A stretch of 64,000 nucleotides of DNA from Desulfovibrionales bacterium (GTDB taxonomy: Bacteria; Desulfobacterota; Desulfovibrionia; Desulfovibrionales; Desulfonatronaceae). Every line of letters starts with the position of its first letter. The stretch's first letter is position 1. The stretch lies in NCBI GenBank assembly GCA_007693505.1, contig REDL01000080.1:1-64000 (forward strand), written 5' to 3'. The position numbers and the translations under genes were made by a program. The notes beneath the pieces are model-generated. The model saw only the letters and a program-made list of their open reading frames with translations. It was not told the DNA's origin and searched no databases. This document shows positions 1 to 64,000 of the stretch, piece after piece.

Positions 1-80
1 CACCCGGCGACTGTCAACAAAAAATTTAAAAAAATTAAAAGAAATATTTTTACGTAAAAAATCAAGATCTTAAAAATCAC

Positions 81-120
81 AAAAAAAGACGCCCTTCCCG
101 AATATCTCGAAAAAGGCGTC
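81..120 (-). terminator. Rho-independent terminator of the nuo operon
   Basis: Arms at 88-100 and 108-120 form a 13-bp stem with three G-U pairs and a 7-nt loop when read on the minus strand. A run of seven T follows (complement of 81-87). It lies about 35 bases past the nuoN stop, so it most likely ends the long minus-strand operon. Confidence 0.85.
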
Positions 121-156
121 AGCAGGCACAGACCCTGATCATGTCCATGACCAGGG

Positions 157-1593
157 CTAAGGAAGAACGCCACCAGCCGCGGCTCCAGCGAGTTGAGCGA
201 AAGAAAACAAGGTAGCCGGCGCCACGCCCAGCCAGAGCACAGCGGCTGCGAGCAGCCCGCCCCAGAGCAAACCTGGGTTGGGCACGGCCTGAACCTCACC
301 CGATGCCGTAACCGGCGCTTCACGGGTATACGCGTGGCGAACCAAATTGAGATAGTAGTAGATGGCGATGGCCGAGTTGAGCACCGCGATGATCACCAGC
401 CAGTGGTAGCCTTCCATCCAGGCGGAGTTCAGCAGGAACAGCTTGCCCATGAACCCGGCAGTGGGCGGCAGCCCCACCAAGGCAAAGGCGGAGACGGCAA
501 GAACAAGGGCCAAGCCTGGTGAACGTTGATACAAGCCATTTAAATCGTCCAGTTTGAGGTTACGGCCGTCCGTGGAAAGGCGGCAAATCACCCAAAAACA
601 GGCCAGATTCATCAGCAGATACACCACGGCATAAAACGCGGCAGCGGCCAGTCCAGCGGCGGTTCCGGCCACAATGCCCAGCATCACATATCCAGCGTGG
701 GACACCGAGGAGTACCCCAGAAGACGTTTCAGATCATTCTGGACCAAGGCTGAAAGGTTGCCGAACGTCATGGACACCGCGGCCAGCACGGCCAGAAGCA
801 TGGTTACCTCCATGCTCGGATCCAGCAGCGTGGAAAGACGGACCAGAACCACCACTGCGCCCAGCTTGGGCAGCGTTGCCACGAAAGCCGCGGTTTCATT
901 GGATGCTCCCTCGTAAACGTCCGGGCACCAGAAATGCAGTGGGAACAGAGCCAGCTTGTAGAACAGCGCACCCAGGAAGAGCGTTAACCCGATCAAGGCA
1001 GCGGGCGCCTCGGACCAGGACCAGGTTTTGGTCATCAGTTCCGAGAGATAGGTGGTGTGGTGCACCCCCAGGATGTAGGACAGCCCGTACATGGCCAGGG
1101 CCGTGACCACGGCGCCGAACAGAATGTACTTGATCCCGGCCTCGGCCGCAGCCGGTTCCTTGGACCGCAGGGGGATCAAGGCGTAAAGACTGTAGGAGGC
1201 CAGTTCCAAGGCGAGGAAGATGGTTACCAGTTCCACGGCGCTGGAAAGCAGCATCAACCCCAGGGCGCTGAGGCAAAGAAACAGAAAGTAGTCCGGCCGC
1301 TTTTCCTCGGACAGCGTCGGCTGATTCAAGGCGTTCAGGCAGGTCACGGCCAGGCCCAGGAAGATGGCCAGCTTGAAAAACTGGGACAGTCCGTCAACCT
1401 GATATGCCCCGTAAAGCATCAGCCCGGAAAATTGGAAAGACAGCGCCGCCACGCCGATACCCACTCCAGCGGCAAGGGGCAGATACCGTAAGAAGCGCCA
1501 CCAGGACTGAGGCCCCACGGTCAGGACGAAAAGCCCGCCGATCAGGGCCAACAGGTACAGTTCCGGGATGAACAGCTCTATTTGGAAGATCAC
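157..1593 (-). CDS. nuoN: NADH-quinone oxidoreductase-like subunit N
   Basis: A 478-residue polytopic membrane protein of the proton-conducting antiporter-like family of respiratory complex I; NuoN couples quinone reduction to ion translocation. The family core is clear: KLALFPLHFWCPDVYEGAS near residue 215, LKRLLGYSSVSHAGY near 290 and GLPPTAGFMGKLFLL near 378, among about 14 predicted helices. Length is normal for NuoN. The start overlaps the nuoM stop by 4 bases, so the two are probably translationally coupled. It is the last gene of the operon, followed at once by the terminator. The order nuoM-nuoN at the operon end is typical. Confidence 0.95.
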   Translation of the reverse strand: MIFQIELFIPELYLLALIGGLFVLTVGPQSWWRFLRYLPLAAGVGIGVAALSFQFSGLMLYGAYQVDGLSQFFKLAIFLGLAVTCLNALNQPTLSEEKRPDYFLFLCLSALGLMLLSSAVELVTIFLALELASYSLYALIPLRSKEPAAAEAGIKYILFGAVVTALAMYGLSYILGVHHTTYLSELMTKTWSWSEAPAALIGLTLFLGALFYKLALFPLHFWCPDVYEGASNETAAFVATLPKLGAVVVLVRLSTLLDPSMEVTMLLAVLAAVSMTFGNLSALVQNDLKRLLGYSSVSHAGYVMLGIVAGTAAGLAAAAFYAVVYLLMNLACFWVICRLSTDGRNLKLDDLNGLYQRSPGLALVLAVSAFALVGLPPTAGFMGKLFLLNSAWMEGYHWLVIIAVLNSAIAIYYYLNLVRHAYTREAPVTASGEVQAVPNPGLLWGGLLAAAVLWLGVAPATLFSFAQLAGAAAGGVLP

Positions 1594-3134
1594 TGGTCAG
1601 TACCTCGTGTTGCGGAAAGTTGGATGGACTGCACTGGTGGTTCCGGCTGCAAGGAGGATTCCAGGTGCAAGGTCTTGCGCGATTCGTACTGGTTCAGGAG
1701 GTGGACCACCGAGGGGTTGATGGTTTTCAGCGCCAGGGTGGGCATCAGACCAAGATACAGCACCAAGACCGCCAGCGGGGCCAGGTAGACCCACTCCCGG
1801 ATGTTCAGATCCTTCCAGGTAGCGGCCTGGGATGGCTGGCCCCAGGCCAGCTTCAGGCCCAGGCGGAGCATGTAGGCGGCGGCGAGCATCACGCCGGGAA
1901 TGGCCAGCGCGCCCAAAAGGTAACTGGCTTCGAACACACCAATGAGCACCAGGGCCTCGGAGACAAACCCGTTGGTTCCGGGAAAGCCGAAGGAAGCAAT
2001 GGCAAACAGACCGAAAAAGAACATGTATGCCGGAAGATATTTGCCCAGCCCCATGTTGTCCGCGATTTCCCGGCTGTGGCTGCGCTCATAAATAGCCCCA
2101 ACAAGCATGAACAGCGCCCCGGTTGTGATCCCATGGTTGATCATTTGCATGATCGCCCCCTCCACTCCGCGCATGGTGAAAACAAAGATGCCCAAGGTCA
2201 CAAAGCCCATGTGGGCCACGGAAGAGTAGGCGATGAGTTTCTTCATGTCTCGCTGGCCCAGGGCAATGGCCCCGCCGTAGAGAATAGAGACGATGGAGAT
2301 GGTGATCATCAGCGGCGCGAAGTATTCACTGGCCGCGGGGGTCAGGGGCAGGCAAAAACGCAGGAAGCCGTAGGTACCCATCTTGAGCAGGATGGAGGCC
2401 AGAAGCACCGAGCCCGCGGTGGGCGCTTCCACGTGGGCCGCCGGAAGCCAGGTGTGGAACGGGAACATCGGCACCTTGATGGCAAAGGCCAAAGCCATGG
2501 CCAGGAAGGTCCAGAACTGGAATCGAAAAGAGTACTCGTGGGTCATCAGCTCCGGGATGGAGAAGGTCCCGGTATTCACGAAAAAGGCCACAATGGCTGC
2601 CAGGAAGAGTGTACTGCCGGCCAGGGTGTAAATAAAGAATTTCAACGATGCGTAGCGCTTATTCGGCCCGCCCCAGACGGCAATGAGCAGGAACATGGGA
2701 ATGAGCATGGCTTCCCAGAAAATATAGAACAAAACGAAGTCCAGGGCCGAGAAGATGCCCACGCAGGCTCCGATCATCAAAAGCAGGCAGAAATGGAACT
2801 CCTTGACCCGTTTGCCAATGTACGTCCAGGAACAGAGCACGCACAGCGGCAAGAGCAGCACGGTCAGGAAGATCATCAAGATGCTGATCCCGTCCACGCC
2901 CACATGATAATGCATGTTCCAGGCCGGAACCCAGGGCATGATCTCCACAAACTGAAACTCCGCGGTGGAGAGATCAAACCGGAACAAAGGGGCGGCTAGG
3001 CCCATCTCGATCAGACCCACGACCAGGGTGTACAGACGGATGGTGCGCTCGTCACGCAGGAAGAACAGCCCGATCGCGGCCAACAAAGGGAAAAAGATCA
3101 GGGCGCTGAGAACGGGGAACCCGGTATCAATCAT
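1590..3134 (-). CDS. nuoM: NADH-quinone oxidoreductase-like subunit M
   Basis: A 514-residue inner-membrane antiporter-like subunit of complex I. NuoM-specific stretches are visible: the FWEAMLIPMFLLI segment near residue 140, FPFHTWLPAAHVEAPTAGS near 225 and MKKLIAYSSVAHMGFV near 295, then GFPGTNGFVSEALVL near 385. Conserved glutamate and lysine residues of the proton channel are present in these helices. A polar tail of about 40 residues after the last helix is slightly longer than usual. It overlaps nuoN by 4 bases and starts 53 bases after the 600-aa subunit. Role in proton or sodium pumping is inferred from the family. Confidence 0.95.
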   Translation of the reverse strand: MIDTGFPVLSALIFFPLLAAIGLFFLRDERTIRLYTLVVGLIEMGLAAPLFRFDLSTAEFQFVEIMPWVPAWNMHYHVGVDGISILMIFLTVLLLPLCVLCSWTYIGKRVKEFHFCLLLMIGACVGIFSALDFVLFYIFWEAMLIPMFLLIAVWGGPNKRYASLKFFIYTLAGSTLFLAAIVAFFVNTGTFSIPELMTHEYSFRFQFWTFLAMALAFAIKVPMFPFHTWLPAAHVEAPTAGSVLLASILLKMGTYGFLRFCLPLTPAASEYFAPLMITISIVSILYGGAIALGQRDMKKLIAYSSVAHMGFVTLGIFVFTMRGVEGAIMQMINHGITTGALFMLVGAIYERSHSREIADNMGLGKYLPAYMFFFGLFAIASFGFPGTNGFVSEALVLIGVFEASYLLGALAIPGVMLAAAYMLRLGLKLAWGQPSQAATWKDLNIREWVYLAPLAVLVLYLGLMPTLALKTINPSVVHLLNQYESRKTLHLESSLQPEPPVQSIQLSATRGTDQ

Positions 3135-3187
3135 GTCGCGGCACCTTGCTTTGGTTTGTAAACGTCATGAGAAGCATGAAAGCGTGT

Positions 3188-4990
3188 CTATGCGGACAGG
3201 TACCAGACCAACAGGGCAATACCCGCGGCCAGGGCGATAGCCAGGGCCAGATAGTCCTGCAAACGCCCGCTCTGGGCCGTGGTCAGGATGCCGCCAGCGT
3301 CCCGAGCTCCTGCCGCACTGTTGTCCAGGAAAAAGTCAATGCCCATCTTGTCGAACCAGGAGGTAATTCTGCCCAGGAACAGCAGCCCGACCAGTCCCAC
3401 TCGTTCGTAGACCTCGCTCCACAAAGCGTCGATCTTCGCCAGGGGCCAGCTGACCAGAGCCAGGAACGAGCGGCCGACAAAGATGTACAAGGTTTCGAAG
3501 TCCAGATTGCGCTGGGCATGGGGCTTGAGCACCCCGCGCATGACCATGAACCCCAGGCCGGTGAAACCCAGTAGCAACAGGGTCATCAGCACCTTCCAGG
3601 CCGACCAGGGCTGAAAGTCATATGCGCCGGGAAAGGGCAGGAAGCGGTACAGCAGATCCGGGTACAGGCCCTGGGCGATACACAGGAAGGCCGCCGCGCC
3701 CATGGCGATATACATGTTTACCGGAATGGGTTTGAGCGGTTTATCATAGGTTGGTTTGCCGCCCCAGAAAGCGAAGTAGGGCAGTTTCAACCCCACAGAG
3801 AGGAACGTGCCCACCGCGGCCACTTCCATCAGCATGCCCAGGAGGATTTGGTGGTCGTTGAAGGCCCCGGTGATGGTCATGGTCTTGGAGACAAAACCGT
3901 TAAAAATGGGCATCCCGGAGATGGACAGTCCGGCGACCACGTAGGCCAGCATGACCAGGGGCAACCGACCGGCCAGACCGCCCAGCTCATTCAGTTTCGC
4001 TGTTCCCGCAGCATAGAGCACCGCGCCCACACTCATGAACAACAAACCCTTATAGAGGATGTGGGCGTAGGCATGGGCGCAGGTTCCGTTCAGCGTCATG
4101 GCCGTACCAATGCCGATGCCTGCGACCATGTACCCCACCTGGGACATAATGTGGTAAGAAAGTATGCGCCGGGCGTTGTTCTCCATGGTCGCGTAAAAAA
4201 CACCCCAAAGGGCCATGGCCACGCCCATCCAGGCCAGGAATTCCCAGCCGGCAAAACCCCGGGCCAGAACGTAGACCGCGGTCTTGGTGGTAAAGGCGCT
4301 CATGAACACCGCGCCGGGAATGGTTGCCTCAGGATAGGCATCCGGCAGCCAGGCGTGGGCGATGACAAAAGCCGCGTTGACACCAAAGCCGAGCATGATC
4401 AGCCAATCGTAGTACTGGGCATCCGCGGGGATGATCCCGGTGAAGGTGAAGTCGCCCACGACCTGATAACGGAGCAGAATCCCGGCCAGCATCAACAGCC
4501 CGCCGATGGTATGGATCACGAAATAGCGGATTCCCGCACCCACGGCCCGAGGATTATCCCTGGAATTGAACCAGATCAGCAGGGTCGAGGCCACACTCAT
4601 GATTTCCCAGAAGATGAACAGGGTCAGGTAGTCCCCGGCAAAAACACAGCCAAAGGCCCCGCCGACATAAACCGCCGCGGCCACATGGTGGCGAATCTCT
4701 TTGAGATGGAATGCATAGATGAATCCGATCAACGCCTGGATGGCAAAGACGTTGGCAAAGAGCAACGCCAGGCTGTCCACCCGACCCAGGGACAAATCCA
4801 ATCCGAGATATCGCAGCTGAAGATAATCACAAGGCTCAACCACGAACACGGACACGATGGCCAGGACTGGAGCCAATGGCAGAAGCCAGCGCCACCAGGT
4901 CACGGTTGTCCGGGCCAAAAGCAGGAGGACCAGACCCAGGCCGAAAAAAACAATGGTCGGGTGGAAGAACCCATCGAAAATATTAGTCAT
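3188..4990 (-). CDS. Large antiporter-like subunit (Mrp-D/NuoL-type), 600 aa
   Basis: A 600-residue membrane protein of the NuoL/M/N-MrpD superfamily. Visible core: FIFWEIMSVASTLLIWF near residue 130, ahAWLPDAYPEATIPGAV near 213, ARRILSYHIMSQVGYMVAG near 275 and SISGMPIFNGFVSKTM near 365. The C-terminal about 150 residues add further helices, as in NuoL-like proteins, but the sequence reads closer to sodium/proton antiporter subunit D proteins than to canonical NuoL. It occupies the position where nuoL is expected, between nuoK and nuoM. It overlaps the upstream 87-aa gene by 8 bases. Together with the 494-aa subunit, NuoM and NuoN it makes four antiporter-like subunits in one operon, one more than in classical complex I. 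Confidence 0.85.
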   Translation of the reverse strand: MTNIFDGFFHPTIVFFGLGLVLLLLARTTVTWWRWLLPLAPVLAIVSVFVVEPCDYLQLRYLGLDLSLGRVDSLALLFANVFAIQALIGFIYAFHLKEIRHHVAAAVYVGGAFGCVFAGDYLTLFIFWEIMSVASTLLIWFNSRDNPRAVGAGIRYFVIHTIGGLLMLAGILLRYQVVGDFTFTGIIPADAQYYDWLIMLGFGVNAAFVIAHAWLPDAYPEATIPGAVFMSAFTTKTAVYVLARGFAGWEFLAWMGVAMALWGVFYATMENNARRILSYHIMSQVGYMVAGIGIGTAMTLNGTCAHAYAHILYKGLLFMSVGAVLYAAGTAKLNELGGLAGRLPLVMLAYVVAGLSISGMPIFNGFVSKTMTITGAFNDHQILLGMLMEVAAVGTFLSVGLKLPYFAFWGGKPTYDKPLKPIPVNMYIAMGAAAFLCIAQGLYPDLLYRFLPFPGAYDFQPWSAWKVLMTLLLLGFTGLGFMVMRGVLKPHAQRNLDFETLYIFVGRSFLALVSWPLAKIDALWSEVYERVGLVGLLFLGRITSWFDKMGIDFFLDNSAAGARDAGGILTTAQSGRLQDYLALAIALAAGIALLVWYLSA

Positions 4991-5246
4991 GGATATCCTC
5001 GGGGGCGCCGATCAGCGGAGCAATGATGCGTTTCATCACAAAGGCCATGGCCACGGCCAGAACAAAGCCGAATCCGGCCCAGAAGCCAGGAAAGACTTCC
5101 CAGGCCACATGCGGATCGTACGGGCCGATAAAGAAGTTCAATACGACCAGAACGGCCAATATGACCAAGAAGAGCAGCTTGAGCCTGCCGGACTGGGCGC
5201 GCAGGGTCGCAATCAGGGTGTTTTCATGAATGGATGGCTCTGGCAT
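4983..5246 (-). CDS. Small two-helix membrane protein of the nuo operon
   Basis: An 87-residue protein with two predicted transmembrane helices (about residues 22-41 and 52-73) and short charged ends. I do not recognise a named family. It sits 9 bases after the MrpD-like gene and overlaps the next antiporter-like gene by 8 bases, so it is surely part of the operon. Small two-helix subunits such as MrpF or MrpG accompany antiporter-like subunits in Mrp complexes, but no clear similarity to them is visible. A role as an accessory membrane subunit of the complex is inference from position only. Confidence 0.75.
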   Translation of the reverse strand: MPEPSIHENTLIATLRAQSGRLKLLFLVILAVLVVLNFFIGPYDPHVAWEVFPGFWAGFGFVLAVAMAFVMKRIIAPLIGAPEDIHD

Positions 5247-5255
5247 TGGCGACTC

Positions 5256-6740
5256 CTAGAACTGCCCCATCAGTCTGATGAAGCTCATGAACGTATCCGG
5301 GTACAGGCCCAGTAAGATGGAGATCAAGGCGGTCAGACACAGGGGCACGACCATGGTCAACGGGGCTTCTTTGTAGTCATCCAGGCGAATGCCCGGAGCC
5401 GGAGCCTCGAAAAAAGCCTTGTAGATGATCGGACCGAAATAGCTGGCGTTGAGCACCGTGCTGGCCAGCAGGGCGATGAGAATGGCGATTTGCCCGGCAT
5501 CCAACGCTCCGTTGGCCAGATACCATTTGGTCACGAAGCCGGATACCGGGGGAGCGCCGATCATGCTCAGGGCTGCCAGGGAGAATGCCCCGAAGGTCCA
5601 GGGCATCCGCCGTCCCATGCCGGAAAGCATGCTGATTTTTTTGATGTGGGTGGCTACGTAAATCGCCCCGGCACCGAAAAACAGCGTAATTTTGGCAAAT
5701 GCGTGGTGGGCGATGTGCACCGTGCCGCCCATCACGGCCATGGGCGTGAGCAAGGCCACGCCGAGAATGACATAGGACAATTGACTTACCGTGGAGTAGG
5801 CCAATCGGGCCTTCAGGTCATCCTTGGTCAAGGCGATGCACGAGGCCACGACAATGGTGAATGCGGCCAGATAAGCCGTGGGAATACCCAGGTAGAGGAC
5901 ATCCATGGCTTCCAGGCCAAAGGCCGAGAGGATGATCCGACAGACGCAAAACACCCCGGCCTTGACCACGGCCACGGCGTGCAGCAAGGCCGAGACAGGT
6001 GTAGGCGCGACCATGGCCGACGGTAGCCAGTTATGCAGCGGCATGATCGCGGCCTTGGCCAGTCCGGCGATGAACAGGACGTAGGTCACGGTCACCGCAA
6101 CAGGGTTGGCGTCCGCAGGGAAGATGCCGTGAACCACGTCGGTCAGATTGAAGTCCAGGCTACCGGCCAGAACATAGGTCATGATCATCGCCGGAAGCAG
6201 GAACAGCTTGGAGGTACCCATCAGGTAGACCAGGTACTTGCGGGCTCCGGAAAATGACTCTTTGTCCTGGTGGTGGGCGACCAGGGGATACGTGAACAGG
6301 GTAATGATTTCGTAAAAAAGATAGAGGGTAAAGATGTTCGCGCTGAAGGCCACGCCCAGGGCTCCGAAAATAGCCACGGCAAAGCAGAAGTAGTAGCGGG
6401 TCTGGGCGTGCTCGTTTAGCGAGCGCATGTAGCCGATGTTGTAGCTGGTGGCCAAAATCCAGAGAAACGAAGCCACCAGGGCGAAGATCAGGGACAGGCC
6501 GTCCACGCCGAATTTAACGGTGACTCCAGGGATCAGAGTGAACAGGGTGAAGGTCCAGATCTTGCCGTCCAGCACGTCCGGAACAAACGTCAAAACAGTA
6601 ATAAACGTCAGGATGCCCGCGGCAAAGGAGACGGCTTCCCTGGCATTGGGGTTGGAACGGGTCAGGGAGATGGCGAACGGCGCGACCAGGGTGATGAGCA
6701 GGGGGAGCAGGATTTTGGCGCTGACCAATATCTCGGGCAT
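5256..6740 (-). CDS. MrpD-like antiporter-like subunit, 494 aa
   Basis: A 494-residue polytopic protein of the monovalent cation/proton antiporter subunit D (MrpD) and NuoM superfamily. Landmarks are LYLFYEIITLFTYPLVAHH near residue 145, AIMPLHNWLPSAMVAPTPVS near 232, KDDLKARLAYSTVSQLSYV near 307 and APPVSGFVTKWYLA near 398. Length matches MrpD. It follows nuoK by 3 bases, so it is translated with the core complex. In classical operons nuoL would be here. Such Mrp-type subunits could let the complex move sodium or another cation, which is inference. Confidence 0.88.
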   Translation of the reverse strand: MPEILVSAKILLPLLITLVAPFAISLTRSNPNAREAVSFAAGILTFITVLTFVPDVLDGKIWTFTLFTLIPGVTVKFGVDGLSLIFALVASFLWILATSYNIGYMRSLNEHAQTRYYFCFAVAIFGALGVAFSANIFTLYLFYEIITLFTYPLVAHHQDKESFSGARKYLVYLMGTSKLFLLPAMIMTYVLAGSLDFNLTDVVHGIFPADANPVAVTVTYVLFIAGLAKAAIMPLHNWLPSAMVAPTPVSALLHAVAVVKAGVFCVCRIILSAFGLEAMDVLYLGIPTAYLAAFTIVVASCIALTKDDLKARLAYSTVSQLSYVILGVALLTPMAVMGGTVHIAHHAFAKITLFFGAGAIYVATHIKKISMLSGMGRRMPWTFGAFSLAALSMIGAPPVSGFVTKWYLANGALDAGQIAILIALLASTVLNASYFGPIIYKAFFEAPAPGIRLDDYKEAPLTMVVPLCLTALISILLGLYPDTFMSFIRLMGQF

Positions 6741-6743
6741 GGT

Positions 6744-7052
6744 TTAGCCTCGCAGGGTGCGCAGGCGCGCGCTTTCAATGTGGCCGTAGCGCTTGGCCAC
6801 GACAATAATGATCGCCAGAACCAGGGCCGCCTCGGCCGCGGCCAGCCCCATGACGAACAGGGCCGCGGCATGCCCCACCGTGCCCGATGCGGCGGTGAGC
6901 TGGCCCGAGGCGACGATACTCAGTCCAGCGCCGTTGAGCATCAGCTCCACGCTGATGAGCATACCCACCAGGCTGCGCCGCCAGATCACCCCGAGCAGGC
7001 CCAAACCCAACAAGAGCAAACTGACCAGTTGAAACATGGAAAGCGCCGTCAT
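6744..7052 (-). CDS. nuoK: NADH-quinone oxidoreductase-like subunit K
   Basis: A 102-residue, three-helix membrane subunit of complex I, related to MrpC. The two conserved membrane glutamates used in proton transfer are present at about E36 (SVELMLNGA) and E74 (AAAEAALVLA). It overlaps nuoJ by 4 bases and ends 3 bases before the MrpD-like gene. Length is exactly typical for NuoK. Confidence 0.95.
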   Translation of the reverse strand: MTALSMFQLVSLLLLGLGLLGVIWRRSLVGMLISVELMLNGAGLSIVASGQLTAASGTVGHAAALFVMGLAAAEAALVLAIIIVVAKRYGHIESARLRTLRG

Positions 7053-7561
7053 TGACCTTGTCTCCTTTCAAAGGCCAGCAGCACCGCTCCGGCCATGGCT
7101 ACGGTCAGAATCACGGAAATCAGCTCAAAGGCCAGGAAGTAGGGCTCGATAAAGGTCTGACCCAGGTCCATGAGCACAATCTCCGTCGGGTGTTCATGGG
7201 AAACCAGAGGCTGAACGTGCAGCACCCTGGCGATGAGCATGGTCGGGGCCAGGGCCGCGACAATGCAGCCAGCCACGACCCACCAGGGGCGCCCCGGCTG
7301 CTCCTCCGCACCCACCGGCGGTTTTGTGAGCATGATTGCAAAAAATATCATGATGCTTACAGCAGCCACGTAAATGAGGATCTGCATCAGGGCCATGAAC
7401 GGCGCTGCCATGAGCAGGTAGCACCCGGCCACGCCGAACAGTGTCAGTGCCAAGCCCACAAGGGCCCGAACCAGATTCCGGCTGAATACCGCCATGAGGC
7501 CGCCGAACAAAATAATCGTCGTGTAGACGCCAAACGCCACATAGGCGAGAGTTTCCATCAC
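7049..7561 (-). CDS. nuoJ: NADH-quinone oxidoreductase-like subunit J
   Basis: A 170-residue membrane subunit with about five predicted helices. The NuoJ pi-bulge helix region is recognisable as ILIYVAAVSIMIFFAIML near residues 62-79. NuoJ sits between NuoH, NuoA and NuoK in the membrane arm and takes part in the conformational coupling of quinone reduction to pumping (known for the family). The gene overlaps nuoI and nuoK by 4 bases each, giving a tightly coupled block. Confidence 0.93.
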   Translation of the reverse strand: MMETLAYVAFGVYTTIILFGGLMAVFSRNLVRALVGLALTLFGVAGCYLLMAAPFMALMQILIYVAAVSIMIFFAIMLTKPPVGAEEQPGRPWWVVAGCIVAALAPTMLIARVLHVQPLVSHEHPTEIVLMDLGQTFIEPYFLAFELISVILTVAMAGAVLLAFERRQGQ

Positions 7562-8124
7562 TGTCCCCCTTGGGCCGGGGTGGACGCTTCCCCGGGTCGG
7601 CTCTCAGCCTGCCCGCGCAATCTGGCAAGCAGGTCAAAATGAAAATCGTTGCGATCAAAGCCAGCCTGGTAAAGCTCCGTGGAAAACCGCAGCGAGTCCA
7701 CGGGACAGCTTTCCACGCACGTCCCACACAGACTGCACAAGGAAAAGTCATACGTGAACCGTGCCGGGTCCTTTGGGGCAGTGGGTTTCTTGACCTTCTC
7801 CCCCCGAGCCTCGGCCTCTTCCATGGCCTTCGTCTGCTCCGGGGTTGGTTTGGGAGCCTTCTGCTTCACCACGGCTAGGCAGGCACTGGGGCAATTCATG
7901 GCGCACATACCACAGGAAATGCACCTGGGAACCTCCGGAGCATCATCCTTGCCGATAAGTTCAACATGCCCGTGATAGGTCCGCAGGTTGGCGTCATCCA
8001 CAGTGGCTCGCGGATAATGCACCGTTACCTGGGGGCGGACAAAAGCCCGAAAGGTAACTCCCAAGCCGATCGCCAGGCTCCACAGTCCTTGTAGCGCCTT
8101 TCCGAATTCTCGGATCATGGTCAT
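7558..8124 (-). CDS. nuoI: NADH-quinone oxidoreductase-like subunit I (two 4Fe-4S clusters)
   Basis: A 188-residue ferredoxin-type subunit that carries electrons toward cluster N2 in NuoB. Two 4Fe-4S motifs are seen: C68-C71-C74 with C78, and C130-C133-C136 with C140. The N-terminus has an amphipathic helix that anchors it on the membrane arm. Between the motifs lies a roughly 40-residue Lys/Glu/Pro-rich insertion (about 85-125) that is longer than in classical NuoI, and the C-terminal tail is polar. Because nuoE, nuoF and nuoG are absent here, NuoI is the likely docking point for the electron donor, for example ferredoxin; this is inference. It starts 4 bases inside nuoJ's upstream neighbour arrangement and lies 10 bases after nuoH. 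Confidence 0.95.
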   Translation of the reverse strand: MTMIREFGKALQGLWSLAIGLGVTFRAFVRPQVTVHYPRATVDDANLRTYHGHVELIGKDDAPEVPRCISCGMCAMNCPSACLAVVKQKAPKPTPEQTKAMEEAEARGEKVKKPTAPKDPARFTYDFSLCSLCGTCVESCPVDSLRFSTELYQAGFDRNDFHFDLLARLRGQAESRPGEASTPAQGGQ

Positions 8125-8134
8125 TGTCTCACCA

Positions 8135-9121
8135 TCAGATTTTCACCAGGACAAGGGTCACGAGCAGGTTAATCAGGGCCAGGGGCAGCAGCCACTTCCA
8201 GCTGAGGTTCAAAAGCTGGTCAAAGCGCACGCGGGGATAGGTCCAACGGAACCACATCATCACCAGCAGCAGCAGATAGACCTTGACCAAGAACCACCAG
8301 ACGCCCGGCGCGGCCGGACCGTTCCAGCCACCCAGAAACAAGGCCGTGGCAACAGCACAGACCACGATCATGTTCGCGTACTCGGCAAGAAAGAAGATGC
8401 CGAACCCCATGCCTGAGTACTCGGTATGGAACCCCGCAGTCAGCTCGCTTTCCGCTTCCGGCAGGTCGAAGGGGGCCCGATTGGTCTCGGCCAGTGCGCA
8501 GACAAAGTAGATAAAAAAGGCCACCGGCTGGACCATGATGTTCCACTGCCAAGGCCAGGCACCCTGCCCGGAGACAATGGTCGACAGATTCAATGAGCCG
8601 AACTGGAACGCAATGGCCAGCACGGCCAACAGCAGCGGAATTTCATAGGCCACGGATTGGGCCACGGCCCGAGCCGCCCCCAGCAGCGACCATTTGTTCT
8701 CGGAACTCCACCCGGCCAGGCACAGGGCCAGGACGTTGATCCCGGCAAAGGCCAGGATCAGCAGCAACCCCAGATCCATTTCCATGGCCGTAAGTACCGG
8801 ACCAAAGGGAATGGGCAGGAACAGAACAAAGACCGGGGCAAAGGAAATAATCGGCGCGGTCCAGAACAGCCATTTGTCGGCCCCTCGGGGAGTAATCAGT
8901 TGCTTGCCCACCAGCTTCAGAGCGTCGGCAAGGGGCTGGAGTATGCCGTGGGGACCAACCTCAAAGGGGCCGGGCCGACGCTGGATATGCCCGGCGACTT
9001 TCCGTTCCAGGTAGACCAGAACCAGACCGTTGAGGCCCACGAACCCGGCCAAAAGGCCCAAGGCCAGGAGGATGGTAAACAGTTCCGGGGGGATGCCGAA
9101 GGGAGGATTCATGGGGATCAC
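8135..9121 (-). CDS. nuoH: NADH-quinone oxidoreductase-like subunit H
   Basis: A 328-residue membrane subunit that builds the quinone channel together with NuoB and NuoD. Signature stretches are YLERKVAGHIQRRPGPFEVG near residue 37, LQPLADALKL near 61, and ALAETNRAPFDLPEAESELT near 210. Length and about eight helices are normal for NuoH. The start is GTG at 9121, overlapping the nuoD stop by 4 bases; an ATG three codons later (9112) is an equally plausible start. It is followed 10 bases later by nuoI. Confidence 0.95.
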   Translation of the reverse strand: MIPMNPPFGIPPELFTILLALGLLAGFVGLNGLVLVYLERKVAGHIQRRPGPFEVGPHGILQPLADALKLVGKQLITPRGADKWLFWTAPIISFAPVFVLFLPIPFGPVLTAMEMDLGLLLILAFAGINVLALCLAGWSSENKWSLLGAARAVAQSVAYEIPLLLAVLAIAFQFGSLNLSTIVSGQGAWPWQWNIMVQPVAFFIYFVCALAETNRAPFDLPEAESELTAGFHTEYSGMGFGIFFLAEYANMIVVCAVATALFLGGWNGPAAPGVWWFLVKVYLLLLVMMWFRWTYPRVRFDQLLNLSWKWLLPLALINLLVTLVLVKI

Positions 9122-10290
9122 CTGTCGATTTCCGGAATGACCAGGTCAAGGCTGCCCAGAATGGCCACGGCATCGGCCAACAAGGTGCCTCTAGCCACTT
9201 CGGCGAGGAGACTCAGATTGGAAAAACCCGGTGCGCGCAATTTGACCCGGTAGGGTTTGGCGCTGCCGTCGCTGACCAGATGTACGCCGATTTTGCCGCG
9301 CGCGCCCTCAACCGCGAAGACAACTTCACCTTTGGGTGCCTTCCACTTGGGTTTGGGAGCGTTTTTAGCCCAGAACTCACCGGTAGGAAGCATATCCAAG
9401 GCTTGCTCAATAATGTTCAGACTCTGCTCGATTTCAGCCATGCGCACGTTGTAGCGGGCCATCCCGTCGCACTCGTGATCCGTGGGGATGCTGAAATCCA
9501 GCTCGGGATAGACAGAGTAGGGTTCTGCTCTGCGCACGTCATAGGCAACGCCGGAGCCGCGCAACGTGGGACCGGTTGCTCCATAGCGGCGGCACATGTC
9601 TACGGAGATGTGCCCAACGCCCTCCAGGCGATGGCGCAAAATCATGTTGTCCGTGACCAGATCGCGGTACATGGGCAGACGAGAACGAAGATAGGGCACA
9701 AAATCCCGGATCATGTCCAGGGCGGTGTCGTCCAGATCCGCGGCAACCCCGCCCAGGCGATAATAGCTGTATGTCAGCCGAGAGCCTGTGGGGCGCTGCA
9801 AAATATCCAGAATCCGTTCCCGATCATCAAACCCGTACATGATCGGGGTGAAGGCGCCCAGGTCCAGAAGGAACGCCCCCCACCAAAGCAGGTGCGAGCT
9901 GATCCGGTTCAGCTCGCAGGTGATCACCCGAATGAATTCGGCCCGGCGGGGAACCTCAATCCCACCCAGTTTTTCCACGGCACCGGCCCAGGCCCAGTTC
10001 CAGGCAAGGGCATGCAGATAGTCTACCCGGCCCATATTCGGCATATACTGATAGTACGTCTGCTCCTCACCCATTTTCTCGTGCATCCGGTGCAGATACC
10101 CCAGCACCGGCTCGGTGCGCAGAATGTATTCCCCTTCCAGTTCGAAAATGATCCGCAAAACACCATGGGTGGCCGGGTGCTGCGGCCCCATGTTCAGGAT
10201 CATGGTGTCCGGTGAACTGCCTTTTTCGAAGTGGTTGGTGTAGAAATCTCCGCCGAGATAAAGTCGCCCTGGAGATACGGAACTGGTCAT
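9118..10290 (-). CDS. nuoD: NADH-quinone oxidoreductase-like subunit D (49-kDa homolog)
   Basis: A 390-residue peripheral-arm subunit that lines the quinone site and is related to the large subunit of NiFe hydrogenases, without the metal ligands. Landmarks are MGPQHPATHGVLR near residue 30 and EKMGEEQTYYQYMPNMGRVDY near 70; the C-terminus ends in LGSLDLVIPEIDR, as in the family. The open frame extends upstream to 10584, but similarity begins only at the ATG at 10290, and the upstream part overlaps nuoC in another frame, so I start here. A 70-base gap separates it from nuoC. NuoC and NuoD are separate, not fused as in enterobacteria. Confidence 0.93.
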   Translation of the reverse strand: MTSSVSPGRLYLGGDFYTNHFEKGSSPDTMILNMGPQHPATHGVLRIIFELEGEYILRTEPVLGYLHRMHEKMGEEQTYYQYMPNMGRVDYLHALAWNWAWAGAVEKLGGIEVPRRAEFIRVITCELNRISSHLLWWGAFLLDLGAFTPIMYGFDDRERILDILQRPTGSRLTYSYYRLGGVAADLDDTALDMIRDFVPYLRSRLPMYRDLVTDNMILRHRLEGVGHISVDMCRRYGATGPTLRGSGVAYDVRRAEPYSVYPELDFSIPTDHECDGMARYNVRMAEIEQSLNIIEQALDMLPTGEFWAKNAPKPKWKAPKGEVVFAVEGARGKIGVHLVSDGSAKPYRVKLRAPGFSNLSLLAEVARGTLLADAVAILGSLDLVIPEIDR

Positions 10291-10360
10291 GGCAAGCCCT
10301 TGGGTTGATAAGCGCTGAATCTGATTCGGAGCAATCTCAAAGAGGAGAGCAATGCAAACC

Positions 10361-10969
10361 TCAGGCTGAGGGAGTGTCTGCAGCGTGGTGACGTTCAGCC
10401 GAATTCGATACTTCTGACGCATCCGAAGGTGCGTCAGGAGGTGCGTCAGAGGCCGGGTCATTATCAGGTTTCGGCTGAAAAACCACAGCATCAGTGGCTT
10501 GCGGCCCTCCATCGTTCTCGGGAATAAGGTCCGCCAAGCCCTTGAGCGCCTTGGCGCTCTTACGCAGTGGATGAAATTCCGCATCCTCCGCGGCCAGGAG
10601 CAAGGGTGTCATGTTCTCGTTCCCCAGGTAGACAACGCCGAAAAAATCCCGACATTCCCGCTCATGCCATGAGGCCCCATGATAGATGTCGGAAATCGTC
10701 GGGATCTCAGGCGCATCCTTTGCAATCATTACCCGAAGAGCGATTCGGCCCGGCGTGTCGAAATGATCGAAGTGGTATACGCCAAGGAAGCCCTCGGAAA
10801 CCTCCACCACGGAAACACCCTCCAGAAAATAGGCCTGTTCAAGAAGTCTGGCCACCGCCGGACGCAATTGCTCCGGCCCAAGGTAAGCGGCAAGCGTCAG
10901 ACCGGACACTTCAGGGGAGCAGGCTTCCAAACGCAAAGCCGGAAGGTCGTGCAGCATCTCGGGAATCAT
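10361..10969 (-). CDS. nuoC: NADH-quinone oxidoreductase-like subunit C (30-kDa homolog)
   Basis: A 202-residue peripheral-arm subunit. The NuoC signature is seen as [19 protein letters not shown] followed by HPLRKS near residue 140. The ATG at 10969 is chosen because it overlaps the nuoB stop by 4 bases; a longer frame starting at 11020 would run into nuoB. The last about 50 residues are a low-complexity Ala/Pro/Asp-rich tail without similarity to the family core. NuoC with NuoB, NuoD and NuoI forms the connecting module of the complex. Confidence 0.9.
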
Positions 10970-11520
10970 TGGGCACCTCGCTTGACTTCGGCCGCTCCCA
11001 CTGGCTTGGCCACTGGCCACCAGCGTTTCCCGGTGATTTTTTCCTGAATCATGAACAGCCCTTCCAGCAGGGCCTCAGGGCGGGGTGGACAACCCGGTAC
11101 GTAGACATCCACGGGGATAATGCGATCGACTCCCTCGACGACATTATATTGGCCTTTGTAGTTGAACGGCCCGCCGGAAATGGAGCAGTTCCCCAGAGCC
11201 ATGACCCACTTCGGTCCGGGCATCTGCTCATACAATCGGACTACGGCCGGGGCCATTTTTTTGGTTACCGTGCCAGCGACGATCATCAGATCGGACTGCC
11301 TCGGCGAGGGGCGGAACACCTCCGCTCCGTAACGGGCAAGATCAAACCGGGCCATGCCCACGGCCATCATCTCAATGGCGCAACAAGCCAGGCCGAAAGT
11401 CATCGGCCAAAGGGACATGGAGCGGCAGACATCGAAAATTTTTTCCAGCGGGTCGATCCGGATCGGCGCTTGATCCTGATCCAGATCAGCCGGCTTTAAA
11501 GAGAAATCCGCCTCGGCCAT
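10966..11520 (-). CDS. nuoB: NADH-quinone oxidoreductase-like subunit B (cluster N2)
   Basis: A 184-residue subunit holding the terminal 4Fe-4S cluster N2 that reduces quinone. Four expected ligands are seen: C46 and C47 in [10 protein letters not shown]112 in LGNCSISGG and C144 in [11 protein letters not shown]. The gene overlaps the 3' end of nuoA by 25 bases, which is a longer overlap than usual, so a slightly later start cannot be excluded. The N-terminal about 20 residues are acidic and poorly conserved. Confidence 0.95.
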
Positions 11521-11876
11521 GAGAATACTCCTTTGCGCCAGAAATAAATGATGGAGACACCCAGAATAAACAGAAAGATGAAGAGCTTGATCAGCGGCAG
11601 GAGTCCCTCGGAGTGTGGATAATAGGTGGCCACCGGGAACAGATAAAGGATATCCACTTCAAATGCGAGAAATATCAGGGCATAAAAATAGTAGTTCACT
11701 CCAAAACGAGACCAGGCACTCCCCTGTGGCCGGATACCGCATTCATAGGGCAACCCGATATCTCCGCCCTTGAAGCGGGGGGCGATCAGCCGGGAAATGA
11801 GCAGCGGACCGGCGGCAAACAGAGCACCGGCCAAGAGAAAAATAATGAGGGCCAGATGAAACCAGCTGAAAACCAT
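11496..11876 (-). CDS. nuoA: NADH-quinone oxidoreductase-like subunit A
   Basis: A 126-residue, three-helix membrane subunit at the start of the operon. The NuoA signature is visible as [20 protein letters not shown] near residue 45, with the conserved cysteine of the TMH1-2 loop, and [15 protein letters not shown] near 71. Length is typical. The first helix begins right after the start. An 89-base leader separates it from the -10 of the proposed promoter. Confidence 0.95.
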
Positions 11877-11968
11877 GTGACACCACCTTGTCGCCGTTTA
11901 CAAAGAAATACCGCAGAGCATGAAAGAGCATCAATGAAAAAAAACAATCAATTTGAGTAGATATGTTT

Positions 11969-11997
11969 ACGCTAGCTATTGCACGCCATTTTGTCAA
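11969..11997 (-). promoter_or_regulatory. Candidate sigma-70 promoter for the nuo operon
   Basis: On the minus strand a perfect TTGACA (complement of 11992-11997) is followed after 17 bases by TAGCGT (complement of 11969-11974), a weak -10. It lies about 95 bases upstream of nuoA with no other gene between. The -10 is only a partial match, so this is a candidate. The rest of 11877-12154 shows no gene or clear site. Confidence 0.5.
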
Positions 11998-12154
11998 GGA
12001 TGTGAAAAAAAGAACACTAGGTTATGCAGGTGAGTTTTTCACACCCAGAGTGCAGCAAAGCACTTGCAACACTCCAGAATGTATGGAGATGGAAGGGAAG
12101 CAATACTGATGGAAAATTGCTGAAAAAAGAACCGATCTTTGCTCCGGGGCATAT

Positions 12155-13114
12155 TCACTGCCGGATGAATTGCGCGACCCGAAAAAAAGAAAACCAGGCT
12201 GAAAGTACGCCAAGGATCGCGACCAGAGGCCAGAACCAGGTCGGCTGATAAACAAGCTGGACAATGCTGATCAGAAAGGCAAAGAGGGCGCACATGCCAA
12301 GAGCGATCCAAATACCCAGGCGAAGCTCCCAGACTCGTGGAACGGCGAGCGCCTTGCTACGTTTTTCCAATTTGAAGAAAAGGGAGGCGACCACGATACT
12401 GATCCAAAGACAGACAATGATCGCCCAAAGTACATCACCAGGATAATGGGAACCTCTCAATACCCTGCCAGTCCCAACGAGCCCGCCCCATCCCAAGGCA
12501 AGAAAGAGGACAAACCATGCGACCAAGCGGTGCGACGAGTACCACATAAAGATACCCAAAGGCACTAGAAACATGGCCGTGGTGGTATGTCCGGAGGTGA
12601 AGCTGCCTTTGCTGGCAGCTTCAGAAAATCCGTATGAACCGATAAGCCAAATTGAAGAAAAGGTTTGCTCACCACGAAGAACGTCCAATGGCCGTGCTCT
12701 TTGAAAAAGAGCTTTCATTCCGCGATTGGTCACCAAGAAAAGAAGCATGCACGAGAGATAATATCCGGCAGCCAGTCGAACATGCTTGGCTTTTGCGGCC
12801 CAAGCGGGAAAAAAGGTGCACCCGTAAAGGATCAGTGCCAGAACAATCGTAATGTATGTTGTATCCTGGGCACCAGGAGGTCCTCCTTGAAAAAGTGAGC
12901 GATCCGAGAAATCAGACCACCACTGCAACCATGGTACGTCCTGTTGCAGGTGGATGGCCCAGGCTGTGGCTGGAAGGTCACCATGCACAAGTGGAATACT
13001 GAGAAGCAAACCGATCAACCCGCTGGTACCGATCCACCACACGAGTGCGGAAGAAGACAGACGATTCCAAAGTCCGGGCTTCAAAACGGATTCCGTCTCA
13101 AGCTTGGTGGGCAT
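12155..13114 (-). CDS. PAP2-family membrane phosphatase
   Basis: A 319-residue polytopic protein with the three PAP2 phosphatase motifs in order: KALFQRARP near residue 135, SFTSGHT near 170 (the PSGH motif as TSGH) and GRVLRGSHYPGD near 214 with the catalytic histidine. Substrates of the family include phosphatidic acid, undecaprenyl pyrophosphate and lipid A phosphates; the exact one cannot be read from the sequence. It ends with two further helices beyond the PAP2 domain. It lies 35 bases downstream of lptG on the same strand, so a role in envelope lipid or lipid A phosphate removal is plausible but inferred. The start ATG has weak ribosome-binding sequence. Confidence 0.85.
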   Translation of the reverse strand: MPTKLETESVLKPGLWNRLSSSALVWWIGTSGLIGLLLSIPLVHGDLPATAWAIHLQQDVPWLQWWSDFSDRSLFQGGPPGAQDTTYITIVLALILYGCTFFPAWAAKAKHVRLAAGYYLSCMLLFLVTNRGMKALFQRARPLDVLRGEQTFSSIWLIGSYGFSEAASKGSFTSGHTTTAMFLVPLGIFMWYSSHRLVAWFVLFLALGWGGLVGTGRVLRGSHYPGDVLWAIIVCLWISIVVASLFFKLEKRSKALAVPRVWELRLGIWIALGMCALFAFLISIVQLVYQPTWFWPLVAILGVLSAWFSFFRVAQFIRQ

Positions 13115-13149
13115 GAGCGTGCAGGATTGTTAAGGGCTGTTGTTACGGC

Positions 13150-14328
13150 CTATTTGGCCTGAAAAATTTTGAGGGGATCGCCGGGAACAAAGTGCCAGAG
13201 CAGTCGCCCTCCGGCTGAAAGCGCAAAGAGGATGTTCCCAAGCCACGCACCAAGAAAGGGAGAGAGAAAACCGCGTTCTCCCAGGGAAACTCCGAGCACG
13301 AAGAGTACATAGTACACGAACACGATGGCCAGCCCTACGGCAATATTCACGTAGAGACTGTCAAAAATCGTGTACAGCGCCAAGGCAATGAGAGCCATCA
13401 CCAGCAGGGAGAATGCATAGGACCATTTCATATGCCATGCGGTGCGCAGTCGTTCAACATTGGAGCCGGTTCCCTCCAGGTAGGCAATGATCCGGCCCAG
13501 TTCAACGAGTGACAGCGCGGCAGGGTCAAATCGAGCCTGCAAAACACTGAAGGCATCTAAATCCTGGGTTATTGCCAACGTGTGTGTGGGCAGTTCCCTG
13601 ACATCAAAAGAGTCGACATCGTACAGCCGGGCGTTCTGGAGCAACCATTCCCGTTCACGAGCCACAAACGTTTCCGCGACAATGATCTCTCGCAGAACGT
13701 TGCCCTCCCCGTACGTATACACGGCCACGCCGGAACCTGTTCCTGCCCCTGGAAGCGCTCTATCGACGCTGACGATGTATGGCCCGTTCAAGAACCAAAC
13801 GTTTTCGATTTCCACGACACCAGGAGTTTGCTGGAGAACCTTCTCCTCCCAAATGCGATCCATGGTCCGCTGACCGGCCACGGCAAGTCCCTGAGACAGA
13901 AGGAGTTGGAAAAGGCACCAGGCAAAACCGTACACGGCAAAAAAGCGAACCAGTGCTCCATAGGAAACGCCACCGGACTGCAACGCCAACAATTCCCGGT
14001 GGCGGACGAGAAGGCCGATCTGCACAATCAACGCGACCAAAAATACCGCGGGAAGGATCTGGGAGAGGATCAAGGGAAGCTTGGCCAGAAAGTAGGCGAT
14101 CATCACTCCGACGCCGACACCGGATTCGACGAATCGATCCAGATTTTCCACAAGATCCTGGAGAAGGTAGATGCACGCGCCGACACCCAGGCACAATCCA
14201 GCTAAAAACAAATTCTGAATCAAAAGATACTTCTGGAGAACATTCAGGCGCTGGCCGGATATCAAGCGCAGAATTGTGGATCCAGATGCAGAGGCTGGAG
14301 GGGGAAGCTTGAAGGATGGGGAATTCAT
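13150..14328 (-). CDS. lptG: LPS export permease LptG (YjgP/YjgQ family)
   Basis: A 392-residue inner-membrane permease of the LptB2FG transporter, which extracts lipopolysaccharide and passes it to the periplasmic bridge. Six predicted helices flank a periplasmic beta-jellyroll region (about residues 140-270), the family layout. Typical elements are the N-terminal QKYLLIQNLFLAGLCLG segment and the central RHRELLALQSGGVSYGALV loop that contacts LptB. The ATG at 14328 overlaps the stop of the upstream permease by 4 bases; the longer upstream frame overlaps that gene and is not used. Assignment as LptG rather than LptF rests on gene order. Confidence 0.88.
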   Translation of the reverse strand: MNSPSFKLPPPASASGSTILRLISGQRLNVLQKYLLIQNLFLAGLCLGVGACIYLLQDLVENLDRFVESGVGVGVMIAYFLAKLPLILSQILPAVFLVALIVQIGLLVRHRELLALQSGGVSYGALVRFFAVYGFAWCLFQLLLSQGLAVAGQRTMDRIWEEKVLQQTPGVVEIENVWFLNGPYIVSVDRALPGAGTGSGVAVYTYGEGNVLREIIVAETFVAREREWLLQNARLYDVDSFDVRELPTHTLAITQDLDAFSVLQARFDPAALSLVELGRIIAYLEGTGSNVERLRTAWHMKWSYAFSLLVMALIALALYTIFDSLYVNIAVGLAIVFVYYVLFVLGVSLGERGFLSPFLGAWLGNILFALSAGGRLLWHFVPGDPLKIFQAK

Positions 14329-15536
14329 GAAGGTCCGGCCGAGCTTGCTTTCCGGTTCAGAAATATTTGCAGATGGGCAATCCACTCGCCAATGCGCAGC
14401 CCGCGCTCCTGGGCCGCGAACCAGATTCCCAGTCCGGCCATGGCCCCAAAAAGCAGCATTTGTCCCCAAAGTGGCAGATAGGCAGGGACAATACCCAGTT
14501 CTCCAAGGACAATGCCGGTGGAAAACATGCCATAGAACACAAAAAACACGCCCATGATCAGAATCAAGGCATATTGCCGTTTCAACCCTTCAAAAGCCTG
14601 GGCCAGCGGGATGGCCAGCAGCCCCAAAATCAGACAGGCCACAGGGACGACCCAGCGCTTCTGGATCTCCACCGCAACCCGGTTGGCAAACTCTTCACCC
14701 CGCTGCTCCACCAGGTCAGGCATCGCGGACCAGCTTCGCAACTCGGCCCAGGACATTTCCTTGGGCCGAGGTTCCCGAACGGATATGCCCATCAGCAACT
14801 GGTCCAAGTCCAGACGAACAAGATAGGTCTCGAAGCGCAACTCGGTGATGGCATTGTGCTGCAAGCGATAGATACGGCCATGTTCCAATGCAAAAAGGAT
14901 GCGGCCTTCCTGGGGCTCGGTGACCACATAGCCCACCGGGGCGACAATGACCGCGGTGATCTCGGGGCGGGTCTGGTCCTCAACAAAGACCTGGCGCAGC
15001 CGTTGATCGGCGTCAACGTTCCTCGCAAAGATCGTCAACCCTGGAAAGTCTTTATGAAATATTCCCGGTTGCAAGACCATCTGGGTTTTGGAATGGGCCA
15101 ATTCCAGAGCGATCCTGCGAAAATTGTCAAAGCCCCAGGAAATACCCCCCAGGCTGACCACCAGGGCCAGAATCGATGCGGAAAGGGAAAAGACGACTGG
15201 AGCCGGCAGAATCTGGTACAGACTGACCCCGCCGGATTTCAAGGCGATCAGTTCCCGATCGTTGCTCATCCGCAAAAAAACAAGAAAAATACTCAGCAGG
15301 CACGCCACCGGAATGAGCATAAAAAGGAAGAACGGACTCAGAAATACAAACAGACGGATGATGTCCAGGGTAGACACCTGCTGATGCAGAAACAACTCGC
15401 GCAACTGTAGCAGGCGTCCGACAAGGAGCAGGGAAATCAACCCGGACCATGTCAAAAAGAAAAGAACACAGATTTCCTGGAAGACACGCTTCTGGAGCAG
15501 TGTCCAACGATGGGGAAGATAGGCGGAAAAGTTCAA
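14325..15536 (-). CDS. lptF: LPS export permease LptF (YjgP/YjgQ family)
   Basis: A 403-residue YjgP/YjgQ permease, partner of the next gene in the LPS exporter. It shows the N-terminal helix block VFQEICVLFFLTWSG, the LptB-contact loop MSNDRELIALKSGGVSLYQ near residue 93, a periplasmic beta-rich domain and three C-terminal helices. It overlaps lptG by 4 bases and the small upstream gene by 4 bases, so all three are probably one transcript. lptB, lptA and lptC are not in this window. Confidence 0.88.
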   Translation of the reverse strand: MNFSAYLPHRWTLLQKRVFQEICVLFFLTWSGLISLLLVGRLLQLRELFLHQQVSTLDIIRLFVFLSPFFLFMLIPVACLLSIFLVFLRMSNDRELIALKSGGVSLYQILPAPVVFSLSASILALVVSLGGISWGFDNFRRIALELAHSKTQMVLQPGIFHKDFPGLTIFARNVDADQRLRQVFVEDQTRPEITAVIVAPVGYVVTEPQEGRILFALEHGRIYRLQHNAITELRFETYLVRLDLDQLLMGISVREPRPKEMSWAELRSWSAMPDLVEQRGEEFANRVAVEIQKRWVVPVACLILGLLAIPLAQAFEGLKRQYALILIMGVFFVFYGMFSTGIVLGELGIVPAYLPLWGQMLLFGAMAGLGIWFAAQERGLRIGEWIAHLQIFLNRKASSAGPS

Positions 15537-15760
15537 GAGGACTCGCTTTCCCTGGTGCTTTCAGAAGAGCCGTCGGAGCGGAAAAACCGCTCCAAAAAGC
15601 GTCCATCACTGGGCCCCAGGTTGAACCGCATTCCGGCCTCGGCCAAAACCGTGGATAGTTGGCGTTCGGGATAATCCCGAAGGGTTTCATCGACCCAGGC
15701 CACGGCACGCCTGATCGGTTCGGTCATCGGGACTGTGTGCATACCCATCCACTTGCTCAC
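15533..15760 (-). CDS. Small hypothetical protein upstream of lptF
   Basis: A short protein of 75 residues if GTG at 15760 is used, or 64 residues from the ATG at 15727 (MTEPIRRAVAWVDETL). No convincing ribosome-binding site decides the start. It is hydrophilic, with a probable helical N-terminal half (AVAWVDETLRDYPERQLSTV) and a serine-rich end. The 4-base overlap with lptF supports it being a real gene that is translated ahead of the LPS permeases. No family recognised; no function proposed. Confidence 0.55.
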   Translation of the reverse strand: MSKWMGMHTVPMTEPIRRAVAWVDETLRDYPERQLSTVLAEAGMRFNLGPSDGRFLERFFRSDGSSESTRESESS

Positions 15761-16039
15761 GGCTCAGATGAGAGGGAGAGAGAGCCGATGCGGTGTCGGC
15801 CTCTGCTGTTTCTTCTGCTTGTCGTCAAAAGGAAGAAGCCTACAATAAGCTTCCCGGGATGACAACGCGGCCCCAAGCACCCGGCCTGCTTTCTTCACAA
15901 TCCCTCCTTGCCTGGATGTCGGCTCTTTGCTATTCGCGGATGGCGCTTCACCGCTCCCTGCACAGACGCGACCATCATGGGGATGCGCCGCGAAAATGGG
16001 CAGGTCAATTCAAACCACTTCATATCAAGGAGCTGACGT

Positions 16040-16792
16040 ATGGCGAAGGGATCACGTTTTGGCGTTTTAGCGGCACTGGTGCTTTGCCTCGCCTTCAGTG
16101 GCCCGGCCTGGGCCGAGAGGACACTGGTCAATGGCATTGACTTCGGTTTTCCACCATTCGGCTTCGTGGATACCCAGGGCAATCCCGCTGGCTTTGACGT
16201 GGATGCCGTCAACTGGATTGCTGACAAAATGGGCTTTTCCGTCCGGCACCAGCCCATGGATTGGGACGGAATCATTCCGGCCTTGAATACCAATCGCATC
16301 GACTTCATTGCCTCGGGTATGAGCATCACCGAGGAGCGGAAAAAGGTGGTCAACTTCACCATTCCGTACTATGAAGTCACCCAGGTTCTGGTGGTCAATG
16401 CAAATGAAACCGCCACCTTTGATGAAATGTTCACCACCGGCAAGAGAATCGGTGTCCAACGTGGCACGAACACCCATACCCTGCTCATCGACATGGCCAA
16501 GGAGCCAGGCATGAATTTCGAAATCGTCGCCTACGACTCCACTGACCTGTCCATGCAGGACCTGCCCATCGGGCGCATCCACGGCTCGGCCATGGACAGT
16601 TCCATTGCCCGGGAAGTCAAGAAAGGCCGGCCCTTCAAAACCGTCGGCACCTTCGACGTTCCGCCGGACGGGTACGGCTACGCCGTTCGTAAAACCGACA
16701 CAGAACTGCTGAACATGCTCAACGAAGGTCTGAAGAAACTGATGGCCGATCCTTACTGGGTCGAACTGAAGCAAAGGTGGGAACTTGAATAG
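16040..16792 (+). CDS. Polar amino acid ABC transporter, periplasmic binding protein
   Basis: A 250-residue family 3 solute-binding protein. It begins with a clear Sec signal peptide (residues 1-25, cut after AWA). Family motifs follow: GFPPFGFVDTQGNPAGFDVD near residue 35, the hinge WDGIIPALNTNRIDFI near 75 and the MSITEERKKVVNFTIPYY stretch near 95. AAGGAG at 16026-16031 lies 8 bases before the ATG. It is the first gene of a four-gene amino acid import operon. The exact amino acid cannot be told from the sequence. The 279 bases upstream (15761-16039) show no gene. Confidence 0.92.
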   Translation: MAKGSRFGVLAALVLCLAFSGPAWAERTLVNGIDFGFPPFGFVDTQGNPAGFDVDAVNWIADKMGFSVRHQPMDWDGIIPALNTNRIDFIASGMSITEERKKVVNFTIPYYEVTQVLVVNANETATFDEMFTTGKRIGVQRGTNTHTLLIDMAKEPGMNFEIVAYDSTDLSMQDLPIGRIHGSAMDSSIAREVKKGRPFKTVGTFDVPPDGYGYAVRKTDTELLNMLNEGLKKLMADPYWVELKQRWELE

Positions 16793-16814
16793 CAGCCTCA
16801 GATAAAACGTCAAT

Positions 16815-16841
16815 ACCGTGGGGGGCACTGTCCCCCACGGT
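16815..16841 (+). promoter_or_regulatory. Stem-loop between binding protein and permease genes
   Basis: A perfect 10-bp stem (16815-16824 with 16832-16841) and a 7-nt loop, with no T run behind it. It sits 22 bases after the binding-protein stop. Such stem-loops often stabilise the upstream mRNA or partly end transcription so that the binding protein is made in excess; that role is inference. Confidence 0.7.
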
Positions 16842-16896
16842 GCACCATCCTCTGAGCCAATCACCGCACAAGTTTAACCGACCACCTGCCAGCCTG

Positions 16897-17610
16897 ATGG
16901 ACTTTGCCAAAACAATACCCGTTATCTGGGAATCCCTGCCCTTTATCCTGGGCGGAATCACCTGGACACTGAGCCTGGTCTTCGGGGCCATGCTCCTTGG
17001 TCTGTGCCTGGGAATCCCCTTGGCCGTGGGCCAGGTGTACGGAACAAGAACAGTGCGGGGATGCATCGGCATCTACGTTTGGTTGTTCCGCGGGATTCCC
17101 ATCCTCGTCCAGCTCTACCTCTTCTATTTCGGCATTCTGGCCTACCTCAGCCAAGTCCCCTCATTGGCCGGACTGGGGCTGGACAGCGCCTTTCTTGCAG
17201 CCTTGCTGGTGCTCGGGCTGACCAGCGCGGCCTATCAATCGCAAATTTTTCGCGGATCCATCCAGGCACTGCCCGAAGGCCAGCTCAAGGCAGCACAGGC
17301 CCTGGGCATGACCGAGTCACAGGCCGTCCGGAGCATTATCCTGCCCCAGGCCTTGCGGTTATCCATTCCGGGCTGGTCCAATGAATACTCTATCCTGCTC
17401 AAGGATTCGGCCCTGGCATTTGCCATCGGGGTTATGGAAATCATGTCCCGAACCCGCACCGTGGCCGCCCTGACCCATGAGCCCTTGCCCTTCGCCCTGG
17501 TAGCCGGCGTCCTCTTCTACCTCCTGACCCACATGGGGATCAGAGCATTGAAGACCCTGGAACGAAAGGTGCGCATCCCCGGCTACGCCCGTCAAGGAAG
17601 CATGTCATGA
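16897..17610 (+). CDS. Amino acid ABC transporter permease (HisM/GlnP type)
   Basis: A 237-residue integral membrane permease of the His/Glu/Gln/Arg family. The permease EAA loop is seen as EGQLKAAQALGMTESQAVRSIILPQALR near residues 125-152, followed by the family's IPGWSNEYSILLKDSALAF region. The frame is open from a GTG at 16840, but that codon lies inside the stem-loop, so the ATG at 16897 (MDFAKTIPVIW) is preferred; neither has a strong ribosome-binding site. The stop overlaps the ATPase start by 4 bases. Confidence 0.9.
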   Translation: MDFAKTIPVIWESLPFILGGITWTLSLVFGAMLLGLCLGIPLAVGQVYGTRTVRGCIGIYVWLFRGIPILVQLYLFYFGILAYLSQVPSLAGLGLDSAFLAALLVLGLTSAAYQSQIFRGSIQALPEGQLKAAQALGMTESQAVRSIILPQALRLSIPGWSNEYSILLKDSALAFAIGVMEIMSRTRTVAALTHEPLPFALVAGVLFYLLTHMGIRALKTLERKVRIPGYARQGSMS

Positions 17611-18443
17611 CCACGCCACAACCCATCCTCCGCGTCGAAGGAATCCACAAGACCCTGGGCGACCAGCTCGTCCTCAACGACGTCTCCCTGACCGTCAACC
17701 GGGGCGAGGTAAAAATCCTGATCGGACCATCCGGTTCGGGCAAAAGCACCCTTTTGCAGTGCTTGAATTTTCTACACCATCCGGACCAGGGTCGGATTTG
17801 GCTGGATGGCCGGGAGTTCAAGGCCACGAGCCGCAGAGAGCTTTGTGCCTTCCGGCAACAGGTTGGCATGATTTTTCAGGACTTCAACCTCTTCGACCAT
17901 CTGACTGCACTAGGCAATGTGCAGATTGCCCTGATCAAGGTCAAAGGCATGGCCAAGGCCAAGGCCACCCACCGGGCCAAGGAGGAGCTGGCCCGAGTCG
18001 GCCTGGCGGACAAAATGGACCTTTACCCGGCTCAGTTGTCCGGTGGTCAAAAGCAACGCGTCTCCATGGCCAGGGCCCTGGCCATGGATCCCAAGGTGCT
18101 GCTTCTGGATGAACCCACAAGTGCGCTTGACCCTGAACTGATCGGCGAGGTCCTGGCCGTGATCCGTTTTCTGGCTTCCGCCGGCATGACCATGATCATG
18201 GCCACCCATCAGATCGCCTTTTCCGCGACCATGGCCCATGAATTTCTTTTCATGGAAAAAGGCCGGATCGTGGAACGCGGCAGCCCAGTGCATCTTCTTG
18301 CTCCTGGGGCCACATCGCGAACCATGGCCTTTTGCGCCAAGATCAACGAACTCTCCGGAGACCTGGGCATGGCTGAACGTCGTTGTGCATCCTCAAGCAG
18401 CGCCTTGGCCGACAAACCCCAGGGCGGTCATGGCACGACATGA
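17607..18443 (+). CDS. Amino acid ABC transporter ATP-binding protein
   Basis: A 278-residue ATPase that powers the amino acid importer. Walker A is GPSGSGKST near residue 38, the Q-loop follows in QVGMIFQDFNLF, the signature is LSGGQKQRVSMARALAM near 145, and Walker B is VLLLDEPTSALDPEL. The core is HisP/GlnQ-like. A C-terminal tail of about 35 Ser/Ala-rich residues goes beyond the usual family end. It overlaps both neighbouring permease genes by 4 bases. Confidence 0.93.
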   Translation: MTTPQPILRVEGIHKTLGDQLVLNDVSLTVNRGEVKILIGPSGSGKSTLLQCLNFLHHPDQGRIWLDGREFKATSRRELCAFRQQVGMIFQDFNLFDHLTALGNVQIALIKVKGMAKAKATHRAKEELARVGLADKMDLYPAQLSGGQKQRVSMARALAMDPKVLLLDEPTSALDPELIGEVLAVIRFLASAGMTMIMATHQIAFSATMAHEFLFMEKGRIVERGSPVHLLAPGATSRTMAFCAKINELSGDLGMAERRCASSSSALADKPQGGHGTT

Positions 18444-19132
18444 ACGACTACTGGCATTTTTTTCTAAATGATGTTTTCCCTGCCTTGAACCAGGGGCTCT
18501 GGATCAGCATTGCCGTGATCGTGCCTTCGGCTCTGCTGGGGCTGGCCCTGGGCGTGCTGGTCGGTTCACTGCGGGTCTACGCCCCGGCACCGGTTCGCCT
18601 GCTTAACGAGGTCTACGTGTCGCTTTTCCGGGGCACGCCGTTGGTGGTTCAGCTATTCTTCTGGTATTTCGCCCTGCCCCATCTCCAGATTGGTGATCTG
18701 CGGATCGTGCTTTCGCCCATGTCCGCGGCGATTCTTGGTTTCACCCTGTGCAGCGGAGCCTACCATTCCGAATACATCCGGGGCGCCCTGCTCTCCATCC
18801 GCCATGGGCAAATAAAAGCCGCGCAAGCCTTGGGAATGAGCAAGACCCAGACCGTGCTCTGGGTGGTCTTGCCCCAGGCCATGCGCCGGGCATTGCCCGG
18901 CTGCGGCAACGAGATCATCTATTTAATAAAGTATTCCTCACTGGCATCCATCATCACCCTCAACGAACTGACCGGTATCGGCCGAACCATCGCCAAGCAG
19001 ACATGGCGAAACATCGAGGTTTTCGTTGCCCTGGGCCTTTATTACCTGCTCCTGGTGACCCTGGCTACGCTGCTTCTGCAATATATCGAACGCAGACTTG
19101 CGCTGCCGGGATTTTCACACGCCAGGAGATAA
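18440..19132 (+). CDS. Amino acid ABC transporter permease, second subunit
   Basis: A 230-residue permease of the same HisM/HisQ family. The EAA loop reads HGQIKAAQALGMSKTQTVLWVVLPQAMR near residue 125, and the family stretch GCGNEIIYLIKYSSLAS follows. The ATG at 18440 overlaps the ATPase stop; a longer frame from 18383 lies inside the ATPase gene and is rejected. With the first permease it likely forms the heterodimeric membrane channel of the importer. No terminator is seen after it. Confidence 0.9.
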   Translation: MNDYWHFFLNDVFPALNQGLWISIAVIVPSALLGLALGVLVGSLRVYAPAPVRLLNEVYVSLFRGTPLVVQLFFWYFALPHLQIGDLRIVLSPMSAAILGFTLCSGAYHSEYIRGALLSIRHGQIKAAQALGMSKTQTVLWVVLPQAMRRALPGCGNEIIYLIKYSSLASIITLNELTGIGRTIAKQTWRNIEVFVALGLYYLLLVTLATLLLQYIERRLALPGFSHARR

Positions 19133-19222
19133 GGTTGGTTATCGCGCACAACCGGACGGTTCGTGACTCACGGCCGTGTGCTCCCGTTGCCGACAATCCA
19201 GCCCGGGAGGCTCTTTTTAAAC

Positions 19223-19471
19223 CTATTCAGCCTCAGGGCTGTACGTGCGGATCGACTGCACCCCTTCCCAGGAGTAGTAGGTATTCACAGCAGTCGCCCC
19301 ATCCTTCTCCGTGATCCGGATGAATTCCGTGCCCAGAAACAGAACGGCACCTTCATAAATCCGCCCTTCGTTGATCTGGATCTTCATGCCCTTGCGCAGT
19401 TTGCGTGACAAGGTACCATGCAAGGGCATCGAGGCGTACTCAAAAACTTTTTCCAATGTTTCCTTTTGCAT
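19223..19471 (-). CDS. Small protein with possible Sm-like fold
   Basis: An 82-residue protein. The ATG at 19471 is chosen because GGGAG lies 5 bases ahead of it; the frame extends upstream without support. The middle part, LHGTLSRKLRKGMKIQINEGRIYEGAVLFLGTEF and so on, reads as alternating beta strands with a G-x-L-x(n)-G-x-x-I-x-I-x-x-G pattern like Sm/Hfq-type small barrels, and ends with a YYSWEGVQSIRTY strand. The fold call is inference from the pattern; I do not recognise the family. It is convergent with the amino acid transporter operon. Confidence 0.6.
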   Translation of the reverse strand: MQKETLEKVFEYASMPLHGTLSRKLRKGMKIQINEGRIYEGAVLFLGTEFIRITEKDGATAVNTYYSWEGVQSIRTYSPEAE

Positions 19472-19814
19472 CTTCGCTCCCATGAAATAATGGTTGTGAC
19501 GAAATGTTTCCGTCAAGGATTCGAAATGGTTTTCAGCAGGAAACCGACCGGTTGCGCACGATATTCCTGGTTCATGCCGCGAGACGCCCCGAACCGGGAC
19601 CATTTACTGTCGCTTGCAGCGGCCACCGGCACGCACACCCTGACCGGCACGACCCAGAACCCATGAATGAAACAAAAAGCATGCCAGATCGTGGCATCAA
19701 AAAATTCAAACAATTTCAAGATATTAAAATAACAACCTTTTGCCTTCACACCAATATTGTCATTCCTTAATGTAAGGTGAAACAATAACGTTACAACAAT
19801 GCGAAGGAGATTTC

Positions 19815-20408
19815 ATGCCTGAGGATCCACTCCGCGGCCTGCCGCAGCTCTATGCGGACATGGAAGATCGATACGCCAACATCGCTAAGAAAATCGGCCT
19901 GACCTGTTCCGGGTGTCCTGATAACTGCTGCACGAGCTATTTTCAGCATCACACCCACGTGGAGTGGGCCTATCTCTGGAAAGGATTGAAGGAGCTTCCG
20001 GATGCACAGTTGCGAGAGATCCGTTTGCGGGCCCGAGAGTATGTGGAACAGGCCCATCGCATGCTGGCCGAACACCGCGTACCGGAACTGATGTGCCCGC
20101 TGAATGAAGATGGCCGATGCGTGCTTTACACGCACCGGCTGATGATCTGCCGGTTGCACGGCGTGCCCAACGTTTTCACCCTGCCAAACGGCATTTGCAA
20201 GGAATTTCCAGGTTGCTTCCGGAGCCAGGACCGAGCTCGGGCTGTGGCATCCCAGGATGCCCCACCACCCAAGCTGGACCGGACGGATTTGTATCGTCGA
20301 CTTGTGGAAATGGAGATGAACTATCTGCGAAGCATGGCCAATAAGCCGACAAAGGTTCGCCTAACCTTGGCCGAGATGATTCACCAGGGACCACCGCGAA
20401 CAAGATAA
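19815..20408 (+). CDS. YkgJ-family cysteine cluster protein
   Basis: A 197-residue cytoplasmic protein with the YkgJ-type cysteine pattern: CSGCPDNCC near residue 36, then MCPLNEDGRCVLYTHRLMICRLHG near 95, then GICKEFPGC near 128. Family members are thought to bind zinc or an iron-sulfur cluster; the molecular role is not established. AAGGAG at 19803-19808 lies 6 bases before the ATG. It stands alone between divergent or convergent genes. The 211 bases upstream hold a small inverted repeat (CCTTA-ATG-TAAGG near 19765) but no certain promoter. Confidence 0.85.
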   Translation: MPEDPLRGLPQLYADMEDRYANIAKKIGLTCSGCPDNCCTSYFQHHTHVEWAYLWKGLKELPDAQLREIRLRAREYVEQAHRMLAEHRVPELMCPLNEDGRCVLYTHRLMICRLHGVPNVFTLPNGICKEFPGCFRSQDRARAVASQDAPPPKLDRTDLYRRLVEMEMNYLRSMANKPTKVRLTLAEMIHQGPPRTR

Positions 20409-20537
20409 AAAGAGGGGATGGAGGAAAATTCGAGGTGTGCAGATGGAGAGGGGTTAGCGCGCCGCGCGGTCCTGAGAGCCATAGGGTACCGAGATACTGT
20501 GCCCCTAAATACCCATCAGGAACCGCGCGAGCGGGCA

Positions 20538-20783
20538 TCAGGATTCAAGGCTGGCCCCGGACACCGCCTGGACCACATCTCCTTTGGCATTGTACACAGA
20601 TGTGGTTTCCATGGCCACAAGCCGAGAGATGACGGCGGGATCCTGCAGTACTTGACGCTGGAGCCGGGCTTTGCGGATGTTTTTCATGGCCTCAGCCTGG
20701 GATTGGCCCTCACGGGGAGCGGCATCAGTCGCCTGGGCTTTCGGGATCTCCATAACCGCTGGTGCGATGACGGGCATTTCCAT
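20538..20783 (-). CDS. Small hypothetical protein with strong ribosome-binding site
   Basis: An 81-residue, mostly polar protein with an Ala/Pro-rich N-terminal third and a helical, basic middle (AEAMKNIRKARLQRQVLQD). AAGGAG (complement of 20791-20796) lies exactly 7 bases ahead of the ATG, which is why I regard it as real although I recognise no family. A TTGACA-like element (complement of 20836-20841) lies about 50 bases upstream. No signal peptide or membrane segment is seen. Confidence 0.6.
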   Translation of the reverse strand: MEMPVIAPAVMEIPKAQATDAAPREGQSQAEAMKNIRKARLQRQVLQDPAVISRLVAMETTSVYNAKGDVVQAVSGASLES

Positions 20784-21063
20784 AATTCAACTCCTTTCTT
20801 TTTTGATGACCTGGTAGTTACTTTATCGTCCGGTTTGTCAACTTCTTTAGGGATATTTCCAGAAAAAAACGTTCACACTCTGCGTTTCCACCATCACTCC
20901 GCTTTCAACAAACGGCTTTCTCCTCCCGGCCCTGAGCAGCAACACTGCTCCAAGAGAACGGTTCTAAAAGAGAAGCCTTGAATTTTTTTCCCATGCGGCT
21001 ACCCTGCAAGTCATCATGCATGCTTGATGCCAATGAAACCGCGAACCGTAACCGGAGATTTTC

Positions 21064-22305
21064 ATGACCACGACCATCGAAGAAAAGCCCATCCATACCC
21101 TCACGGAATTTTACGATCTGATGGACCAGACGGCTCAGATCCGTCGAAAGGCCACCCTGGACGTCCTGTCCAATCGCGAACCCGGCGCATCAGACATTAC
21201 ATCCTTACGCAATGCCCTGAAAAATTTGAAAGATGCACCTGAAGCAGACTCCGGAAAACCCTTTGAGCGTCATCTGCGCATGGATGACGACCACGGCGTC
21301 ACCGTGGATCTGGACTATGAAGTGACCGAGCTGGCCAGGGATATAACCTATTTGGAACTCGGAGAGGCCGCCCTGAAGCTGGTCATCGAGGATCAAACCC
21401 CGGGGCTGCTTTCCCAGGCCGACCAGTTGGCCCAAAAACTGACCGATGTCCTGGGCAGCGCGACCTTGCGCAGCTTCATCACGGACCGTGACGGCACGGT
21501 GAACAACTACTGCGGGCGCTACCGCTCCTCGATCCAGGCCACCTACAATGCGGTTTTTTTGACCCATTTCGCCCGTAGCCGGGCAACATGGCCCATCGTG
21601 GTCACCTCCGGACCGCTGTCCGGCCCCGGCCTCCTGGATGTCAGCGTCATCCCGCCCAAAACCTACGTCATGGCCGCGTCCAAGGGCCGGGAATACATGG
21701 ACCTGAGCGACAACTATGGCAGCTTCCCTGCTCCGGAGGAACAAAACCGGCTGCTCCAGGATCTGCATGGCGACCTGAAACATCTGCTGGAGCAACCTGA
21801 GCAGCGTAAATACGGACTGATCGGCTCAGGCCTGCAGGTCAAGTTTGGCCAGCTCACCGTGGCCCGCCAGGACATCTCCGGATCCGTTCCGGAAGACGAA
21901 TCCCGGGCTTTTCTTCAGGCCGTAACGGATTTGGTTGAGCGCCACGACTCCGAGGGCCATGCCCTGCGCATCGAGGATACCGGACTGGATATCGAAATCA
22001 TCCTGACCATCGGTGCCGGTGACGACCGCAAGGACTTCGACAAGGGCGACGGGGTGTTGTTCCTGGACCAGGAGTTGGGGCTGAACCTGGACAAAGGACC
22101 GCATCTGGTATGTGGGGACACCTTTTCCGACCTGCCCATGCTCCGAGCGACCTTGGAGCGCTGCCCGGACACCCATGCCGTGTTCGTGACCCGCAAACCG
22201 GAACTGCACAAGGCCGTGCTCGAACTCTGCCCCAAGGCCTTTCTCGTGGCCGAGCCGGATATCCTGGTTCTGGCCTTGCACGCCTTGTCCCGAGGCCCTC
22301 AATGA
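21064..22305 (+). CDS. HAD-superfamily phosphatase, trehalose-phosphatase-like
   Basis: A 413-residue protein with HAD phosphatase motifs: motif I as [11 protein letters not shown] near residue 140 (the DxDGT aspartates), motif II as [11 protein letters not shown] near 177, a lysine in ASKGREY near 202 and motif IV as [11 protein letters not shown] near 365. The long insertion between motifs III and IV resembles the cap of HAD-IIB sugar phosphatases such as trehalose-6-phosphate phosphatase. An N-terminal region of about 130 residues is not part of the HAD core. No trehalose-phosphate synthase gene is nearby, so the substrate is uncertain. The stop overlaps the macro-domain gene by 4 bases. 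Confidence 0.75.
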
Positions 22306-22802
22306 TCGAAATCATCCAGGCCGACATCACCACCCTGCACGTGGACGCCATTGTCAACGCGGCCAACACCTCCTTGCTGGGCGGCGGTGGCGTGGACGGA
22401 GCGATTCATCGCGCCGCCGGACCGGAATTGCTGGAAGCCTGCCGGAAAATCGGCGGCTGCCCCACGGGCGAAGCCCGGATCACCCCCGGCTTCCGCCTGC
22501 CCGCGCGATTTGTGATCCACACCGTGGGCCCCATCTGGCGCGGCGGCCAACACCAGGAACCGGAACTGCTGAGAGCCTGCTACATGAACAGCATCCGTCT
22601 GGCTCAGGACCACGGCGTCCGAACCATTGCCTTTCCTGCCGTCAGCACCGGTGCCTATGGGTATCCCAAGCAAGACGCCGCCACCATTGCCCTGCAATGC
22701 ATGGCCGAGTACGAACCTGACTTTGAGCGGATTATCGCCTGCTGCTTCAGCCCGGCTGAGGCCCAAATTTATGCGCAATTGCACAGATCAGCCCCGGCCT
22801 GA
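22302..22802 (+). CDS. Macro-domain protein, O-acetyl-ADP-ribose deacetylase type
   Basis: A 166-residue protein that is a single macro domain. The binding-site motifs are [19 protein letters not shown] near residue 18, [12 protein letters not shown] near 68 and the phosphate loop [12 protein letters not shown] near 110. MacroD/YmdB-type enzymes remove acetyl or ADP-ribose groups. The ATG at 22302 overlaps the upstream stop by 4 bases; the longer open frame from 22110 lies within the HAD gene. Pairing with the HAD phosphatase suggests a nucleotide-sugar or ADP-ribose clean-up role, as inference. Confidence 0.92.
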
Positions 22803-22837
22803 CACCCAATCACCGTTTTTTCAAAGGAGAGCGCCCC

Positions 22838-23050
22838 ATGCCCCTGAACAAGGAACTGCTAAGTATCCTGGCCTGCCCCAAGTGCAAGGCCGACGTCACC
22901 CTGACCCCGGCCGAGGACGGTTTGATCTGCCACCCTTGCGCGGTTGTCTACCCCATCAGGGAGGAAATTCCGATCATGCTCATCGAAGAGGCCATCCCGA
23001 TGCAGGACTGGGAAAAGGGTGTCCGGGAACAGGCCAAAGGCGCGCAGTGA
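22838..23050 (+). CDS. Trm112-family protein
   Basis: A 70-residue zinc-ribbon-like protein. It has CPKC near residue 13 and CHPC near 31, and the family stretch YPIREEIPIMLIEEA. Bacterial Trm112-like (UPF0434) proteins are small partners of methyltransferases; the partner here is unknown. AAAGGAG lies about 9 bases before the ATG. Confidence 0.88.
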   Translation: MPLNKELLSILACPKCKADVTLTPAEDGLICHPCAVVYPIREEIPIMLIEEAIPMQDWEKGVREQAKGAQ

Positions 23051-23301
23051 GTCCTCATGGTCTCGGACCTGGTCATGCCTGGAGCCCTAGAGGAGTCCTA
23101 TCGGTGAAAGAAAATAGTGAATCCCGACGGGATTCCGTGCCATAGCTCATGGTAGCCAACCTATCGCTGGACAAACCCAAGCTGAGATACATAGCCTCTT
23201 TGGGGTATGGTCCGATCTCATGCCGCAACCCGGCAAGCCACCTGTCCGAAACGAAGAATGATTCTTCAGTTGTATCTATTCAGCAAATCCGCCAAAAAGA
23301 T

Positions 23302-23382
23302 CTGGATACCGGCGTTCGCCGGTATGACTGATGTAGATGCAGTTTGCCTCGATAAGTCATTCCGGGGAACGCCGGAATCCAG
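23302..23382. repeat. Intergenic inverted repeat with 27-bp arms
   Basis: Arms at 23302-23328 and 23356-23382 are inverted copies that match at 24 of 27 positions, separated by 27 bases. Each arm is itself partly palindromic (ACCGGCG/CGCCGGT). The arm type GTCATTCCGG...CCGGAATCCAG is a common dispersed intergenic repeat in many bacteria. The whole gene-free stretch 23051-23429 otherwise contains only a short palindrome near 23119-23133 and no supported gene. Confidence 0.85.
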
Positions 23383-23429
23383 TCCGTATTTATTGATGAA
23401 CTGCTGGTTACAAACGACAAGGAGCAGCC

Positions 23430-23957
23430 ATGCCTGAGCAGACAAAGGTATTGATCGTCGAGGACCTGCCCACGGATGCCCTCCTGGTGGAGCACGAAGT
23501 CCGGGAAGTTCTGCCCGAATCCACGTTTCTGGTCGTGGACACCGCTCCGGATTTCCTGGCGGCCCTGGATTCGTTTCAACCGGACGTCATCCTGTCCGAC
23601 TACTCCATGCCCGAGTTCGACGGCCTCTCCGCGCTCAAGTTGGCCCAGGAACACGTTCCGGACACGCCCTTCCTGGTCATCACCGGCTCCATCAACGAGA
23701 AACCGCTCTGAAGTGCATGAAGGCCGGGGCCTGGGACTACATTCTCAAGGAACGTACCAAGCGTCTGGGTACGGCTATTTTGTCAGCCTTGGAACGGCGC
23801 AAGGAGCGCCTGGAGAAACGCTCGGCCGGGCGAGGCCCTGGAGAGGAGCGAACGGCTCTTCCGGAACCTTTTCGAGCAGCATGCTGTGGGCATGGAGGAT
23901 CTGGATTTGGTTTTGAAGCACATTTTTAGCGACCCCAAGGCTGATGGAGCACGCTGA
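23430..23957 (+). pseudogene. Decayed response regulator with PAS-linker remnant
   Basis: The first 93 codons encode a normal receiver domain: EDLPTDALLV near residue 12, the phosphorylation aspartate in ILSDYSMPEFDG near 57 and FLVITGSINE near 85. Directly after it, in a short A run at about 23700, the frame breaks; the next frame continues perfectly with ALKCMKAGAWDYILKE and RLGTAILSALERRKERLEK. A second break near 23830 moves to a frame reading ALERSERLFRNLFEQHAVGM, the usual start of a PAS domain, which then stops at 23957. So at least two frameshifts and a loss of the rest of the gene are visible. A sequencing error could explain one shift but not the missing kinase part. Confidence 0.85.
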
Positions 23958-23979
23958 GGATGATGCGATACCCTGAAAA

Positions 23980-24291
23980 TTGTGCCGCGGACGGGGTACC
24001 TTCGCCGTGTGGAAAAGCAGCGTCACCCATATGGTCCTGGATTATGAGCTGCCTCTGGGGCGAGCTCTTTTCAGCAGAGAAGTTTCGGTCAAACCTTTTG
24101 TCGACAGGACGGATTATTTCGGTGATCTGCGGGAAGGTATGGATATTCGGACCATGTACGAGTACGGCGTAAATTTTCTTGTTGAAATCAAGGATTACGT
24201 CGATTTTCTTTCCAAATTGTCTTTTGGCGGATCACATATCAAGGCATATCAGTTGACCGGATGGAAAATCGGACTAGGCTGGGAGTTTTAG
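23980..24291 (+). pseudogene. Orphan C-terminal fragment, possibly of an outer-membrane beta-barrel
   Basis: An open frame of up to 103 codons (TTG at 23980; an internal ATG at 24031). The C-terminal half alternates polar and hydrophobic residues and ends with KIGLGWEF, an aromatic C-terminus as in outer-membrane barrel proteins. There is no ribosome-binding site and no signal peptide. It directly follows the decayed regulator, so it may be the tail of another gene left by the same deletion. I do not recognise a family. Confidence 0.35.
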
Positions 24292-24315
24292 TCCGCTTCA
24301 GCATGGAGGAAGACA

Positions 24316-24999
24316 GTGAGCACATTCCCTTTTTGGATCGGATTCGGCGACATTCATGAACAGACCGGCAATGTCCGTCAAATCCCGGAGCTGGCCGAGG
24401 CCGAGGCGGTTCTTGTCAGCGGTGACCTGACCAATCGCGGCCGCAAGAACGCCGCGGAGCGGATTCTCCGGGACATTCAGCGCGTCAACCCCCGGATCTT
24501 CGCCCAGATCGGCAACATGGACTACCCGGAGGTGGAGGACTTCCTGAATCTCCAGGGCATGAACATCCATGCCCGGGGCCTGGACCTGGGAAACGGGGTC
24601 GGCTTGATGGGCGTGGGCTACTCCACTCCAACGCCCTTCGGTACGCCGGGGGAGGTTTCCGACGACCAACTGGCCATCTGGCTGGCCCAGGCCCTCGAGC
24701 CGGTCAAGGATCTGCCGCACCTGCTCCTGGTGGCCCACAACCCGCCCTTTGGCACGGCCGCGGACAAGGTCGGCGGCAAGACTTCCGTAGGCAGCCGGTC
24801 CGTGCGGGCCTTCATCGAAGAGGTCCAGCCGGAGGTCTGCCTGACCGGGCACATCCACGAAGCCCGAGCCGAGGACCGCATCGGCAAGACCCAGGTGATC
24901 AACCCCGGTCCCCTGGCCGGGGGCGGCTACGCCCTGATCCAGCTCACGAAGTCCGGCCTGCGCGGCCAGTTGCGCATGATCGGCCAAGATGGCACGTAA
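24316..24999 (+). CDS. Calcineurin-like metallophosphoesterase
   Basis: A 227-residue phosphoesterase with all five metal-binding blocks: FGDIHE near residue 10, VLVSGDLTNRG near 33, IGNMDYPE near 64, LVAHNPP near 138 and CLTGHIHEAR near 176. In the third block the usual GNH/GNC-type motif is GNMD, still offering an Asn ligand. The start is GTG with GGAGG 6 bases upstream. The substrate is unknown; such small enzymes are often nucleotide or phosphodiester hydrolases. It ends 5 bases before exonuclease III. Confidence 0.88.
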   Translation: MSTFPFWIGFGDIHEQTGNVRQIPELAEAEAVLVSGDLTNRGRKNAAERILRDIQRVNPRIFAQIGNMDYPEVEDFLNLQGMNIHARGLDLGNGVGLMGVGYSTPTPFGTPGEVSDDQLAIWLAQALEPVKDLPHLLLVAHNPPFGTAADKVGGKTSVGSRSVRAFIEEVQPEVCLTGHIHEARAEDRIGKTQVINPGPLAGGGYALIQLTKSGLRGQLRMIGQDGT

Positions 25000-25004
25000 C
25001 GGTC

Positions 25005-25787
25005 ATGAAGCTGTATTCATGGAATGTGAATGGTTTTCGAGCCGTTCTGAACAAGGGGTTCTGGGAATGGTTCCAGCAAGCCGATGCCGACGTGGTGGGA
25101 CTGCAGGAAATCAAGGTCACCCCGGAGCAGCTCGCGGACCAGAATCGGCAAGCCCCCGGCTACCTGGATTACTGGAACCCCAGTCAAGCCAAAAAAGGGT
25201 ACTCCGGAGTGGCCTGTTTCAGCAAAAAGCAGCCCCTGGATGTGGCCCTGGAACTGCCCGACAGTCGCTTTAGCGGTGAAGGCCGGGTGATTCGGATGGA
25301 GTTTCCGGACTTCCACTTCTTCAACATTTATTTCCCCAACGGTCAGATGAGCCAGGAACGACTGGAGTACAAGCTGGGTTTTTACGATGCCTTCCTGAAA
25401 CACGCCCAGGAGTTGCGCCGCACCAAGCCCATCGTGGTCTGCGGGGACTTCAACACCGCGCACAAGGAAATCGATCTGAAAAACCCCAAGGCCAACGCCG
25501 AGACCTCCGGCTTCCTGCCCGTCGAACGGGCCTGGATCGACAGATTCATCGCCACCGGGTATGTGGACACCTTCCGGATGTTCAACGACCAGCCGGAGCA
25601 GTACACGTGGTGGACCTACCGCTTCGGCGCCAGGAACCGCAACGCAGGGTGGCGCATCGACTATTTTTTCGTCTCCGAAGAACTCACGTCTGCAGTGCGC
25701 CGGGCCTGGATCGAACCCCACGTAACCGGCTCGGACCACTGCCCCGTGGGCCTGGAACTGGCGAACCGTTCAGACGCAAGCCCTTGA
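25005..25787 (+). CDS. xth: Exodeoxyribonuclease III
   Basis: A 260-residue AP endonuclease/exonuclease of base-excision repair. Family motifs are SWNVNGFRA at the N-terminus, LQEIKVTPEQL near residue 32, FNIYFPNGQ near 107, CGDFNTAHKEIDL near 147 and GSDHCPVGL near the C-terminus (catalytic Asp-His). Length is typical. It begins 5 bases after the metallophosphoesterase, so the two are likely cotranscribed. Confidence 0.95.
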   Translation: MKLYSWNVNGFRAVLNKGFWEWFQQADADVVGLQEIKVTPEQLADQNRQAPGYLDYWNPSQAKKGYSGVACFSKKQPLDVALELPDSRFSGEGRVIRMEFPDFHFFNIYFPNGQMSQERLEYKLGFYDAFLKHAQELRRTKPIVVCGDFNTAHKEIDLKNPKANAETSGFLPVERAWIDRFIATGYVDTFRMFNDQPEQYTWWTYRFGARNRNAGWRIDYFFVSEELTSAVRRAWIEPHVTGSDHCPVGLELANRSDASP

Positions 25788-25832
25788 ACCCGCGCAACAG
25801 ACACCCATACGTATTGCCAGGGACAAAACATC

Positions 25833-26027
25833 ATGATGGATAGGAACTTCAGAACCGATCTCCGCTGCAAAAAATGTCGGGACCGGCTGCAAACCCGACG
25901 CAAATGACGCTCCGTTGCTCTGCGCTGCAGGTCCTGCGGCGCCACCTATGAACTGCGCGAGTATGGGACGTCCATGGACACCCTGCTGGAAGAGTATCTG
26001 GCCAATATCCCCTGTAACCGAATCTAA
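25833..26027 (+). CDS. Candidate small selenoprotein with two CXXC motifs
   Basis: A 64-codon reading frame interrupted by one in-frame TGA at codon 25 (25905-25907). Read through as selenocysteine it gives a basic small protein with CKKC at residues 12-15, Sec25 and CRSC at 32-35, and an acidic end (LLEEYLANIP). The frame stays protein-like after the TGA and keeps the second CXXC, which would be unexpected for random sequence. AGGGA about 9 bases ahead of the ATG serves as ribosome-binding site. A SECIS-like hairpin begins 14 bases after the TGA. I recall a family of small dual-CXXC (seleno)proteins in sulfate reducers, but did not check it. Without Sec insertion the gene would be a 24-codon stub. 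Confidence 0.75.
25922..25942 (+). promoter_or_regulatory. SECIS-like hairpin downstream of in-frame TGA
   Basis: Arms GCGCTGCAG (25922-25930) and CTGCGGCGC (25934-25942) pair over 9 bp with one G-U pair. The apex contains AGGTCCT, close to the TGCAGGTCTGCA core of the E. coli fdhF SECIS whose bulged GU is bound by SelB. The hairpin starts 14 bases after the TGA, within the range used by bacterial SECIS elements. Confidence 0.75.
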
Positions 26028-26056
26028 ACGGAGAACGCACCCCTCCGTCCACCCAC

Positions 26057-27481
26057 ATGCCCCCACAGATTATCCCTCGAAACGCACACCCCATCTCCCG
26101 TAAAAATATCCACCCCGACGCATTGAAGGTCATGTACCGGTTGATGCGCAAGGGGTTCACCGCCTACCTTGTGGGTGGCGGCGTCCGCGACCTGATCCTC
26201 GGACGCACGCCCAAGGATTTTGACGTGGGCACCAATGCCACGCCCAACCAGATCAAAAAAGCCTTCCGGAATTGTTTCATCATTGGCCGCCGATTCCGAC
26301 TAGCCCATATCCGTTTCGGTGATCAGATCATTGAAACTTCCACCTTTCGCCGCTGTCCCGAGCCGGATGAAAACGAAGATGGCGATCTCTATGTTTTCCG
26401 GGACAACTGCTACGGCACGCCGGAAGACGACGCCCTGCGCCGGGACTTCACCATCAATGCCCTGTTCTATGAGTTGGAAAGTTTTTCCGTTATTGACCAT
26501 GTCGGTGGCTTGAGCGATATCCACAACCGCACGATCCGCTGCATAGGCGACCCGAACATCCGCTTTCGAGAGGATCCGGTACGCATGATCCGAGCCGTGC
26601 GCTTCGCTTCCCGCCTGGGCTTCCAAATCGAGCCGGCCACGTTCAACGCCATCCTCCGGCATCATCAGGATATCCTCAAAGCCGCTCCGGCCCGGGTCTT
26701 CGAGGAACTCATCAAGCTCTTTGCCTACGGGTCCGGAGAAAAGGCCATTCGTCTGCTCCACAAAACAGGCCTGCTTGGCAGCTTGTTGCCGGAGGTTTCT
26801 GACTTCCTGGATCATGGCCACGATCAAAACCAGGCATCTTCCCTGTGGTCCTGGCTGCGTCATCTCGACGACCGGATCAGGGCAACGGATAGCCTGAATC
26901 CGATCCTGGTTTTCGCGACCCTGTTTTGCGCTCCGATGCACCGGCACCTTGCCGGACAAGCCTCGACAAACGACACAGAGAAGATCCCATCGCTTTATCT
27001 CCGCCTGACCGAGCTGCTCACACCGATCTGCATTCGGATCAGCATGCCCAAATTGATGACCATGCGGATGATCCAGGTCATGGCCAACCAGTCCCGGTTT
27101 GTCCCGGACAAGCGCAAACGGTTTTCCAAACGCGGTTTCGTGGCCCAGGAAACATTTCCGGAGACGCTGGCCTTGTATGAGATCGGACTGCGCGTGGCTG
27201 GCGAAGATCTCCAGAGCATCGAACCCTGGAGTGCCTTGCGTCGCGATGTGGAAACGCAGCTTCCGCATTCCAATACCAATGCGCGGGTCGCCACCAAAAG
27301 AACTGCCAAAAAGGGCAACCGGCAGGTGAAAGCCGGCAGCAATAAACCAACCGGAAATGCGGATGCGACGTCAATGAATGAAACACCCGCCCCAGTAGCG
27401 CAAGCAGAGGAAGTCAGACATTCCCGGCCGCCACGCAAACGATCCCGTCGGCGCAAGCCGCCCGCTCTTTCCCAGGCCTGA
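26057..27481 (+). CDS. pcnB: Poly(A) polymerase I / CCA-adding-type nucleotidyltransferase
   Basis: A 474-residue class II nucleotidyltransferase. The catalytic head is AYLVGGGVRDLILGRTPKDFDVGT near residue 35 with the DxD metal ligands, followed by RRFRLAHIRFG, RRDFTINALFYE near 125 and the template-like FREDPVRMIRAVRFASRLGF near 173. The neck and body then match PcnB rather than short CCA enzymes. The C-terminal about 80 residues are a Lys/Arg-rich disordered tail ending in RKRSRRRKPP, a known feature of PcnB that helps RNA binding. It lies 29 bases downstream of the candidate selenoprotein. Confidence 0.88.
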   Translation: MPPQIIPRNAHPISRKNIHPDALKVMYRLMRKGFTAYLVGGGVRDLILGRTPKDFDVGTNATPNQIKKAFRNCFIIGRRFRLAHIRFGDQIIETSTFRRCPEPDENEDGDLYVFRDNCYGTPEDDALRRDFTINALFYELESFSVIDHVGGLSDIHNRTIRCIGDPNIRFREDPVRMIRAVRFASRLGFQIEPATFNAILRHHQDILKAAPARVFEELIKLFAYGSGEKAIRLLHKTGLLGSLLPEVSDFLDHGHDQNQASSLWSWLRHLDDRIRATDSLNPILVFATLFCAPMHRHLAGQASTNDTEKIPSLYLRLTELLTPICIRISMPKLMTMRMIQVMANQSRFVPDKRKRFSKRGFVAQETFPETLALYEIGLRVAGEDLQSIEPWSALRRDVETQLPHSNTNARVATKRTAKKGNRQVKAGSNKPTGNADATSMNETPAPVAQAEEVRHSRPPRKRSRRRKPPALSQA

Positions 27482-27495
27482 GGTCGCGATTGTCC

Positions 27496-28170
27496 ATGAC
27501 CATCCACAAGTTCCTCATCGCCGGGGGGAATGCCACCGCCCTGGTCCAGGGTTGCCCAGCCTCCCGTCGAACTTCCCTGGCTGCCAACCTGCTTCGTGAG
27601 GTGGAGCAGGTCGGCTTCATGGACGTTCACGCCCGTCCCCCGTTCATGGAAATGATGGGTGGCGAGCTTTGCATCAATGCCACTCTCGCCTTTGCCTCCC
27701 ATGTGGGGCCAGCGGGCCGAATCCTGGTCAGCGGCTCTGAGCACCCCATATCTTTTGAAAACACCTCGGAAACAACTCGTGCCGCCATTCCCTTGCAATG
27801 GTCCATGACCGAGAATCTTGTCCTGCTGGAGGGCATCGGCTTTGTTCTGCACCCCCAGTCAGCAGGTCGCGTACCGGCCAAAAACGAACTTGCGGAGCTT
27901 TGCGCCACGTTCGGGTTGCCGGCCTTTGGGGCAATCTTCTATTCCGGGGAGGCCATTACCCCTTACGTCTATGTCGCGGCGATGGACTCTTATGTTCCGG
28001 AAACGGCCTGCGGTTCGGGAAGCGTGGCCTATAGCCTGTTCTCCGGCCGAGAACAGATCCGCCAGCCCACGGGAAGGATCATTACGGTTCACCAGGCAAC
28101 AATCGCGGAAAGCACGGATACAGGCCGCAATACCTTTGAGATTGAGGCCCGTGTCGAGCCGGCCTGTTGA
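27496..28170 (+). CDS. DapF-like epimerase/racemase-fold protein
   Basis: A 224-residue protein with the two cysteine motifs of the diaminopimelate epimerase / PhzF fold: GGELCINATLAFAS near residue 55 and ETACGSGSVAYSLFSG near 168. These correspond to the two active-site cysteines that take and give the alpha proton. It also has an early GGNATALVQG stretch. It is shorter than DapF (about 270-280 aa) and does not match true DapF elsewhere, so the substrate is open; DapF-like histidine racemases such as CntK show that the fold serves other amino acids. ATG at 27496 is chosen over TTG at 27490. It follows pcnB by 14 bases. The 227 bases after it (28171-28397) show no supported gene. Confidence 0.7.
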   Translation: MTIHKFLIAGGNATALVQGCPASRRTSLAANLLREVEQVGFMDVHARPPFMEMMGGELCINATLAFASHVGPAGRILVSGSEHPISFENTSETTRAAIPLQWSMTENLVLLEGIGFVLHPQSAGRVPAKNELAELCATFGLPAFGAIFYSGEAITPYVYVAAMDSYVPETACGSGSVAYSLFSGREQIRQPTGRIITVHQATIAESTDTGRNTFEIEARVEPAC

Positions 28171-28397
28171 TCCTGTTTTTATTGCTCCCGTTTTGCCGGG
28201 CCTCCGACGGCAGCTTTGGCCTTTCCCCACCGTGGTCGCCACAGCCGGATCAATCAAAAGGACAACCAAGTGACAACCACAGTATTGCCCTTTGGCAAGG
28301 GTCCGTTTAGGATGACAGGCGTTGTGTTCAGGACCATTTTTCTAGGCAACCGCTCACCCACCTTCCTGTTCGGACATGTTGGCAAGCATACCCCAGC

Positions 28398-28892
28398 ATG
28401 CACTTGACGCTACCCATGCCAGGACTCCAGAAACCTTGCCCCCATTGCTCCGGTCCGCTGACCGTGTATACCAATCCGGTGCCCACGGTGGATATCCTGA
28501 TCGCCATTCCGGGCCAAGGAATCGTCCTCATTGAGCGCCGCAATCCTCCCCCAGGCTGGGCCATCCCGGGAGGGTTCATTGACTACGGTGAATCCGCCGA
28601 GCAAGCTGCAATTCGTGAAGCCCTGGAGGAAACCGGCCTGGAAGTCGAGCTGACCGGGTTGTTCGGTGTGTACTCCGATCCACAGCGCGATCCACGCCAG
28701 CACACCATAAGCACGATCTTTACAGCCCTGGCCAGGAATCCCGAGCAACTCCGGGCCGGGGACGATGCCGGGGCCGTGCGTGTTTTCCCACTCACTGCTT
28801 TGCCGGAACAACTGGCTTTTGACCATGGCCGCATCCTTGGGGAATACCGACAACGCTACCTGGCCCTGAATGCACCGGACCGGACCGTCTAG
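28398..28892 (+). CDS. Nudix hydrolase with N-terminal zinc-ribbon-like start
   Basis: A 164-residue Nudix enzyme. The Nudix box is complete: [25 protein letters not shown] near residues 56-80, with the REXXEE core. The N-terminus has CPHC (residues 14-17), but a second cysteine pair is missing. The domain resembles ADP-ribose pyrophosphatases or NUDIX enzymes that clean up nucleotide sugars; the substrate is not defined by the sequence. An ATG at 28416 is a possible alternative start. It is 37 bases upstream of glgA, which may be a functional link to ADP-glucose, as speculation. Confidence 0.85.
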
Positions 28893-28929
28893 CGCCTTTT
28901 CTGAAGACCCGGCAATCGAAGGAAACCAT

Positions 28930-30459
28930 ATGGACAGCCATCCTCAGGTTCTGTTCGTGACCTCGGAAATGTATCCGTTCTCCAAGACCGGAGGTCTCGC
29001 GGACGTCATGGGCGCACTCCCCCTGGCCCTGTCCCGTCTCGGGGTGTCCGTGGGGGTGATCACTCCATTTTATGGACGGCTGGCCAGCAGTGAGTTCCCT
29101 CTGCGCCTGATCTACGAAGACTGCCCGGTTGGCTACCCCTGGCCGGAAACCACAGCGGACATCTTCTTATCCGACTACCACGGATTGCCCGTCTACTTCA
29201 TCTCCAGAGGCGAGTACTTTGACCGCCGTTTTTTGTATTGCACCCACAAAGGCGACTATTTCGACAACTGCGAACGGTTCATCTTTTTCTGCCGGGCAAC
29301 CATGGAATGGGCCAGACGTCTGTCAAACCCGCCGGAGATCATCCACGCCCATGACTGGCACGCGGCCCTGGTCCCCGCATACCTGCACTTTCTGCGCAAG
29401 GTGGATACCTTCTGGGAAAACACCAAGTCCGTGGTCACCATTCACAATCTGGCTTTTCAGGGGCGTTTCGCCTACCGCCTGTTCCGGGAGTCCGGCCTGC
29501 CCCCGGCGGCCTGGAATAGTTCCGGGGCGGAGTTCTTTGGGGATTTCAATCTGCTCAAGTCCGGGATTGCCTTCGCGGATTTGGTCACCACGGTCAGCCC
29601 GACCTATGCCCAGGAAATTCTCACTCCGGACTTTGGATGCGGTCTGCAGGGCATGCTCAACCACCGCGCCACGGACCTCCGTGGCATTCTCAACGGTGCG
29701 GACTATGCTGTATGGGATCCTCGCCAGGACCGCTATCTGCCAAGCACCTATTCGCCGGAACTGCTTAAGGGAAAGCGACGCTGCAAGGAAAGCCTGTATC
29801 ATGAACTCTGCCTGGACCCTGAGCTGCTCTCCCGCCCTCTGCTTGGCTTTGTCGGTCGGCTTCGTGACCAAAAGGGCATTGACATGCTCCTTGATATTCT
29901 TCCGGAAATCATCAACAAGGATGTGTGCGTGGTTGTCCTGGGCGAAGGGAACCTGCTCTATGAGGCCCAAATCCAGGACATGATGGAGACGTATCCAGGA
30001 CGGCTCGTGGCACGTATCGGCTACACCGAGGACCTGGCCCATCGCATCCAGGCCGCGGTTGACCTCTTTCTGATGCCCTCGCACTATGAACCATGCGGTC
30101 TGACCCAGATGTACAGCCTGCGCTACGGAAGCCTGCCCGTGGCCTCAGCCGTGGGCGGTCTTTTGGATACCATCACCGCCTACCCGGACCCTGAAGCCAC
30201 CGGATTCATCTTTTCCCCGCCCGAACCCAAGACCTTCCTGGAAAGTATTGAGCTGGCCCTGGAGGTCTGGAACAATGCCGACCTGTGGAATGCCATGCAA
30301 GTCCGGGCCATGCACAAGGATTTTTCCTGGACCAACGCAGCCAGCCAATACATTCAGGCCTATCAGGACATCGGAGCGAATCTGTCCCCGGCCTGTCTCA
30401 CCAACGATGACGACAGACCTTTCCCCTCAACAAAGAGGTTGTTCCATGAAAATGACTGA
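28930..30459 (+). CDS. glgA: Glycogen synthase (ADP-glucose type)
   Basis: A 509-residue GT5 glycosyltransferase that adds glucose from ADP-glucose to alpha-1,4-glucan. Motifs are [14 protein letters not shown] near residue 18 (the KxGGL nucleotide-binding loop), [11 protein letters not shown] near 140, [15 protein letters not shown] near 305 and [19 protein letters not shown] near 387 (ExxxxGL region). The ATG at 28930 gives the standard N-terminus; the longer frame starting at 28870 overlaps the Nudix gene. The stop overlaps the next small gene by 14 bases. No glgB, glgC or glgP is in the window. Confidence 0.93.
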
Positions 30460-30655
30460 CATTCGCACCATGGCCAAATTACGAGGGCTGAAGTTTGGCG
30501 TCGGCACGACCAAAGTCCAAGCCGTCCGGATGATCCAACTGAATGAAGGCAACTTTGACTGTTTCGCACGGGCCGAATCCGGCTATTGTGACCAGGAAGG
30601 CTGCATTTTTCGTGTTGATTGTCTTTCTTTGGCTCCGAAACAAAAAAACGAATAA
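30446..30655 (+). CDS. Small SAP-like protein with cysteine-rich end
   Basis: A 69-residue protein. The N-terminal part ([20 protein letters not shown]) reads like a SAP-type helix-turn-helix of small Rho-N/SAP proteins, then [15 protein letters not shown], and the end carries four cysteines ([18 protein letters not shown]). Similar short proteins occur in Desulfovibrio as far as I recall; their role is not known. AGAGG lies about 9 bases before the ATG. It overlaps the glgA end and is followed 3 bases later by pdxA, so it is probably translated in that transcript. Confidence 0.7.
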
Positions 30656-30658
30656 GAC

Positions 30659-31693
30659 GTGCCCCGCCGCACTGTCCTGGCGCTGACCCTCGGCGACCCC
30701 AACGGGCTGGGACCGGAACTCATCTGTCGGATTTTCCAGGAGGGACTGCCCGCATCCCTGGCCGATGCATGCGTGTTGATCATCGGGCCGGAACAGGCCT
30801 TGACCTACCACCAGTCGGTTTTGGGCCGCCCGACCTTCTGGCAGACCCTGGTGGACATGGACCAGCTGAACCAGCTGGACCAGCTCCCCAGACGCACTCA
30901 CCGAAAAACACCACCCGGCATCTACCTGTACGTACCAAACGGCCTGGAATCATTCCAGATCCAACCTGGCCAGACGACTGTTGAGGGTGGTTTTGCCGCA
31001 GGAAAGACCCTGGAGACCGCGTGTTCCCTCTTGCAATCCACCCGTGTCCAGGCCCTGACCACCGGCCCGTTGAACAAGGCCATGCTGCAACTGGCCGGGT
31101 ACGATTTTGCCGGTCACACCGAATTTCTCGCAACCAAGGCCGGATTATCCCCGGAAGATGTCTGCATGCACTTTTGGGGTCCGCGTCTCAGGGTCAGCTT
31201 GGCCACCACCCATCCGCCGCTTCGATCGGTGCCTGAACTGCTCAGCGTCGAGATGATCCTCCGCAAGCTGGAACTGACCCTCTTTGCGATGCATGCCGAG
31301 GGGCGCCACGAGCCGGTCGCGGTCTGCGGACTGAACCCCCATGCCGGGGAGGCCGGCCACATTGGGGATGAGGATCAGCTGATTATCTCCCCAGCGGTTT
31401 CCCAGGCCGTGGCCAGGGGCTGGAACGTGGTCGGCCCGCTGGCCGCTGATACGACTTTCCACCGGGCTGTCCAGGGTGATTTTTCCGCGGTCCTGGCCAT
31501 GTACCACGATCAAGGGCTGACGGCCTTCAAGATGTTGCACTTTCATGATGGCGTCCAGATTACCCTTGGCTTGCCCTATGTCCGTACCAGCCCGGACCAC
31601 GGCACCGGATACGACCTGGTCGGCCATGGTCGGGCTTCAACCCAAAGCCTGCGCAACGCTCTGGACATGGCCGTGGCCCTGACAGGCCCTTGA
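30659..31693 (+). CDS. pdxA: 4-hydroxythreonine-4-phosphate dehydrogenase
   Basis: A 344-residue enzyme of the DXP-dependent pyridoxal-phosphate pathway, oxidising 4-phosphohydroxythreonine. Signature stretches are LTLGDPNGLGPEL near the N-terminus, TGPLNKAMLQLAGYDFAGHTEFL near residue 137 with the metal-binding His, GLNPHAGEAGHIGDE near 224 and the MYHDQGLTAFKMLHF segment near 280. The start is GTG at 30659. A 45-residue stretch around residues 60-105 is Gln/Leu-rich (DQLNQLDQLPRRTHRK) and may be a small insertion. The TGA stop is the first part of the dispersed repeat at 31690. Confidence 0.93.
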   Translation: MPRRTVLALTLGDPNGLGPELICRIFQEGLPASLADACVLIIGPEQALTYHQSVLGRPTFWQTLVDMDQLNQLDQLPRRTHRKTPPGIYLYVPNGLESFQIQPGQTTVEGGFAAGKTLETACSLLQSTRVQALTTGPLNKAMLQLAGYDFAGHTEFLATKAGLSPEDVCMHFWGPRLRVSLATTHPPLRSVPELLSVEMILRKLELTLFAMHAEGRHEPVAVCGLNPHAGEAGHIGDEDQLIISPAVSQAVARGWNVVGPLAADTTFHRAVQGDFSAVLAMYHDQGLTAFKMLHFHDGVQITLGLPYVRTSPDHGTGYDLVGHGRASTQSLRNALDMAVALTGP

Positions 31694-31817
31694 AAAACTT
31701 TCAATTGCCGCGTCGCCACTCCGGCACTTACTTTGGTCAAAGCCGCTTTCTCGTATTTCGGGGCGAGACTTTCCTGTGAGTGCCGGATTGCTCCTTGCAC
31801 GTGGGATTTTTGAACGG
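31690..31817 (+). repeat. 128-bp dispersed repeat, copy A
   Basis: Starts with TTGAAAAACTT, whose TGA is the stop of pdxA, and ends with ATTTTTGAACGG. It aligns without gaps over 128 bases to the reverse complement of 40567-40694, with 102 identical positions by hand count. The ends are imperfect inverted repeats (TTGAAAAACT and ATTTTTGAA). No protein is supported in it. It fills most of the 184 bases between pdxA and the next gene. Confidence 0.85.
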
Positions 31818-31877
31818 CCTGCAGCAAAGGCTGTTATCACCACTCAGTAACGAAACCTTAACCCCAGGACGATCACC

Positions 31878-32447
31878 ATGCCTGACATTGCACCCGACGC
31901 CCCGCCCTATGCCCAGATCGCCCCGCGGCTGCGCGGTCTGCGTGAGGCTCTCGACCTCAGCGTCGAGGAAATGGCCGTCCGGATTGAATCCACGCCGGAC
32001 AAGGTGGCCCTGTACGAGTCTGGTACCGTGGAAATCCCGGTCAGCCACCTTTTCCAGACCGCCAAAAGCTGCGGTATGGACCTGACCGTGCTTCTCTCCG
32101 GCGGAGAAGCCCATCTGCACAACCACGCCCTGGTCCGCAAGGGCAAGGGCATGAGCGTGGACCGCCGCAAGGACTATGCCTACAAAAGCCTGGCCTACAA
32201 CTTCACCGGCCGACGGATGGAACCGTTTCTGGTCACCGTGCCGCCAAAGGGCGAGCAGGACCTGACCTTCACCGAGCACGCCGGACAGGAGTTCATCCAC
32301 ATGCTCTCCGGCCGCCTGGAACTGCGTCTGGGTGACCAGATCCTGATCCTGGAACCTGGGGACAGCCTCTACTTTACGTCCCGGACACCCCACGCCCTGC
32401 GGGGACTGGACCAGGCCGAGGCCGTCTTCCTGGATGTGATCATTTAA
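31878..32447 (+). CDS. XRE-family regulator with cupin sensor domain
   Basis: A 189-residue transcription factor. An N-terminal helix-turn-helix (LRGLREALDLSVEEMAVRI, about 15-60) of the XRE/Cro type is followed by a cupin_2 barrel (about 110-185) with the metal-binding pattern EHAGQEFIHMLSGRLELRLGDQ and EPGDSLYFTSRTPHALRG. It sits 23 bases ahead of the acyl-CoA synthetase gene; this pair is frequent in sulfate reducers, so it probably controls that gene in response to a small carboxylic ligand (inference). Confidence 0.92.
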   Translation: MPDIAPDAPPYAQIAPRLRGLREALDLSVEEMAVRIESTPDKVALYESGTVEIPVSHLFQTAKSCGMDLTVLLSGGEAHLHNHALVRKGKGMSVDRRKDYAYKSLAYNFTGRRMEPFLVTVPPKGEQDLTFTEHAGQEFIHMLSGRLELRLGDQILILEPGDSLYFTSRTPHALRGLDQAEAVFLDVII

Positions 32448-32470
32448 CGATAAACTGCGCAACAATTCCC

Positions 32471-34156
32471 ATGCACCCGACATCCCACGATTACGAAAGC
32501 TACGATGACTTTCTGACCAATTTCCAGCTGGAGATTCCGGAAAACTACAATTTTGCCTTTGACTTTCTGGACGCGCAGGCCCGGCAAGAGCCGGATCGCC
32601 CGGCCATGATCCACGTGGACGACGCAGGCATCCGCCGGGACTATACCCTGGTTTTTTTCCATTCCGAGTCCGGCAAACTGGCCAACGCCCTGAAACAGCT
32701 CGGCTTGAAGAAGGGCGACCGGGTCATGCTCATCCTGCACCGCCGGGTGGAATTCTGGGTGGCCATGCTCGCCCTGCACAAACTGGGGGCCGTGGCTGTG
32801 CCCTCCCCGGCCCTGCTGACCGCCAAAGACATCGTCTACCGGGTCAATTTCGCCCGGATCAAGGCCGCGATCACCGATGCCGGGGCCGTTCCCGTGGTCC
32901 AGGCCACCCTGTCGGACTGCCCGGGACTGCGCATTCTGGTTCGGGTCGGCCAGAATGCCGGTCAGCTCCAGCCGGGGTGGGTCGGCTACGACGACATCAT
33001 GGCCCGGGCTTCCGACGTTTTTCCCCGGCCCGAAAGTCCTGCCGAGAACGCCGGAGGGCGGGACAGTCTGCTGATCTTTTTCTCATCCGGCACCACCGGG
33101 CCGCCGAAGATGGTCGAGCACGTGCACACCTATCCCCTGGGCCATTACCTCACCGGGGTCCATTGGCACGATCTGCGCACCGGGGACATCCACCTGACCC
33201 TGGCCGACACCGGATGGGGTAAGGCGGTCTGGGGCAAATTCTATGGCCAATGGATGGCCGGAGCCGTGGTCTTTGTCCATGATTTCCGGGGCAAGTTCGA
33301 CCCGGCCCGCCTGCTGGCCCTGCTGGCTGAGCACAAGGTCACCTCATTCTGCGGCCCGCCCACAGTCTATCGCTTCCTGATCCGCCAGGATTTCTCCAGC
33401 CTGGACCTGTCCAGCCTGCGCCACTGTACTACCGCCGGAGAACTGCTCAACGACGGGGTCTTTCATGCCTGGAGGGAGGCCACCGGGCTGCCCATTTTCG
33501 AGGGTTACGGTCAGACCGAGACCACCCTGCAGGTGGCCACCTTTCCGTTCATGACCCCCAAGCCCGGATCCATCGGCAAGCCCGCTCCGGGATGGGACGT
33601 GGTCCTGCTCAACGACGACGGCCAGCCCTGCGCCACGGGCGAGGAGGGCGAGATCTGCATCCGCCTGAATGGCGGGGACTCCCAACGCCCTTTGGGACTG
33701 TTCGTCGGATACCTGGACGAGCCGGAAAAGACGGCCCAGGCCTGCAGCGGTGGTTTCTACCATACCGGAGACAAGGCCTGGATGGACGAGGAAGGGTATT
33801 TATGGTTCCTGGGCCGGGTGGACGACCTGATCAAGAGTTCGGGGTACCGGATCGGCCCCTTTGAAGTGGAAAGCGTGCTCATCACCCACCCGGCGGTTGT
33901 CGAGGCGGCGGTGACCGGGGTCCCGGACCCGGACCGCGGGCAGGCGGTCAAGGCCACCGTGGTCCTGGCCCCTGGCTACGTCGGCTCCGAGGAACTGACC
34001 AGGGAACTTCAGAACCACGTCAAATCCCTCACCGCTCCTTACAAGTATCCCCGGATCATCGACTATGTGGGCGAGTTGCCCAAGACCATCAGCGGCAAGA
34101 TCAAGCGCGCCGAAATCCGGGCCGGCGATCTGCGCGCGGCCGGAGGAGCAACCTGA
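32471..34156 (+). CDS. AMP-binding acyl-CoA synthetase
   Basis: A 561-residue member of the ANL superfamily that activates a carboxylic acid with ATP and CoA. Motifs are FFSSGTTGPPKMVEH near residue 200 (P-loop), FEGYGQTETT near 345 (A5), YHTGDKAWMDEEGYLWFLGR near 430 (A7/A8), and KTISGKIKR near the end with the catalytic lysine. Its closest look is to medium-chain/acetoacetyl-type acyl-CoA synthetases, not to classical acetyl-CoA synthetase. It is likely under the control of the upstream XRE-cupin protein. Confidence 0.88.
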   Translation: MHPTSHDYESYDDFLTNFQLEIPENYNFAFDFLDAQARQEPDRPAMIHVDDAGIRRDYTLVFFHSESGKLANALKQLGLKKGDRVMLILHRRVEFWVAMLALHKLGAVAVPSPALLTAKDIVYRVNFARIKAAITDAGAVPVVQATLSDCPGLRILVRVGQNAGQLQPGWVGYDDIMARASDVFPRPESPAENAGGRDSLLIFFSSGTTGPPKMVEHVHTYPLGHYLTGVHWHDLRTGDIHLTLADTGWGKAVWGKFYGQWMAGAVVFVHDFRGKFDPARLLALLAEHKVTSFCGPPTVYRFLIRQDFSSLDLSSLRHCTTAGELLNDGVFHAWREATGLPIFEGYGQTETTLQVATFPFMTPKPGSIGKPAPGWDVVLLNDDGQPCATGEEGEICIRLNGGDSQRPLGLFVGYLDEPEKTAQACSGGFYHTGDKAWMDEEGYLWFLGRVDDLIKSSGYRIGPFEVESVLITHPAVVEAAVTGVPDPDRGQAVKATVVLAPGYVGSEELTRELQNHVKSLTAPYKYPRIIDYVGELPKTISGKIKRAEIRAGDLRAAGGAT

Positions 34157-34482
34157 TCCGGGATTGCCCTGAAAAGTCCAAGACGTCAATAACCAGCCTT
34201 GCCTGCAAAATGACCTGACCAACTCAGCACTTGATTCGAAATCAAAACCGGGATCAAAATCGATAAAAAGGGCTTGTTCCCCTCACAGGGCAAATTGGTT
34301 CACTTTTCCGCGTACGGTTGGAAATGTCCGGCCGTGGGGGCCACCGGCCGGTCGCCCTTAAGCCGAATGAATGCCAGAACGATACTCGAGTGCAGGTTGT
34401 CGTCTCGGAACAAAGACATCATGAGCATGACAGCGATAGCGATAGCGATTTCGACCCTGAGCATGCCTTGGCTGTTTGTGTC
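34157..34482. other. Gene-free stretch with simple-sequence patches
   Basis: 326 bases between the synthetase and the glycosyltransferase. Around 34232-34266 is an A-rich stretch built of degenerate GATTCGAAATC/GGATCAAAATCGAT units, like one near 47405-47440. Around 34427-34453 there is a GATAGC hexamer run followed by GATTTCGACCC. No gene, clear promoter or terminator is seen. Confidence 0.6.
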
Positions 34483-36198
34483 ATGTTAAACGCAAAACTG
34501 AATGAGACCTCCCCCCGGCGCATCTGGGCCACCTTGGACCCGTTTCTGGAATCCGGAGCGGTTTGGGGCCGCAAGGTGGCCAACGAACAGTTTCTGGCCG
34601 CCCTTCTGGACCGGGACCCCTTTGCCGAGTACCATTTTTTTCTGGCCACGCCCAGGGAGATCCAGGCCACGCGGCAGCTCTTTCAGCAGCGCTTTCCCCG
34701 ACTTTCCGCCGCCAAGCGGCTTGGCTTTTTTTTGCGCCAGGAACTGCCCTCGACCTTGCGCTCCACCGCCTACCACTGCTTCCACCTTTCGGACTGCATC
34801 AATCACCCGCCGGCCCTGGCCAGGCTGCGCAACGCCTGCTCCGAGCGGCCGTTCCCGATCACCAGCGTCACCCATTCCCTGAGCTACCCCGGCTACCCGG
34901 CCCGATTCCTGGACCACCTCCACCCTGGATCAACGCCCAGGGACTGCATCGTGGCCACATCCACAGCTGGGAAAAACGCGGTAGAGTCCTACTTTGACCA
35001 CCTCCGGAAATGTTTCAATCTGGACACGGACATCTTTCCCCAGCCCACAACCGCCGTGATCCCTCTGGGTATGGACGCGCCCCCAAGGCAGGACCAAGCC
35101 GACTTGCGCGAACAAGGCCGATCCGAGTTGGGTGTTCGTCCCGGAATCCGCGTCCTGCTGGTCCTGGGCAGGGTCAGTCCCCATGCCAAAATGGATCTCC
35201 TTCCCTTGCTCCGGGCTTGGCAGCGCCTTTGCGGTCCAAACCGCCCCAGAGCCGTCCTGGTGGTGGCCGGCTGGGTCGAGACCACGGACGACTTTCCAGG
35301 GACCTTCGTCGCTCTGGCCCGCAACGTGGGCCTGGACTGTCGCCTTGTTCCCCGCCCGGACGAGGAACGCAAGCAGCGTCTCTTCGCCGCAGCGGACATC
35401 TTCCTTTCTCTGGCGGACAATCCCCAGGAAACCTTCGGCCTGACCCTGCTGGAAGCCGGACTGGCCGGACTGCCGACCATTGCCGCGGATTACAGCGGAT
35501 ACCGGGACATCATCCAGCATGAACGAACCGGACTGCTTGTGCCTACCTGCGGCCCACCCGACTCCAAAGACATCGACATGCTCGCGGGCCTGATCCCGGA
35601 CTACGAAGTCCAGTTCCTCCTGGCCCAGCAGACCGCGGTCCAGGTGCCAGAACTCACGGCTGCGCTGCGAAGGCTGCTGGACACCCCATCACTCTGCGCC
35701 TCTCTGGGAGCCCATGCCCGCAAGCGAGTCCAAACCTTCTTCTCGTGGTCACGAGTGATCGAGCAGTACCTGACACTCTGGGAAAATCTGTGGGAACGCC
35801 CTCAAGCCCATGACACCGATGAGTCAACCACGCCCCGCGACATCCCGCGCCCCTTGGAACTCCCCTTCTCCAAAATCTTCGCCGGCTTCCCCAACACCAC
35901 ATCAACGTCCCAGGCACGGCTGGTTCGCACCCGGGCTGGAGGTCATGTCACCGCCAAACGGGAATTCCCGGTGATTTATGCTGGGCTGGAACACCTGGTC
36001 ACACCGGAACTGATCAAGCCAATACTCCATTTCACCCGCACCCCCATCCCCCTGGAAAGGCTGGTGCACAAAGTGAACCTGCTGCACCTGACCTCAGGGC
36101 GGGAAGCAATCCTTTTTTGCATCCATTGGGCCGTGAAGCACGACCTGCTGGAAATTGTCCATGAACAAGCATCAATCGTACCGGAAAGCTCGGCCTGA
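34483..36198 (+). CDS. GT4-type glycosyltransferase with extra C-terminal domain
   Basis: A 571-residue GT-B protein. The GT4 core ends with the usual donor-site block: RPDEERKQRLFAAADIFLSLAD near residue 285 and NPQETFGLTLLEAGLAGLPTIAADYSGYRD near 310 (the E-x7-E pattern). The N-terminal half has a weaker Rossmann region. After residue about 440 there is a further 130-residue part, linked by a Pro/Thr-rich stretch, ending in REAILFCIHWAVKHDLLEIV; I do not recognise it. The ATG at 34483 is chosen because similarity begins there; no good ribosome-binding site is seen. Acceptor sugar unknown. Confidence 0.78.
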   Translation: MLNAKLNETSPRRIWATLDPFLESGAVWGRKVANEQFLAALLDRDPFAEYHFFLATPREIQATRQLFQQRFPRLSAAKRLGFFLRQELPSTLRSTAYHCFHLSDCINHPPALARLRNACSERPFPITSVTHSLSYPGYPARFLDHLHPGSTPRDCIVATSTAGKNAVESYFDHLRKCFNLDTDIFPQPTTAVIPLGMDAPPRQDQADLREQGRSELGVRPGIRVLLVLGRVSPHAKMDLLPLLRAWQRLCGPNRPRAVLVVAGWVETTDDFPGTFVALARNVGLDCRLVPRPDEERKQRLFAAADIFLSLADNPQETFGLTLLEAGLAGLPTIAADYSGYRDIIQHERTGLLVPTCGPPDSKDIDMLAGLIPDYEVQFLLAQQTAVQVPELTAALRRLLDTPSLCASLGAHARKRVQTFFSWSRVIEQYLTLWENLWERPQAHDTDESTTPRDIPRPLELPFSKIFAGFPNTTSTSQARLVRTRAGGHVTAKREFPVIYAGLEHLVTPELIKPILHFTRTPIPLERLVHKVNLLHLTSGREAILFCIHWAVKHDLLEIVHEQASIVPESSA

Positions 36199-36245
36199 GA
36201 CAGCACGGCTCGTCGATGGAAAATACCCTTTGGCAAATCTCCTGA

Positions 36246-37004
36246 TCAGGACTCCAGGCAGACCAGGTCCATATCCCCCCAGACCCCGACCTGTTCACCG
36301 CACTGGGCAAAGACGCCGTCAAGGCCGTATTGGGCCAAAGCAGCGGCCCGTTCCATGACCAAGGGCATGTCCTTTGGAGTACGCAACAGATTGGCCAGGG
36401 CCGTAGCCGCGGCGTCGGCCAGGGCGGCGCTTTGGGAGCGGGCGGCCATCAGGTCTGCCTGGCCGAAACTCAGGGAGTGGCCGATGGTGGCCGATGAGGA
36501 GCAAAACGAGCAGGGAAAGTCATTGACGCCAATGCGCAGGCCCAGCCCGGCGTCACCTTCCGGAAAAGCCAGCAGGCCGATAATCCGTTCTCGGGCGGAG
36601 CGCAGAAAGAGGTCGCCGCCATTTTCCACCAGCAATGTTGAACCGACCTCAGGGCAGTGCTCATCCATCCAGGTGACCACCCACTGGGCCATGGCTCCAG
36701 CCACGGCGGCCATGGGACCGACACCGCATATTCGCGCGGCTCGGGCCATATCCTGGACGATCCCAGCCGCACGCGAACTGACGGAAATCGGCACGAGGCT
36801 TGTAGCGAATTCCGGCTGCCTGGAGATATGTGTTTGCAGCAACCCGCGGCAGGTATTCACCGCCTGAAGCACTTCGCGACGTACATCCCGCTGGGCCACG
36901 ACCCATAAATCCGTCTGCTCCACCACGACCTGAAAGCCCACCTCATCGGTTCCCGGAAGGGTTCGCCGCCGGTAGGTTCGCCAGGGAGAGGTATGTTGGT
37001 TCAT
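36246..37004 (-). CDS. UPF0280-family protein (ApbE-like)
   Basis: A 252-residue protein of the UPF0280 family, distantly related to the flavin transferase ApbE. Recognisable parts are the N-terminal YRRRTLPGTDEVGFQVVVEQTDL, the central ICGVGPMAAVAGAMAQW near residue 95 and LVENGGDLFL near 130, plus a Ser-rich patch (CSFCSSSATIGHSLSFG) near 170. Members occur beside nad genes, and their function is not established. The ATG at 37004 overlaps the nadB stop by 4 bases. It is the last gene of the nad operon. Confidence 0.8.
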   Translation of the reverse strand: MNQHTSPWRTYRRRTLPGTDEVGFQVVVEQTDLWVVAQRDVRREVLQAVNTCRGLLQTHISRQPEFATSLVPISVSSRAAGIVQDMARAARICGVGPMAAVAGAMAQWVVTWMDEHCPEVGSTLLVENGGDLFLRSARERIIGLLAFPEGDAGLGLRIGVNDFPCSFCSSSATIGHSLSFGQADLMAARSQSAALADAAATALANLLRTPKDMPLVMERAAALAQYGLDGVFAQCGEQVGVWGDMDLVCLES

Positions 37005-38584
37005 CCCTCTTCCCGGTAATGGCATCCCTTGCTCTGGGTGTTGCGCATGGCCGCAGTGGTGATGATGTAGGCGGTTTGACAGCCGTGGAACAAATCCACC
37101 AGTGGTTTGGAAATCTGGGTTTCCTTGTAGAAGGAGTGCAAACGTTTGTTCAGGTCGCGCAGGTCGTCAAAGGCCCGCTTCAGGCGCGGAGTGGTCCGCC
37201 GGATTCCAACGTAGTTCCACATGGTATGCTTGATGGTGGCCCAATCCTGGGCCACCAGGACCGGGTCCTCGTTCTGGCGGTGCCCCAGGGCATTCCATGG
37301 GACTATGGAGGATTTCAGTTTCCGGCCGAGCATGGAGCTGCGCTTCGTCCGCAGGGCCACGTCGCGGCCGATGGCGTATCCCCAGATCAAACCTTCCAGC
37401 AAAGACGTACTCGCCAGGCGATTGGCCCCGTGCACGCCGGTGCAGGCACATTCGCCTCCAGCATAGAGGCGCTCGATGGTCGTCCGTCCCCGCTGATCCA
37501 CCAGGATGCCGCCGCAAAAATAGTGGGCCGCCGGGACCACGGGAATCGGTTCCTTGGTCATGTCCACGCCAAGGTTCGCACAGCGCTGGTGGATGGTCGG
37601 AAACCGTGCTGCCAGGTCTTTATGGATGTAGGTAGCCGCGTCGAGATAGACAAAGTCGTCGTTGGTCTTGAGCATCTCCTCGACAATGGCCCTGGTGACG
37701 ATGTCCCGGGGAGCCAGATCGGCTCGAGGGTCGTAGTCCGCCATAAAGGCCCGGCCGTGCACGTTGATGAGCCGTGCACCTTCACCGCGCACGGCCTCGG
37801 AGATGAGAAACTTTTGCGGCCCCCGATGATACAGGGACGTAGGGTGGAACTGGATGTACTCCTGGTTCATCAGACGCGCCCCGGCTCGGTGCGCCATGGC
37901 AAACCCGGAACCGAGAGAGCCGGGGCTGTTGGTGGTGTTCAGATAGATCTGACCGATCCCCCCGGTGGCCAGAACCGTATAGTCCGCCAAAAAACGGCGG
38001 ACGATCCCGGATGAATGCTCCAGGATATATGCTCCCGTGCACTGGTTGACGATCTGGTAGCGGATTTCCAGGGCGTTGCTATGGTGGTGGGTGGTCAGGA
38101 TGTCAATGGCCGTCATTCCGGTCAGTACCCGGATATTTGGGCTCTTGCGCACGGCCACGACCAGGCTGTCCATGATCACCCGGCCGGTATAGTCCGCGCT
38201 GTACAAAATTCTGGCGCGACTGTGGCCGCCTTCCCTGGTCAGATGGTACTCCCCGTGTTCTTCCCTGGCAAAGGGCACGGCCAACTTCTCCAGAAACACG
38301 TTATGAAGGATTTCCGGCCCCTTGCGGCATAAAAAGCGGACAGCGGACGGCGAGTTCATCTCCCAACCGGCGGTAGTGATGTCCGAAGCCAGCAGTTTGG
38401 GAGAGTCATTGAGGCCACGATAGACGATTCCGCCTTGTGCCAAGGCTGTATTCCCATCATCGAGTTGGTTGCCTGCGCAAACCAGGGTGACCTCCAGGCC
38501 GGCTTCGGCCATGGTCAAGGCGGCCACACACCCGGCGATTCCCGAACCGATGACCAAGACTCTGGCTTCGATGGTATCGGTCAT
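37001..38584 (-). CDS. nadB: L-aspartate oxidase
   Basis: A 527-residue FAD flavoprotein that oxidises L-aspartate to iminoaspartate for NAD synthesis. The FAD fingerprint VLVIGSGIAGCVAALTMAEAGL is at the N-terminus; the TALAQGGIVY loop follows near residue 47, HTREGGHSRARILY-like substrate loop near 118 (LTREGGHSRARILY) and ATGGIGQIY near 208. GGECACTGVHGANRLASTSLLEG lies near 378. It overlaps nadA and UPF0280 by 4 bases each. In anaerobes fumarate can replace oxygen as acceptor. Confidence 0.95.
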   Translation of the reverse strand: MTDTIEARVLVIGSGIAGCVAALTMAEAGLEVTLVCAGNQLDDGNTALAQGGIVYRGLNDSPKLLASDITTAGWEMNSPSAVRFLCRKGPEILHNVFLEKLAVPFAREEHGEYHLTREGGHSRARILYSADYTGRVIMDSLVVAVRKSPNIRVLTGMTAIDILTTHHHSNALEIRYQIVNQCTGAYILEHSSGIVRRFLADYTVLATGGIGQIYLNTTNSPGSLGSGFAMAHRAGARLMNQEYIQFHPTSLYHRGPQKFLISEAVRGEGARLINVHGRAFMADYDPRADLAPRDIVTRAIVEEMLKTNDDFVYLDAATYIHKDLAARFPTIHQRCANLGVDMTKEPIPVVPAAHYFCGGILVDQRGRTTIERLYAGGECACTGVHGANRLASTSLLEGLIWGYAIGRDVALRTKRSSMLGRKLKSSIVPWNALGHRQNEDPVLVAQDWATIKHTMWNYVGIRRTTPRLKRAFDDLRDLNKRLHSFYKETQISKPLVDLFHGCQTAYIITTAAMRNTQSKGCHYREEG

Positions 38585-39612
38585 GCTTCGGCTTCCATGA
38601 CGTCCAACATGGTCTCTAAGGCCTTGCGAGCGTTGGGTGCCACGCCCGGCTCCACCAGGACCGGCTGATGTCGATCACGATTTTCCAAGGTATCCAGCAG
38701 CTTCGACTCAGTGATCTTGAGCATTGCACTACAGTACCCTGCACCCAGTGGATAGATATGCTTGTTTGGGTGTCGTCTTGCCAGGCGCAGAACCAAGTTG
38801 TCCTCCGTGCCGATATAGATCGTGGCCCCCGACGGGGCTTCGTCCACGGCCCGGATGATACCAGACGTGGACGCGGAAACATCGGCCAGAGCCACGACGT
38901 CAGGATCGCATTCCGGGTGGACGAATATCAGAGGTCGCGGATCATCCTCCAGCACCAGGCGAACATCTTCGGGTTTGAGACGGAAATGGATGGCGCAAAC
39001 ACCAGGCCAGTAAAGCAACTTACGCGACAATGTTGTTTCGTCCAGCCGTGCTGTGCCCCGAACATCCACCACGGCCTGATCCTGCGGGGCAATCCCCAAC
39101 AGACTCGCCGTATTCATGCCCAAGTTCTTATCCGGCAAAAAAAGAACGCAATCCCCTTGGCCCATGGCCCATCGCAGCATGATCTTGGCATTGGCCGAGG
39201 TGCAGACACTCCCGCCATACTGACCGCAGAGCGCTTTCACCCCGACGGACGAGTTCACGTAGGCCAACGGGACGACTTTGCGCCCTGTTTTGGCTATGGC
39301 TTCTAATATCTGGGCGACTTTTGCAGTGGGTGCGGTCCCGGCCATGCAGCAATGGGCGGTGGGATCGGGGATCAACACGGACTGTCCCGAAGTGGCCAGC
39401 AATGTCGCGGTCTCGGCCATGAAGGACACACCGCAAAACACGATGTAGCGAGCCTCAAGACGTGGTATGCGCCTGGCCAACTCCAGGGAGTCTCCCTGAA
39501 AATCCACGTGCCGGATCACTTCGTCGCTCTGATAATGGTGGCCGAGAATGGCCAAAGAGGCCCCGAGATGTTCACGAAGCGCGGTGATTTTTTGAAAATT
39601 GGTCTCGGTCAT
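38581..39612 (-). CDS. nadA: Quinolinate synthase
   Basis: A 343-residue 4Fe-4S enzyme that condenses iminoaspartate with dihydroxyacetone phosphate to quinolinate. Landmarks are LGHHYQSDEVIRHVDFQGDS near residue 23, VNSSVGVKALC near 123 and GSVCTSANA near 135 (cluster ligand region), FLPDKNLGMNTA near 160, HPECDPDVVALAD near 235, and GAGYCSAMLKITESKLLDTL near 296. It lies 5 bases after nadC and overlaps nadB by 4 bases. Confidence 0.95.
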   Translation of the reverse strand: MTETNFQKITALREHLGASLAILGHHYQSDEVIRHVDFQGDSLELARRIPRLEARYIVFCGVSFMAETATLLATSGQSVLIPDPTAHCCMAGTAPTAKVAQILEAIAKTGRKVVPLAYVNSSVGVKALCGQYGGSVCTSANAKIMLRWAMGQGDCVLFLPDKNLGMNTASLLGIAPQDQAVVDVRGTARLDETTLSRKLLYWPGVCAIHFRLKPEDVRLVLEDDPRPLIFVHPECDPDVVALADVSASTSGIIRAVDEAPSGATIYIGTEDNLVLRLARRHPNKHIYPLGAGYCSAMLKITESKLLDTLENRDRHQPVLVEPGVAPNARKALETMLDVMEAEA

Positions 39613-39617
39613 GCGGT

Positions 39618-40529
39618 TTATCCTTGACGTTGAGAAAGCGAAAAATGGCCGTCAACATCGGCGGCCAGATCGATGCCCATACTGATGTCCGCACAGACCG
39701 CCGAGTGGGTCAGGGCACCGACGGAAATGAATGTAGGGCGAAGAGCGGCCAAGTCGGCGATGGTCTCCAGGTTCACACCGCCGCTGATCTCGGTTTCCAT
39801 GGTTTTGGGAATCATGGCCAAAGCTTGGGATATCTGCTCCGGGTGCATGTTGTCCAACATGACCCGTTGCACCGGCAGGACAGACACTTCGGCCACCTCA
39901 TGCAGGGTTCGGCATTCGACCTCGATGGGGGGACAGGGATCGTAGGCAGCCAGCAGTTTGCGCACTGCCGGAGTAATGCCCCCAGCCCTGTCGATATGGT
40001 TGTCCTTGAGCATCAGCATGTCACTGAGATTCAAACGGTGATTGGTGCCACCTCCCATGAGCACGGCGTATTTTTCCGGGTAGCGCAGACCGGGAGTGGT
40101 TTTCCGGGTGTCCAGCAGGCGGACTCCCGTCCCGGCGATTTGCTGAAGAAATATCTCAGTCAGGTTGGCGATGCCGGATAGTCGGCCGATGAAGTTCAGG
40201 ATCACCCGCTCCGCCTTGAGCAGACTCCGGGCTTGACCATGTAGACGAGCGACATATGTTCCCGCAGTGACCCGCTGTCCTTCCGCCGCAGCATAGCCCA
40301 CCTGCACTGGTCCCGGCAGATGCTTCAGGACCTGGGCAATAATCGGCAACCCGACAATGCGGGAATCCTGCTTGACCCGGATCACTGCCGCGGCCCTGTC
40401 GGCTTCTGAAAAAAGCGCTTCAGCGGTCAAATCCCGGCCATCCTCTTCCAGGCTGATCCGTATCAGCCGGTCCAGATACTCCAGGGCCTCGCCGTGAAAA
40501 AAGGAATGAAAGCGTGAATGATCGTCCAT
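39618..40529 (-). CDS. nadC: Nicotinate-nucleotide pyrophosphorylase
   Basis: A 303-residue quinolinate phosphoribosyltransferase, making nicotinate mononucleotide. Motifs are ERVILNFIGRLSGIAN near residue 108, LLDTRKTTPGLRYPEKYAV near 133 and GGGTNHRLNLSDMLMLKDNHI near 155, and a C-terminal EISGGVNLETI near 250. ATG at 40529. It is the first gene of the operon nadC-nadA-nadB-UPF0280. Confidence 0.95.
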   Translation of the reverse strand: MDDHSRFHSFFHGEALEYLDRLIRISLEEDGRDLTAEALFSEADRAAAVIRVKQDSRIVGLPIIAQVLKHLPGPVQVGYAAAEGQRVTAGTYVARLHGQARSLLKAERVILNFIGRLSGIANLTEIFLQQIAGTGVRLLDTRKTTPGLRYPEKYAVLMGGGTNHRLNLSDMLMLKDNHIDRAGGITPAVRKLLAAYDPCPPIEVECRTLHEVAEVSVLPVQRVMLDNMHPEQISQALAMIPKTMETEISGGVNLETIADLAALRPTFISVGALTHSAVCADISMGIDLAADVDGHFSLSQRQG

Positions 40530-40541
40530 GATCTAACTGAG

Positions 40542-40564
40542 TGTTGATAAAGTCCTTATCCACA
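40542..40564. promoter_or_regulatory. Inverted repeat in the nadC leader, DnaA-box-like
   Basis: TGTTGATAA (40542-40550) and TTATCCACA (40556-40564) are inverted over 8 of 9 positions with a 5-base spacer, ending 13 bases ahead of the nadC start. The right half equals the consensus DnaA box. It could be an operator for NAD-synthesis control, a leader hairpin, or a DnaA site; the sequence does not decide. Confidence 0.45.
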
Positions 40565-40566
40565 GT

Positions 40567-40694
40567 CCGTGCAAAAATCCCAAACGCAAGGAGCAAGCCG
40601 ACACTTCCTTGAGCGTCTCGTACCGAAATACAAGAAAGCGTATCTGACAAAAGTAAATACCGGAGCAGCGACGCAGCAATTGGGAGTTTTTCAA
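40567..40694 (-). repeat. 128-bp dispersed repeat, copy B
   Basis: Second copy of the element at 31690-31817, in opposite orientation. Its ends TTGAAAAACTCCCAA and TTGGGATTTTTGCA are nearly perfect inverted repeats (about 12 of 14), which is clearer than in copy A. It occupies much of the 341-base gap between nadC and the DUF362 gene. The rest of that gap (40695-40870) holds no gene; AAAAGGAG at its end serves the next start. Confidence 0.85.
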
Positions 40695-40870
40695 CTGCTA
40701 AGGCATGTTGCAAGAAAATTGCAATTGCGGAGGCATATAAATGGGCTTCAGCTGGTCTTCAGGCTGCAAAGCCGATAATCTATGCCAGCCGTTTCAGAAA
40801 TGTAAAGGGTTATCGGGTTAATCGTTCACTCTCTCGCCCTGCCCTGCCAAGCGAAAAAAAGGAGCCGTCC

Positions 40871-41857
40871 ATGTTCCAAAAGCCATCGACAACTGCTTTG
40901 AATTGCCTTTCCGATTCCACACGCATCTCCCGCCGCAGCCTCCTCAAGGCCCAGAGCAAGGCCGCATTGGTTTTTGCCGCGGCGAGTTCCGGGCTCTTCC
41001 GTGTCTCCCCACTCCTGGCGGACCAGAGTTTTCCGGATGGCCCGGACCTGAGCATTGCCAGGGGTGGCCCCGGTCCGGCGACCAGAGCCGCAGTGGAGGC
41101 CCTGGGCGGCATGACCGCCTTTGTCCGCCCCGGCCAGCGGGTGGTAATCAAGCCGAACATGAGCTTTGCCCATCCTCCGGAGCGGGCCACGAATACCCAC
41201 CCGGACGTGGTCCGGGAGCTTGCCGTGATGTGCACGGAGGCTGGCGCCGCACGCGTGCGCATTCTGGATCATCCGCTGCAAAGCGCGGAGATGTGTCTGG
41301 TACAATCCGGCATTCAACAAGCCTGTGCCGGTTTGCCTGATGTTTCCGTACATACCATGAGCGCCGCACGTTTTTTTCGCGAGGTTGTCATCCCCCAAGG
41401 CGAACAACTGCGGCAAACCCAGGTCATGGAGGATGTGCTGGCTGCCGACGTGCTGATCGCCGCGCCGGTGGCCAAGTCCCATTCAGCCACTGGGGTCAGC
41501 CTGGCCATGAAGGGCATGCTCGGCCTGATCCTGGACCGGGGCATCCTGCACCGCCGGTTCGACCTGCATACGGCCATCGTTGACCTGACCACCCTGCTCA
41601 TGCCCGACTTGACAGTGGTGGACGCCACCAGGGTGCTCTCCACCAACGGTCCCTTTGGCCCGGGCAAGGTTCTTCAGGAGGATACGGTGATCGCCTCCCG
41701 GGACGTCGTGGCCGCGGACGCCATGACCGTCAGAATGTTTGAGTGGTATGGTCGACGCATCGCACCACGACAGGTTCGACACATTCTTTTGGCCCATGAT
41801 CGAGGCTTGGGAACCATGGATCTGTCCGGCTTGCAAGTTGCCGAAACCACCGCATGA
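40871..41857 (+). CDS. Tat-exported DUF362 protein
   Basis: A 328-residue protein with a twin-arginine signal: SRRSLLK near residue 20, followed by a hydrophobic stretch with a likely cleavage after LLA near 49. The mature part is a DUF362 domain: GGMTAFVRPGQRVVIKPNMSFA near residue 77, THPDVVRELAVMC near 110 and VAKSHSATGVSLAMKGMLGL near 205. DUF362 proteins are often found next to ferredoxins, but the reaction is not known. AAAAGGAG lies 7 bases ahead of the ATG. Its stop overlaps the next polyferredoxin gene by 4 bases, so they are a unit. Confidence 0.88.
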   Translation: MFQKPSTTALNCLSDSTRISRRSLLKAQSKAALVFAAASSGLFRVSPLLADQSFPDGPDLSIARGGPGPATRAAVEALGGMTAFVRPGQRVVIKPNMSFAHPPERATNTHPDVVRELAVMCTEAGAARVRILDHPLQSAEMCLVQSGIQQACAGLPDVSVHTMSAARFFREVVIPQGEQLRQTQVMEDVLAADVLIAAPVAKSHSATGVSLAMKGMLGLILDRGILHRRFDLHTAIVDLTTLLMPDLTVVDATRVLSTNGPFGPGKVLQEDTVIASRDVVAADAMTVRMFEWYGRRIAPRQVRHILLAHDRGLGTMDLSGLQVAETTA

Positions 41858-43650
41858 TCCGTTTTCAACGCATCGTTCAGGCCCTGAGCCTCAGCGCCTT
41901 TCTGTTGTTGCTGGGCGTGGCCTTTTTCCCGGTGCCGGGCTGGGCTCCTGTGGATGCCTTCCTCCGCCTGGATCCCCTGGTCATGCTGGGCACGATTCTG
42001 GCCGATCGTTCCTGGATCACTGCCATGATTCCGGCTGCAATCATCCTGGCCTTGACCGCTGTCCTTGGACGCTTTTTTTGCGGTTATCTTTGCCCCATGG
42101 GCACCACCCTGGATATTACCGATCGTCTGGTACGCATACCATCTCCCGCTGTTGCGTCAACAAGGCTGCGAAGTGCCTCCGGAGAACAGTCATCCACTCC
42201 TGACGACTCAGAGCAGGAGCGCCTGCTACCGCCCCCAACACATCCACCATCAGGATTGCGCCAAATCAAATACCTGGCATTGTTCTTTATCCTGGGTGCC
42301 GCAGTCCTGGGTGTATCCGCGGTATTCCTGGCTGCTCCCCTTTCGCTGATAACCCGCTTCTACAGCCTGCTCATCCATCCGGCGGCGGCTCTGGCCGGGG
42401 ACTCGGTCCTGCATTTTCTGCGTCCCTTGGCCCTGCACCTGGATTGGACGCAACTTGCCTATGCCGAAATCCATCTCCCCAGATTTACGACCCAGTGGTT
42501 TCTGCTGATTTTCTTTCTGGCCGTGTTTGCCCTGGTTCGATGGAGTCCGCGGTTTTGGTGCCGATATTGCTGTCCCTCCGGAGCGTTGCTGGCCCTTGTG
42601 GGACGACGACCACTTTTCCGCCGGCACGTTTCCAAAGCCTGTACTGGATGCGGTGCCTGTCAACACCGCTGCCCCATGGCGGCCATTCCGGCAAATCCGT
42701 TGCAGACCGCACATGAAGAATGCATTGTCTGCCAGAAATGCGTCCGGATCTGCCCGGTCCGGGCCGTGTCCTTTCAACCGCTTGTTCAGCCCGGCACCAT
42801 GCCGGTCCGATTTTCTCCCAATCGCCGAGCAACGCTTTTGGCCGGATTGGCCGGGGCCGGAACAGCGACGTTGACATACACCGGGCTGCTTGAGGTCCGT
42901 GGAGAAATGCTCCCCGGGAACATCACTCCGGAAGAGTTGATTCGTCCCCCGGGCAGCCTCCCGGAACGCCAATTCCTGGCCCGGTGCATCCGCTGCGGGC
43001 TGTGCATGCGCTCCTGCCCCACGAATACCCTGCAGCCCATCTGGTTTCAGGCCGGAGTCATCGCTATGTTCAGCCCCCAACTGACACCAAGGCGGGGGCC
43101 ATGCGAACCGGAATGCACTGTCTGCGGCCAGGTCTGCCCCACCGGAGCCATCCGGTTCCTACCCCATTCCGAAAAGATCTGGGCCAAGGTCGGGACCGCG
43201 ACGATCCATCGCCATCGCTGCCTCGCCTGGGAATGGAACAAAAAATGTCTTGTTTGTGACGAGGTTTGTCCGTATGATGCTATTGACCTACAAAGGGTGA
43301 CGACGCACAACCAACCCGTTCCTTTCGTGGACGGCAATAAATGCTCGGGGTGCGGATTTTGCGAGTATCACTGCCCGGCCCGACCAGGGTCGGCCATTGT
43401 CGTCAACTCCACGGAAGCATTGCGCATATCCGATGGTTCCTACAAGGAACTTGGTCAAAGCATGGGCCTCTCGCTTCAGTTGTCTCCAGGAGAGTACCCA
43501 GTTTATGGTCCTCAGAATCAACACCTTTGGGAACCGTTGCCGGATGACTCAGTCAGTCGCGATAACGACAACGTACGTGACAATGTGCCGAATGGGTTGC
43601 CCAACGGGGCATCCGGGACGGATACTCCACCACCAGGCTTCACACCCTGA
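41854..43650 (+). CDS. NapH-NapG-like fused membrane polyferredoxin
   Basis: A 598-residue protein. The N-terminal half is a NapH/NosR-type membrane part with several helices and two cysteine motifs on the cytoplasmic side (FCGYLCPMG near 75 and FWCRYCCPSG near 234), then ferredoxin motifs at C263-C273 and C290-C300. A twin-arginine-like SPNRRATLLAGLAGAG follows near 331, and a NapG-like second half begins: LIRPPGSLPERQFLARCIRCGLCMRSCP near 372-389, then cysteine motifs near 417-428, 456-472 and 497-507. So NapH- and NapG-type modules seem fused. No nap genes are near. It likely passes quinol-derived electrons to the periplasm, with the DUF362 protein as partner (inference). A hairpin without T run spans the stop codon (43637-43659). 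Confidence 0.85.
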   Translation: MIRFQRIVQALSLSAFLLLLGVAFFPVPGWAPVDAFLRLDPLVMLGTILADRSWITAMIPAAIILALTAVLGRFFCGYLCPMGTTLDITDRLVRIPSPAVASTRLRSASGEQSSTPDDSEQERLLPPPTHPPSGLRQIKYLALFFILGAAVLGVSAVFLAAPLSLITRFYSLLIHPAAALAGDSVLHFLRPLALHLDWTQLAYAEIHLPRFTTQWFLLIFFLAVFALVRWSPRFWCRYCCPSGALLALVGRRPLFRRHVSKACTGCGACQHRCPMAAIPANPLQTAHEECIVCQKCVRICPVRAVSFQPLVQPGTMPVRFSPNRRATLLAGLAGAGTATLTYTGLLEVRGEMLPGNITPEELIRPPGSLPERQFLARCIRCGLCMRSCPTNTLQPIWFQAGVIAMFSPQLTPRRGPCEPECTVCGQVCPTGAIRFLPHSEKIWAKVGTATIHRHRCLAWEWNKKCLVCDEVCPYDAIDLQRVTTHNQPVPFVDGNKCSGCGFCEYHCPARPGSAIVVNSTEALRISDGSYKELGQSMGLSLQLSPGEYPVYGPQNQHLWEPLPDDSVSRDNDNVRDNVPNGLPNGASGTDTPPPGFTP

Positions 43651-43727
43651 GGGTGAAGCTCCTGTTCACTCCAAGTTCATGACTGCCGCATAGCATTCTT
43701 TCAACGTTGATCATTTTGGATCTGTAC

Positions 43728-45158
43728 ATGCAAAGCTCATCTTCACTGGACATCGCATCACTCTGCCTGGAATATCCCAGAGCCCTGTCCGTCCAAAAAC
43801 GCATCCACGAAAAGATCGACGACTACGCTGACTACAATTTCTCCTCGTTGCAAAGCACGGCCCTGAACGTATTTTTCGACTTGGCCCAGGAGTTTGATTC
43901 CTTTCGAGACCTGATGACCGTCTGCGCCCTGGTCCCCAAGGTTTTTTTCGACCTGGACTGCACGCTTTACCTTTTCCAGAATCACCAACGTGTCGAACAC
44001 TTCTCCATTTGTCCCGAAACGGGCCAGAACCCCTCTCCTGCAGTCCACCTCCCTCCCTTGACCATCCCGACATCCCACGATGGGCACTACTACCTGCCGA
44101 TCAAGGGCAACAAGGACCTGCAATCCTCCTATCCTGTCAACTCCGAAGGCAATCTGCTCGGCATCCTGGATATCCATCCGGAAAAATCACTTTCTGATCA
44201 CGATCGCCTTTTTTTGGAAAAATACGCCAACAGGGTCGGGTTTCAGCTGCACAGTCGACTGCTGAGCCAGAAAAACCAGGAACATCTCCAGTTCATCCGC
44301 AGCCTGGTCAAGGACATTGGCCACAACGTCATTGTGCCGAACATGTACTTCAAACTTTTCTATCGCCGGCTGGAAGGCACCATCAATGCCATGGGCGATC
44401 TGGCCGAGGACATGCACGCCGCCCATGCACAGCCCCATGAAATCGGCACCGCCCATTGGCAAAAACTCATTACCAGAGCGGACTATATCCAGGAGGCACT
44501 TCAGGATCAGTTTCGAGAAATCCAACGTCACTACGACAACACCAGCCTGTTTTTGGAAACCCTGTTGCGGCGCAGCCATTTTGAACAAGGCCGTTATGTG
44601 CTGGAAAAACGGGCCTGCAACTTCAAAAATCAAATCATCGACCCGCAAATCGCCCGATTCATGTCCCAGTTCGAAGAGCGCGGCATTGAAATCGCATGGG
44701 CCGGCATCCCGGACAAGGAAATCGAGGTGGTGGTCGATGTCGGCCTGATCACCCAGGTTTATGCCAATCTTTTCTCCAATGCCGTGAAATATACCGCCCC
44801 GGTGCGCGATGCCCGCGGCCGATGGGTAAAATTTTTGTCCTATGGCTGGGAAGACATGCCCAATTTTTTTGGCAATTGCCGCGACGGTGTCAAACTGAAC
44901 GTTTTCACAACTGGTCCGCATATCGTCGGTGAAGAACGGGACAGGCTTTTTGAGGAGGGATTTCGGGCTGGAAACACCGCTCAGGAACCAGGAACGGGCC
45001 ACGGATTGTTTTTCATTCGCCAGATCGTGGAACTGCATGGGGGGCGAATGGGCTATGAGCCAACCCCCATGGGTAATAATTTTTTCTTCATCCTTCCCAA
45101 GGACGCTTCCTCTCATTCCCCGTTCCTTGGCTCCGGCAATCCCCGCAAACACCCTTGA
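43728..45158 (+). CDS. Sensor histidine kinase with GAF-like input
   Basis: A 476-residue soluble kinase; no membrane segment is seen. The first about 190 residues may be a GAF-type sensor (DLDCTLYLFQNHQRVEHF and LLGILDIHPEKSLSDHDRLFLEKYANRVGFQL). The phosphorylation helix is unusual, LVKDIGHNVIVPNMYFKLFYRRLEGT near residue 200. The ATPase part is clear: N box QVYANLFSNAVKYTAP near 345 and G2 box GTGHGLFFIRQIVELHGG near 428. ATG at 43728 preferred over TTG at 43707. No response regulator gene is adjacent, so it is an orphan kinase here. Its target is unknown. Confidence 0.82.
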   Translation: MQSSSSLDIASLCLEYPRALSVQKRIHEKIDDYADYNFSSLQSTALNVFFDLAQEFDSFRDLMTVCALVPKVFFDLDCTLYLFQNHQRVEHFSICPETGQNPSPAVHLPPLTIPTSHDGHYYLPIKGNKDLQSSYPVNSEGNLLGILDIHPEKSLSDHDRLFLEKYANRVGFQLHSRLLSQKNQEHLQFIRSLVKDIGHNVIVPNMYFKLFYRRLEGTINAMGDLAEDMHAAHAQPHEIGTAHWQKLITRADYIQEALQDQFREIQRHYDNTSLFLETLLRRSHFEQGRYVLEKRACNFKNQIIDPQIARFMSQFEERGIEIAWAGIPDKEIEVVVDVGLITQVYANLFSNAVKYTAPVRDARGRWVKFLSYGWEDMPNFFGNCRDGVKLNVFTTGPHIVGEERDRLFEEGFRAGNTAQEPGTGHGLFFIRQIVELHGGRMGYEPTPMGNNFFFILPKDASSHSPFLGSGNPRKHP

Positions 45159-45343
45159 GTTTTATCAGGGGCTGAGATACCCTTGACCATGTGTGAAGTA
45201 GAAAATTTACGCTTGGAGCAAGGAGGTGACCTGTTTTCTCTATACACTATCTGACACGACCGTATAACCATTCGATTCGTTTCTGATTCTCGATAGGTCG
45301 TCCCCTGTCTCCCCTGAATAAGGGATCAAACAAAGGAGTTGTG

Positions 45344-46447
45344 ATGATGCGCAAACCTGTTCTGAAACCGTTGTATGTTCTCTTGGCCTTTTCCCTCTTT
45401 CTCACCCTGTCAACCTCGGCCATCGCCCAAACCGAGCGAATTGTCCCCAGAGCGGAAAACTTTCTGTTTTTTATCGACCATTCCGGATCCATGGCCATGA
45501 GCGCCCCCTCCGAGTCTCAAAGCTCCCTGGCCGCACGCCACGATCCAAACAAGCAGGAAAAGATCGAAGTCACCAAGGAAGTCTTGAAGGCCATCAACAA
45601 CGACATTCCGGACATCACCTTCACCGCTGGTCTGTATACATTTGGCCCCTTTCAAGAGTACATCGCCCCCTCGCCGTACGACCCCAATCGCTTGAACCAG
45701 GGGATCGGTGACTTGCAGACCCAATACGACATTTTCGGTCGCCTCACCCCCATGGGCCTTGGCCTGCAGTCCCTGGACGCCGTGATTGGCGGCCTCTCCA
45801 ACCGCAGAGCGGTGATCCTGGTCACGGACGGCGAATCCAATATCGGCCCCAAACCGCTGCCGATTATCCAGGACATGTACGCCAGGTATGGCACCGACCT
45901 CTGCTTCCACGTGATCAGCTTTGCTCAGACCGCGGCTGAAAAAGCCCTGGTGGAGCAGATCGCCGCAGTCAATCCCTGCACGGTCACCGCCGATGTCATG
46001 GACCTGCAGGACGATGCCAAGCGTGCGGAATTCGTGCGCAAGGTGTTCTATGACGTGGAAGTCATCCCGGCGGCTCCTGTTGTCGAGCCCACCCCCCCGG
46101 CTCCGGTGGAAGAAGTCATTGTCTTCCGTAATGTGAATTTCGACTTTGACCGGTACAACATCAAACCTGAATTCGAGCCCCTGCTCCGAGAAGCCGCGGA
46201 AATCATCAAGGCCCGCCCCGGAAATCAGGTGCTTGTTGATGGTCACACCTGCAACATCGGCCCCGCGGCCTACAACATGGGTCTGTCCGAACGCCGGGCA
46301 TCTTCGGTCCGCAACTTCCTGGTCAACGAGGGCGTTGAAGCGGATCGCATCACAACCCGGGGTTTTGGATTGACCCAACCCCGATTCGACAACAATACCC
46401 GCGAAGGTCGCTCCTTGAACCGTCGCGTGGAAATTCGCTTCGAATAG
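45344..46447 (+). CDS. Secreted VWA-OmpA fusion protein
   Basis: A 367-residue envelope protein. A Sec signal peptide (about 1-28, cut after AIA) is followed by a von Willebrand A domain: FFIDHSGSM near residue 44 gives the MIDAS DxSxS motif, with LVTDGESNIGP near 165. The C-terminal about 110 residues are an OmpA-type peptidoglycan-binding domain: NVNFDFDRYNIKPEF near 261 and LSERRASSVRNFL near 318. The usual short Pro-rich linker (PAAPVVEPTPPAPVEE) lies between. AAAGGAG is 5 to 8 bases ahead of the ATGs at 45344/45347. It probably links a calcium- or protein-binding domain to the cell wall. Confidence 0.9.
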   Translation: MMRKPVLKPLYVLLAFSLFLTLSTSAIAQTERIVPRAENFLFFIDHSGSMAMSAPSESQSSLAARHDPNKQEKIEVTKEVLKAINNDIPDITFTAGLYTFGPFQEYIAPSPYDPNRLNQGIGDLQTQYDIFGRLTPMGLGLQSLDAVIGGLSNRRAVILVTDGESNIGPKPLPIIQDMYARYGTDLCFHVISFAQTAAEKALVEQIAAVNPCTVTADVMDLQDDAKRAEFVRKVFYDVEVIPAAPVVEPTPPAPVEEVIVFRNVNFDFDRYNIKPEFEPLLREAAEIIKARPGNQVLVDGHTCNIGPAAYNMGLSERRASSVRNFLVNEGVEADRITTRGFGLTQPRFDNNTREGRSLNRRVEIRFE

Positions 46448-46460
46448 ACGCACGCCTTTC

Positions 46461-46484
46461 CCCCCTCCCCGCCCGGGGAGGGGG
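46461..46484 (+). promoter_or_regulatory. Strong GC-rich stem-loop after the VWA-OmpA gene
   Basis: A perfect 10-bp stem (46461-46470 with 46475-46484) and a 4-nt loop lies 13 bases after the stop and 24 bases before the next start. No T run follows, so it probably stabilises or partly terminates the transcript rather than ending it. Confidence 0.65.
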
Positions 46485-46507
46485 CCTTCAACATCCGCGA
46501 GATTCCA

Positions 46508-46951
46508 ATGCAGCACCATATACTACGTCTGTTGTTGCCTGCCGCGCTCCTGCTCCTTATGGCCACCCCATCCCTTGCCTCAGGATTTGACACTTCACCC
46601 GGCACGGCGCACCATTCAGCCATCGAACTCCAGTTCGCCGAGTTTTCCAAAAACTGGATCGACAAGATCGACCGAAGCTTCACCTCTCGAATCGGCAACA
46701 TCACGTTCGAAACCAACAGCAGAGGATACGTCGGAAGGTACATGCAGGTGGATCGGGACTCCGTTTCCTGGTCTGTCAAGCAGACCACCAACAGCCCGCC
46801 CACGTACATCGGTTTACTGGAATACACCGAGTGGACCTATGAAAGCGTGGCTCCTACCCGCGAAGGTGCGGCCCAGGGGCCCTTTGTGGTGGTCCATGGC
46901 CGCAAGGTCACCGAGATTTTTCAGTACAAGGCCAATCGCTGGCTGGAGTGA
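46508..46951 (+). CDS. Small periplasmic hypothetical protein
   Basis: A 147-residue protein with a signal peptide (hydrophobic run LLLPAALLLLMATPSLA, cut after SLA). The mature part is beta-rich: FSKNWIDKIDRSFTSRIGNITFETNS, and ends with HGRKVTEIFQYKANRWLE. No family is recognised. It directly follows the VWA-OmpA gene and shares its transcript up to the strong terminator, so the two may act together at the cell envelope; that link is inference. Confidence 0.75.
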   Translation: MQHHILRLLLPAALLLLMATPSLASGFDTSPGTAHHSAIELQFAEFSKNWIDKIDRSFTSRIGNITFETNSRGYVGRYMQVDRDSVSWSVKQTTNSPPTYIGLLEYTEWTYESVAPTREGAAQGPFVVVHGRKVTEIFQYKANRWLE

Positions 46952-46988
46952 CCGGCAATTCCTACATTTCGCATCCATCTTTCATCCT

Positions 46989-47022
46989 GAGCGGCTCGGT
47001 TTCCCGAGCCGCTCTTTTTTTT
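46989..47022 (+). terminator. Rho-independent terminator
   Basis: An 11-bp perfect stem (46989-46999 with 47004-47014), 4-nt loop and eight T (47015-47022). It ends the VWA-OmpA/small periplasmic protein transcript. Confidence 0.95.
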
Positions 47023-47124
47023 GGGTTAACCTCCCTCGCGCGGCTGAGGAGTACAGCGAAAATAATTTGAACAGTTTGATGAAAAGTAAAAATACCTTGA
47101 AGCAATTCTCTGACGATGATTTCT

Positions 47125-47237
47125 GTAGGGGCAGGCCTCGCGCCCGCCCAGGTTGCAAGCAATCACTTGGAATGCCGATGTTACGATTGCAACTTGCTGA
47201 CGCCTCGACCCAGGACGGCCGCGAGGGCCGCCCCTAC
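47125..47237. repeat. 113-bp intergenic inverted-repeat element
   Basis: Arms GTAGGGGCAGGCCTCGCG (47125 on) and its inverted partner ending GGGCCGCCCCTAC at 47237 match at 21 of 25 positions. Between them a second, shorter inversion (TTGCAA...TTGCAA) is seen. This GTAGGGGC...GCCCCTAC type is a common dispersed element of bacterial intergenic DNA. The gap 46952-47672 also holds an A/T-rich stretch of GATCGAAATC-like units near 47405-47440, and no gene I can support. Confidence 0.8.
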
Positions 47238-47576
47238 GAAAGACCAAATGCGACATGGTAACAACCACAACACTGTTAAGGTTATTTTTGCTCGATTCCT
47301 AATTCCTGCTGAGACCAGAATAAAATTGCAGAGAAGCAAGTGCGCAGCGGTGACATCCTGGATAACGATGTCGGTCATATTTGTTCTCAAGCCACAAAGG
47401 GCTGTATCGAAATCAAAATCGTGATCGGAATCGATTTTGGACAACTTTCCAGCTTCAACTTCGATGATTGCAGCCCACCTTGAGGGATACTCTTAAAAAC
47501 ATTGCAATCTACTATCCTGAAACCATAAAGCTTTCGCAAAAAACAAATTATCCCGTCAAAAAAACAGTTACCGCCG

Positions 47577-47605
47577 TTGACAGGAAAAATGAAACCCGAT
47601 ATCAA
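47577..47605 (+). promoter_or_regulatory. Sigma-70 promoter of the iron transporter operon
   Basis: TTGACA (47577-47582), a 17-base spacer and TATCAA (47600-47605). It lies 68 bases ahead of the binding-protein ATG. No clear Fur box is seen around it. Confidence 0.75.
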
Positions 47606-47672
47606 AACAAACCTTGTGGCCAACCACTCTCCTTGGCGTAGTTGCCTATCTTTCAACCCGGAGGAATCTTCG

Positions 47673-48716
47673 ATGACGTCTCGCCTACCTGTAATGAAAT
47701 TGCGAATCACTGCCTTTTTTCTTGTCGCATGCCTTCTCGTATCAGGAGTACTGACCGCCAACGCCGCGGAAGTGAACATTTACTCCTCGCGGCAAGAGCA
47801 CTTGATCAAACATCTTCTGGATGACTTTACCGCCGAGACCGGCATCCGGTACAACCTGTTGACAGGCGATGGGCCAGGACTTTTGGAGCGATTACGCCGA
47901 GAGGGACGAAACAGCCCCGCGGACGTACTGATCACCGTGGATGTTGCCAATCTGGTGGCCGCGAAGAATGCCGAGGTGCTCCAACCCATCCAGTCCAGTG
48001 TGCTGGAGGAAAACATCCTTCCCCAGTACCGGGACGATGAGGGATTCTGGTACGGCCTGTCTGCCCGCGCTCGAATCATTTACTATGACCCGGAGCGGGT
48101 TGATCAAGACAAGATCACCACGTATGAATCCCTGGCTGACCCGGAATTGGGGCAGTTGGTTTGCGTCCGTTCCTCTTCCAACGTCTACAATATCTCACTC
48201 ACGGCTTCGATGATTGCCCATCATGGCGAGGAGCAGACCGAGCAGTGGGTCCGGGGATTAGTGGGCAATTTTGCCAGGTCACCCCAGGACAACGACACGG
48301 CGCAGATTCGCGCCGTTGCTGCGGGTGAGTGCGGCGTGGGCATTGCCAATAGCTACTATTTCGCTCGTCTGCTGGCCTCAGACGCCCCGGCGGACCAGGA
48401 TGTCACCAGTCGTGTACAAGTGATGTGGCCCAACCAGGAGGATCGCGGAGCCCATATGAACGTCAGTGGCGCCGGCGTGACCATGAGTTCCAGGAACGTT
48501 GACGCGGCAACCAAGCTCATCGAGTTTCTCTCGGGGGAGCATGCCCAGGAGATCTATGCGCGGGTGAATAACGAGTTTCCCGTGAACCCTAATGTGCAGC
48601 CCAGCGGGCCGGTGGTTCAGATGGGTACATTCAAGGCCGACGAATTGGACCTTTCCGTCATCCAAAAACATACCATGGATGCCGTGCGAGTCATGGATCG
48701 CGGAGGCTGGCGCTAA
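47673..48716 (+). CDS. fbpA: Iron(III) ABC transporter, periplasmic binding protein
   Basis: A 347-residue FbpA/FutA-type binding protein. It has a signal peptide (cut after ANA, about residue 30), then AEVNIYSSRQEHLIKHLLDDF at the mature start, NSPADVLITVDVANL near 78, the YYDPERV stretch near 132 and a C-terminal NNEFPVNPNV motif near 295. These match ferric-iron binders that use tyrosines. GGAGGA lies about 8 bases ahead of the ATG at 47673; the frame open from 47577 begins inside the promoter. First gene of a three-gene operon. Confidence 0.92.
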   Translation: MTSRLPVMKLRITAFFLVACLLVSGVLTANAAEVNIYSSRQEHLIKHLLDDFTAETGIRYNLLTGDGPGLLERLRREGRNSPADVLITVDVANLVAAKNAEVLQPIQSSVLEENILPQYRDDEGFWYGLSARARIIYYDPERVDQDKITTYESLADPELGQLVCVRSSSNVYNISLTASMIAHHGEEQTEQWVRGLVGNFARSPQDNDTAQIRAVAAGECGVGIANSYYFARLLASDAPADQDVTSRVQVMWPNQEDRGAHMNVSGAGVTMSSRNVDAATKLIEFLSGEHAQEIYARVNNEFPVNPNVQPSGPVVQMGTFKADELDLSVIQKHTMDAVRVMDRGGWR

Positions 48717-48756
48717 CAGGTCGCGCACTCCAGCAATCACATCGCCCTGAAAATTG

Positions 48757-48792
48757 ATCCGCGCCAGTGCCTTCCCCGGCTCGGGCGCGGAT
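48757..48792 (+). terminator. Stem-loop with short T run between fbpA and fbpB
   Basis: ATCCGCGCC (48757-48765) pairs with GGCGCGGAT (48784-48792), a perfect 9-bp stem with an 18-nt loop holding a further GCC/GGC pairing. TTT follows the arm. Placed 40 bases after fbpA, it may be a partial terminator that keeps the permease and ATPase lower than the binding protein. Confidence 0.65.
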
Positions 48793-48910
48793 TTTCCTAG
48801 CAAACCCATCCACAGCCAGAAGTCTCTCCTGTACCCATTTGGCTCAAGCCAGCCCTTTTTCACATTGGCATTGCACCATAAGCACCTCCCACCCATGAGG
48901 AGTTCTCCAC

Positions 48911-50536
48911 GTGCGTCTTTGGTTCTCTCTCGTCGTCGGCATTGCCGTCTTGGTCGCCGCACCAATCCTGGTGATCGTCGCCCATCTTTTCGTGCCGGCT
49001 TCGGAACACTGGCAGCACCTAGCCGGCACGGTACTCCCCCGATACGTGGCCAATTCCTTGCTTTTGATGCTCGGTGTCGGGGCAGGAACATTGGTGATCG
49101 GCGTCAGTACGGCTTGGTTGGTCAGCATGACCAATTTTCCAGGCCGTCGTCTTTTCGAGTGGAGCCTGATCGTCCCGCTGGCCATCCCTTCCTACGTTAT
49201 TGCCTTCACCTACACCGGCCTGCTGGAATTCGGCGGCCCGGTCCAGACCTTTCTGAGAGATTTTTTTGGCTGGCGCTCCGCCGCGGATTATTGGTTTCCA
49301 CAGATCCGCTCCCTGCCGGGAGCCATCGTGATGATGACCTTGGTTTTCTATCCTTATGTATACATGCTCTCGCGGGCGGCTTTCCTGGAGCAGTCGGTCT
49401 GCGTCCTGGATGCCAGCCGGACCCTGGGCAGAGGCGCCTGGAGCACCTTTTTTGGAGTGGCTCTGCCACTCGCCAGACCAGCCGTGGCTGGTGGCCTGGC
49501 CCTGGCCTTGATGGAAACCCTGGCAGACTTCGGGACCGTGGATTTCTTTTCCGTGGACACTTTTGTCACCGGCATCTACCGTACCTGGAAGGGAATGTGG
49601 CTACCGGCGGTTGCCGCCCAATTGGGAGCGGTCCTAATGCTCTTCATCCTGGCCCTGATCCTTTTGGAGCGCTGGTCCAGGCGGGGACGCGTCAGTCATA
49701 CCACCGGCTACTATCGTCAACTGCCCCGCTTCCAACTTCGCGGCATCACCGCCGGGCTGGCCTCTTTGGCCTGTGCCATCCCAGTCTTTTTCGGTTTTTT
49801 GCTGCCGGTAACCGCCATGGCTGTCTGGACCTGGCAGAGTCGGCAGCTCATCGATTCCAGGTATGTAGAGATGGCCTTGTCCAGTCTGATGCTGGCTACG
49901 ATCAGTGCCGTGATTGCCGTTGGTACCGCCGTAATCCTGGCCTACGGCCGACGCCTGGTTCCCGGCAGGATTACCGCCGTAGCGGTCCAGACCGCGGCGC
50001 TGGGGTATGCCGTCCCGGGTGCGGTTATCGCTTTGGGGATCATGATCCCCTTCGCTTTCCTGGACAATGCCATCGATGATTTTGCCCGTAGCGTCTTCGG
50101 CTTTTCCACCGGATTGCTGCTCACTGGAACCTGGGCGGCCTTGATCTTTGCCTACGTGGTTCGCTTCCTGGCCGTCTCCAGCAACACCATTGAGGCCAGC
50201 TTGCAGAAAGTCACCCCAAGCATGGATGGTGCGGCCAGGACTTTGGGGCTTACCGCGGGACAAACCCTGCGCCGGGTCCATGGGCCGATCATGCGTGCCA
50301 GCCTGCTCACCGCTGGAGTGCTCGTCTTCGTGGACGTGATGAAGGAACTCCCGGCCACGCTGATGATGCGCCCTTTTGGGTTGAACACCCTGGCCATCCG
50401 CTCTTTTGAACTAGCCTCGGACGGTCTGCTCAAGGAATCCGCCAGTCCCTCCCTGGCCATTGTCCTGGCCGGACTGATTCCGGTCATTCTGGCCAGCCTG
50501 ATGATCGCCCGCTCCCGCCCCGGGCAATCCTCCTAA
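48911..50536 (+). CDS. fbpB: Iron(III) ABC transporter permease (fused double permease)
   Basis: A 541-residue permease with two binding-protein-dependent transport domains in one chain. Each half has its EAA-type loop: DASRTLGRGAWSTFFGVALPLARPA near residue 175 and GAARTLGLTAGQTLRRVHGPIMRASLL near 440. This double layout is the normal form for FbpB-type iron permeases. The start is GTG at 48911, with GAGGAG about 9 bases upstream. The stop is 21 bases before the ATPase. Confidence 0.9.
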   Translation: MRLWFSLVVGIAVLVAAPILVIVAHLFVPASEHWQHLAGTVLPRYVANSLLLMLGVGAGTLVIGVSTAWLVSMTNFPGRRLFEWSLIVPLAIPSYVIAFTYTGLLEFGGPVQTFLRDFFGWRSAADYWFPQIRSLPGAIVMMTLVFYPYVYMLSRAAFLEQSVCVLDASRTLGRGAWSTFFGVALPLARPAVAGGLALALMETLADFGTVDFFSVDTFVTGIYRTWKGMWLPAVAAQLGAVLMLFILALILLERWSRRGRVSHTTGYYRQLPRFQLRGITAGLASLACAIPVFFGFLLPVTAMAVWTWQSRQLIDSRYVEMALSSLMLATISAVIAVGTAVILAYGRRLVPGRITAVAVQTAALGYAVPGAVIALGIMIPFAFLDNAIDDFARSVFGFSTGLLLTGTWAALIFAYVVRFLAVSSNTIEASLQKVTPSMDGAARTLGLTAGQTLRRVHGPIMRASLLTAGVLVFVDVMKELPATLMMRPFGLNTLAIRSFELASDGLLKESASPSLAIVLAGLIPVILASLMIARSRPGQSS

Positions 50537-50557
50537 CTGTCAACAGATAAGGTTCCC

Positions 50558-51718
50558 ATGTCTTTGCTGATTGAGACCATTCGTCACACGTTCGGCCCCA
50601 AGACCGTGCTTCAGGATATTTCCCTCCAGGTCGCATCCGGTGAGGTTGTCTGCCTGCTGGGTCCATCCGGCTGCGGCAAGACAACCCTGCTCAGGCTGAT
50701 TGCCGGACTCGAGGAACTCCAGCATGGCCGTATTCTGATTGATGACCAGGTCATTGCCGAACCCCGGCGGCAGATGCTGCCGGAACGGCGCGGCACCGGA
50801 TTCCTGTTCCAGGATTTCGCCTTGTTTCCGCACCTCACGGTCCTGGAAAACACCATGTTCGGCCTGGCGCAAAGGAGTTCCAAAGCCGAACGTCGCGCCA
50901 AAGCCCTGGACGCCCTGGAGCAGGTGGACATGCAGGACTACGCGGCGGTCTATCCACATGAACTTTCCGGCGGACAGCAGCAACGGGTGGCCTTGGCCCG
51001 AGCCCTGGCCCCCAGCCCGCGGATCATGCTCCTGGACGAACCGTTCTCCAACCTGGACACCCGGCTGCGGGCCCAGATTCGAGACCAGACCCTGCATGTG
51101 CTCAAATCCACCGGCGTGGCCACGGTCATGGTCACCCACGATCCGGAAGAGGCCATGTTCATGGGCGACCGGATCATCCTGATGCATCAAGGTCACATCG
51201 TGCAAACCGGCAGCCCGGCAGAGTTGTATGCCCATCCGGTCAATGCCTTCGTGACCACTTTTTTCAGTGACGTGAACGCGATTTCGGGAACAGTGGAGGC
51301 AGGCGCCGTCCAGACCAAATTCGGAACCATCAAGGCACATGGCCTCCCGGACGGATCAGCGGTGGACATTCTCTTCCGGCCGGATGCCGTTTCCGTGCGT
51401 AACGGCCACTGTGCGCTCTCGTCCCATCGGGGCGAAGCCGCCCCAAACGGATATCGGACGGCAAGTGAAAGCGTGAGCAATATTGCCGAAGGCAGGGACG
51501 AACGTCCCTTGGAAAATCTTATCGAGGCCGATGTTCTGACCACCCGCCTGCTTCCGGGAGCGACTCTTGTCCACCTCAGGATCCCCGTAAATGGGCAAAG
51601 CGATACGCCGGATCTGCATCTGCATGCCCGGGTCCCCTGTGTTTCCCCCATGCCCGAGGGAACAAAGGTCCAGGTGCATGTCCCCTTGGACCAGATCTAT
51701 GTATTCCCGAAATCCTGA
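50558..51718 (+). CDS. fbpC: Iron(III) ABC transporter ATP-binding protein
   Basis: A 386-residue ATPase. Walker A is GPSGCGKTTLLRLIAG near residue 35, the Q-loop is in GFLFQDFALFPHL, the signature is LSGGQQQRVALARALAP near 138 and Walker B is IMLLDEPFSNLD. A C-terminal TOBE-like domain (from about residue 240) is present, with a ~40-residue polar insertion (SSHRGEAAPNGYRTASE and on). It overlaps the convergent cbiL by 22 bases at the 3' end. Confidence 0.92.
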   Translation: MSLLIETIRHTFGPKTVLQDISLQVASGEVVCLLGPSGCGKTTLLRLIAGLEELQHGRILIDDQVIAEPRRQMLPERRGTGFLFQDFALFPHLTVLENTMFGLAQRSSKAERRAKALDALEQVDMQDYAAVYPHELSGGQQQRVALARALAPSPRIMLLDEPFSNLDTRLRAQIRDQTLHVLKSTGVATVMVTHDPEEAMFMGDRIILMHQGHIVQTGSPAELYAHPVNAFVTTFFSDVNAISGTVEAGAVQTKFGTIKAHGLPDGSAVDILFRPDAVSVRNGHCALSSHRGEAAPNGYRTASESVSNIAEGRDERPLENLIEADVLTTRLLPGATLVHLRIPVNGQSDTPDLHLHARVPCVSPMPEGTKVQVHVPLDQIYVFPKS

Positions 51719-52434
51719 CCAGATTCCCTGTTCACAAGAGCCAAGGAGAAATAGGACAGCGGCTCGGGAACTGCCTCCAGGTCAGAGTACACGGCCTCCT
51801 CGGTCAAACCGCACCGGGTGATCAGCGTGGTTCGCTCTTCCAGGGCATTGCTCCGCAACAGGTTCTTCAGTTCCGCAAGTCGCTTGGCCGGTTTCAAGAT
51901 CACCATGGCGTCCGCTTCGCCAAGCAGTCGCTCCAGACGAGCCTCCGGGGTATGCCCTGTGGCCACCACCAGGGTTTCCTCACCCTCCACCAGGGTCCGC
52001 TCCAGGCGAGCCGCCGCTGCCTGAAAGGACGTCACCCCTGGGATGATCCGGATGTCCACCCCCGCATCCCAGGTACGGATGGATCGCAGCACATGGCCGA
52101 AGGTGCTGTAGATCAACGGATCGCCCAGGGTGATGAACGCGGCGCTCTGCCCGGTATTCAAATACTCCAGTACCTGCGCGGCATTCTTGCGTCGTGCCTC
52201 CTGACGGATGTGGTCGTCTCGCGTCATCGGGAATTCCAGGCGCTGAACGCCGGCATCAGGGGCCAAGTGCGGGCGGATGATGTCCAAAGCCACGGAAAAA
52301 TCGTTCTTGGCCGAGGCTGGCGTGAAGACCATGCGCACATTGCCCAGAGCCTTGACCGCGGCCAAGGTGAGCAGATCCGGATCACCCGGACCAACACCGA
52401 TTCCGAACAGGATACCCTGCGTTGCAATTCCCAT
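51697..52434 (-). CDS. cbiL: Precorrin-2 C20-methyltransferase
   Basis: A 245-residue SAM-dependent methylase of the cobalamin pathway. Family motifs are IGVGPGDPDLLT near the N-terminus (SAM-binding), FITLGDPLIYSTFGHV near residue 98, IPGVTSFQAAAARL near 130 and a C-terminal SYFSLALVNR. These match CobI/CbiL. It lies 9 bases downstream of uppP on the same strand; no other cobalamin genes are in the window, which is a partial pathway here. It overlaps fbpC by 22 bases tail to tail. Confidence 0.88.
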   Translation of the reverse strand: MGIATQGILFGIGVGPGDPDLLTLAAVKALGNVRMVFTPASAKNDFSVALDIIRPHLAPDAGVQRLEFPMTRDDHIRQEARRKNAAQVLEYLNTGQSAAFITLGDPLIYSTFGHVLRSIRTWDAGVDIRIIPGVTSFQAAAARLERTLVEGEETLVVATGHTPEARLERLLGEADAMVILKPAKRLAELKNLLRSNALEERTTLITRCGLTEEAVYSDLEAVPEPLSYFSLALVNRESGQDFGNT

Positions 52435-52443
52435 CGTGTGAAC

Positions 52444-53241
52444 CTACCAGAATAACCAGATCAAAAGTATCCCCAGCAGAAGCCGATAGGCGACAAACGG
52501 CTGCATACCGACTGTTTTAATGAATTTCAGAAAGTAGTGGATGCACAGATACGCCGTCAATCCGGAGAGAACGGTTGCATAGATGATTATCCCCCATTGC
52601 ACCGGCTCCGGCTGGGCAAGCAGGTGACGCAGTTCAAGGGCATCCGCCAAAAAAATTACCGGGATGGACAAAAGAAAAGAAAATCGGGCTGACGCCTCTC
52701 GGCTCAACCCCATGAACAACCCGGCGGTGATCGTCACCCCTGAACGGGAAACACCCGGAATAAGCGCAAGCGCCTGAGCGCAGCCGATGACCAGGATGTC
52801 CACCCATTTCAGATTTTTTTCACTGCGGCCTCCGCTATGCCGCCAATCCGCCCAGCCCAGAAGCAGTCCAAATACGATCAGTCCGCCGGCAATGAGCAAC
52901 GGGTCCCGCATATGATCCGCCACCACATCGCGAAAAGTCAGGCCGGCCAATCCCACGGGAATGGTCCCCAAAATCACGGCCCAGGCCAAACGTGACCCAG
53001 GACCATGCCCCTTGCCCGTCAGCGATCGCAGGAAGTCCCTGACCATTTCCCAGAGATCTTGGCGGAAGTACCAGATCACGGCCATTAGCGTACCCAGATG
53101 CACCGCGACGTCAAATGTCAACCCTTGATCTTCCCAGGGCGTGAACACCGACACCAGGATGAGGTGCGCGGAACTGGAAATGGGCAGAAACTCCGTCAAA
53201 CCCTGAACCAGGGCCAGGACGGTTGCTTGCAGAACACTCAT
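52444..53241 (-). CDS. uppP: Undecaprenyl-diphosphatase
   Basis: A 265-residue multi-spanning phosphatase that recycles the peptidoglycan lipid carrier and gives bacitracin resistance. The BacA motifs are LTEFLPISSSAHLIL near residue 15 and ALIPGVSRSGVTITAGLFMG near 155. The ATG at 53241 is chosen over the GTG at 53247 because GGAG lies 5 bases ahead of it. Length is normal. Confidence 0.93.
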   Translation of the reverse strand: MSVLQATVLALVQGLTEFLPISSSAHLILVSVFTPWEDQGLTFDVAVHLGTLMAVIWYFRQDLWEMVRDFLRSLTGKGHGPGSRLAWAVILGTIPVGLAGLTFRDVVADHMRDPLLIAGGLIVFGLLLGWADWRHSGGRSEKNLKWVDILVIGCAQALALIPGVSRSGVTITAGLFMGLSREASARFSFLLSIPVIFLADALELRHLLAQPEPVQWGIIIYATVLSGLTAYLCIHYFLKFIKTVGMQPFVAYRLLLGILLIWLFW

Positions 53242-53323
53242 CAACACTCCAAAATGTTTTGGAAATCAATCCGGAGAAAGGGAAGAGAACTCGAGGACGT
53301 CGAGACCGCGAAAACGGCCTTGC

Positions 53324-53947
53324 CTACGATCCGAGCATGTTCAACGTGGCTTCCAAGCGCAGACATTCAGCAACCGTTTCCTCCGCACTCATCACCGGCG
53401 GAACCCGATACGGCTTTCCATAGACTACCCGACAGCGGGCCCCAGGCCAGGGCACCTGGAACTTGTCCCAAGATTTTTGAAAGACAAAGGATCGGGACAT
53501 GTAGACGCGAAGCGGGACCAGGGGAGCACCCGCCTTGGAGGCAAGATAGACAGCCCCTTCCTTGACTTTGTGCCGCGGTCCCTTTGGCCCGTCCACGGTG
53601 ACCACCACGTCCGCGTTCCGGGAGCGCATTTCCCGCCGAGCCGCGATCAACGCGGCGACGCCGCCGCGGCGACTGGAGCCCCGGGCTAGCTGGAAGCCGA
53701 ATCTGGTCATGACCTGGGAGAGAAATTCCCCATCCCGGCTCTGGCTGACCACCGCAACCACCCCCTGATTCCGATGCAGATGGATGAGTGGAAACAGTTC
53801 ATCATGCCAGAACGGGACCACGAGAGGACCTTTTTTCCGCTCCCGCTCACCCTCCGCCAGACCTTCTTGCGTAAATCGCAATGTCCGGCTGAGGAGCTCG
53901 GTGAACAGAACGGCCGGGGAGACAAACCGGAGTGGGTTGAGACGCAT
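53324..53947 (-). CDS. DUF374 lysophospholipid acyltransferase-like protein
   Basis: A 207-residue protein of the DUF374 family, related to the LPLAT acyltransferases. Features are PFWHDELFPLIHLH near residue 47 (catalytic-type His), VSQSRDGEFLSQVMTRFGFQLARGSSRRGG near 68, and VDGPKGPRHKVKEGAVYLASKAGAPLVP near 118. In other bacteria members often lie near LPS genes; a lipid A or phospholipid acylation role is inferred. It is 82 bases upstream of uppP on the same strand. Confidence 0.85.
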   Translation of the reverse strand: MRLNPLRFVSPAVLFTELLSRTLRFTQEGLAEGERERKKGPLVVPFWHDELFPLIHLHRNQGVVAVVSQSRDGEFLSQVMTRFGFQLARGSSRRGGVAALIAARREMRSRNADVVVTVDGPKGPRHKVKEGAVYLASKAGAPLVPLRVYMSRSFVFQKSWDKFQVPWPGARCRVVYGKPYRVPPVMSAEETVAECLRLEATLNMLGS

Positions 53948-54157
53948 GGCCTTGGCTTCTTAAAGGAGTTGATACGGGAAGACAAGAAATCCACCTCGTG
54001 CGCCTACTCCTAAAGCCGGCACACCGCCCTTCAAACATAGACGAAACCTATCGCAATTATTCTGAACCATAGATAGATACTATTTCCGTTTTCAAAGCAG
54101 CCGTGCTTGCGCATAATGTTGCGCACCAATCCACAACCAATAGAGGAATTTCACCGT

Positions 54158-54772
54158 ATGAGCCACCCACACCTTGACTGCAAAGGCCTGCCCTGCCCGC
54201 AACCGGTTCTGCAATGCAAACAAAGCATTGAGAGCCAACGCCCCGAGACGCTGGTCGTCATGGTCGACAATGAAGCCGCCCTGCAAAACGTCACCCGATT
54301 CCTGGAAAACCAGGGCTACACCGTTGGCCGTGAACAAACCTCGCAGAGCGAGTGGAAGATCACGGCCAGCGGTGGAAGCGGGACTGGAGCCACGGAAACG
54401 CAAGCAGTTGGTGGCAATTCTCCATCCCAGGAGAGCATGAAGACACTGGTCTTTCTCAGTGCTGCTGAAATCGGAGCAGGCGACACCGCTCTTGGAGAAA
54501 AACTCATGAGCAATTTTCTGGCCACCCTGCCGGAAATGGGCTCTCAGTTATGGCGGGTTATCTTGGTCAACGGAGCTGTGCGGTTGGCCGTGGAGGGCAG
54601 CGGGGACCTGGAGGCGCTTCGCAAGCTGGAACAAGCCGGGGTAACGATCCTGGTCTGCGGCACCTGCCTGACGCATTTCGAACTGCTGGAGAAAAAGGCC
54701 GTGGGCCAGACCACCAACATGCTGGACGTGGTCACCAGCCTCCAGGTGGCGGGTAAGGTCATTCGGCCCTAA
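54158..54772 (+). CDS. yedF: Selenium-metabolism protein YedF (TusA-like)
   Basis: A 204-residue protein. The N-terminal about 75 residues are a TusA-type domain: LDCKGLPCPQPVLQCKQSIE with the active-site Cys in the CPxP motif (C13 region). A short Gly/Ser/Thr linker follows, then a DsrE-like domain (about 95-204; KTLVFLSAAEIGAGDTALG, ILVCGTCLTHFELL). This order is that of YedF, which is linked to selenium use. GAGGA lies about 9 bases ahead of the ATG at 54158. It supports the presence of selenocysteine or selenium cofactor chemistry in this organism. Confidence 0.88.
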   Translation: MSHPHLDCKGLPCPQPVLQCKQSIESQRPETLVVMVDNEAALQNVTRFLENQGYTVGREQTSQSEWKITASGGSGTGATETQAVGGNSPSQESMKTLVFLSAAEIGAGDTALGEKLMSNFLATLPEMGSQLWRVILVNGAVRLAVEGSGDLEALRKLEQAGVTILVCGTCLTHFELLEKKAVGQTTNMLDVVTSLQVAGKVIRP

Positions 54773-54796
54773 TTCACCAAGCGATCAATAGCACGA

Positions 54797-55708
54797 TCAA
54801 CATGAAATGCGCTTCTCTGCCAGGGGGATCATCCACACTTCGTGGGAGATGTGGGAGGAGACGCCGGTACCCCGATAATTTCCGGCCACGGGCATGGTTT
54901 GCTCCGGCTCCGGTGCCGCGGCCAGGACAATGTGCCGGTCGGCCACCACCAATCCGTGGGTCGGGTCGTAACCTCGCCAGCCGATACCCGGAAGATACAC
55001 CTCGGCCCAGGCATGCAATTCGGCCTCCGGCGTATCCGGGTCCCCTTCCTGGTATCCGCTGGCGAACCTGGCCGGAATGCCCGCCTCCCGGCAGGTTTCC
55101 ACGAACAATACCGCCAGATCCCTGCAGGATCCGACTCTCTTGAACAAAAGAGCCTGTGGATGCAGCACCCCGGGTTCCAGCCGCTCGCTCCGCTGGACAT
55201 GGGTAAACAGCCAGGTGTTCAACGCTGAGAGAAATCCGGTGCTGGACTGTTGCGTCTGCCGTCTCAACATGGCGGCGAGTTCGGCGACGTCATCCCGATG
55301 GCGATCCGGAACAGTTCCCGATGCGCCCCTTTGCTCTTGGCCAAACGGGTAGCGACGCATCAGGCAGGACTGCAAGCCTTCCTGCTCCACTGCGGAATAC
55401 TGCATGGGCAGAGTTTGTCCGCAAGGCGGCAAGAAGTAGTCAAAGGGGTTTTCGCGCAAGGTCTGCAACCTGCAGGTGCTCTCAATACGCAGTTCCTTGT
55501 GCAAACCATTGAACCAGACCTGCAGGAATCCGTTGCCCCAGAGGTCGAGGCCGAATGCCCGTCCCCCTGGTTCCGGTTCGATCCGTAAAATGTGCTCCAG
55601 AGCCTGCTGCGATGGATCGGGGCGAGGCAGAAGGCGAATGGTGTGCGGTTCGAGGAAAACCTGTTTGGCGTAGGTATACCTGGTGATGTGCCGAACCGAG
55701 TAGATCAT
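54797..55708 (-). CDS. Transglutaminase-like protein of the Anbu locus
   Basis: A 303-residue protein. A bacterial transglutaminase N-terminal beta domain (MIYSVRHITRYTYAKQVFLEPHTIRLLPRPD) precedes the catalytic part with the Cys in RVGSCRDLAVLFVETCREAGIP near residue 190, the His in AELHAWAEVYLPG near 229 and the Asp in GYDPTHG near 245. Such proteins pair with ATP-grasp and alpha-E proteins. It overlaps the Anbu gene by 4 bases and is the last of the four. Confidence 0.92.
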   Translation of the reverse strand: MIYSVRHITRYTYAKQVFLEPHTIRLLPRPDPSQQALEHILRIEPEPGGRAFGLDLWGNGFLQVWFNGLHKELRIESTCRLQTLRENPFDYFLPPCGQTLPMQYSAVEQEGLQSCLMRRYPFGQEQRGASGTVPDRHRDDVAELAAMLRRQTQQSSTGFLSALNTWLFTHVQRSERLEPGVLHPQALLFKRVGSCRDLAVLFVETCREAGIPARFASGYQEGDPDTPEAELHAWAEVYLPGIGWRGYDPTHGLVVADRHIVLAAAPEPEQTMPVAGNYRGTGVSSHISHEVWMIPLAEKRISC

Positions 55709-56496
55709 CCTTTTTTCACGCCCGATGGTCGTGACTTGGCCTTGACCCGTGTCGTGCGCTGCACCCGGGTGAGCTTGGAGGCGATGTTTTCAATCCACTC
55801 CGAAGGCAGTTCATGAACCAGCGCGCGGAGTCTCTCCTGCCACCAGCTGGAAATATCCGCCAACTCCTCTTTCTCGTAGCGGTGCTCCACCAGCCGGAAA
55901 CTGCCCTTGGAATAGAGCACCACATCCACGGGGAAATCCACATCCGAGGCACTAATCCGGGTGGAGTCAAAAGCCAGACAGCCCACTTTCAGGGCAAAGG
56001 ACAGCGTGTCTGTATACTTCAGGGTCCTGTCCAGGACCGGCTTGCCATATCCGCTTTCCCCAATGATATGGTAGGGGGTGCCCTGGGTGATGATCACCCA
56101 GTTGCCTTCGGGATACAGAAGGAACAACTGGTGTTCCGCGTCGTTCTTGAGCTGGCCCCCAACCAGCACGTGCAAATTGAAGTGCAGCCCACTGCGCTCC
56201 AGATAGACCCGGTCCTCCTCAGCCACGAGCCGCAACTGCCGGGCCAGGGCGTTGACCACTTTGAACATCCGGTCATAGGGTTCCTCTTGGCTGGCAATCT
56301 CCTCCTCGAAATAGGTCATGACCTTGTCCCGAACCGAACGGAGCCCGGAAGTCATCACAAAAAACGCACCGTACCCGTTTTCAAAGTCGAAGCTGGTGAT
56401 CTTCGGTGCGGTGGTCAGTTCATTGCCGGTGGTTATCCGGGTATCGGCGATACCCACCAGTCCGTCCTCGACGGTAATCCCAAGACAGAAGGTCAT
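55705..56496 (-). CDS. Anbu proteasome-like peptidase
   Basis: A 263-residue Ntn-hydrolase of the Anbu family, the bacterial proteasome-beta/HslV relative. With the ATG at 56496 the second residue is Thr (MTFCLGITVEDGLVGIADTR), the catalytic nucleophile after Met removal; the frame that starts earlier at 56538 would bury it. The conserved region continues with SFDFENGYGAFFVMTSGLRSVRDK near 35. A basic C-terminal end (VKAKSRPSGVKKG) is present. Anbu assembles into an open spiral; its substrates are not known. It sits 59 bases downstream of the alpha-E gene. Confidence 0.9.
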   Translation of the reverse strand: MTFCLGITVEDGLVGIADTRITTGNELTTAPKITSFDFENGYGAFFVMTSGLRSVRDKVMTYFEEEIASQEEPYDRMFKVVNALARQLRLVAEEDRVYLERSGLHFNLHVLVGGQLKNDAEHQLFLLYPEGNWVIITQGTPYHIIGESGYGKPVLDRTLKYTDTLSFALKVGCLAFDSTRISASDVDFPVDVVLYSKGSFRLVEHRYEKEELADISSWWQERLRALVHELPSEWIENIASKLTRVQRTTRVKAKSRPSGVKKG

Positions 56497-56555
56497 TGTC
56501 GTGCGTGCTCCGGTTGATGGTCGATCCGGGGACGTCACATCCCCGTGTTGGTCGG

Positions 56556-57530
56556 TTACTGTTGCTGGCTCTGGTCAATGGCCGGAAAGCGGGAGAAAAA
56601 CGTGTCGTAGATGGCCCGGTCCAGCACGTTCAGGCGCATCTGCAGATCATCGGTGAATTCATGCAGTCCCTGCTCAAAAATTTCCTCGATGGTATGATAT
56701 GACAATCCCGAACAGATCTGGCCCATCTGCAATTCCGCGGGATTGCTGAAATAGCCGATCCGTGTGCCGGTGATATTGTGCAGACACTGCTGGGCCTCGG
56801 TCAGACAGTAGAGAATGGATCGGGGAAAATCATGGTCCAGAATCAAAAACTGGACGACCTTGGAGGGATTAATCCGGCCAAAGGCGTGCCGATAGGCCTG
56901 AAAGCCCCCCACGGCTTTCAGCAGGGCCGCCCACTGCACATGGTCCAAAGCCATGCCGACGTGATCCAGACTGGGCAGAAGCAGAAAATACTTCACATCC
57001 ACGATCCGCGAGGTCTTGTCCGCCCGCTCCAGGAGCCGACCGAGATTGAAAAATCGCCAGGCCTCGTCGTTGGCCATGATGTCCGAGGCGATTCCTCCGA
57101 TCATCAGGTTGCGCCACTTGACCTCGGCGCAAAACCGCTCCGGCTCGCGAATGATTGTTTCCGGGCGGGCACAGGTATCCTTGACGTAATGGTAGAATAC
57201 GTTCACCGCTTCCCACATCTCCGTGGGAATGCTGTTGCGCACGGAAAAGGCGTTCTGGCGGGCGGACTGCAACCCTGAGAGGATGGAATTGGGATTCCGG
57301 CTGTCCGCGATCAAAAAAAACAGGACATCCTCCGGACTTTGCTCCGGATAGCGCGCCTGGAAATCCTCGTGATCCCCTGTCGTGACCACCAGTGGCCGCC
57401 ACTGCTCACCGTTTTCCTCAGGCACATCCAGGGTCAAATGCCAGTTCACATCCAAAAATCTGGCGATATTGCTGGTTCGTTCCAGGTATCTGCTCATCCA
57501 GTAGACGGCATCGGCATCTCTGCTCAGCAT
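56556..57530 (-). CDS. Alpha-E domain protein (DUF403)
   Basis: A 324-residue mostly helical protein of the alpha-E family: MLSRDADAVYWMSRYLERTSNIARFLDVNW at the N-terminus and RFFNLGRLLERADKTSRIVDVKYF near residue 165. It always goes with the circularly permuted ATP-grasp and transglutaminase-like genes, as here. The reaction of the set is not established; a peptide ligation/processing system has been proposed. It starts 24 bases after the ATP-grasp stop. Confidence 0.92.
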   Translation of the reverse strand: MLSRDADAVYWMSRYLERTSNIARFLDVNWHLTLDVPEENGEQWRPLVVTTGDHEDFQARYPEQSPEDVLFFLIADSRNPNSILSGLQSARQNAFSVRNSIPTEMWEAVNVFYHYVKDTCARPETIIREPERFCAEVKWRNLMIGGIASDIMANDEAWRFFNLGRLLERADKTSRIVDVKYFLLLPSLDHVGMALDHVQWAALLKAVGGFQAYRHAFGRINPSKVVQFLILDHDFPRSILYCLTEAQQCLHNITGTRIGYFSNPAELQMGQICSGLSYHTIEEIFEQGLHEFTDDLQMRLNVLDRAIYDTFFSRFPAIDQSQQQ

Positions 57531-57554
57531 TGTCTCCTCCGTTAGCCTGGAGCG

Positions 57555-59000
57555 TTACCGCCCCAGCACCCAGGTATCCTTGCTCCCCCCCCCTTGGGAG
57601 GAATTGACCACCAGGGAGCCCTTGGTCAAGGCCACCCGGGTCAAACCGCCGGGAATGACCTGAATGTCGTTCCCGTACAGTACATACGGCCGCAGATCCA
57701 CGTGCCGTCCCTCAAAATGATCACCGACGATAACCGGACAGCGGGAAAGGGAAATCGTCGGCTGGGCAATATAGTTGCGCGGATCATGCCGGATCTTCGC
57801 GGCGAAGTCCTCCTGCTCGGCCTTGGTGGAAGCCGGGCCGATGAGCATCCCATATCCGCCGGACTCGTTGGCCGCCTTGACCACCAGGGCATCGAGGTTG
57901 GCCAGAACGTGTTCCATCTGTTTGGGGTCCCGGCAGATAAATGTGGGGATATTGGGGATGATCGGATCTTCACCCAGAAAGTATTTAATGATCGCGGGAA
58001 CATAGGCGTATACGGCCTTGTCGTCGGCCACGCCCGTGCCCGGAGCGTTGGCCAGAGCCACCCGCCCCTGGCGATAGACCTCCATGATGCCGGGCACGCC
58101 CAGGAGGGAATCCGCACGAAAAACTTGGGGATCGAGAAAATCCTCGCCAATGCGCCGATAGATCACATCCACCTTGATCAATCCCTTGGTAGTCCGCATA
58201 TGCACATATCCGTCATGAACCACCAGATCCGCACCCTCCACCAGTTCAATACCGGTCTGCTGGCTCAAAAAGGAATGCTCGAAATAGGCGGAATTGTAGA
58301 CTCCCGGAGTCAGCAGGGCCACGCTGGGCCGGTTCTGCCGCAATGGCGCGATGGAATGCAGCATTTCCAAAAGCTGGGACGGGTAGGTATCCACGGAGCG
58401 AACATTGGAAGCACTGAAGACCTGGGGGAAGGTTCGCTTCAGAACCTGACGATTGGCCAGCACGTAGGACACGCCGGACGGCGATCGCAGATTGTCCTCC
58501 AGAACGTGAAACTCTCCGTTTTCATCGCGGATCAGGTCCGTTCCGGTGATGTGGCACCACACGCCCAGGGGAGGATTCAGCCCTTGGCAAGCCGGAAAAT
58601 ATCCCGCCGAAGTCTCGATAATATCCCTGGGGACGACCTTGTCCTGAAGGATCTTCTGATCATGGTAGATATCGTCCAAAAACAGGTTCAAGGCCTGGAT
58701 GCGCTGTTTCAATCCCTGCTCCAGGAAATTCCACTCCCTGGCCTCAATGACCCGGGGCACGATGTCGAAGGGAAAGATCTTTTCCGTACCCTGCTCGTGG
58801 CCGTACACGGAAAATGTGATGCCCAGATCGAAAAAGACCTTTTCCGCCGCGGCCTGTCGTGTCAGCAGTTCGTTGGGCGGCAAGGAACGCAGCTTGTCCA
58901 GCAGCAGCTTGGTTCCAGACCGGGCCACTCCCGGAGCCTCGAACATTTCATCGTAAAACGTCCCCATCTCGTATCCATCAAAATTCAACCCTGCCTGCAT
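57555..59000 (-). CDS. Circularly permuted ATP-grasp protein
   Basis: A 481-residue type 2 circularly permuted ATP-grasp protein (former DUF404/407). Recognised by YFPACQGLNPPLGVWCHITGTDLIRDENGEFHVLEDNLRSPSGVSYVLANR around residues 155-205 and by NESGGYGMLIGP near 375 (the glycine-rich ATP loop). ATG at 59000 is chosen for GAGGTG directly upstream; a longer frame starts at 59039. It is the first gene of the four-gene Anbu locus. Confidence 0.9.
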   Translation of the reverse strand: MQAGLNFDGYEMGTFYDEMFEAPGVARSGTKLLLDKLRSLPPNELLTRQAAAEKVFFDLGITFSVYGHEQGTEKIFPFDIVPRVIEAREWNFLEQGLKQRIQALNLFLDDIYHDQKILQDKVVPRDIIETSAGYFPACQGLNPPLGVWCHITGTDLIRDENGEFHVLEDNLRSPSGVSYVLANRQVLKRTFPQVFSASNVRSVDTYPSQLLEMLHSIAPLRQNRPSVALLTPGVYNSAYFEHSFLSQQTGIELVEGADLVVHDGYVHMRTTKGLIKVDVIYRRIGEDFLDPQVFRADSLLGVPGIMEVYRQGRVALANAPGTGVADDKAVYAYVPAIIKYFLGEDPIIPNIPTFICRDPKQMEHVLANLDALVVKAANESGGYGMLIGPASTKAEQEDFAAKIRHDPRNYIAQPTISLSRCPVIVGDHFEGRHVDLRPYVLYGNDIQVIPGGLTRVALTKGSLVVNSSQGGGSKDTWVLGR

Positions 59001-59103
59001 GCACACCTCGTTGAAGAAAGCTGTCGGAGGACAGCGCAAAACACCGCACCTCCCTATTCAATGCCTGACACCGGATGCAATGTGGCGTCGTACATTCGTA
59101 ACG

Positions 59104-60897
59104 TTACGCCATATGAGCGCGGCCAACAAGTTGCAAACGCCCCTGCTCCAGCCGATAGACCCGGTCCATGTACTCCAGTCCTGCCGGACGATGGGTGATC
59201 AACAACACGGACCGTCCAGCCATGACCGGACGCAGTTCCCGCCACAACTGGGCTTCAGTCTGGGCATCCAATCCCTCGGAGGGCTCGTCGAGGATCAGGA
59301 TCGGAGCATCCTTGAGCAGAGCCCGGGCCACGCTCAACCGCCGGGCCTGCCCGCCGGAAAGCTTGGCCCCGAATTGGCCCACCAGGGTATCCAGCCCCTG
59401 TGGCAGGGACGCGACAAACGTCTCCAGCCGGGCGACTTTCAGAGCCTCCCGAAGCTGCGCCGGCGTGGCCTCTGGGTTGCCCAGGCGCAGATTCTCGGCA
59501 ATGGACGAGTTGAACAAAAACACATGCTGGGAAACCACGGCCATCCGGGCCCGGATCTCATCCCCGGAGCAGGAACGTAATTCCCGACCAGCCAACTGGA
59601 TGCTGCCCTGCTGATAGCCCCAGAACCGCAGCAGGATCTGCTGCAGCGTGGTCTTACCTGACCCGGCTGGCCCGACGATGCCGACCCGTCCCCCATGGGG
59701 CAGTTCAAGGTCCAGGCCACGCAGCGTCGGCTCAGCCCTGCCCGTGGAGTCGCCTGGATAGCCAAACCAGAGGTCGCGAATCACCAAATCGCCACCTGAG
59801 GGCAATTCCAACGGCAGGCCCGGCTCGGCAACCATGGGCCGGGCCTCGGTGATTTCCAGAATCCGACCGGCGGCCATCCGGATCTGGCCCCACATCCGCC
59901 ACGCCCCTGGCAAGGGCTGCAGCGCCTCGAAGCTGACCAGGGCCAGAACGGCCAGCATGGGCAAGATGGCCGGGGACCAGTCGCCACCCGCCACCAGGGG
60001 AATTCCCAGGACCAGAACCAGCCACATGGCCAAACCGGCGGCCAGACCCACCATGCCCTGGGCCATGCTCTCCAGCCGGGCTGTCCGGATCTGCAGGCGG
60101 ATCAACCCTGCACTCTCCCTGTGAATCATTTCCCGATGCCGCAGTCCGGCGTCGTAGACCAGCAGTTCCTCCATGCCCCGCAGGCCGTCCACAACCAGAC
60201 AGCGCAGTCGGGTGGCTGTCTGGACCTGTTGCGCCCCATCGGATGCGCCCCTTTTCAGACAATATGCCGGCAGGATGGCCCCGGCCAGCAGCCAGAGCCC
60301 GGCGACCCCCAGGGCAAGAACCGGATTGAAGACACTGAAAAAAACAAACGCGACCATTGCCACGCAGATGGCGGTCCCGGCCGGCAGGAGGAAACGCAGG
60401 TAGAAATTGTCCAGCAGATCGATGTCCGCACGGAGCCGGCTGAACAGGTCCGCGCTGTGCATCCCGCCTCGACCACCTTGATCATTCTGGGCAATGGCGT
60501 GCCTGGAAACCGGGTTGGCCATGGTCGAGCCGCCCCCAGCCATGCCCCCCTGTCCATCCTCGCTGCCCAGTCCAGCGGGGACAAGGGGAACCAGTCGTTC
60601 GAAAAAGCGGACCCGCAAGTCTGCCAGCAGTCGCAACGTGGCGTCGTGGCTGACCAGCCGTTCAAAATACCGTCCCACGCTGCGCACGATGGCCAGGGAT
60701 CGGATGGCCCCTGCCGGCAAAAAATAGTTGAAGAGGACCCCGCTGGCTCCGGCCAGGGCCATGGAGGCCAAAAACCAGGCCGCCAAACCCAACAGGGCCA
60801 TGTTGGCCAGCACCGTAATCACGGAACAGGCCAGCCCCAGCAGCAGCCAAGGCCATTTTGGTCGGGCCATGGACAACAGCAATCGAAAAACGTCCAT
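59104..60897 (-). CDS. cydC: Glutathione/cysteine ABC exporter subunit CydC
   Basis: A 597-residue ABC half-exporter. Six N-terminal helices precede a nucleotide-binding domain with Walker A GPAGSGKTTLQQILLRF near residue 405, signature LSGGQARRLSVARALLKDAP near 510 and Walker B LILDEPSEGLDAQTE. CydDC exports thiols or heme-related compounds to the periplasm and is needed for cytochrome bd oxidase assembly. The start overlaps the cydD stop by one base. A ~25-residue Gly-rich insertion lies near residue 115-140. Confidence 0.92.
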   Translation of the reverse strand: MDVFRLLLSMARPKWPWLLLGLACSVITVLANMALLGLAAWFLASMALAGASGVLFNYFLPAGAIRSLAIVRSVGRYFERLVSHDATLRLLADLRVRFFERLVPLVPAGLGSEDGQGGMAGGGSTMANPVSRHAIAQNDQGGRGGMHSADLFSRLRADIDLLDNFYLRFLLPAGTAICVAMVAFVFFSVFNPVLALGVAGLWLLAGAILPAYCLKRGASDGAQQVQTATRLRCLVVDGLRGMEELLVYDAGLRHREMIHRESAGLIRLQIRTARLESMAQGMVGLAAGLAMWLVLVLGIPLVAGGDWSPAILPMLAVLALVSFEALQPLPGAWRMWGQIRMAAGRILEITEARPMVAEPGLPLELPSGGDLVIRDLWFGYPGDSTGRAEPTLRGLDLELPHGGRVGIVGPAGSGKTTLQQILLRFWGYQQGSIQLAGRELRSCSGDEIRARMAVVSQHVFLFNSSIAENLRLGNPEATPAQLREALKVARLETFVASLPQGLDTLVGQFGAKLSGGQARRLSVARALLKDAPILILDEPSEGLDAQTEAQLWRELRPVMAGRSVLLITHRPAGLEYMDRVYRLEQGRLQLVGRAHMA

Positions 60898-62615
60898 TAC
60901 CGGCCTGCCTCAGGGGCGAGCTCCGCCACCGCATCAGCCATGCTCCGGACCCGCGGGTCATGCGAAGCGATGATCAGCGTGTGCTTGCCGACAAATTTGC
61001 CCAGCGTCGCCAGCACCGCCCGCCCGCCCGCGTCATCCAAGTGCGCCGTGGGCTCGTCCAGGAGCAGCAGCGGCGTTTTCCGGGATATGGCCCGTGCCAG
61101 AAGCCTGGTCAGAGCCAGACGCTGTCGTTGCCCTCCGGACAGCCCGGTCCCGCCTTCGCCGATGTGGGTATCCCATCCCCGAGGCATGGCCGCCAAATCC
61201 TGATCCAACCCGGTCATGGCGGCCAGCTCATCCAGTCCGGCTCCCTCGCCGAAACGATCACCATACTCTGCGGATGGTTCGGTCAGCAGGATGTTTTCAC
61301 GCACCGACCCCTGCAGGATGTACGGATTCTGCGACATCCAGCTCACGTGCCGCAGCCAATCCGTCAGATTGATTTCAGCCAGGTCCGTTCCATTGATCAC
61401 GATTTTTCCAGACTCCGGCTTGGCCGTACCCAGCAGCAGCCGCAACAAGGATGTCTTGCCAACGCCGCTGGGTCCGACCAAGGCCATGCAGGCTCCAGGG
61501 GGCACGCGCAGTGAGAAATCATGCAGCACCCTCTGGCCTGGAACATGGCCAAAGCGCAAATCCTGGATATGCACCTCGACGCGGGCCCATGGGGCAGACG
61601 TCCGCGGCGTCCGCTCCACGTGCCGGGGCGTTTCCGCCATCAGGGCCAGCAACCCTTCGGCCGCGGCCATGGCCGACAACCGGGAGTGGTAGTGCGTGCC
61701 CAGGGTGCGCAACGGCAAATAAAATTCCGGGGCAAGCAGCAGGATGAAAAATCCGGTCTGGAAGGCCATGCTCCCGGAGAGGAGCTTGAAGCCGATGATC
61801 ACGGCCACCACGGCCAGACTGACCGTGGAGAAGAATTCCAGGACCAGGGCTGAGAGAAAGGCGATCCGCAGCACGTCCACCGTGGATTCCCGGTACTGGT
61901 CAGTGATCCGGGCGATGATTCGTGCTTCCCGGTGGGTGGCGTTGAACAGCCGCAGCGTGATCAGCCCCTGCAGGCTGTCCAGGAACCGGGCACTCAGGGC
62001 CGCGAGACGCCGCCACTGCCGCTGGTTCAGCTTTTCGGCCCTGGTGCCGATCAGAAACATGAAAAAGGGGATGAACGGAGCCGTGAACAGCAGGATCAGG
62101 CCACTGACCAGATCCAAGGGAAAGACGAATGCCAAGACGGCCAGGGGAATCAGGGCGGCCAAGGCGGCCTGGGGCAGGTACCGTGCAAAGTAGGCCTCCA
62201 ACCCCTCGATCCCATCCACCACGTGATGGGCCAGATCGCCGCTGGACCGGCCACGCAGGTGCTCCGGCCCCAGGTCGGCCAGATGGTCCACGACCCGCAT
62301 CCTGAGCTGCTGCTTGACCCGCATCGCGGCCTGGATGCCAAGCTGTTCGCTGCCCCAGACCAGCCCGGCTCGTGCGAGCATCAGCAGGGGCAGAGCCACC
62401 ATCGCGTTGATCACGTCCTGCAACAGAGCCGCATCAAACAAAACCTGATGCACCACCCAGGCCAGCAGTCCGGCCTGAATGATCAGCAAAACCCCGGCCG
62501 CGCCCCCCAGACCGATCCCGGCCAATAATATTCCGCGAACCGGCCGCGCATTCGCGCGTAGCCAGTCCTTGGGGGTCAAAACCTCGGTAACGGCGGGGGT
62601 CTGTTGCAGATTCAC
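60897..62615 (-). CDS. cydD: Glutathione/cysteine ABC exporter subunit CydD
   Basis: A 572-residue ABC half-exporter, partner of CydC. Key parts are KPRDWLR-like N-terminus (TPKDWLRANARPVRG), the membrane domain with RWRRLAALSARFLDSLQGL near residue 205, Walker A GPSGVGKTSLLRLLLG near 385, LSGGQRQRLALTRLLAR near 490 and LLLLDEPTAHLDDAGG. The GTG at 62615 is used because it overlaps the stop of the upstream peptidase gene (62612) by 4 bases; the longer open frame to 63044 lies within that gene. Its presence suggests a cytochrome bd oxidase elsewhere. Confidence 0.92.
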   Translation of the reverse strand: MNLQQTPAVTEVLTPKDWLRANARPVRGILLAGIGLGGAAGVLLIIQAGLLAWVVHQVLFDAALLQDVINAMVALPLLMLARAGLVWGSEQLGIQAAMRVKQQLRMRVVDHLADLGPEHLRGRSSGDLAHHVVDGIEGLEAYFARYLPQAALAALIPLAVLAFVFPLDLVSGLILLFTAPFIPFFMFLIGTRAEKLNQRQWRRLAALSARFLDSLQGLITLRLFNATHREARIIARITDQYRESTVDVLRIAFLSALVLEFFSTVSLAVVAVIIGFKLLSGSMAFQTGFFILLLAPEFYLPLRTLGTHYHSRLSAMAAAEGLLALMAETPRHVERTPRTSAPWARVEVHIQDLRFGHVPGQRVLHDFSLRVPPGACMALVGPSGVGKTSLLRLLLGTAKPESGKIVINGTDLAEINLTDWLRHVSWMSQNPYILQGSVRENILLTEPSAEYGDRFGEGAGLDELAAMTGLDQDLAAMPRGWDTHIGEGGTGLSGGQRQRLALTRLLARAISRKTPLLLLDEPTAHLDDAGGRAVLATLGKFVGKHTLIIASHDPRVRSMADAVAELAPEAGR

Positions 62616-64000
62616 GCCCCCGCCAATTGTCCGGGCAACAGCGGCGGCATGGGACACTCCAGGGCGTCGCTGACGGCCCGCAGGATTTCGGCCTGGGCAA
62701 TGGTTACATGGCCATCGGCCACAATGACTGCGGCGCAGGCCAAGATCAGGTCGCGTTTGGCGGCCTCGCGCAACCGGATGAGTTTGTTCAGGGCCTGATC
62801 CAGGGCCTGAATGCCGCACAGCTCTCTGCTTCGCAGACTCAGGCCCGACAAGCGCAGTTTGCCGGAACCGGCCTGGAAAGCCATTGTCGTATTCTCGGCC
62901 CAAGCCCCAACATGGGCTAGCGCGGAGAGAACCAGTGAGGCCTGATCCACGGCCTGGTGCAGGGTCACATGGCCAAAAGCCGAGCTTCGTCCTGGTTCGA
63001 AAGAGGGCTCCAGATGCCGCAACACGGCCCGGTGCGTGGCCCACTCGAAAAGTCCGATCCGTCCGTCAGCGTGAATCATTTCCTGGAGAGCCTTGCGAAA
63101 CAGGGGATAGCGATCAAAGGGCATCCGGCGCAGAGCCGGGAAACAGATATCCATGAGCGGCAAACGCAACTCTCGCGGCAACTTCCGTTGCGCCACATCT
63201 TGAACCAGGCGCGGCAGTTCCGGGCCGAAATGCGTTTCCAACAAGGCCAGCTGAGCCTTGGCCACACTCCGATCTTCGCTGAGGAGCAGCGCGAAAAGCA
63301 CGCCATGAGCCCGGCCGGTATCGTGCGCCGCATCAAGCAGCTCTTTGGGGATTTTTTCCCGCAACCGCCGGGCATGCGCGATATGGACGTCGTCCAACAG
63401 GCCAACCGAGGCAGCCACCTCCGCGGCCCTCGGGGCTTGCACCGCCGGCCTGTGGGATAAAGAAGTCTCACCGGTTTCCCCATGTAACCCGGATACGCCG
63501 AATGCACTGGAAGACGTGCCGGGAGATGCTGGCCGTAAGGGCGTTGCTGAGGGTTTGGCCTCGGCGACTGACCCCGAAAACTCCCTCAGTGTTGGATAGC
63601 TGCCGTCCCAGCCCGGCTCCACTCTGCGAATGCGCTCCTCCAGCGGAGGATGGGTGGCGAACAGGGAGTTCATGAATAAACTGACGCCCTGAGCGAAAAA
63701 CATATGGCTGGCCTGGGCCGCGTTGGGATGCTCCAGCCGGGAGCCCTGGGAAAGTGCGCCGATCTTCTTCAGCACTCCGGCCATGGCCCTGGGATCCCGG
63801 GTAAACTGGACCGCGGAGGCATCTGCCAGGTACTCCCGTTGCCGAGAGACGGCGGCCTTGATCAAACTGCCGCAAAGCATTCCCAGGGAACCGATCACAA
63901 TGAATCCGATGCCCAGCACCAGAGGCACGGCCGCCCCCCGACGATCCCGTGAGCGGCCGCCGTATACGGCCATGCGCAGGATCACTCGCCCAGCCAGTCC
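62612..64000 (-). CDS. M48-family metallopeptidase, 5'-truncated by the window edge
   Basis: The frame is open to 64000, so the gene starts beyond the window; at least 462 codons are seen. The part present begins after the HEXXH active site, with VAGRVILRM helices, then QREYLADASAVQFTRDP, holding the third zinc-ligand Glu of M48 peptidases. ATHPPLEERIRRVEP follows as in HtpX/Ste24-like enzymes. The C-terminal half (about 280 residues) is helical and holds a TerB-like end (DLILACAAVIVADGHVTIAQAEILRAVSDAL). It probably acts in membrane-protein quality control. It overlaps cydD by 4 bases. Confidence 0.85.
   Translation of the reverse strand, partial: GLAGRVILRMAVYGGRSRDRRGAAVPLVLGIGFIVIGSLGMLCGSLIKAAVSRQREYLADASAVQFTRDPRAMAGVLKKIGALSQGSRLEHPNAAQASHMFFAQGVSLFMNSLFATHPPLEERIRRVEPGWDGSYPTLREFSGSVAEAKPSATPLRPASPGTSSSAFGVSGLHGETGETSLSHRPAVQAPRAAEVAASVGLLDDVHIAHARRLREKIPKELLDAAHDTGRAHGVLFALLLSEDRSVAKAQLALLETHFGPELPRLVQDVAQRKLPRELRLPLMDICFPALRRMPFDRYPLFRKALQEMIHADGRIGLFEWATHRAVLRHLEPSFEPGRSSAFGHVTLHQAVDQASLVLSALAHVGAWAENTTMAFQAGSGKLRLSGLSLRSRELCGIQALDQALNKLIRLREAAKRDLILACAAVIVADGHVTIAQAEILRAVSDALECPMPPLLPGQLAGA

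Follow-up and report, generated by a model that had tools for sequence, protein, structure and literature searches.

The question raised by this locus is what chemistry a Tat-exported DUF362 protein carries out when its gene overlaps that of a membrane polyferredoxin. The two genes lie in the window, which is the whole stretch of 64,000 nucleotides analyzed here from a Desulfovibrionales bacterium (contig REDL01000080.1, assembly GCA_007693505.1). An earlier note, made from the letters of this DNA alone, had read them as a self-contained quinol-to-periplasm electron line serving a DUF362 reaction that it left unnamed. The features on which the argument draws are as follows.

40871..41857, + strand: DUF362 protein, 328 aa, Tat-exported, with a predicted LarA-like (nickel-pincer) fold (PF04015, E = 5.7e-44; AlphaFold2; structure comparison)
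40871..41026, + strand: Tat signal region of the DUF362 protein (sequence; R21R22 codons at 40931-40936)
41480..41482, + strand: H204 codon, opposite the LarA catalytic His174 (conserved in 141/142; aligned with the LarA His)
41510..41512, + strand: K214 codon, opposite the NPN-tethering Lys184 of LarA (141/142; aligned)
41549..41551, + strand: H227 codon, opposite the LarA nickel-ligand His200 (140/142; aligned)
41854..41857, + strand: ATGA overlap of the DUF362 and polyferredoxin genes (sequence)
41854..43650, + strand: 598-aa membrane polyferredoxin with a NapH-like part ahead of a NapG-like one (profiles, alignment, model; family in PMC5449189)
42823..42828, + strand: internal twin arginine R324-R325 codons, before a predicted helix at residues 324-344 (156/162 and 162/162 kept; helix from the model)

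Conservation and surroundings of the gene pair

The span and the 4-base overlap given in the earlier note are right, the overlap reading ATGA. In a survey of 297 genomes with 150 listed polyferredoxin places, 101 polyferredoxins had DUF362 immediately before them, on the same strand and at ≤120 bp, and 120 had it within 15 kb. At the level of genomes, 158 held both DUF362 and the polyferredoxin, 7 the polyferredoxin only, 21 DUF362 only, and 111 neither. The co-occurrence check suggested for the pair came out in its favor: the two genes form a genuine unit with wide conservation. The DUF362 protein of the window matches PF04015 with 151 bits against a curated cut-off of 24, its sole Pfam match at E ≤ 1e-3, and does not match Lar_N (PF09861). 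The Tat signal ascribed to it is borne out by the twin arginine R21R22 and by an RR-x-phi-phi motif in 136 of 141 homologs.

A scan of 24 of the window's 58 other listed ORFs plus those at 45341-46447 and 46508-46951, covering 36.2-51.7 kb and parts beyond, found no molybdopterin oxidoreductase and no nitrate or N2O reductase, in agreement with the earlier statement that no nitrate reductase is near. An aldo/keto reductase that bears a 4Fe-4S domain and is exported by Tat occurs within 15 kb of 10 of the 150 listed polyferredoxins (79 reductase places), and is also present at loci L036 and L091; a DUF6599 protein accompanies the reductase near the polyferredoxin in some cases. At E ≤ 1e-40, a threshold too strict to catch remoter reductases like that at L091, this enzyme was found in 58 of the 297 genomes and not in the window's genome.

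A polyferredoxin related to NapG and NapH

The proposed fusion of NapH-like and NapG-like parts in one 598-aa chain holds, with NapH-type (E = 5.2e-21) and NapG (E = 2.6e-27, residues 322-519) profiles matching its two halves and a further match to Fer4_5 (E = 1.6e-13). Scores for NapG (95.6 against 269 bits) and NapH (68.8 against 234 bits) are both far under the NCBIfam curated cut-offs, so the polyferredoxin is a relative rather than a member of those families. The internal twin-arginine stretch that had been noticed is strongly conserved, R324 in 156 and R325 in all 162 aligned polyferredoxins, window sequence included, and is directly followed by the helix predicted in the model. The chain contains 28 cluster-type cysteines, of which 27 are invariant in every sequence having the column and the remaining one, C293, is kept in 159 of 162. 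By their number these cysteines fit seven [4Fe-4S] clusters, above the earlier count of six or more motifs. Comparison of the polyferredoxin model with solved structures yielded partial matches of ferredoxin type, but not one with E ≤ 0.001; NapH and NosR folds were missing from the match list, which does not thereby exclude such folds.

This half of the pair is a previously described kind of protein. Tooke et al. (2017; PMC5449189) characterized such polyferredoxins as dual Sec/Tat proteins: translocation of the protein from delta proteobacterium MLMS-1 depends on both Sec and Tat, reporters attached after membrane segment five are translocated in a Tat-dependent manner, and seven [4Fe-4S] clusters are predicted in it. 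The NapH-NapG fusion is most naturally read as an electron line from quinone to periplasm, in keeping with the earlier proposal. The line is not always self-contained, given the aldo/keto reductase near 10 of the 150 polyferredoxins.

A predicted LarA-like fold in the DUF362 protein

The AlphaFold2 model of the DUF362 protein (pLDDT 86.7, pTM 0.81) matched LarA racemases in Foldseek (E 4.5e-7). By VIA, the N-terminal domain of LarA gave the best Z of 19.4 over 208 residues at 2.6 Å, with LarA-family rows at Z 16.4-19.4 and the first unrelated fold at Z 6.1. As judged from this model, the protein has an N-terminal LarA fold. Among searches of solved structures, the likeness was detected by structure comparison only, and sequence searches with the protein or its alignment did not find LarA. 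DUF362 and LarA have been placed in one Pfam clan, CL0471, and DUF362 serves as an outgroup to LarA (PMC11770544).

Three residues near-invariant among 142 DUF362 sequences, H204, K214 and H227 (141, 141 and 140), are placed by profile comparison opposite LarA His174, Lys184 and His200 (P 8.5e-4; P 0.017 with smaller alignments), which in LarA are, respectively, catalytic, the tether of the nickel-pincer nucleotide (NPN) and a nickel ligand (PMC7583248). All 40 column-shuffled controls scored below the true profile match, the best of them at P 0.0052. When the triad columns were masked the match vanished; the sequence-level match to LarA therefore rests on the triad, and masking failed as an independent test of register. 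In the structural alignment to 6c1w, which pairs model 64..295 with chain 35..271, the offset goes from 29 to 24; for the triad it is 30, 30 and 27, which is a weaker consistency of the model with the LarA register. Global alignment of the profiles showed no clear counterparts of LarA R75, D72 and H108, and the matched region does not take in the LarA C-terminal domain, where K298 lies. The same K-x-H...K...H pattern was found in three other DUF362 proteins of the window's genome.

Linkage to NPN genes

In two genomes of one genus, G036 (locus L107) and G309 (L128), the genes run DUF362-polyferredoxin-LarE-LarB-LarC on one strand, the last three being those of the NPN pathway. For G036, LarE scored 258 bits against a cut-off of 150 and LarB 237 against 175, and LarC was placed by tblastn, there being one PF01969 match in all. 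No Lar_N match was found in either genome at E ≤ 1e-5, nor in G036 at 1e-3. Together with the fold and the triad, this run of larE-larB-larC behind the pair narrows the DUF362 reaction that had been left unnamed. In another genus (L091 and L092), the genes ahead of the polyferredoxin, on the same strand as it, include LarC, LarB and the Tat aldo/keto reductase. The window's own genome contains LarB, LarC and LarE, and in it, as in the congener at L051, LarE adjoins a second DUF362 that has two 4Fe-4S motifs.

Lar genes lie within about 9 kb in only 4 of 140 neighborhoods (two genera), with about two lar genes expected by chance. We accordingly rejected this proximity alone as proof, and since it is near chance level, the weight falls on the gapless tandem order, for which 0.004 occurrences are expected by a rough, after-the-fact estimate. 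The genes nadA-nadB-nadC next door were also considered as a link to NPN, of which NaAD is the precursor (PMC12611868), and were dropped; their order partly recurs in the congeners at L021, L100, L101 and L102 but not at the other listed loci.

Co-occurrence of LarC was likewise rejected as proof of NPN use. LarC is present in 252 of the 297 genomes, and no association with DUF362 was seen over these related genomes (155 with both, 24 with DUF362 only, 97 with LarC only and 21 with neither; p 0.32). Of the 179 genomes with DUF362, 24 gave no LarC match, and near-complete ones (G062, G106, G262 and G303) are among them; of the genomes reached from L021-L041, 16 of 19 have LarC. With the genomes split by the presence of LarA, a division chosen after the overall result had been seen, LarC occurs in 58 of 62 LarA-less genomes with DUF362 against 40 of 58 without it (p 0.0007), and the trend is reversed in LarA-bearing genomes (97 of 117 against 57 of 60, p 0.03), both p values being too small for genomes that are related. 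Fourteen control genomes comprised four with DUF362 and LarC, one with DUF362 only (Bacteroides ihuae), two with LarC only and seven with neither (p 0.09). Two of these controls, Synechococcus elongatus and Haloferax volcanii, match DUF362 and LarC and gave no match to Lar_N.

Proposed mechanism and alternatives

The best reading of the pair, to which we give a probability just short of even, is a periplasmic NPN-type hydride enzyme that swaps electrons with the quinone pool. It builds on the conserved pair, the export signals, the cluster cysteines, the predicted LarA fold with its triad, and the linkage to NPN genes in one genus without a LarA match. The DUF362 protein would be a LarA-like hydride-transfer enzyme carrying NPN or a close derivative, with Lys214 binding NPN and His227 acting as a nickel ligand, and would be loaded in the cytoplasm before export in the folded state via Tat. 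A substrate would be oxidized or reduced at the NPN site and, in contrast to a racemase, the hydride would not simply be handed back. We infer that its two electrons would instead be exchanged with the polyferredoxin, travelling in one direction or the other between the NPN site and the menaquinone pool by way of four clusters in the periplasm, the membrane part and three clusters on the cytoplasmic side. Were the substrate a 2-hydroxyacid, its oxidation by menaquinone would be downhill, and the oxidative direction would then be favored.

Retention of the LarA fold without NPN, such that the Lys/His pocket takes another ligand or metal and electrons are still exchanged with the polyferredoxin in the periplasm, is unlikely in our judgment, though it is the rival to be taken most seriously. 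The missing overall association with LarC, the DUF362 genomes without a LarC match, B. ihuae with DUF362 and no LarC, and the unseen R75 and H108 of LarA all speak for it, whereas NPN is favored by the tandem with larE, larB and larC in the genus where no LarA match was found, by the near-invariant triad in LarA register and by the LarE gene that adjoins a second DUF362 in the window's genome and in a congener. The protein could also be an exported NPN racemase or epimerase, with the polyferredoxin only keeping or restoring the redox state of the cofactor in a NosR-like reactivation. The fold and triad would suit such an enzyme, characterized LarA enzymes are isomerases (PMC7583248), and a reduced state of NPN is on record (PMC12611868). 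A closely paired, seven-cluster electron chain is nonetheless heavy for repair, and ferredoxin motifs within the second DUF362 chain of the window's genome, as in one DUF362 protein described in PMC7955657, suggest electron flow in turnover; we regard this account as improbable.

Two further explanations place the terminal reaction outside the DUF362 protein. The Tat-exported 4Fe-4S aldo/keto reductase could be the true terminal enzyme of a NapGH-like donor line, with DUF362 as an accessory, and its occurrence near some polyferredoxins fits this proposal. Its absence from the window's genome at the threshold used, and its presence in 58 genomes as against the 158 with DUF362 and polyferredoxin, make it quite improbable. 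The pair could also be no more than an already known NapGH/NosR system for nitrate or N2O, split in two; such a system with an adjacent terminal enzyme would have overturned the earlier interpretation and was not seen in what was examined. The NapG and NapH profiles do match, but with scores far under the cut-offs, in a single fused chain rather than a split one, with no molybdopterin oxidoreductase in the scanned window ORFs and with DUF362 upstream at 101 of 150 places; we give this explanation hardly any credence.

A periplasmic NPN-type hydride enzyme would bear on a wider problem. In one survey, ~15% of the analyzed genomes have larB, larE and larC without larA, from which its authors infer yet unknown NPN-binding proteins, with many cyanobacteria among the cases; a review of Haloferax volcanii lists larBCE and raises the possibility that this species has an enzyme with the cofactor (PMC8305020). 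The accessible portions of the literature found on DUF362/PF04015, nickel-pincer/NPN genes, NapGH and cyanobacteria do not propose NPN for DUF362. The broader proposal, which we put forward as a possibility distinctly short of even, is that DUF362 proteins are the missing NPN users in LarA-less, NPN-making genomes, the exported form being the first NPN oxidoreductase, an organometallic hydride enzyme facing the periplasm and linked to menaquinone via a dual Sec/Tat polyferredoxin, and the ferredoxin-bearing forms doing the same in the cytoplasm. The pair is a named, testable candidate for such a user, and an E. coli expression assay for NPN loading already exists, with a mass gain of about 450 Da for LarA (PMC11796402). 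If true, NPN chemistry would widen from the hidden redox of racemization to open redox on the respiratory chain, and would reach the cell envelope.

Comparison with known systems

The closest described counterpart of the polyferredoxin is PFD Q1NSB0 of MLMS-1, likened here by description, which is also a NapH-NapG fusion with about five membrane segments, an internal twin arginine before the last segment and seven predicted clusters (PMC5449189). The main text of that paper is without the term DUF, and its passages on PFD name neither a partner gene nor a function past the comparison with NapGH. The NapGH quinol dehydrogenase shares the layout of a quinol-to-periplasm iron-sulfur relay (PMC5449189), but the window system is one fused chain, has DUF362 as its partner and lies in surroundings that, as far as scanned, are without nitrate reductase. 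LarA, of the nickel-pincer lactate racemase superfamily (Lar_N, PF09861), shares with the DUF362 protein the fold of its N-terminal domain, as predicted for the latter, and the counterparts of His174, Lys184 and His200, whereas the DUF362 protein is exported, shorter and paired with an electron-transfer protein; R75 and H108 were not seen in it, and no part of it matched the C-terminal LarA domain. DUF362 proteins with a nested ferredoxin domain, in which no signal was seen, share the DUF362 domain and the K-x-H...K...H pattern with the window protein, but carry in their own chain the cluster motifs that the window system has in its partner.

The gene pair and its occurrence

Four features of the window are needed here:

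37001-40529, minus strand: nadC-nadA-nadB, divergent from the pair
40871-41857, plus strand: DUF362 protein, 328 aa
41854-43650, plus strand: membrane polyferredoxin, 598 aa
43707-45158: protein with a histidine-kinase-type ATPase domain, TTG start

The gene-level description in the earlier note was borne out. The pair overlaps by 4 bases (41854-41857), the DUF362 partner (PF04015, scoring 151 bits where the cut-off is 24) carries its own Tat signal, and the polyferredoxin is a NapH/NapG fusion, resembling NapH in its first half and NapG in its second. The internal twin arginine noticed there is equally real, as its two arginines are kept in 156/162 and 162/162 aligned sequences (window included), and the "six or more 4Fe-4S motifs" correspond to 28 cluster-type cysteines, 27 of them found in every sequence having the column and the other, C293, in 159 of the 162. 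The window's genome is 98.5% complete, and its best named match is a Desulfonatronum assembly (59% identity in the best segment). Parts of the nad cluster recur in four congener loci only. The histidine-kinase-type ATPase gene, 56 bases 3' of the polyferredoxin gene and also present in two congeners, may be co-transcribed with the pair.

The co-occurrence check that the note had proposed was run on 297 genomes of the phylum and, at match thresholds of 1e-50 and 1e-40, returned 158 genomes with both genes, 7 with the polyferredoxin only, 21 with this DUF362 type only and 111 with neither. In the window's genome and its relatives, all of the 15 best loci contain both genes (window included; DUF362 is split over two frames in one, L020), as do 12 of 21 loci from the named genome collection, where two of the nine pair-negative loci begin right at the polyferredoxin (L028, L030), leaving the upstream side out of view. 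DUF362 lies directly upstream, in the same orientation, of at least 101 of the 150 listed polyferredoxin places, a lower bound because contig ends interrupt and the DUF362 places compared were the 150 listed; it lies directly downstream of 1 and within 15 kb of 18, and 30 have none of the listed DUF362 places nearby. By tblastn, DUF362 is present in 125 of the 140 fetched neighbourhoods.

The note's picture of a "self-contained" line does not hold for every locus: in L036:6695-11443, L095:3003-7835 and L096:398-5068, a Tat aldo/keto reductase and DUF6599, a family of unknown function per Pfam, join DUF362 and the polyferredoxin. At L029:9036-11557, a 286-aa protein with a CGACC stretch and no Pfam match precedes the polyferredoxin in place of DUF362. 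In a Parabacteroides record deposited as a plasmid (L090, NZ_OY725750.1 112227-124973), tgt and LptF/G, which look chromosomal, follow the pair.

A putative LarA-type site in the DUF362 protein

Common descent of DUF362 and LarA, the lactate racemase that uses the nickel-pincer nucleotide (NPN), is already known, since Pfam places both in clan CL0471 (PMC11770544); what we add is a putative NPN-type site, read from the sequences. LarA binds NPN via R75, K184 and H200, with catalysis by D72, H108, H174 and K298 (PMC7583248). Profile comparison of 142 DUF362 with 57 LarA sequences placed H204, K214 and H227 of the window protein opposite H174, K184 and H200 (P 8.5e-4 local, 7.6e-5 global), and the reversed and 40 shuffled controls all scored lower. 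This triad is kept in 141, 141 and 140 of the 142 DUF362 sequences, respectively. The match was lost when the triad columns were masked, so the sequence-level link is the triad motif itself, and independent support comes from the predicted fold. An AlphaFold2 model (alignment of 11 sequences; pLDDT 86.7, pTM 0.81) compared with solved structures gave LarA-type proteins in all of the top 11 rows (best match Foldseek E 4.5e-7; VIA Z 19.4 over 208 residues, 2.6 Å), followed in row 12 by the Thermotoga protein 4nar (Z 15.8), with the first unrelated fold at Z 6.1. For R75, D72 and H108 the profile alignment shows no clear counterpart in DUF362. Some LarA homologues do have just one catalytic histidine, but the residue replaced in them is His174 (PMC12611868).

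Linkage to NPN genes

In one genome (G036, locus L107), DUF362, polyferredoxin, LarE, LarB and LarC are consecutive on one strand, with polyferredoxin and LarE 11 bases apart and both LarE/LarB and LarB/LarC overlapping; LarE and LarB score above curated cut-offs. A second genome of the same genus (G309, L128, single contig) has the identical order. The LarA domain Lar_N (PF09861) had no match in either at 1e-5, nor in G036 at 1e-3. In these runs the tblastn match of LarC extends only from about residue 10 to 240 of the reference, and LarC matches ending near position 230 of 375 also occur in four named-collection genomes.

A second genus has a same-strand run (L091:6263-13493, L092:6205-13582, polyferredoxin included; families assigned by Pfam for L091 only) in which FMN reductase, LarC, LarB and a Tat-exported aldo/keto reductase with a 4Fe-4S domain come before the polyferredoxin; the run also holds a second aldo/keto reductase with 4Fe-4S. 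DUF362 of this type was not found in these two genomes. A periplasmic reductase beside NPN genes, presumably without NADPH, is odd.

LarB, LarC and a LarA also occur in the window's own genome; with LarA present, DUF362 would not be the sole NPN client there. In this genome (L001:440-2505) LarE lies about 65 bases ahead of a second DUF362 that has two ferredoxin motifs but shows no signal, the ferredoxin stretch directly following the H227 counterpart in the alignment. In a congener (L051:7742-10927) the matches of LarE and such a DUF362 overlap. This is a second DUF362-NPN link, perhaps with a sulphur role; the gene ahead matches methanogenesis marker 16, below its cut-off.

Results against an NPN link

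Across the 297 genomes, LarC and this DUF362 showed no association (p 0.32), and no LarC match was found in 24 of 179 DUF362 genomes. When genomes were split by LarA, a division made once the overall result was known, those lacking LarA had LarC in 58/62 with DUF362 vs 40/58 without (p 0.0007), the predicted direction, and those bearing LarA showed the reverse trend (p 0.03). Among the 140 neighbourhoods, lar genes lie near the polyferredoxin in two genera only, with about two single lar genes expected by chance. LarC gave no match in the control genome of Bacteroides ihuae, which does have DUF362, and the Parabacteroides pair has the full triad; unless Bacteroidota make NPN, that triad would serve another role there. 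Two further controls, Corynebacterium glutamicum and Methanocaldococcus jannaschii, have LarC and no DUF362 match, and DUF362 is therefore not the only answer to NPN synthesis without LarA.

Proposed mechanism

In LarA, hydride passes from substrate to NPN and back (PMC12611868). Given the closely linked iron-sulphur partner, the simplest change would be for the hydride electrons to exit through the clusters, as the ferredoxin motifs inside another DUF362 chain likewise suggest; such a chain is also described in PMC7955657. Tat export would suit a protein that needs to fold around its cofactor beforehand. Oxidation of 2-hydroxyacids by menaquinone would be downhill, judging from the redox potentials.

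Comparison with known systems

The polyferredoxin is known. Tooke et al. described the MLMS-1 protein as a fusion of NapH and NapG with five membrane segments, three clusters inside and four outside, and a twin arginine preceding segment five, and their reporters were exported Tat-dependently (PMC5449189). The window polyferredoxin shares this architecture, which makes it a further member of the described family; the term "DUF" is absent from the main text of that paper. DUF362 is known as a family. The literature listings and passages searched held no DUF362 combining a LarA-type NPN triad, larEBC linkage in LarA-less genomes and a connection to a quinone-type polyferredoxin. Were NPN shown on it, the DUF362 protein of the pair would count as a new type of nickel enzyme.
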